Source: a virus. Taken from it: a stretch of 23,261 nt of DNA. The position numbers and the translations under genes are program-made. Shown here piece after piece: positions 1 through 23,261 of this stretch. The notes beneath the pieces were generated by a model that did no database searches, was not told where the DNA came from, and saw nothing but the letters and a program-made list of their open reading frames with translations. The stretch is from IMG/VR virus record IMGVR_UViG_3300017613_002319, positions 1 to 23,261 of that record; one strand, given 5' to 3'. The first letter of the stretch is position 1. Every line of letters begins with the position of its first letter.

Positions 1-14
1 ATTTTGGAGGAAAT

Positions 15-422
15 ATGAGAATACTTAATTTAGTTTTATTTATACTTTTACTTTGTTCTAATGTTTGTTTTGGGGCAGGATCTGCGGCTATAAATAGTGA
101 TCAAGTTATTATAGTTACAGGAGTAGTGGCTGATGGGGATGACTATGATGTATTTGCTGATACTGATGTGGTAGCAGTATTAAGTTCAGCGGTTATATCT
201 TATGTAACTTGGAGTGGTGGAGATATTGCAGCTACAAATTTATGTGAAGTTCATGATGCTAGTGGGAATGTCCTTATTCCTATTTTTACTAGTGTGGATG
301 GGGATGAAGCGTTTAGTACTCCATATTTAGGCTTAATAGGTAAATCTGGATCTTTCTTAATTAACCAGATGGATCATGGTATTATGCACATATTTCTTGA
401 GAGAGTTCTTAGTCATCCATAA
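15..422 (+). CDS. Secreted small beta-rich phage protein, function unknown
   Basis: A 135-residue ORF starting at ATG 15 with GGAGG at 6-10, close to ideal spacing. Residues 1-21 look like a signal peptide: Arg2, a hydrophobic run LNLVLFILLLC, then CFGA with likely cleavage after Ala21. The remainder alternates hydrophobic and polar residues with many Gly, Asp, Val and Ser, consistent with a beta-sandwich. It resembles in style the small beta proteins found among phage structural genes, but I recognise no family. The Cys at residue 14 lies inside the hydrophobic core, so a lipoprotein is unlikely. It sits at the head of a lysis-like block and its TAA stop directly abuts a 23-bp palindromic element. 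The ORF is well supported; the function is not. Confidence 0.75.
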   Translation: MRILNLVLFILLLCSNVCFGAGSAAINSDQVIIVTGVVADGDDYDVFADTDVVAVLSSAVISYVTWSGGDIAATNLCEVHDASGNVLIPIFTSVDGDEAFSTPYLGLIGKSGSFLINQMDHGIMHIFLERVLSHP

Positions 423-445
423 CTATGTTCAATTTTTGAACGGAG
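423..445 (+). repeat. 23-bp palindromic element, copy 1 (spacer T-rich)
   Basis: CTATGTTC, spacer AATTTTT, then GAACGGAG. The inner GTTCAA/TTGAAC dyad is perfect. It begins immediately after the TAA stop of the upstream gene, and its 3' GGAG is the Shine-Dalgarno of the GTG-started gene at 453. Its reverse complement matches copy 8 at 22 of 23 positions, so the spacer runs opposite to most other copies. Confidence 0.85.
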
Positions 446-452
446 GTATCAA

Positions 453-821
453 GTGGAATGTCCTGAGTGTAGGGAAGATATGCTTAAGAAGATTGGGGCT
501 GTTGAGAGTTGTAATAAAATTAGGCCTCCTAGAAAAGAGATATATGGTACACTAATAACTATAGCTTTAGGATTTCTAGTATTTTTAGGTTATCTTTGGT
601 TAGCGGTAGGTGCTAAAGCTAATGATGATGAGTTTAGGAGATATAAAGATGTAATGATGGAGAATAGTAAGCAAACTGCATTATCTGTTCAGAGGACGGA
701 GAATACTGTTAATAATGCTATGCGTATTATTTTGGAGGAGAGAGAACGTTCTATAAAGACTGATGAGAAACATGATGACTGTGATAAGGAACTTGATAAT
801 AGATTAGATGCCTTGGAGTAA
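453..821 (+). CDS. Membrane protein with N-terminal CxxC and C-terminal coiled coil
   Basis: A 122-residue protein starting at GTG 453, chosen because GGAGG at 442-446 sits seven bases upstream. The N-terminus carries C3-P-E-C6 and Cys20, a possible small metal-binding knuckle. It is followed by one clear transmembrane segment at about residues 33-53 (TLITIALGFLVFLGYLWLAVG). The rest, about residues 57-122, is highly charged and helical with coiled-coil character. Topology and position next to a putative endolysin make a lysis role (holin or spanin-like membrane protein) reasonable, but no family signature proves it. The alternative is an anchored virion or exclusion protein. The stop at 819-821 lies within the ribosome binding region of the next gene, so the two are probably translationally coupled. 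Confidence 0.7.
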   Translation: MECPECREDMLKKIGAVESCNKIRPPRKEIYGTLITIALGFLVFLGYLWLAVGAKANDDEFRRYKDVMMENSKQTALSVQRTENTVNNAMRIILEERERSIKTDEKHDDCDKELDNRLDALE

Positions 822-825
822 TATT

Positions 826-1053
826 ATGCCTCCTGAATGGAACCAGAAAGTGTGTGAGATGTGTATTAATACTGTTAAGGCTTGTATTACTCATTTAGAG
901 GATGAGGAGTATGATGAGGCTCAGTATAGTTTAAGTTTACTATACAAACACATAACTGAATGGCAGAAGTCTTGGGAGAAAGAGTATGAGAGAGTTTATT
1001 CCTCTCTACGAGGACAAGTCGGACAGGGAACATGTAATGAGGATGGCTTATAG
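826..1053 (+). CDS. Small hypothetical phage protein (75 aa)
   Basis: The ORF can open at ATG 808, but ATG 826 is preferred because GGAG at 815-818 sits seven bases before it and the upstream gene ends at 821. The product has 75 residues: four Cys, many aromatic and acidic residues, and a predicted helical character (region about residues 20-60 with LEDEEYDEAQ and EWQKSWEKEYERV). No family is recognised and no helix-turn-helix is obvious. It lies where a small terminase subunit might be expected (upstream of the large one), but I see nothing in the sequence that shows this. It overlaps the next gene by about 17 bases. Confidence 0.55.
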   Translation: MPPEWNQKVCEMCINTVKACITHLEDEEYDEAQYSLSLLYKHITEWQKSWEKEYERVYSSLRGQVGQGTCNEDGL

Positions 1054-1228
1054 GTATATCATTAGAGATCTCTTACTTGGTATGCCTGTAGATGAAAATA
1101 TTATTAAGGTGTTAGATTATAACTTTGGGTATTATGATGACAACTTGGTTCAAAAAAGGAGTAAGAGGAAAGTTACATCCTATAGCTCAGAAGGGCTTCG
1201 GGCGGTTGGAGAGGCTCTACTCGAGTAA
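1037..1228 (+). CDS. Small hypothetical phage protein (63 aa)
   Basis: The frame is open from ATG 986, but ATG 1037 is the more likely start: AGGGA at 1025-1029 is well spaced and the overlap with the upstream gene falls to 17 bases. The product begins MRMAYRYIIRDLLLGM and has a basic middle (QKRSKRK). No family is recognised. Its 3' end overlaps the M15-like peptidase frame by about 95 bases, so it may be a short leader-like gene in a coupled overlapping string. It might also be a non-functional shadow of the next reading frame, hence the moderate confidence. Confidence 0.4.
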   Translation: MRMAYRYIIRDLLLGMPVDENIIKVLDYNFGYYDDNLVQKRSKRKVTSYSSEGLRAVGEALLE

Positions 1229-1424
1229 GGGCCTAGATTATAAATGCACATCAATAGAGGAGGGTAATCATGGACCTGGTACATTTCACGAACTTGGATT
1301 GGCTTGGGACGCACAAGGACAAGGAGTCGCTATCGACGATATTAGGGGGGCTCTTGGGGAAGGTTTTCAAGTCTTTCATAGTAATGCTGGTGCTATCCAT
1401 CACGAGTATGACATATGGGGCTGA
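1134..1424 (+). CDS. Peptidase M15-like metallopeptidase, putative endolysin
   Basis: A 96-residue single-domain protein. The M15 (D-Ala-D-Ala carboxypeptidase / VanY-like) signature is visible: HGPGTFHELGLAWD at residues 46-59, where His52 and Asp59 fit the first two zinc ligands. IDDIRGALGEGFQVF follows, then AIHHEYD where His89 fits the third ligand, near Glu91. Short phage members of this fold cleave peptidoglycan stem peptides, so a lysis role is the natural inference. There is no signal peptide, so export would need a holin, possibly the membrane protein at 453. The frame is closed by TAG at 1113, so the start must be TTG 1125, ATG 1134 or ATG 1137. None has a strong Shine-Dalgarno, suggesting coupling to the upstream gene. 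It ends in TGA and overlaps neighbours on both sides. Confidence 0.65.
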   Translation: MMTTWFKKGVRGKLHPIAQKGFGRLERLYSSKGLDYKCTSIEEGNHGPGTFHELGLAWDAQGQGVAIDDIRGALGEGFQVFHSNAGAIHHEYDIWG

Positions 1425-1743
1425 TCTTACTTTTGAGGTAGATCATCCAACACCTCAGATAGTAGATGGGTATCATATTTATGTAGTATTACAATCTGAT
1501 GAATATGGTGTTGGAGTACCTATGCTTGGTGAAGATGGACAAACTCCTGGCAGTATGACTCATCTTGAAACTATTGCTCCTACAGAATGGACGATTTATA
1601 AGGCTGTTGCTACTGCATGGAATATACAAGGAACAAGTGGATATTCACCAGAATTATTGTTTGCTGTTGGACCTAGACCTATGGATATGATTATTATAGA
1701 TGGTCCTCCTGGTGCACCTGGTTTAGCAATTAGATGCCAATAG
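1270..1743 (+). CDS. Secreted or anchored protein with fibronectin type III-like domain
   Basis: The C-terminal 110 residues look like one fibronectin III-type beta sandwich: VDGYHIYVVLQ early, then YKAVATAWNIQGTSGYS near the end, the familiar last strands of that fold. It ends in a Gly/Pro-rich tail (DGPPGAPG). Before it lies a signal-peptide-like stretch, FIVMLVLSITSMTYGA. The start is ambiguous. ATG 1270 has a very strong GAGGAGGG at 1257-1264 but adds a 37-residue cytosolic stretch. TTG 1354, with G-rich 1344-1350 just upstream, would give a textbook signal peptide (GKVFKSFIV...). Either way the gene overlaps the M15 peptidase by 71 to 155 bases in another frame. Adhesion to host or carbohydrate surfaces is a guess. 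The frame is real, judging by the domain; function is open. Confidence 0.6.
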   Translation: MDLVHFTNLDWLGTHKDKESLSTILGGLLGKVFKSFIVMLVLSITSMTYGADLTFEVDHPTPQIVDGYHIYVVLQSDEYGVGVPMLGEDGQTPGSMTHLETIAPTEWTIYKAVATAWNIQGTSGYSPELLFAVGPRPMDMIIIDGPPGAPGLAIRCQ

Positions 1744-1753
1744 GAGATAATAT

Positions 1754-2194
1754 ATGGAAATATCTAATGCTAAGTTAGTATATGAGAAGGGATATAAGTA
1801 TCAAATAGTTGAGGATTTTAAGGTACAACTACCTCTTACTATAGAGAAGGATATTGAGATACCTTTTGCCTCCTTGAGTAAAGATGGTCTCCTTTGGTTA
1901 AAACCTGGCTTTGCCTATGATGGAGCTTCTGGGCCTACCAAGGATAGTAAGGCTAATATGAGGGGATCAGGTATTCATGATGCTCTCTATAAAATGATGA
2001 GGTTAGAACTCTTATCATTAAAGTGGAGACCTTTGGCGGATAAACTCCTTAAGGAATATTGTATAGCTGACACTAAGAAAGGATATAAGTGGGCAGCTAG
2101 GATAAGGTATAAAGCTTGGGAATGGAGTGTAGGAAAGTTTGCTCGTAAGAGTGCTACTTATGAAGGTAAGAGAAAGAGGTATATAGCACCATGA
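1754..2194 (+). CDS. DUF1353-like phage protein
   Basis: A 146-residue protein starting at ATG 1754 with AGGAG at 1742-1746. The features typical of DUF1353 proteins are present: a beta-rich N-terminal part, then GFAYDGASGP at residues 52-61, IHDALYKMM at 74-82 and a basic, tryptophan-rich helical C-terminus. DUF1353 proteins are common in tailed phages; their biochemical function is not established as far as I know. The gene lies directly before the large terminase and its stop overlaps that start as ATGA, so it is almost certainly co-translated with it. The assignment is by motif recognition only. Confidence 0.65.
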   Translation: MEISNAKLVYEKGYKYQIVEDFKVQLPLTIEKDIEIPFASLSKDGLLWLKPGFAYDGASGPTKDSKANMRGSGIHDALYKMMRLELLSLKWRPLADKLLKEYCIADTKKGYKWAARIRYKAWEWSVGKFARKSATYEGKRKRYIAP

Positions 2195-3690
2195 GTTATG
2201 TAGAAGATCCTGGAATTATAGAACCTAATTCACCAGAAGTAAAAGATATACTTTACAATTGCTATGGGGATATAAAGTACTTTTCTAGTACTATATTTCC
2301 GGATAGGTTTTATAATCCTTTCTCTGAAATGAGTAAGCTTATCTTTAATATATTGGATAGGGATGATATACAAAAGGCGGCTATTGCGGCTCCTAGAGGT
2401 TGGGGTAAGACTAGTACTGTTAACTTCTCTTTCCCAGCCTCTAATATACTCTTAAGAAAGAAGAAGTTTATTGTACCTATTTCTAATACTGCTACTCAAG
2501 CAGTAATGCAGAGTGAGAACCTTAAAAATGAACTCCTAAATAATGTTATGGTGAAATCAGTATTTGGGAATATGAAAAGTGATAGATTCTCTCAAGAGAG
2601 CTGGATTACAAGTAGTGGAACTATGGTACTCCCTAGGGGTAGTGGTCAGCAGGTAAGGGGTATTCTCTATGGTAATGAGAGGCCTGATCTCATTATTGGA
2701 GATGATATGGAGGATGCTGAGGAGGTAAAGAGTGAGGAACAAAGAGCTAAGAAGAAAGAGTGGTTCTTTGCTGATGTTTGTAATTCTATTAATAGGAGTA
2801 GGAAGGATTGGAAAATAGTTGTGGTAGGTACCATTCTTCATGAGGATTCTCTCCTCCAAAATCTCTTGGATGATCCTGATTGGTATAGTGTAAGACTTGA
2901 GCTTTGTGATGATAATTATGTTAGTAATTGGCCTGACTATATGGATGATGAGGAAGTTAAAAAGCTTGCTGAGTCTTATGCAGCTAGGGGTCAGTTAGAT
3001 GTATTCTATCGGGAATATAGGAATATGCCTATATCTACTGAGGATGCTACGTTTAGGCAAGATTACTTTAAGTACTATGAAGAGAGTGATCTAGCTATAT
3101 CTGATGCTCGAATTGAGAATATGGTTATAGTTGATCCAGCCAAAACGGTTAAGTTACATAGTGCTGAAAGTGCTGTTATCGGGATAGGAGTGGATACAGT
3201 TGCTAACAAAATATATATAAGGGATTTAGTAGCACAGAAGCTCTATCCCGATCAGCTTTATGAAGCTATCTTTGCTATGTGCCTAAAATTAAATGCTAGG
3301 GTGCTTGGAGTGGAAGTAACCTCCCTAAATGAGTTCATTACTTACCCTATCAAGAATGAGATGATAAAGAGAAGAATGATGGGGTTAGAGTTTGTTGAGC
3401 TAAAAGCGAGGGATAAGAAAGAGAAGAGAATCGCACAGATGGTTCCTTTTTATAGGATGGGAAATGTCTACCATAACAGGGCGTGTTGTGGTCCGCTCGA
3501 AGCCCAACTACTTTCTTTCCCTCGCTCTGCTCGATTTGACTGTATGGATGCTGAGGCATACTTTGTACCAATGTTAGAGAGTGGACTTAGGTATTTTGAT
3601 CCTACGGATGAAGAGATGGAGAATGAGTTCCTAGATCTTGAGGATGAGGATTATGATGAGCCTCCCATGCAAGATTGGAGGGTAGCCTAA
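2191..3690 (+). CDS. terL: Terminase large subunit
   Basis: A 499-residue packaging motor. The ATPase half has an adenine/Walker A region APRGWGKTST with Lys73, and Walker B LIIGDD with Asp171-Asp172 followed by Glu174. The C-terminal RNase H-like nuclease shows MVIVDP with Asp315, LGVEVT with Glu375, and FDCMDAEAY with Asp450 and Asp453. These are the expected acidic residues for DNA cleavage. Length and domain order are normal. The protein would dock on the portal and translocate DNA into the prohead. The start at ATG 2191 overlaps the upstream stop, with AGAGG at 2175-2179. A small CpG-rich patch at about 3480-3540 stands out from the otherwise CpG-poor gene and encodes the stretch before the last nuclease acids. 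No recognisable small terminase lies in the window. Confidence 0.93.
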   Translation: MSYVEDPGIIEPNSPEVKDILYNCYGDIKYFSSTIFPDRFYNPFSEMSKLIFNILDRDDIQKAAIAAPRGWGKTSTVNFSFPASNILLRKKKFIVPISNTATQAVMQSENLKNELLNNVMVKSVFGNMKSDRFSQESWITSSGTMVLPRGSGQQVRGILYGNERPDLIIGDDMEDAEEVKSEEQRAKKKEWFFADVCNSINRSRKDWKIVVVGTILHEDSLLQNLLDDPDWYSVRLELCDDNYVSNWPDYMDDEEVKKLAESYAARGQLDVFYREYRNMPISTEDATFRQDYFKYYEESDLAISDARIENMVIVDPAKTVKLHSAESAVIGIGVDTVANKIYIRDLVAQKLYPDQLYEAIFAMCLKLNARVLGVEVTSLNEFITYPIKNEMIKRRMMGLEFVELKARDKKEKRIAQMVPFYRMGNVYHNRACCGPLEAQLLSFPRSARFDCMDAEAYFVPMLESGLRYFDPTDEEMENEFLDLEDEDYDEPPMQDWRVA

Positions 3691-5042
3691 TGGCACAGAA
3701 GATGTATTATGTAGGTTCTCATGGACCTTTTTACTATGATGATAGTGATGTGTATAATGATGCACATCCTCTCATTAATCACCAGGGGATATATACTGAG
3801 GGGAAAATGAGGGCTGATGGGGCTCCTACTAATGATGAAGATGTGGTAAGGCTTGAGGATGTGAACTCTAGACTTATTTCCCCTATTCCAGTAGTTGATA
3901 TAGATGATCCATCAGCAGAACTTGTTCTTTATGGAGGCGATGCTGGGTCAGTTATAGTATGTTATGAGGTAGAGGCTGATGCTAATCAGATTACAGTCTA
4001 TGAATGGGATAGTGCTTGTGCAGCTGGAATTAATATTCCTTATGTTGTAGCAGGCTCTAGTGGGTTTTGGATTGCTGTGGCTGGTAAGTATACTAACTCA
4101 GAAGTTAAATTAGGGAATGATCTTACTATAGGAAATGGTGCTACTGGAGTTGATTATAAGCTTACTTTCGATGGAGAGACTAATGATGGTATTATAGAAT
4201 GGATGGAAGATGAGGATTACTTTAAATTCTCAGATGATATACTAATGGATGGGGGTACTCAAATATTCTTTCGTGATTCTAATGGTTGGATTTACTCTGG
4301 TGGTGCAAATCTAATTAGTATAGTTGTGCAGGATTTACAACTTTATTCTAATGCTATAGACTTAGGAAGGAATGGAGTTGATGCTGATACTATTTTAAAA
4401 TTTATGTCTAGTACTAATGATGGTGTAGTAACATGGAAAAATACTGAGGATTACTTACAATTTTCAGATGATATTTTAATAGAGTTAGCTGAAAAGATAT
4501 TTTTTAGAGATACTGCTCTTTCTATTTCTTCAGTAGATGATGGATATATAGATTATGATGCTGATACAGGACATAGGTTTTCAGGCCCATCAGTACGTAT
4601 AAATGGTGATCTCTATATAGGTCAAGATGCTGATGCTGATACAGCTATAGTATTTACTGGGGACACGAATGATGGTCAGATAACTTATAAAGAGGATGAG
4701 GATATTTTTGAGATTGGTTCAGGTTTTAGTAATACTCCTGATGAGATAACAGCTACTAGTGATGGAGTAGCTGCATCATTAACTACCATTAATACAGAAG
4801 TAACTACCAATGGGGATGCAGATCTTGATAATGTTACTCTTGCTAATGGTACAAGTGGACAAGTTAAGAATATCTATTGTGTTGTTCTAGGGAATGTTGG
4901 GGATACCTGGAAAATAACTCCAGCTAATATGGTTGGAGGATCTCAAATAACTTTTACTGGGGTAGGACAAGGATGTACTTTAAGTTATGCTGATAATGAA
5001 GGATGGGTAGTTACTGGTAATAATGGTGGGACGATTACATAA
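3690..5042 (+). CDS. Tail fibre or appendage protein with three imperfect repeats
   Basis: The start is ATG 3690, sharing its A with the terminase TAA stop (TAATG), with GGAGGG at 3677-3682. This gives 450 residues. Three copies of a beta motif occur at about residues 162, 241 and 325 (roughly 80 residues apart): TNDG, then a short strand, then a DED/TED acidic turn and FSDDI or a related strand, followed in the first two copies by an IFFRD strand. The C-terminal 90 residues (about 4770-5039) form a knob-like domain with GNVGDTWKITP and ITFTGVGQGCTLSY. This combination is typical of phage fibre or appendage proteins and rich in Asp, Gly and Thr. It probably trimerises on the virion; receptor binding is an inference. 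Confidence 0.65.
   Translation: MAQKMYYVGSHGPFYYDDSDVYNDAHPLINHQGIYTEGKMRADGAPTNDEDVVRLEDVNSRLISPIPVVDIDDPSAELVLYGGDAGSVIVCYEVEADANQITVYEWDSACAAGINIPYVVAGSSGFWIAVAGKYTNSEVKLGNDLTIGNGATGVDYKLTFDGETNDGIIEWMEDEDYFKFSDDILMDGGTQIFFRDSNGWIYSGGANLISIVVQDLQLYSNAIDLGRNGVDADTILKFMSSTNDGVVTWKNTEDYLQFSDDILIELAEKIFFRDTALSISSVDDGYIDYDADTGHRFSGPSVRINGDLYIGQDADADTAIVFTGDTNDGQITYKEDEDIFEIGSGFSNTPDEITATSDGVAASLTTINTEVTTNGDADLDNVTLANGTSGQVKNIYCVVLGNVGDTWKITPANMVGGSQITFTGVGQGCTLSYADNEGWVVTGNNGGTIT
4125..4750 (+). repeat. Three in-frame beta-repeat units within the appendage gene
   Basis: Protein-level repeats inside the appendage gene. Unit 1 is centred near 4180, unit 2 near 4415 and unit 3 near 4670. Each carries a TNDG turn and an acidic turn; the spacing is about 240-250 bases. 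The DNA itself has diverged, so this is an old internal duplication, not a recent one. Boundaries are approximate. Confidence 0.55.
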
Positions 5043-5065
5043 CTCTGTTCAAAAAATGAACATAG
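5043..5065 (+). repeat. 23-bp palindromic element, copy 2
   Basis: CTCTGTTC, spacer AAAAAAT, then GAACATAG. It follows immediately after the TAA stop of the appendage gene. The outer bases are CTCTG...CATAG, the reverse of the CTATG...CAGAG form, so its arms are in the orientation opposite to copies 3-6. The following AGGAGAGG supplies the Shine-Dalgarno for the gene at 5075. Confidence 0.85.
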
Positions 5066-5074
5066 GAGAGGGAT

Positions 5075-7456
5075 ATGGAAGGTAAAGTAGGGTTAACTTG
5101 GAAGAAAGTAGTTTTGGCATTAGGTATACTATTTACGTTTAGTGGAATTCTTTATGGGGCGAGAACTACTTATATCCCAGATATTACTACAAAGAATTTA
5201 ACTACTGCAACCCTTACAGCTAATACAGCTGATATAAGTGGAGGTACTATTGTAGCTAGTACTGGTACTTTTACTTATGCCACTATTGGTACGTTAGCTG
5301 TGAATACTATGACTGGGTCTGAATATACTGTTGGAGATATAGTTGCAGATACAATAACTGCAGATGTAGCTACTATAAGTACTAATGTACTTAATCATGC
5401 TACTGTTACAACTTTAGTTGCTCCTAATATTACCTATGGCCCTGAATCTGTAATTAAGAAAGTGTACTTTCCTGACACAGATGAATCTGATCATAGTCTT
5501 AGTGGGACATCTGGAACTATTGCTTGGATTAATGCTATATTAGCAGCCAGTGGTAGTCAAGGAACAATAGAGTTACCCGCAGATATAGTTTATGCCTTTG
5601 CAGATGATACTACTTTTGGAGTTGAGGTAAATCTTAGAATTAATCCTGGGGCTCTTATTACTCCAGCTAGTGGTAAGACAGTTACTATATATAGTGTAGA
5701 TGCTGGAAATTATCAGATATTTGATACAAGCTTAGGTGGGGAGATTATATTAGGTAGTAATGTACCTTGGAATGTAGCTTGGTGGGGGGGAGATGCAGAT
5801 GCTGTGATTGAAATTTCGGAAACTATTTCAGATAATACTATTAACAATGCTTATGTATATTTTCCTCCAGGTGAATACACGCTTGAAGCTACGGAGACAC
5901 ATCCTGGTGGGCTAGGTACCTCGGGCTGTGTGTTTAATGGAGTTTCTGGACTAACGATTGATTTTAGCCGAGCTACAGTTAAACAAACATCGGTTAGTGC
6001 AAATACACCTATGGGTGGGGTGTTTGTTTTATATGCTTGTACAGATGCTAATGTCTTGTGTGGGTTCTATGATGGAATATGTACTGGCCCTCCTTGGCTA
6101 GATGAAACTAATACTATGGTTCAAATATGTGGGGCTTGTGATGGGGTTACTGTTACAGGAGGAGTAGTGAATGGGGGTGATTCTTTATGTAGGGTAATAT
6201 CATCTGATGCAACTAGGACAGGAGATAAACCTAAAAATTGTCATGTGCAGGGAATTGTTAAAGATACTCAATATGGAATTATATATAGATATAATGATAA
6301 GGGGCAAACTTTTGATTTAATATTTGATGATTTACTTAGGGGTATATTTGTTTCAGGAGGTGGAGAAGGAATAACTGGAAATATTACAGGCTATAATTTT
6401 GTGGGTGGGACAGCTGTTGTTCTTGGAGTAGAAGATAATGATTATGCAAGAGATATTAATATTAATATGAATGTAGATCACGGGTTAGTTGGTTTTAGGA
6501 TAACTGCTGGTACTGGTAATACAGTCGGATATACAGTAGAAAATGTTAGAATATCTGGTATTGCAAAGGTCAATGATGCTACGGGTGAAGTCATGGACAT
6601 AATTGATACGGCTCATTCTAGCACAGTTATTCGCAACATTGATATGTCAGACCTAAATGGTGTTGTAGGGGCTACTGCTACAAGGGGAGTAATAATAGAT
6701 CCTGACGATGCCTGTACTATAGAAAATATTCAACTGCCAAGTATTTATAGTGATGGCATAGAACATGGAATTCTACTTAATAATAGTAGTGATGCGTCTA
6801 TAAATAATATTAAGGGACCTAGGTATTCAATAGTTAATACCATAGGTGCAGTTCATTCTCTTTATATGCATAATGGAGCTTTTTCTAATGTAAATCTTTC
6901 TGGAAGTTACTTATATGCACCAAATACCACTTCCTCACAAGATGTAGTAGTTCATGAGTGTGCTGGATTAAATATTACAGGAATGATAACTGAAGATGTT
7001 ACAAATTTTAAATATAGTACTGATATTCAGCTGGGTGGTGGAAAGGGTATGGGAACATATGATTTTACTACCCATGGGGTTATAGATACAGGAGATGATT
7101 ATGTTTTAGGATATATTCCTAGTTATGCCACCGTGACTAGAGTATATTATGAGGTTACTAAAACATTTACCTCATCAGGAGATGCTGCTGAGTTAGGTAT
7201 TGGAATCACTTCGGATGATGTAGAGGGAATAGTTCCTGGAAAGCAAATCCTACATGCAGATAATATATGGGATGATGCAAATACGTTAGTAGATAGTTCA
7301 AATGGAGATGTAATTCAGGATGGTACTTTAACAAATGCTTGCGATCCTACCACAGCTATAAGATCTATAGTATTACATAATGTTGTGGGGGGAGAGGATT
7401 TGACTGAGGGTGCTATTACAGTCATGTGGGAATATGTTGAGACTGGAGTTTATTAA
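5075..7456 (+). CDS. Beta-helix tail spike-like protein with N-terminal signal peptide
   Basis: A 793-residue protein starting at ATG 5075, with AGGAGAGG upstream. Residues 1-29 resemble a signal peptide: WKK, then VVLALGILFTFSGI, then LYGA with likely cleavage after Ala29. A Thr/Ala/Ile-rich stretch of short degenerate repeats follows (about 30-110). Next comes a right-handed beta-helix-like body beginning around YVYFPPGEYTL (about residue 260), a pectate-lyase-fold style motif of tail spikes. The last 110 residues form a separate beta module (YATVTRVYYEVTKTFTSSG ...), a type seen at the ends of other phage appendage proteins. Such spikes bind or degrade surface glycans; no catalytic triad is identified. 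A signal peptide on a virion appendage is unexpected, so membrane anchoring or secretion of a soluble enzyme are alternatives. Confidence 0.65.
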   Translation: MEGKVGLTWKKVVLALGILFTFSGILYGARTTYIPDITTKNLTTATLTANTADISGGTIVASTGTFTYATIGTLAVNTMTGSEYTVGDIVADTITADVATISTNVLNHATVTTLVAPNITYGPESVIKKVYFPDTDESDHSLSGTSGTIAWINAILAASGSQGTIELPADIVYAFADDTTFGVEVNLRINPGALITPASGKTVTIYSVDAGNYQIFDTSLGGEIILGSNVPWNVAWWGGDADAVIEISETISDNTINNAYVYFPPGEYTLEATETHPGGLGTSGCVFNGVSGLTIDFSRATVKQTSVSANTPMGGVFVLYACTDANVLCGFYDGICTGPPWLDETNTMVQICGACDGVTVTGGVVNGGDSLCRVISSDATRTGDKPKNCHVQGIVKDTQYGIIYRYNDKGQTFDLIFDDLLRGIFVSGGGEGITGNITGYNFVGGTAVVLGVEDNDYARDININMNVDHGLVGFRITAGTGNTVGYTVENVRISGIAKVNDATGEVMDIIDTAHSSTVIRNIDMSDLNGVVGATATRGVIIDPDDACTIENIQLPSIYSDGIEHGILLNNSSDASINNIKGPRYSIVNTIGAVHSLYMHNGAFSNVNLSGSYLYAPNTTSSQDVVVHECAGLNITGMITEDVTNFKYSTDIQLGGGKGMGTYDFTTHGVIDTGDDYVLGYIPSYATVTRVYYEVTKTFTSSGDAAELGIGITSDDVEGIVPGKQILHADNIWDDANTLVDSSNGDVIQDGTLTNACDPTTAIRSIVLHNVVGGEDLTEGAITVMWEYVETGVY

Positions 7457-7462
7457 ATATAA

Positions 7463-7485
7463 CTATGTTCAAAAAATAAACAGAG
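7463..7485 (+). repeat. 23-bp palindromic element, copy 3
   Basis: CTATGTTC, spacer AAAAAAT, then AAACAGAG. One arm base is changed (GAAC to AAAC). It is preceded by TAA, though here that TAA lies a few bases after the gene's own stop. Its terminal AGAG merges into GAGGAG, the Shine-Dalgarno of the portal gene. Confidence 0.85.
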
Positions 7486-7494
7486 GAGCAATGA

Positions 7495-9441
7495 ATGGCA
7501 GCTATCGCGATGGGCAGAAATAGGGGAAAGAGTAAGCCTTCATACACAACTCACTATGATTATGACTATCCTAATGGGCTTAAACTTAGACCTGGAAGTG
7601 AACTCCATGATGATTTGGTTAGTGAGGTAATAGATAGGGCTCAGGATAGTTGGGACCAGATGAGTAAGAGACATCCTCACTGGAGACTCTTGGATAGGAC
7701 TATGACCTCATATATTAGAGAGGATGAGGTAGAGAGACTCTTAAAGGATGAAGATGAGAGGGAACCTATATCTATAGTTATTCCATTTAGCTATGCTACT
7801 CTTGAGACTCTCCTCACATACCAAGTAGCTACATTCTTACAAGATCCTATCTTCCAATATGAGCCTTTTGAGCCTGGAGATACAATAAATGCTATCTTAC
7901 TTGAGAGCCTAGTTAGGCACCAAAGCATATGGGCTAAAATGGGGCTTAATATACATACTATGCTAAGGGATCAACTAATGTATGGCTTTGGGAGTGTTAC
8001 TCCTGGGTGGACGATTGAGAGAGGGTGGAGGACTAGGAAGCAAGCTACTGGGAGTATTAGTGCTCTTACTAATATGTTTAGGAAGACTGGAGAGAATAAG
8101 GTAAGAGAAGAGGCAATCCTTTATGAGGGAGGGGATCTAACCAATATTGATCCTTACTCTTGCTTACCTGATCCTAATGTGAGTATACATGAGGTAAAGA
8201 AGGGGGAGTTCTTTGGGTATATAGATCACACTAATTACCATGAACTCATACAGGATGAAGCTGAGGGAGAGTTTTTTAATGTTAAGTATCTCAAGGATAT
8301 AGATGCTAGAACTTCCCTCTTCACCCCTCAGGATGATAGGGATGTTAAGTATGATATTGATAGAGAGGGTTCCACTTATACTACAAATCCTGTAGATATT
8401 ATACCTATGTATATAAAAATAATTCCTAGTGATTGGGACTTAGGGGATAGTGATTATCCTGAAATTTGGAAGTTTGTGGTAGCTGGGGATACGGTACTTA
8501 TTGGGGCTGAACCTCTAAATATGGATTATAATACTTATCCTATTGTGATAGATGCCCCTGACTTTGATGGGTATAGTATTACTCCCACAAGTAGGATGGA
8601 GATAGTATATGGAATGCAGGATGTACTAAATTGGATGGTTAACTCCCACGTTCTTAATGTAAGAAAAACTATCAACGATATGCTGGTGGTAGATCCCTTC
8701 ATGATTAATATAGCGGATCTTAGAGATCCTGATAAAGCTGGGAAGATTATACGATTACGGAGGGCTGCATGGGGGAGAGGTGTTAAGGATGCTGTCCATC
8801 AGTTACAGGTACAAGATGTAACTAAGCAACACATAAAGGATTCTGGATTCTTGGTCGAGATGATGCAACAAGTGACTGCTGCTGTGGATAGTGTTATGGG
8901 AGTTATGAGAACTAGTGGGGAGCGGAGGAGTGCGACAGAGAGTAGAGGAGCCACTATGGGAGCCTTATCTAGACTTGAGAGAAGTGCTAAGGTAAGCTCC
9001 ATAATGGCTATGCATGATCTCGCATATATGCTTGCTGTCCAAACTCAACAACTTATGTCGGAGGAAAGGTATGTCCAGATTGTCGGAAGGAATCAGGAAA
9101 TACTTCTTAACGAGTACGGAGTGGATAGTACCAGGGTGCCTGTTAGCCCTCTTGATATCTTGGTTGATTTTGACGTTGTGCCTAAGGATGGTTCTAACCC
9201 ACGGCATGTGGATACAGAGTCTATGATCCAGATGTTTCAAGTAATAGCGGCTAATGAAGGACTAGCTCAGAAGTTTGATATGTTTAGGATGTTTGAACAT
9301 ATTGCGAGAGGGAGTGGCGCTACCAATATTCAAGACTTTAGGGCTAAAGGTGGGAGTGTTGGGATAGGTAGTGATCAAGATGTAGAGAGGGAAGCTGGAG
9401 CAGGAAACCTTATTGATATAAAGGAGGCTATGAATGGATGA
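7495..9441 (+). CDS. Portal protein
   Basis: A 648-residue protein. The start is ATG 7495 with GAGGAG seven bases upstream; ATG 7491 is out of frame. Its size, order (after terminase and before scaffold and capsid) and content fit podovirus portals. The N-terminal half contains HPHWRLLDRTM and SYATLETLLTYQVATFL, with a long helical central region about residues 370-520 (DVLNWMVNSHVLNVRKT ... RSATESRGATMGALSRLERSAK). The last part is rich in short helices. Portals form the dodecameric DNA gate at one vertex and bind the terminase during packaging and the adaptor afterwards. The stop overlaps the next start as ATGGATGA, indicating coupled translation. No defect is seen. Confidence 0.88.
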   Translation: MAAIAMGRNRGKSKPSYTTHYDYDYPNGLKLRPGSELHDDLVSEVIDRAQDSWDQMSKRHPHWRLLDRTMTSYIREDEVERLLKDEDEREPISIVIPFSYATLETLLTYQVATFLQDPIFQYEPFEPGDTINAILLESLVRHQSIWAKMGLNIHTMLRDQLMYGFGSVTPGWTIERGWRTRKQATGSISALTNMFRKTGENKVREEAILYEGGDLTNIDPYSCLPDPNVSIHEVKKGEFFGYIDHTNYHELIQDEAEGEFFNVKYLKDIDARTSLFTPQDDRDVKYDIDREGSTYTTNPVDIIPMYIKIIPSDWDLGDSDYPEIWKFVVAGDTVLIGAEPLNMDYNTYPIVIDAPDFDGYSITPTSRMEIVYGMQDVLNWMVNSHVLNVRKTINDMLVVDPFMINIADLRDPDKAGKIIRLRRAAWGRGVKDAVHQLQVQDVTKQHIKDSGFLVEMMQQVTAAVDSVMGVMRTSGERRSATESRGATMGALSRLERSAKVSSIMAMHDLAYMLAVQTQQLMSEERYVQIVGRNQEILLNEYGVDSTRVPVSPLDILVDFDVVPKDGSNPRHVDTESMIQMFQVIAANEGLAQKFDMFRMFEHIARGSGATNIQDFRAKGGSVGIGSDQDVEREAGAGNLIDIKEAMNG

Positions 9442-9697
9442 TATAGATCTTAGCTTGGATGAGATGGAAGATTTTATAAATTCTAAAGGGTGGAAGTTTT
9501 TCCATCAAGAGTTTAATAAGGAGCTCCAGAATCTCAAGAATGATTGTGTGAGTAAGGTTAATATTAGATTGTATAGAGCTCAGGGTGGGGTTAAGACTCT
9601 AGAGAGAGCTATGGACTTACCCCAGCAATATATAGAGATCGCCCAAGAGCTTATTAAAGCAGACCTTCCGGATGAGGAGGAACAAGATGTCAGTTGA
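9434..9697 (+). CDS. Small acidic helical protein between portal and scaffold
   Basis: An 87-residue protein whose ATG at 9434 overlaps the portal stop by eight bases, with AAGGAGG (9421-9427) just upstream. It begins with an acidic segment (DDIDLSLDEMEDF), is probably all-helical (FHQEFNKELQNLKNDCVSKVNIRLYRAQ) and ends DLPDEEEQDVS. Several podoviruses have a tiny gene in this place, but I cannot assign a family. A portal- or scaffold-associated role is inferred from position only. It overlaps the next gene by 11 bases. Confidence 0.65.
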   Translation: MDDIDLSLDEMEDFINSKGWKFFHQEFNKELQNLKNDCVSKVNIRLYRAQGGVKTLERAMDLPQQYIEIAQELIKADLPDEEEQDVS

Positions 9698-10184
9698 TGC
9701 AACTAAACCGTTAGATAGTGAAATGCTTGATACTTATGCAGGTTATATTAGAGACTTAGCTACACAGGTAAATGCTAATATAACTGCTATAGGTCTCTTA
9801 AGTGCTATCCCTTTATTTAAGGATTTTAATTTAGCTGCTACTGGGGATATAGATACTGATGGGACTGATATTCAAGATGTATTCTTGGAAGTGATTAGAA
9901 TTCAATCTACTGGTGGAAGCTATGATATTCAAAGTATTATTAATGGAAGGGAAGGTATGATTAAGATCTTCTATGTTGCGGAAGATGTTAATACTATAAC
10001 TTTCTTACATGATAGTGGAGCTGGAGCTGGGCAAGGTTCTTTAGGAGATCTTATCCTTAATGGAGAGAATGATCTAGAGGCGGCTCAGCATGATATTATA
10101 GCTTTTGTTAATTTGGATGGAGATGCAGGTGTTAGTGAAGATGGCACCTGGCGGGAACTTTTTAGGAGCTTATGGTATGGATAA
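9687..10184 (+). CDS. Putative virion beta-knob (fibre-type) protein
   Basis: The start is ATG 9687, with GAGGAGG at 9674-9680, giving 165 residues; an upstream ATG at 9672 would put the start before that site. A helical N-terminus (about 1-40: DSEMLDTYAGYIRDLATQVNANI) is followed by a beta-rich domain with IQSIINGREGMIKIFYVAEDVNTITFLH and ending GTWRELFRSLWYG. This layout, a short helical stalk plus a small beta domain with a glycine-rich turn and a final aromatic strand, resembles trimeric knob domains in phage head or tail fibres. The position inside the head module suggests a head fibre or decoration protein, but no family name can be given with certainty. Confidence 0.6.
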   Translation: MSVDATKPLDSEMLDTYAGYIRDLATQVNANITAIGLLSAIPLFKDFNLAATGDIDTDGTDIQDVFLEVIRIQSTGGSYDIQSIINGREGMIKIFYVAEDVNTITFLHDSGAGAGQGSLGDLILNGENDLEAAQHDIIAFVNLDGDAGVSEDGTWRELFRSLWYG

Positions 10185-10207
10185 CTATGGTTAAAAATTA
10201 AACAGAG
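10185..10207 (+). repeat. 23-bp palindromic element, copy 4 (with compensating change)
   Basis: CTATGGTT, spacer AAAAATT, then AAACAGAG. It abuts the TAA stop of the knob-protein gene. Compared with the consensus GTTC...GAAC, the inner pair C:G is replaced by T:A on both sides, so pairing is kept at that position; a second change (T to G) is uncompensated. Confidence 0.8.
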
Positions 10208-10225
10208 GTAATGAAAGGAGAAGTG

Positions 10226-11134
10226 ATGGGAAATAAAGTAGATGAACCTGATGGTATTTTGGATGGTAGAGAGGAAGCTCTAGATGGGGAGGGCTTAGAT
10301 GATGTTATGGATATGGAACCTAGAGATACTAATGCCTCAAAAGACGACTCCGGAGATCCTCAAGATGGGCAGGAAGAGGAGCCAGTGGAAGAGGAAGAAG
10401 AAGAGGAAGATGGAGAAGGAGGAGATGAAGAGTTTGAGGATGGAGAAGGAGATGAAGGTGCAGAAGAGGAAGATGGAGATGATGATGAAGAAGGAGGAGA
10501 AGAATCTGAAGAGGAGCCTAGTAAGGGTGATACTGTCACACTTACAGTAGAGGAACATGCTGCACTTTTGAGTCAGATTAATGATCTTGCTGGGGAGAAG
10601 ACTAAAGAGATAGATCTTACTAAAGTTCCAAAGAGAGAAGATCTAGAGGCTGATGAGCCTAATCTAGACTTGCCTGAGGGGGAGGTATTCTTTAAAGATG
10701 AAGAGGCTTTGGATGAGGTTCTTACTGATGTTAAGTCTGCTAATGAATTCTTTGGGAATGTACTAAAGAAAGGTCAGGAGCAAGTACTTAGATCTCTTCC
10801 AACTTTGGTTGGTAAGATGATAGAGAAACGAACTGTTTTACAGTCTGCAGCCTTGGCTTTTTATAAAGGTAATGAGGATCTCAGACCATATGGAAAGCTT
10901 GTTGAACTCGTCACCACACAGTTGGCTTCTGAGGATCCTAATAAGCCGATAGATGAGTTACTTGGTGATGTAGCGGTAGAGGTGAGAACTAGATTAAATC
11001 TTAAGAAAAAGGCTATTAAGAAAAAAAGTAATTCTAATAAGTCTGGAGTACATAAGAAAAAATCTAGGTCTAGGAAATCAAAAGTAGGTCCGAAAATGAC
11101 GGATCTAGAGAAAGAAGTAAATGACTTAATGTAA
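10226..11134 (+). CDS. Scaffolding protein (acidic, head assembly)
   Basis: The start is ATG 10226, chosen for AAGGAG at 10215-10220. ATG 10211 is possible, but AGAGG ends only two or three bases before it. The product has about 302 residues. Residues about 45-100 are almost entirely Glu, Asp and Gly. A helical middle part follows (TVEEHAALLSQINDLAGE and later DEVLTDVKSANEFFGNVLKK). The tail is strongly basic (repeated Lys/Arg/Ser at about 257-288), ending in a short acidic-basic helix (DLEKEVNDL). An acidic, helix-rich protein with a basic C-terminus lying between portal and capsid is the usual scaffold pattern, with the basic tail binding the capsid lattice. The assignment rests on composition and synteny. 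Confidence 0.75.
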   Translation: MGNKVDEPDGILDGREEALDGEGLDDVMDMEPRDTNASKDDSGDPQDGQEEEPVEEEEEEEDGEGGDEEFEDGEGDEGAEEEDGDDDEEGGEESEEEPSKGDTVTLTVEEHAALLSQINDLAGEKTKEIDLTKVPKREDLEADEPNLDLPEGEVFFKDEEALDEVLTDVKSANEFFGNVLKKGQEQVLRSLPTLVGKMIEKRTVLQSAALAFYKGNEDLRPYGKLVELVTTQLASEDPNKPIDELLGDVAVEVRTRLNLKKKAIKKKSNSNKSGVHKKKSRSRKSKVGPKMTDLEKEVNDLM

Positions 11135-11158
11135 CTAATAACTTTGGAGGTTTATATT

Positions 11159-11926
11159 ATGAGACGACTTTTTGATGATGATTCTGTAGTTAATGATTTC
11201 AAATCGGTGGTATTTACAGATACCCCTTACCAGATTAATGTTCACGAGAGAAAGGTTTATGTGGACTCTACTGCTGGGGCTATCAGTGTGTACTTGCCGG
11301 ATGTAGTTGAGGCTAAGGGAAGGGTCTATACAATTGAGGTTCCTTATGGGGAGGCTCAGGATACGGTTACTATAGATTCTAAGGGAGCTCAGAATGATTC
11401 TAGAGGTTGGCCTGCTGCAGGTTACGCTATGGATATGGATGATGATTTTATGGTTTTCTATTCCGATGGTGATAGGTGGGCTGTGATTGATGGAACTAAG
11501 GGTGTGATTGAGAGAGAGGACATGCACATTGAGGGCCATCTTAGAGTTGAGGAGATTGTTATTACTAACACTGAACAAGCTACTGTTGCTGCTGGGCATG
11601 TAACTATTACAGCAGCTCAAATTCTAGGTGGTGTAATTAAAGGTGATCCTGAAGGTGCTGTTAACTGGACACTTCCAACTTCAGCCCTTATGGTAGCTGC
11701 TGTACCTGGGGCTAAGAATGGGGATACTTTTAGGTGCCTTCTCATAAATAATGGGACTGGTGGTGCCGCTGAGGCGATTACTATTGTAGCTGGTACGGAT
11801 AGTACTCTTTATGGAGTGGCTGCGACTGTTACTGAAGGTACTACTGAAATTGCAGAGTTGATTATTAGGCTTACTGATGTAAGTGCATCTGAAGCATATG
11901 ATGTCTTTCTTATTACTGATGGTTAA
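11159..11926 (+). CDS. Head decoration or capsid fibre protein, two beta domains
   Basis: The start is ATG 11159 with GGAGG at 11146-11150; a TTG further upstream lies in front of that site and is rejected. The product has 255 residues. The N-terminal 120 residues are paralogous to the next gene: RLFDDDSVV, DSTAGAISV, LPDV, AKGRVYTIEV and an ending FMVFYSDGDRWAVI. A linker of about 30 residues leads to a second beta domain (residues about 145-255) with WTLPTSALMVAAVPGAKNGD, ITIVAGTDSTLYG and a final YDVFLI strand. This second domain resembles those of phage head-fibre or decoration proteins next to capsid genes. It probably sits on the capsid exterior. Its position just before the capsid gene supports this. 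Confidence 0.65.
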   Translation: MRRLFDDDSVVNDFKSVVFTDTPYQINVHERKVYVDSTAGAISVYLPDVVEAKGRVYTIEVPYGEAQDTVTIDSKGAQNDSRGWPAAGYAMDMDDDFMVFYSDGDRWAVIDGTKGVIEREDMHIEGHLRVEEIVITNTEQATVAAGHVTITAAQILGGVIKGDPEGAVNWTLPTSALMVAAVPGAKNGDTFRCLLINNGTGGAAEAITIVAGTDSTLYGVAATVTEGTTEIAELIIRLTDVSASEAYDVFLITDG

Positions 11927-11949
11927 CCATGAGCTAGGAGGTATATATT

Positions 11950-12276
11950 ATGGCTCAAATGATTAGAATGTTTGATGATGATAGTGTTGTAGATAGTCGC
12001 CTAGATTTGACGGCTGCTGCAACATTAGAGATATATCAACAAATGGTGCATTGTGATAGTACCGCTGGTGCATTTAGTGTAACTCTTCCTAATGTCTCTC
12101 AGGCTAAAGGGAGAGTGTTTGTAATATCACTAGATACTGATAATGGAAACGTTACTGTTCAGGATCAAGATGAGGCATTTCTCTGGTCAGATTTAGTAAT
12201 GACTGCGGCTAATGATTTTGTCTGTCTTATGAGTAACGGTGAGATGTGGATAGTTCTTAATGAGCTAACTACCTAA
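11950..12276 (+). CDS. Short decoration-like protein, paralogue of the upstream gene
   Basis: A 108-residue protein starting at ATG 11950 with AGGAGG upstream at 11936-11941. It aligns along its whole length with the N-terminal domain of the preceding protein: RMFDDDSVV, CDSTAGAFSVTLPNV, AKGRVFVISL and FVCLMSNGEMWIVL. It lacks the second domain. This is a tandem duplication in which one copy kept, or gained, a C-terminal knob. It likely occupies a similar capsid site, perhaps competing or alternating with its longer neighbour. It has a similar upstream context to both neighbours (GGAGG followed by an AT-rich spacer ending TTATG). Confidence 0.65.
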   Translation: MAQMIRMFDDDSVVDSRLDLTAAATLEIYQQMVHCDSTAGAFSVTLPNVSQAKGRVFVISLDTDNGNVTVQDQDEAFLWSDLVMTAANDFVCLMSNGEMWIVLNELTT

Positions 12277-12303
12277 ACTTGATACTTTTGGAGGAATATA
12301 ATT

Positions 12304-13596
12304 ATGGGTATTTTAGGACTTATTGGAAATGCTGATTGGGCAACTGATGAAAGACCGAAGAATTGGAGAGAGGGTATTCTTAGGTTGTATCCTAATGGGG
12401 ATGCTCCCTTGACAGCTCTTTTGGCGAAGTTGAAAACTAAACCTACTAACGATCCTGAGTTTAACTGGTGGACGAAGGAGATGAGTTCTCAGATCGCAAC
12501 CTTGGTGGCAGATTCTAATGTATATACTGATGTAGCGCTCTCTAGTGCTTATGCTTCTGGTGGTACAGCGGGAGATACTCTCTATACCAAGATGACTCTT
12601 GCTGAGGTTCAGAACTTTAGAGAGGGTCATATTGTAATGTGGAGGTCAACTGGTGAGGAACTTGTAACCTGTGTTGGTAGGGTTACTGGCGTGGTACAGA
12701 ATGGAGCTAGTTCATATGTATCTGCAGCCTTGCTTGAGGATGATGATGCTGGAACGGAGAATATCTCTGATTGTGAGATCCTCCAGATTATAGGTAACGC
12801 TAATGCTGAGGGTGCTGAGATGCCTGATGCGGTGAGTTACCGTCCGACCAAGGTAAGGAATTATACTCAAATCTTTAGGACTCCTTTGAGTATTGCTCGT
12901 ACGGCCAGGAAGACTAACCTTAGGACTGGTGATCAGTATAAAGAACTTAAGAGGGAAGCTCTTGAGATGCACTCTGTGGAAATGGAGAAAGCATTCTTGT
13001 GGGGGATTCCTACTGAGGGTACTGGTGCTAATGGTAAGCCTCTTAGGACTACTTGTGGTCTCATCCCTGCTATATTAGGTAAGGATCTTGAAGGGGATGG
13101 TTCTACTGCGGTTGGTACTACCGCTGACTTTGCGGGTGGTACGTGGCTGACTGGTGGGGAGATCTGGCTTAATGAGCAGCTTGAGGCTATTTTTAGGTAT
13201 GGAAGTGATGAGAGACTTTGCTTTATTGGTTCTGAAGCTCTCTTGGCTATCCAGATCGCGGCAGCTGCTGGAGGAACTGTCCAGCTTAATCCTGGGGCCA
13301 GTGTTTATGGTATTAAGGTTATGGAGTGGATTACTCCTTTTGGGGTTATATATCTCAAACGGCATCCTCTCTTTTCCTATACTGCCATTGATAGGTGTAC
13401 AATGCTCCTGTTTGAGCCTTCTATGCTGGTGGAGAGGCCGATAGATGATACTGCCTTCTACGCTGATAAGAATGAGAAGTCTCGTTCTGGACGTAGGCGT
13501 GTTGATGGTACTGATGAGGAATTCCTGACGGAGTCGGGGCTTGAGTTTCACTTCCCGAAGACGGCTGGATACCTCTTGGGTGTACAAGGTGACTAA
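12304..13596 (+). CDS. Major capsid protein (HK97-like, SU10/DUF5309-type)
   Basis: A 430-residue protein starting at ATG 12304, with TTTTGGAGG at 12287-12295. The N-terminus WREGILRLYPNGDAPLTALLAKLKT resembles the start of the DUF5309/SU10-type major capsid family. The later part has a long-helix-like segment SIARTARKTNLRTGDQYKEL, an A-domain-like stretch and a conserved-looking end (DGTDEEFLTESGLEFHFP). Length, location after the scaffold and decoration genes, and a strong hairpin right after it all fit a highly expressed capsid gene. Base composition differs from neighbours: I count 31 CpG here, against four in the 769 bases at 18601-19369, and more CGN arginine codons. No frameshift product is evident. 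Confidence 0.87.
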   Translation: MGILGLIGNADWATDERPKNWREGILRLYPNGDAPLTALLAKLKTKPTNDPEFNWWTKEMSSQIATLVADSNVYTDVALSSAYASGGTAGDTLYTKMTLAEVQNFREGHIVMWRSTGEELVTCVGRVTGVVQNGASSYVSAALLEDDDAGTENISDCEILQIIGNANAEGAEMPDAVSYRPTKVRNYTQIFRTPLSIARTARKTNLRTGDQYKELKREALEMHSVEMEKAFLWGIPTEGTGANGKPLRTTCGLIPAILGKDLEGDGSTAVGTTADFAGGTWLTGGEIWLNEQLEAIFRYGSDERLCFIGSEALLAIQIAAAAGGTVQLNPGASVYGIKVMEWITPFGVIYLKRHPLFSYTAIDRCTMLLFEPSMLVERPIDDTAFYADKNEKSRSGRRRVDGTDEEFLTESGLEFHFPKTAGYLLGVQGD

Positions 13597-13606
13597 CCTT
13601 TAATAT

Positions 13607-13632
13607 GGGTGGGCCTCTTCGGGGGCTCACCT
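13607..13632 (+). terminator. Strong UUCG-capped hairpin after the capsid gene
   Basis: The 5' arm GGTGGGCCTC (13608-13617) pairs fully with GGGGCTCACC (13622-13631) using two G-U pairs, around the loop TTCG (13618-13621). An extra G-U pair (13607/13632) is possible. A cUUCGg loop is unusually stable. It starts 11 bases after the capsid stop. No T-run follows, so it may be a partial terminator or an RNA-stability or processing hairpin rather than a classical intrinsic terminator. Confidence 0.75.
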
Positions 13633-13653
13633 ATCATCAAAAATTGAACAGAG
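13631..13653 (+). repeat. 23-bp palindromic element, copy 5 (degenerate left arm)
   Basis: CTATCATC, spacer AAAAATT, then GAACAGAG. The right arm is intact and supplies AGAGG for the gene at 13662; the left arm has decayed at two positions (G to C and T to A). Its first base is also the last base of the UUCG hairpin stem, so the two structures abut directly. It is not preceded by TAA, unlike the other intergenic copies. Confidence 0.75.
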
Positions 13654-13661
13654 GTATTTAT

Positions 13662-14429
13662 ATGAACTTGCTTGAAATAAGAACTAAGTTTATAGAGCTG
13701 AGTGGGAGGAGGGACCTTGCCACGATTGACTACCAGGATAATGGGGCTGATTTTTTTCTCAAAGCTGGGCAGAAGACGTTGGATAGATTCTTCGGAGGTG
13801 ACGGAACCGATACTATTCAACCAGCTAGAGTATTCAAGGCAATTGTTGCAGGTGATATCGGGGTCACCTTTGAAAATTGTCGAGCGATCAAAGAGGTGTG
13901 GATTGCTGATACTACTGCTCGCATGGAGTTAATTAAGAAAGACCTAGCATGGTTGCACTCTGAGGTGTTGACGGAACCTATATCTAATCTCGACCAAGAA
14001 ACACCATCCTACTGGTCTCCTGCCATGATTAGAATTACACCTGACCCCTCTGAACTCTCGGCTTCGGATCTTACAGCTATAGGTACTTTTATGGATTATG
14101 TAGCTGTGAACCAACACAGGTATAATGGAATAGTGTTTGGTCCTCCCGCGGATGGAGATTATACCATAGAGATTAGAGGACTCTTCTATTCCTTTTGGCC
14201 TAGTGCAGATACTGGTGAGAACTTTTGGACTTATCAGCATCCTGAGTTGTTAATTCAAGCAGGTATATATAAACTTGAAACTTTCATGAGGAACTCTGAG
14301 GGTATGAAGGATCTCTATGCAGCTCTCAAGTTGGAAGTGGAAGGAATAGATATGGATATAGTAGAACAACAAATGGCTGGAATAACTCAAATGGGGGACT
14401 ATCAAGATGCAGGTGATAAAGGGTGGTAG
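13662..14429 (+). CDS. Head-tail adaptor (connector) protein
   Basis: The start is ATG 13662 with AGAGG at 13650-13654. An in-frame ATG at 13605 is rejected because that stretch is the hairpin and repeat element. The product has 255 residues. A helical N-terminus (MNLLEIRTKFIELSGRRDL, then DFFLKAGQKTLDRFFGG) is typical of phage adaptors that bind below the portal. A beta-rich middle follows, and the C-terminal helical part includes HPELLIQAGIYKLETFMRN and a long charged helix. It would sit between portal and nozzle (T7 gp11 or P22 gp4-like role), which its order after the capsid gene supports. CpG content is high until about 14160, as in the capsid gene, then falls sharply. Confidence 0.7.
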   Translation: MNLLEIRTKFIELSGRRDLATIDYQDNGADFFLKAGQKTLDRFFGGDGTDTIQPARVFKAIVAGDIGVTFENCRAIKEVWIADTTARMELIKKDLAWLHSEVLTEPISNLDQETPSYWSPAMIRITPDPSELSASDLTAIGTFMDYVAVNQHRYNGIVFGPPADGDYTIEIRGLFYSFWPSADTGENFWTYQHPELLIQAGIYKLETFMRNSEGMKDLYAALKLEVEGIDMDIVEQQMAGITQMGDYQDAGDKGW

Positions 14430-14904
14430 GGTAGAAGAGCAGATAATATCTATAGATAAGATTCTTAAGAGTCTCTTAGATAGGAGTAAGTTTGAGAAGC
14501 AAAAGATTATTACTCCTCCTATTCCTATGTCTAGCTATAATGATGATGCTCATGAGAGCTTATTTAGGTATATGTTTAGGCTAGAGGGGATAATAGAAAA
14601 GCCTATGATTTATGTAGATACTCTTCCAAAAGAGGGAGCTCATTTATATATTGAGATACATAATGAAGTAGCTTCCTCAAGAAAGAGCTTTGTGATTGAT
14701 CAGGCTAAGAGAATTCTAACATTTAATTATAGAGTTGAAGTACATCCTGGGGATATGGTATCGGTGTCTATAGAGCCTATAGGAGAGAATGATAGTATTA
14801 TAGGGATATGGTTCTCTACTCTTTTTTATGTTAATAGTGAGATTAAGACTGAAGTTAGGAGAATAATAGATGAAGGAATTCCCTCAGAAGATAGAGATAG
14901 CTAA
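14407..14904 (+). CDS. Hypothetical protein between adaptor and nozzle genes
   Basis: A 165-residue protein with ATG 14407, GGGGGA at 14394-14399 upstream and a 23-base overlap with the adaptor gene. The N-terminal 40 residues are helical and charged (VEEQIISIDKILKSLLDRSKFEKQK). The rest looks like a beta domain (FRLEGIIEKPMIYVDTLPKEGAHLYIEIH ... VHPGDMVSVSIEPIG). Possibly a tail-assembly or collar protein, judging only from where it lies. It overlaps the next gene by 35 bases. No family is recognised. Confidence 0.65.
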   Translation: MQVIKGGRVEEQIISIDKILKSLLDRSKFEKQKIITPPIPMSSYNDDAHESLFRYMFRLEGIIEKPMIYVDTLPKEGAHLYIEIHNEVASSRKSFVIDQAKRILTFNYRVEVHPGDMVSVSIEPIGENDSIIGIWFSTLFYVNSEIKTEVRRIIDEGIPSEDRDS

Positions 14905-16174
14905 TGGTTTAAGGATGGATGAGAACTCTCCTCCAGACTCAGGAGGTTTAGTGAGGTGTATTAATCTCAGACCTACCAAATTAGGATTGGAGGCTATAAT
15001 ATCTCCAGTTGAGAATATCTCTACAGAAATAGATTGGCCATTCCCTACTCTTTATATAGGTAAGAAACATAATTATCTAGCTACTACTGAGAAGATATAT
15101 GAGGTTGAGAGTGACTGGAGTCTTACAGAAAAGATAAGTGTGAGTACTACTACTCCCTGGAAGGTGGTGGACTTCTTTGATTATGTCATATTTACTAATG
15201 GTGTTACTACTATTGTTAGTGACCCCAGTACTGATGTGTTTAGTAGTGGGACTACTCCTCTTATTTGTAGAGATCTGTGTGATTATAGGGGTCAGATCAT
15301 TGCAGCGGAAGAGGGAGGAGATGAAGGAAAGATCTCTTGGAGTAAGATAGGTTATGCGGACTTTACTATTGATAGGTGGAATACAGCTGGAGAAATCTAT
15401 TTTCCTTATCAAGGTAATGTATATCATCCTAAAGTACTTGGGCCCTTTATAGTGTGCTATGGAGAGAATGGAGTTATGGCCATGAGTGGGATTAAGAATC
15501 CTGTGGCTGGCTTTGAGTTTAAGGATCTAGGGATGGTAGGAGTGGAGGAGGACTCTGTGGTGGGAGATGATACTAGACACTATTTCATTTCTTCTGATGG
15601 GAGTCTTTACGTTACTCTCTTTGATAATAATGGGATTAGGATAGAAAGGCTTGGATATGATGAGTTCTTTACTAATCTCTTAGGTTCAGATATAGGGAGT
15701 ACTTGGGATGCTCTTAATAAAGAAGCTTATCTTTGTTCAGATCAAGATAGGTATATTATTACTGAGAGTGGAGTAGGAGAAGTCTCAAGATCCTATACCT
15801 CTGGGAGTACTCTTGATGGGGATCTTGTAGTTATGGCTATGGAGGAGGAGGGTGATTATTGTGAGTTTGAGACTCATGATGTAGCTATGAGCTTGAGAGC
15901 TGTTAAGCAAAGTAAGGTACTAGAGGTTGAGTATGAATGTGGAGATGGAGATATTGCTGAGGGTGGAGTTAAGAGTAAGGTAATGAGAAGTGGAGAATGG
16001 TGGGATGATGAGTGGGCTCCTCTTAATGAGATGGGGTGGCTAATCAGGCCAGTTAGTGGAATTAAGTTTAGGTATAAATTTAGAGTACCTTATAATGAGA
16101 AAGTTAGGATTAGTGAGAGTATGGCTAGATGGCAACTTGATGATAAACGAGCAATAAGAGGAGTGTATAGATAA
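14870..16174 (+). CDS. Putative tail nozzle / stabilisation protein (beta-propeller type)
   Basis: A 434-residue protein with ATG 14870 and AGGAG at 14857-14861. It has repeated short beta blades with aromatic ends: FPTLYIGKKHNYLATTEKIYEV, WKVVDFFDYVIFTNG, CRDLCDYRGQIIAAEE, VLGPFIVCYGENGVMAMSG and RHYFISSDGSLYVTL. This resembles propeller-type tail proteins such as P22 gp10 or T7 gp12-like nozzles, which extend from the adaptor and keep packaged DNA in place. Synteny (adaptor, this gene, then internal proteins) supports the call. The first 540 bases of this part of the genome (14764-15305) contain no CpG. Its TAA shares a base with the next ATG. Confidence 0.65.
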   Translation: MKEFPQKIEIANGLRMDENSPPDSGGLVRCINLRPTKLGLEAIISPVENISTEIDWPFPTLYIGKKHNYLATTEKIYEVESDWSLTEKISVSTTTPWKVVDFFDYVIFTNGVTTIVSDPSTDVFSSGTTPLICRDLCDYRGQIIAAEEGGDEGKISWSKIGYADFTIDRWNTAGEIYFPYQGNVYHPKVLGPFIVCYGENGVMAMSGIKNPVAGFEFKDLGMVGVEEDSVVGDDTRHYFISSDGSLYVTLFDNNGIRIERLGYDEFFTNLLGSDIGSTWDALNKEAYLCSDQDRYIITESGVGEVSRSYTSGSTLDGDLVVMAMEEEGDYCEFETHDVAMSLRAVKQSKVLEVEYECGDGDIAEGGVKSKVMRSGEWWDDEWAPLNEMGWLIRPVSGIKFRYKFRVPYNEKVRISESMARWQLDDKRAIRGVYR

Positions 16175-16617
16175 TGTTAATTAAACTATTACCTGATCAG
16201 GTTTCTAATTACTGGGATATCTTGAAACCACTTATCTTGGATGCCTTACCTCCTGCTACAAGTAAAAAGTTAGGATTTGAGAATAAGATCCTACAAAATA
16301 TACTAATGGGAGGTATGGACTGTTGGGTTTCTATGAATAGTGAGGGTAAGGTAGGGGCTGTGTGTACTACCACCTTTGTTGAAGATAAGAATAGTGAGGT
16401 TAAGAACTTACTTATATATTCCCTTTCTGCTTCTGGTGGGATTATAGAGGAAGATGAGTGGGAAGAGGGGATAAGTACTGTATTGAAATATGCTCAAGGT
16501 AATGGTTGTGAGAATGTTATAGCATATACCACAAGTGAAGCTATGATACACCTAGCAGATAAATATGGCTGGGATAATAGTGTTAGGGTAGTCACCATTA
16601 ATCTGGAGGGTAAATAA
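16174..16617 (+). CDS. GNAT-like (acetyltransferase-fold) phage protein
   Basis: A 147-residue protein starting at ATG 16174 in a TAATG junction, with AGAGGAG upstream. It shows a GNAT-like layout: N-terminal helices (SNYWDILKPLILDALP), a strand pair around CWVSMNSEGKVGAVCTTTFVED, YSLSAS, a helix EWEEGISTVLKYAQGNGCENVIAYTT and a C-terminal AMIHLADKYGWDN followed by a last strand. The classical acetyl-CoA loop (Q/RxxGxG/A) is not clear, so catalysis is doubtful. T7 gp13, located among internal virion protein genes, is annotated with a similar fold, and this gene lies in the equivalent place. A virion assembly role is therefore as likely as an enzyme. Confidence 0.55.
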   Translation: MLIKLLPDQVSNYWDILKPLILDALPPATSKKLGFENKILQNILMGGMDCWVSMNSEGKVGAVCTTTFVEDKNSEVKNLLIYSLSASGGIIEEDEWEEGISTVLKYAQGNGCENVIAYTTSEAMIHLADKYGWDNSVRVVTINLEGK

Positions 16618-17525
16618 TGGGTGGAAGTGGTGGAGGTGGGAGTAGTGGAAAGGTAGGGTATCCAGCTTACTTAGAAACCTTACATAGTGATGCTTTAAAT
16701 CATGGAGGAGCAGATACTATAACTCACTCCTTATATGATTTATTAGAGATAGCAGATGGAAATAATCCTTACTTGGGGGCTGTAGCTTATGACCCATCAA
16801 GTGAGATGGTAGCCTTGGCAGATGCCTTAGATACTTATGCGGATAAAGTAGATGAATTTGAGCCTTCTACTCTCTGGAGTGCTGGGATAGTATTTGGTAA
16901 GGCAGATCTTGAAACTTATCTATATAGTGATAGTGACTTTAATGATGATGCAGATGCTTTTAGGGATAAGTTAGAGGCTCAACTAACTAGTGATGTACTC
17001 CCAAGGTTCCAAGCTGGAATGAGAGATATTAACTCTGTCATGAGTTCTTCTTTTGTGATAGGTCAGAGTATTCTTGAGGATGGGATAGATAGGGAAGTGG
17101 CGGAACACCTCTCTAAGCTTAGAGTAGCTGGATATATGGATAAGATAGATAAGGTTACTCAATGGGCTGATAGGTTCCTAGGTGCCTCTATTCAAAAGAT
17201 AGAGTTCTATCGTACGGTATCTGCACTTACAGCTGAGATTAATAGGATTAGGCTCTTATTTAAGATGGAGTATGATAAGCAACAACTAGCTTGGGATAAT
17301 GAGTCAGCTACTTGGCAAATTAATCTATTCCAAAATCTAGCCAATCTTATAGCTTCTCCTAGTGGTGGTACTGCTATTTATGATAATAAGGATAGGAAGA
17401 ATAGTCCTTGGGCTGGAGCCTTAAGTGGGGCAGCTAGTGGGGCACAGATTGGATCTAGTATGGGTGGTTATGGAGCTGGAATAGGTGCCTTGGTTGGTGG
17501 AGTTGCTGGATATTTAAGTTCATAA
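16617..17525 (+). CDS. Putative internal virion / DNA ejection protein with glycine zipper
   Basis: A 302-residue protein with ATG 16617 in a TAATG junction and GGAGGG at 16603-16608. It starts with a flexible Gly/Ser stretch. The middle is long and helical (about 120-240: AFRDKLEAQL ... EHLSKLRVAGYMDKIDKVTQWADRFL), a coil-forming part. The last 38 residues are a glycine zipper (GALSGAASGAQIGSSMGGYG and onward), a pattern able to insert in or span membranes. This architecture and the location before the transglycosylase gene fit the ejected internal proteins that form a channel through the envelope. The assignment to a specific T7 or P22 counterpart is not possible from sequence alone. Confidence 0.6.
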   Translation: MGGSGGGGSSGKVGYPAYLETLHSDALNHGGADTITHSLYDLLEIADGNNPYLGAVAYDPSSEMVALADALDTYADKVDEFEPSTLWSAGIVFGKADLETYLYSDSDFNDDADAFRDKLEAQLTSDVLPRFQAGMRDINSVMSSSFVIGQSILEDGIDREVAEHLSKLRVAGYMDKIDKVTQWADRFLGASIQKIEFYRTVSALTAEINRIRLLFKMEYDKQQLAWDNESATWQINLFQNLANLIASPSGGTAIYDNKDRKNSPWAGALSGAASGAQIGSSMGGYGAGIGALVGGVAGYLSS

Positions 17526-17548
17526 CTATGTACAAAAATTGAACAGAG
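17526..17548 (+). repeat. 23-bp palindromic element, copy 6
   Basis: CTATGTAC, spacer AAAAATT, then GAACAGAG. One arm base differs from the consensus (T to A). It follows immediately after the TAA of the preceding gene, and its 3' AGAGG is the Shine-Dalgarno for the gene at 17556. Confidence 0.85.
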
Positions 17549-17555
17549 GTAACGT

Positions 17556-18137
17556 ATGACTTGGCTGATTTATATTATAATATATTTAGGTATGTACCTT
17601 AATGATATTATTATGGATGAGATGGAATCCGTACAGGAGGATCTCTATGAGAAGGAGTATGATAGGAAGCCTAATGATCCTATAGATGAGCTAGGAAGGG
17701 ATAAGAGTTTTACTGTACCTATGGCTAGGTCTAGGGGTAATCCTAATGATCCTAGACTTACTGGACCTATCTCTGTACAAAGTTCTAATCTTATGGGAGA
17801 AGGTACTAGTGTTAATATAAATAAGGAAATATTAAAAGGAGTTGCAATAACTAAACCTAAGAAAAAAAGAGATAAGAAAGTGTTTGGGCTTAGTACAATT
17901 TCAGAATCTAATGATGATCAAGTCAAGGTTAGTAAAGAGACTAAAGAGAGATTAGGTGGACATGTAACTCTTTTGGATAGGATGAGAGAGAATCCTCTGG
18001 AAGAGGAGATTCTTGAGAAGGAGATTTTTGGAGGTAGTGTTATATCGTTAATGAGAGATAAGGATAGAATTAAGAATCCTATGGATAGGATAGAAGCCAT
18101 AGATAACCTCTTTGATGGGAAAGGATATAAAATATAA
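17556..18137 (+). CDS. Putative internal virion protein with N-terminal hydrophobic segment
   Basis: A 193-residue protein. ATG 17556 is correctly spaced from AGAGG in the upstream palindromic element. Residues 2-19 are hydrophobic (TWLIYIIIYLGMYLNDII), giving one possible membrane segment. The remainder is polar and probably mostly disordered: many Lys, Arg, Asp and Asn, short Pro-rich stretches (NPNDPRLTGP), a basic patch KPKKKRDKK, and a last predicted helix (MDRIEAIDNLFDG). No family is recognised. Its place between putative ejection proteins suggests a minor virion component. The stop overlaps the next start as TAATG. Confidence 0.6.
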   Translation: MTWLIYIIIYLGMYLNDIIMDEMESVQEDLYEKEYDRKPNDPIDELGRDKSFTVPMARSRGNPNDPRLTGPISVQSSNLMGEGTSVNINKEILKGVAITKPKKKRDKKVFGLSTISESNDDQVKVSKETKERLGGHVTLLDRMRENPLEEEILEKEIFGGSVISLMRDKDRIKNPMDRIEAIDNLFDGKGYKI

Positions 18138-18598
18138 TGGGAATATTAGGTGATAGTGGATATGGTGGAGGGTTTACTGGAGGGTTTGATTTACCTTCTA
18201 TAATGAATATTACTGCAGGTCAGAATCAAGCTAATCCTCTTAATCCTACTCAAGAGCCAGGCTTTTGGGGAAAGACTAAAGGATGGTTGCAGGATAAGGA
18301 TAATATAAATACTCTTGCTGGAGCTATGCAGAGTCTAGCTAGGATTATAGATCCTGAGAGTCCTCAAGTTAAGGCAGGGGATACTATCTTTGGCCAAAAG
18401 AATCTTGCGGCTCTCCTTAGTACTCTTAAGCAAGGGACAGAGTTTAGTGAGAAAGGTAAGGATGGGAGTATTAAAACTCTTAAGACTAATCCTCTAGCTC
18501 CTTCTGGTGGAGAAGGTGGAGGAGGTCTTGGAAATATGAGTGAGAGTTTTGACTCAGAGCTTTATAAAGGTATCATGAATGCCTTTGCAGGGAGGTAG
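18137..18598 (+). CDS. Glycine-rich putative virion protein
   Basis: A 153-residue protein starting at ATG 18137, sharing a base with the preceding stop. The N-terminus is Gly-rich and aromatic (GDSGYGGGFTGGFD). The centre contains FWGKTKGWLQDKDNINTLAGAMQSLARIID, likely helical, and the C-terminal quarter is flexible (PSGGEGGGGLGN) before a short helix. No family can be assigned. Similar low-complexity proteins lie before the large transglycosylase in several podoviruses, so a role in the ejected internal complex is a positional inference. Confidence 0.6.
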   Translation: MGILGDSGYGGGFTGGFDLPSIMNITAGQNQANPLNPTQEPGFWGKTKGWLQDKDNINTLAGAMQSLARIIDPESPQVKAGDTIFGQKNLAALLSTLKQGTEFSEKGKDGSIKTLKTNPLAPSGGEGGGGLGNMSESFDSELYKGIMNAFAGR

Positions 18599-18601
18599 AT
18601 T

Positions 18602-19369
18602 ATGCCACAAGGAATGGACATGCAAACTCTATTAAATGCTCTATCTCAAGCTCAACCTCAAGGAGGGGGAGAGGTGGATGTACTTGCTGAGAATCTTGTC
18701 AAGAGTGCTGATCCTAATTTGAGTGTCATGGCGCCTAAGAGAGATTTCTCTTTCCATGATATGATAGGGGTGGATCCTAGTACAGCTTTAGGAGCTATGC
18801 AATATCATGAAGGGAATAGGAGAGGGAGTATAGATGATATAATACAATTAGGTACTTATCTTTCTAATCCTAAGATTAGGAGAGACCCTCTTACCTCTAA
18901 GCTTACTGAGATTATGTTTAGGAATATGATGCCTGAGAATGCAGCTCAGAGAGAGTCTAGGCTTGGGAGGGAATCTTATCAGGATGAAACCTTAGATATT
19001 AGGAGAGATATTGAAGCTATTACAGAGGGTGAGGCTCAGAGAAAGAAAGCTACTGGGTTAGAAAAGTTTCATTGGGATGCTACCAATCCTAAATCTAAAA
19101 ACCCTGGTGGAAGTGCTTCAGCTTGGAATAGAGACTCTAAAGGTAAGACTGTTCTCATTAATGATTATAGAGATGCTTATTGGGGAGGTGGAATAGTACC
19201 TCGTAAGGGTGCGTTTATAGAGGCTCCTCTACCAGAAATACCTGGCAAGGGGCAAATGACTTCTGATATTTTTGAGTACCTATATCAGCAAAATAAAAAG
19301 AAAGATGAGACGCCAGCTGAATTTTATATGGATATGCTTAAAGAAATTGAAAAAACTAAGGGGGGATAA
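18602..19369 (+). CDS. Putative internal virion protein upstream of the transglycosylase
   Basis: A 255-residue protein with ATG 18602 and GGAGG at 18591-18595; that Shine-Dalgarno overlaps the preceding TAG. The N-terminus is Met/Gln/Gly-rich (QTLLNALSQAQPQGGGEVD), with a helical centre (IDDIIQLGTYLSNPKIRRDPLTSK ... NAAQRESRLGRESYQDETLDIRRDIEA) and a C-terminal helix (TPAEFYMDMLKEIEKT). Charged and without transmembrane segments. Position suggests a partner of the giant transglycosylase protein that follows with a TAATG junction. No family is recognised. CpG is almost absent in this gene (four by my count). Confidence 0.6.
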   Translation: MPQGMDMQTLLNALSQAQPQGGGEVDVLAENLVKSADPNLSVMAPKRDFSFHDMIGVDPSTALGAMQYHEGNRRGSIDDIIQLGTYLSNPKIRRDPLTSKLTEIMFRNMMPENAAQRESRLGRESYQDETLDIRRDIEAITEGEAQRKKATGLEKFHWDATNPKSKNPGGSASAWNRDSKGKTVLINDYRDAYWGGGIVPRKGAFIEAPLPEIPGKGQMTSDIFEYLYQQNKKKDETPAEFYMDMLKEIEKTKGG

Positions 19370-22300
19370 TGGGTAGGACTCTTAAGGGATTAGATGAACT
19401 AATGGGAGTGGCTGGACCAGAAGGTCAAGGCTCTAATGTTATCAAAGATATGGTAGGGAATACAGCAGGGAAGTATGGTGTAGATCCTAGACTTGCTGAA
19501 AGTATGGCGAGGACTGAGTCTAACTTTAATCCTGAGGCTGTGTCTAGGGCTGGAGCTCAAGGGGTTATGCAGATTATGCCTGAGACTGGTAAGGATTTAG
19601 GGCTAGAGAATCCTATGGATCCTGCACAAAATATAGATGCAGGTCTTAGGTATTTTGCTAAGCTCCTTAAGAAGTATGATGGTGATGAGGAAATGGCTCT
19701 GGCTGCCTATAATGCTGGGCCTGGGAATGTGGCCAAGTATGGAGGGGTACCTCCTTTTGAGGAGACTCAGAATTATACTAAGAAAGTATTAGGAGGAGTG
19801 GAGGATACCTCTGTTCAAAAAATGAACGAAGAACCAATGGTTCCCTCTGTTCAAAAATTGAACATAGAACCAGAACTTACTCCTCTCATGAAAGCCTTTG
19901 AGTCTTATGGTAGGGGGATGGTTGAGGAGAGTCACTTAAAGGTAGCTGCTGGGGAATCCTTCTTAGCATTAGGTACTGGCATGGCTGCTTTTCCAGTGTC
20001 AGGAATAGTTGGGGCGAGTAAGCTAGCTGAGAAGAGTAGGTTTGAACAATTAGGAGATCTTGAATCTGCTAGAAAGATTGATCCAGTTAAATCCATGCAA
20101 GAGGTGGCTGAACTATTACAATATGAGCCTAAGTATGCTGAAGGTGGAGCTGGGACTGTAGAGGCAGCTATGTATCCCTTTGAGCAACTCCATAGGTTCG
20201 CTACCTGGGGTGGAGATAAGACTTATGAAATGACAGATAATCCATATCTTGCTGGGACTGTTGCTACTGTGATAGAGTTTGGAGCTCTTATGGCAGTAGG
20301 GCCACTTACTAAGGGAGCCATTAAAGGTACAGGTATTGCTGTAGGTAAGGCTAGAGCTAAGTTCCATTCCAAGAATGTTGGGACTAAATTAAGAGAGGCA
20401 GTAGAGACTGGAGATGTTAAAGGTCTTAGTGAGGCTGTGGAGGGGGCTATAGAGGATCTCAAAAAGGTAGATCCTACAATAGAGAATAAGGTTCAAGAGA
20501 ATGTGACTCAGTATGAGAAAGGAATGGAGACTACTGAGGCTATTACTATAGAGCCTCAAGGAAAAGAAGCTGTTAATTTTGGAAAAGGTACTTTTGAATC
20601 TACTCGAAAGCAAGTCAATGATCAGATTAGGGAGAATGTAAAGAGAGATAGATTAGCTAAGGCTGCAGAAAAGGATAAAGTTAAGAGAGCTGAGGAGGGA
20701 TACGAAGGGATAGGTAGAGAAGAGTTCCCTCCTGATGCGCCCAAGAAAACTCTTGCTGATGAGGGAATTTTAACTACACAGGAAAAGATAGAGAGAGGTC
20801 CGAGGACTGAAGCTGAATTAATTAGAGATGCAGAACGTAAGAGGCAAGGGGAGCTTAGAACCTTTGATGAGAGTGCTAAAGTACGGGATGTTCCTGAAAA
20901 GACTATTGCTGAGATAGAAGGGACAGATCTTAAGTCTAAACAAAAGGCTAGGAAGACTAAGGTTAAAAAGAAAGAGGATATTAAGAAGAGTAAGTCTGTA
21001 CTCCTTAAGGAAAAACAGAAGAAGGCTAGAGAGATAGCTGGCAAAGATGATCCTGCTAAGCAGGCTGAGATTAAAGAGATCCAAGATAGGATAGCAGAGT
21101 TAGAGGCTCAGAGGGAAGCTTTGGATAAGACAGTTAAGGTACCTGAAGAAGGTCCACATAAATTAGACTTTCCAGAACAACATATATCAGAAGTTGCAGA
21201 TATAATAGCTAAGAATCCTAGTAACTATAAAGCTACTATTCTAAAGAATAGATTTGGAGCTGCTATTGAGAGAGGTGATGGGCTAGATGTATATAGAGTA
21301 AGAGGTCCTGGACTAAGTGAAAATGGAGTATTTGTTGTAGAGAATGATTTAGGATCTTATGGTATAGGTAAACCTAAATTAAAAAAGGTTAGGAAGAAAG
21401 AACCTACTCAGGCAGATCTAGATAAAGCCTTTGAGAAAGAAGGAGCTATAGGACCTAAAGATTATAAGGGTAGTGAACCTACTGCTCAGTATATAGGAGA
21501 GGGAGATGGAGGTAAGCTATATAAACTTTATAATGTAGAAGGGTACAAGCATGGGACTACTGTACAAGAAGCTACCATTAAAGGTAAAGATCTTAATATG
21601 GTAGATAAGTATGGAGATCCTATTCAAACTAAACAAGAGATGATGGATAGTATAGATAAGTTCTTTAAGGATGATCCTAAGGTAAAAAAGGGACCTAAAA
21701 AAAAAGTAGATAAACCCCTAGATAGAATAAATAAGAGAATGGAGGAGATCTCTAAGGAGTTAGATAAAGACATATCAGAAGCTGACATACCTAAATTTCT
21801 TGAGGAGCTTAGGAGACTTGATGATGAAGCTAGGCTTCTCGAGAAACAATCCGAGTTAGGTGCTGCTGATGAGGCAGCTACTAAGACCCGCCAACTATCC
21901 CAGAAAGAAATAGATGCCAAACAAGCTTATGAGGACACTCTAGAATTCATCACCAAAGATAAATCTGTGGAGATGGAGGGATTAGAGTGGGTTGATGATG
22001 GTGGGAGACCTTCTTATGAGAAAGGTTATGAGGGGAGGATAGATCCTGATACCATATCTAGTGATATTAAGAGTTTGTTAGATTGGTGGGGGGATGAGAG
22101 TGGAAGTGTTACTATTCAATGGGGAGTTAAAAAGAATCAAATAGCTCATGGTACTGATAATGTTAAAAATCTAAGAGGAATTCTAAAGGATGGATTAAGA
22201 GCTGGGAGTCAAATAGGAGCTCAGTCAGATATGTATCCTATACAAATTGTTTATGGTAAGAAAAGAATAGGTGGGAAGGAGGTAACTTATAGACCTGGGG

Positions 22301-23261
22301 ATTATATTACAGATAGAACTAGTGGGAAGCCAGAGAAAATTATAGTAGATACTAGTGACTTAGTGGATACTCGAGGAGCGCAGGCTATAGAAGCTGATCT
22401 AGTTAAGAGAATAGATACTTTAGAAAAGAAAGGTCTTATGGAGTATGATGACTGGGTGAAGGATAGTAAGTTTAAATCTTTTGAGAGAGAGCTTGATCAA
22501 AGTTTTGATACTTATGAGTATATGATGAAAAGGAGGGGAGTAACTGATATTAAAGAGTTAGTAAAAGGGCATCAAGAATGGGAAGGAATACTTCAAGGAG
22601 ATCAACTAATTACTGATGTTAAGTCTATTGGAGAGGAGTTTGGAATACCTGTAGAAATTAAACCAGATTATTTTTTAGGTAGTGAGAGAGGAAGTGTAGA
22701 GATAGGTTGGACCTCCAAAGAAGCTAAGAATATGAAGAAAGTACTCCGCCAACTAGATGCTGATGCTAGAGCTCAAGGGAGAGAGTTTGGGGAATTTATT
22801 AGAGATGTTACAGACTTGAGTGAGGGAGATATAAATCTATTAAATGCTCTCATGAAAGATCCAGATTATATGCCTAAGTTTAATAAGAAGTATTTTAATC
22901 CTAAGAGTAAGCCTGGTCCTAAGCCTTGGAATAAGAATGATATTAGGCAAAGTGAGGCTGCTATGGAGGTTGCGGTAGAGAATATATATAATAATGATGT
23001 GTCTGGATTTTATCAGTGGATGCATGATACTGGGAGGATAGTTAAGCCTTATAAGAAGGGGAGCCTTGAGATTCCTAAGACTCAAATTCCTAAGATGGAA
23101 AATATAGAACCCAAGGTTCTCAAGGATATGAGTAGGAGGGCTAAGGTCAGGTCTCCTCATTACGCTTACGAGGATGTTATTAATACTAATCCTGTGGTAG
23201 ATTATATGGAAGTAAATATGGCTTCGGCTACTAATACATCGAACTCCCTAAAGTGGATGAA
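19369..23261 (+). CDS. Giant ejection protein with N-terminal lytic transglycosylase domain, 3' end outside window
   Basis: The frame is open without a stop from ATG 19369 to the window edge, at least 1297 codons, and the gene continues beyond. Residues about 20-140 form an SLT-type lytic transglycosylase domain: catalytic Glu50 in ARTESNFNP, then GAQGVMQIMPETG and AAYNAGPGN at 112-120. A linker carrying two palindromic-element copies follows, then hydrophobic helical stretches (about 190-220 and 285-330) and a long charged coil-forming region (about 420-590). The rest contains mixed alpha/beta segments, including IAHGTDN at 925-931. The layout matches T7 gp16-type proteins, which digest peptidoglycan during entry and help to form the ejection channel; later domains resemble phage polyvalent proteins only loosely. 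The start is a TAATG junction with the upstream gene. Confidence 0.82.
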   Translation, partial: MGRTLKGLDELMGVAGPEGQGSNVIKDMVGNTAGKYGVDPRLAESMARTESNFNPEAVSRAGAQGVMQIMPETGKDLGLENPMDPAQNIDAGLRYFAKLLKKYDGDEEMALAAYNAGPGNVAKYGGVPPFEETQNYTKKVLGGVEDTSVQKMNEEPMVPSVQKLNIEPELTPLMKAFESYGRGMVEESHLKVAAGESFLALGTGMAAFPVSGIVGASKLAEKSRFEQLGDLESARKIDPVKSMQEVAELLQYEPKYAEGGAGTVEAAMYPFEQLHRFATWGGDKTYEMTDNPYLAGTVATVIEFGALMAVGPLTKGAIKGTGIAVGKARAKFHSKNVGTKLREAVETGDVKGLSEAVEGAIEDLKKVDPTIENKVQENVTQYEKGMETTEAITIEPQGKEAVNFGKGTFESTRKQVNDQIRENVKRDRLAKAAEKDKVKRAEEGYEGIGREEFPPDAPKKTLADEGILTTQEKIERGPRTEAELIRDAERKRQGELRTFDESAKVRDVPEKTIAEIEGTDLKSKQKARKTKVKKKEDIKKSKSVLLKEKQKKAREIAGKDDPAKQAEIKEIQDRIAELEAQREALDKTVKVPEEGPHKLDFPEQHISEVADIIAKNPSNYKATILKNRFGAAIERGDGLDVYRVRGPGLSENGVFVVENDLGSYGIGKPKLKKVRKKEPTQADLDKAFEKEGAIGPKDYKGSEPTAQYIGEGDGGKLYKLYNVEGYKHGTTVQEATIKGKDLNMVDKYGDPIQTKQEMMDSIDKFFKDDPKVKKGPKKKVDKPLDRINKRMEEISKELDKDISEADIPKFLEELRRLDDEARLLEKQSELGAADEAATKTRQLSQKEIDAKQAYEDTLEFITKDKSVEMEGLEWVDDGGRPSYEKGYEGRIDPDTISSDIKSLLDWWGDESGSVTIQWGVKKNQIAHGTDNVKNLRGILKDGLRAGSQIGAQSDMYPIQIVYGKKRIGGKEVTYRPGDYITDRTSGKPEKIIVDTSDLVDTRGAQAIEADLVKRIDTLEKKGLMEYDDWVKDSKFKSFERELDQSFDTYEYMMKRRGVTDIKELVKGHQEWEGILQGDQLITDVKSIGEEFGIPVEIKPDYFLGSERGSVEIGWTSKEAKNMKKVLRQLDADARAQGREFGEFIRDVTDLSEGDINLLNALMKDPDYMPKFNKKYFNPKSKPGPKPWNKNDIRQSEAAMEVAVENIYNNDVSGFYQWMHDTGRIVKPYKKGSLEIPKTQIPKMENIEPKVLKDMSRRAKVRSPHYAYEDVINTNPVVDYMEVNMASATNTSNSLKWM
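19809..19831 (+). repeat. 23-bp palindromic element, copy 7 (inside coding sequence, inverted)
   Basis: CTCTGTTC, spacer AAAAAAT, then GAACGAAG. It is preceded by TAC; read on the other strand it ends TGAACAGAGGTAT, identical to the 3' end of copy 5. It is translated in frame as residues SVQKMN (148-153) of the transglycosylase protein. Confidence 0.8.
19845..19867 (+). repeat. 23-bp palindromic element, copy 8 (inside coding sequence, inverted)
   Basis: CTCTGTTC, spacer AAAAATT, then GAACATAG. It starts exactly 36 bases after copy 7, so both are translated in the same frame (SVQKLN, residues 160-165). Both copies are followed by AACCA. Its reverse complement differs from copy 1 at one position. 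Confidence 0.85.

Follow-up and report, generated by a model that had tools for sequence, protein, structure and literature searches.

Signal-peptide-like leaders in a phage lineage: a tail-spike-like protein family and several small proteins

The virus record IMGVR_UViG_3300017613_002319 is linear, and a linear record is often a fragment. We refer to the whole stretch of DNA analysed, all 23,261 bases of it, as the window, and we scored 25 of its genes. Its virion-type genes include, on the plus strand, a large terminase subunit (2191..3690; phrog_38, 1.3e-76), an SU10-type portal protein (7495..9441; PF23899, 1e-13) and a major capsid protein (12304..13596), together with further ones. The capsid gene, which has relatives in IMG/VR and owes its label to synteny with related public phages, served as our lineage marker. 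A fibre-like gene without a leader lies at 3690..5042 (+), and its N-terminus is conserved in the lineage (K.YVGS.GPF.YDD by eye). It likely encodes a fibre built in the cytoplasm. A spike-like protein is encoded at 5075..7456 (+). Among the smaller genes, 1754-2194 matches phrog_1158, named a tail assembly chaperone (7.8e-10), while the product of 453-821 has a Cys-containing N-terminus, one hydrophobic segment, a charged tail and a very weak match to Rz-like spanins (E 0.07).

A near-palindromic repeat around TGTTCAAAAAATGAACA recurs at 426-441, 5041-5068, 7461-7488, 10180-10210, 13626-13656 and 17521-17551. It is mostly intergenic, just 5' of a ribosome-binding site, and its long form had three matches versus none in shuffled sequences. 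Its core is found unchanged in several relatives as well, e.g. L048, L064 and L102. The repeat could be a late promoter, an operator or an mRNA hairpin. Two further copies, 36 bases apart at 19805-19867, fall within a 1297-aa ORF, where they encode the similar peptides SVQKMNEEP and SVQKLNIEP.

Relatives were collected with the capsid protein, which gave 14 IMG/VR loci, and with a capsid profile, from which the best 80 of at least 495 relatives were kept. The set of 88 loci drawn from these matches includes the window and contains near-duplicates, e.g. L016/L017, L076/L117, L112/L113 and L115/L116. Relatives of the fibre-like gene, 101 to 830 aa long, were present in 24 of the 88 loci, and none of the 24 carried a leader. 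Among named phages, Desulfofustis phage LS06-2018-MD01 is the closest (43.8% identity for the terminase, 38.1% for the portal). In PMC10370329, where this phage is called MD01, phage names follow the hosts that CRISPR spacers predict; of the spacer links drawn to MD01, one has less than 80% identity. Desulfofustis is a putative host and our sole named lead, taken from the nearest named phage. We rejected a host assignment from six GTDB contigs with capsid matches (L121-L126), whose labels clash (two Bacillota-type, Nanohaloarchaea, Planctomycetota and Dehalococcoidia among them). These contigs, which carry the lineage capsid gene, are probably mis-binned phage contigs.

Leaders were called with a rule of our own (residues at -3/-1, hydrophobic core) and a reconstructed weight matrix; the strict version of the test adds a Shine-Dalgarno match. 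The matrix was checked on three E. coli leaders only, where its cuts fell at the expected sites. The spike-like protein (793 aa) is an ORF with coding-like codon usage. Its first 28 residues (5075..5158, +) form a signal-peptide-like leader, MEGKVGLTWKKVVLALGILFTFSGILYG, followed by ARTT, which passes the rule, has a matrix score of 5.0 and is preceded by a 5-base Shine-Dalgarno match. The cut likely falls between G28 and A29 (LYG-A), as predicted from the sequence. The leader has L at -3 (L-x-G), a weak residue there, and the lowest score of the three window leaders. A helix spans residues 9-28 in a poor, low-confidence single-sequence model (pLDDT 39.9 for the protein). The mature part has 11 Cys. 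We dropped periplasmic disulfides as a general reason for export, since the Cys count ranges from 0 to 18 across large leader-bearing proteins.

Two small proteins also have leaders. The first, g15 (135 aa; 15..422, +), starts with MRILNLVLFILLLCSNVCFG before AGSA (CFG-A, C-x-G; score 8.9) and passes the rule, although the matrix alone puts the cut three residues further on; its mature part is beta-rich by eye. The second, g1354 (129 aa; 1354..1743, +), has a possible fibronectin-III-like mature part. Read from TTG 1354, which follows AGGGGGG, it has a normal leader, MGKVFKSFIVMLVLSITSMTYG, before ADLT (T-x-G; score 7.6). The first-pass annotation had reported a hydrophobic stretch on three proteins, opening this one at ATG 1270. 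The stretch stands for the spike-like protein and g15, whereas from position 1270 it is internal, at about residues 29-50, and both leader tests failed. Furthermore, 1270-1422 lies inside an ORF in another frame (1125..1424, +; 99 aa), which has no Pfam match and which, by motif alone, resembles an M15-type peptidase. Codon usage favours this ORF as far as 1421, with log-likelihoods of +5.3 and +3.0 versus -2.6 and -1.9 for the 1270 frame. The 1270 start is therefore probably wrong, but the start codon of g1354 stays uncertain because ATG 1270 has a strong Shine-Dalgarno match and TTG 1354 no 4-base match to the string used. Neither g15 nor g1354 matched public phage records. For g1354, Pfam fn3 gave no match, and hhalign linked it weakly (60.0) to small leader-bearing proteins from related phages; among five such proteins scanned, one had a sub-threshold fn3 match (0.00065).

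A positive n-region and a hydrophobic core of at least 8 residues are present in the spike-like protein, g15 and g1354 (from TTG 1354). No lipobox (Cys at +1) was flagged in the spike or g15 leader, and the g1354 leader has no Cys. The YGA or FGA site described earlier is indeed common to the leaders, but by the -3/-1 rule the cut comes after G and before A, because a cut after A would leave Y or F at -3. Only two of the 25 window genes, spike and g15, passed automatically, owing to the missing Shine-Dalgarno match at TTG 1354. In the 88-locus set, 37 of 4059 sampled internal pseudo-starts and 49 of 1529 gene N-termini passed. With the internal pseudo-starts as the null, the chance of at least two passes in 25 genes is 0.022, and of at least three 0.0015. 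The rule has false positives: it passed three of 566 core virion or packaging genes, with doubtful start choices, and the beta-helix protein of MW202733, at threshold. It also missed leaders that we recognised by eye in L071 (849 aa), L087 (575 aa), L076/L117 (325 aa) and L144. That the passes are chance hydrophobic stretches is very improbable. A probability of about 0.02 for two passes and the false positives speak for it; against it, the leader is conserved across the spike family described below and lineage genes exceed internal pseudo-starts, an argument that bears less directly on g15 and g1354, for which no relatives were found.

In other contigs of the lineage, signal-peptide-like leaders likewise precede large proteins of beta-helix or fibre-like type as well as small ones, which supports the idea of a shared strategy put forward in the first-pass annotation. 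The leader test with a Shine-Dalgarno match was passed by 46 of the 1529 genes, in 31 of the 88 loci (best 80 of at least 495 relatives), though some of the 46 are short membrane or lipoprotein-like genes or have doubtful starts. Upstream of the portal, 14 of 67 genes of at least 280 residues passed, to which L071, L087 and L076 with its duplicate L117 can be added by eye. Of 20 leader-bearing proteins scanned, three (those of L067, L091 and L106) reached the Pfam cut-off, in each case for Beta_helix. The L067 protein matched both Beta_helix (3.3e-14) and phrog_2234, a PHROG tail spike family (1.3e-17); its one match in public phage records covered 10% of its length. The proteins of L020, L022 and L100 had no useful match in public phage records, and in IMG/VR the L020 protein found only itself. 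Homologous leader-bearing proteins of 170-176 aa are encoded at 3067-3579 in L021, directly 5' of the capsid gene, and at 5736-6266 in L022, between scaffold and capsid with another gene after it.

Three leader-bearing proteins (L090, L100 and L110) share an alignable sequence that begins with the first mature residue, although their leaders differ. A profile search with retrieval motifs in the mature part yielded 19 loci of uncultured phages with 18 distinct sequences (L131 is identical to L130), including the three query contigs L127, L130 and L145. A leader is present at the homologous place in all 19, in 18 by the rule and in L144 by eye, where prolines break the core, and its letters vary. 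Nearly all members have A or S directly before the conserved mature start, judged by eye, and in 13 of 19 the matrix cut falls four residues ahead of a conserved D. As a control we used fibre proteins with the C-terminal module of L064 (80 loci, 67 with an intact 5' end, 48 distinct). With start codons picked to favour a leader in both sets, the strict test was passed by 17 of 19 family members (all except L144 and L133) versus 3 of 67 control fibres, one of the three being L064's own contig (Fisher p 4.5e-13, which ignores relatedness). The premise that phage appendages normally have no leader therefore holds in the one fibre family used as control, where 64 of 67 are without. The lineage capsid gene was found in 10 of 16 family records tested, several of the others being short.

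The spike-like protein of the window shares a module with this family. Its residues 144-273 (5504..5893, +), comprising a beta-helix entry with a WWG motif, match the family profile with an hhalign probability of 95.9 (E 6.3e-9 in a single comparison) and the L020 spike with a probability of 97.2. In a plain HMM search the family HMM did not reach the window protein at E 0.1, whereas L020 was found (3.4e-10). The window protein had no Pfam, PHROG or convincing PDB match, and tblastn found no match in public phage records. A search of 15 related records gave no useful match to it either, and exact peptide motifs from it and the terminase gave no useful match in IMG/VR. Its proposed tie to tail spikes accordingly runs solely through the family module, which itself has tail spike matches. 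The best PDB profile match of the family is the phiAB6 tailspike (E 0.004), and weaker ones include mannuronan epimerases; phrog_7458 (tail spike) was found in 3 of 17 members, PHROG tail spike families thus being seen in a minority. A model of the module (pLDDT 80.2) has many short strands. Beta-helices predominate among the structural matches listed for it, which include pectin methylesterases, mannuronan epimerases and tail spikes; every match has a Z below 8 (best 7.4) and is therefore indicative only. Foldseek returned nothing at E 0.001 or better in PDB (best E 0.13) and a single match in BFVD (E 4e-4), to an uncultured-phage protein from the pectate lyase superfamily. A likeness between the N-terminus of the family and the head-binding domain of P22 was abandoned when a sequence search of PDB, with the mature L132 N-terminus as query, did not support it. 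Pfam detected no lytic domain in the spike-like protein, g15 or g1354, and no enzyme motif was found.

We then looked at the neighbourhood of the family. Of the 19 family loci, 17 have a glycosyltransferase homolog no more than 4 kb upstream, versus 0 of 80 control fibre loci; leaving out the four query-source genomes gives 13 of 15. The exceptions are L138, with none, and L145, with only 239 bases upstream. Pfam glycosyltransferase domains were present in 7 of 10 family neighbours scanned, two of which are fusions. Adjoining the spike gene, 707-3526 of L227 and 2760-4862 of L232 encode proteins that join a B12-binding and a radical SAM domain to a family-2 glycosyltransferase domain. We read eight family contigs, each 44 to 52 kb long (G018, G019, G021, G023, G025, G027, G028 and G030). 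Glycosyltransferase homologs adjoin the spike gene or lie within about 1.3 kb of it in these contigs. The spike gene adjoins or is near the terminase gene; in G028 it is between terminase and portal, and in G021 the two are at opposite contig ends. The family genomes read have a separate leaderless fibre gene before the portal, and G028 also has a leaderless beta-helix protein. In a count over 13 contigs, the glycosyltransferase link held in 9 of 9 versus 0 of 4 (G002, G007, G009 and G014); G013, which that count did not include, also had none. The link holds for L020 too. The window, which starts 15 bases before g15, contains no glycosyltransferase homolog in its 23,261 bases. Extending the link to all leader-bearing proteins of the lineage failed: where a capsid-anchored locus encodes a large leader-bearing protein, a glycosyltransferase homolog was present in 1 case out of 14 (Fisher p 0.41, 88 loci). 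Many of these 14 loci end near the gene, and L100, L110 and L103 have a glycosyltransferase further out (as L127, L130 and L133); L067 and L070, outside the family core, have genes on both sides and no glycosyltransferase homolog.

Our best reading, tentative and given a little under an even chance, is that the family comprises Sec-exported, tail-spike-type, glycan-active proteins that would work with phage glycosyltransferases on the host envelope and off the virion. The three window leaders would be Sec-type signal peptides cut by signal peptidase I. Late in infection, all three proteins would cross the inner membrane of a Gram-negative host, and the spike-like one would fold as a beta-helix of the tail-spike kind. 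Once outside the cytoplasm it may bind or process glycans of the host envelope or exopolysaccharide, alongside glycosyltransferases that the window phage presumably encodes as well. A receptor glycan could thereby be masked or removed during infection, or progeny freed from debris at lysis. Several points weigh against this reading: no enzyme motif was found, the window contains no glycosyltransferase homolog, the glycosyltransferase link is not general outside the family, the window spike has no close relative and a poor model, the fold matches are weak, and in Gram-negative bacteria a protein with a Sec leader alone reaches only the periplasm. Since the lineage keeps a separate leaderless fibre gene, the leader-bearing spike is most simply an extra protein outside the cytoplasm. 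Three options had been offered at the outset; secretion of a glycan-active protein and display on the infected cell fit best with the place of the leader and the family's glycosyltransferases, and membrane-associated assembly fits less well. We rather doubt a bolder version, in which a podovirus-like lineage would have moved its tail-spike-type glycan module off the virion assembly line, so that the exported spike, held by its conserved N-terminal module, and the glycosyltransferases would rewrite or destroy the receptor glycan of the infected cell, as a counterpart of receptor-destroying enzymes.

The best rival, rather doubtful yet credible, is that the spike is exported, cleaved and folded in the periplasm, to be added to finished virions once lysis has brought the compartments together. 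It ranks first because most of the eight family genomes have, by eye, no large spike-like gene other than the leader-bearing one. The family also combines a conserved N-terminal module with variable C-terminal parts, as expected of a receptor-binding protein on a fixed partner, and P22 spikes attach last and in vitro. Against late joining, there is a leaderless fibre gene as well, the glycosyltransferases nearby are left without a direct explanation, and no virion-binding domain was identified in the spike.

We consider it unlikely that these are captured host genes for secreted beta-helix proteins, with the leader a leftover that has no role in the phage. Secreted beta-helix enzymes are common in bacteria, and the weak profile matches to mannuronan epimerases would suit such an origin, but a leader retained in every family member despite differing letters does not; the lineage moreover has leaders on unrelated proteins, and L064 carries one on a fibre module that is mostly leaderless elsewhere. 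Still more unlikely is an uncut hydrophobic segment acting as a membrane anchor, for display at the inner membrane or membrane-associated assembly. The weak score of the window spike, with its L at -3, and a matrix cut off the conserved boundary in 6 of 19 members point that way, and are countered by the A or S before the mature start in nearly all members and by the cut falling there in the other 13.

If Sec export off the virion is correct, phages use a tail-spike-type protein as a secreted tool as well, and metagenome genes filed under 'tail spike' may encode proteins other than virion components. The glycosyltransferases beside the family's spike genes give a testable link to the remodelling of surface glycans.

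Tail spikes are thought of as products of cytoplasmic assembly. The proteins described here are like beta-helix tail spikes such as those of P22, CBA120 (TSP1) and phiAB6 in their predicted beta-helix entry module, variable C-terminal parts, phage gene context and the tail spike matches of relatives. They differ in the conserved leader, in having no recognised virion-binding domain and in the glycosyltransferase genes alongside the family. Serotype-converting phages encode glycosyltransferases too, and in both cases these could alter surface glycans, but in the relatives described here they are neighbours of spike-like genes with leaders. A phage protein passing through the host Sec system has a precedent in endolysins: as described in PMC6116005 and PMC4640515, Lys44 of fOg44 has a typical signal peptide and SAR endolysins are also Sec-exported, whereas the spike-like protein has no lytic domain detected by Pfam. 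Lom of lambda, according to PMC12309495, is an outer-membrane protein with a signal peptide, encoded between spike and fibre genes. It is likewise a signal-peptide gene in the fibre region with a product destined for the host envelope, but Lom is a beta-barrel, whereas here the leader-bearing protein itself is spike-like. Sec-exported phage proteins are already known; of an exported tail-spike-type protein we found no report in the open-licence literature.
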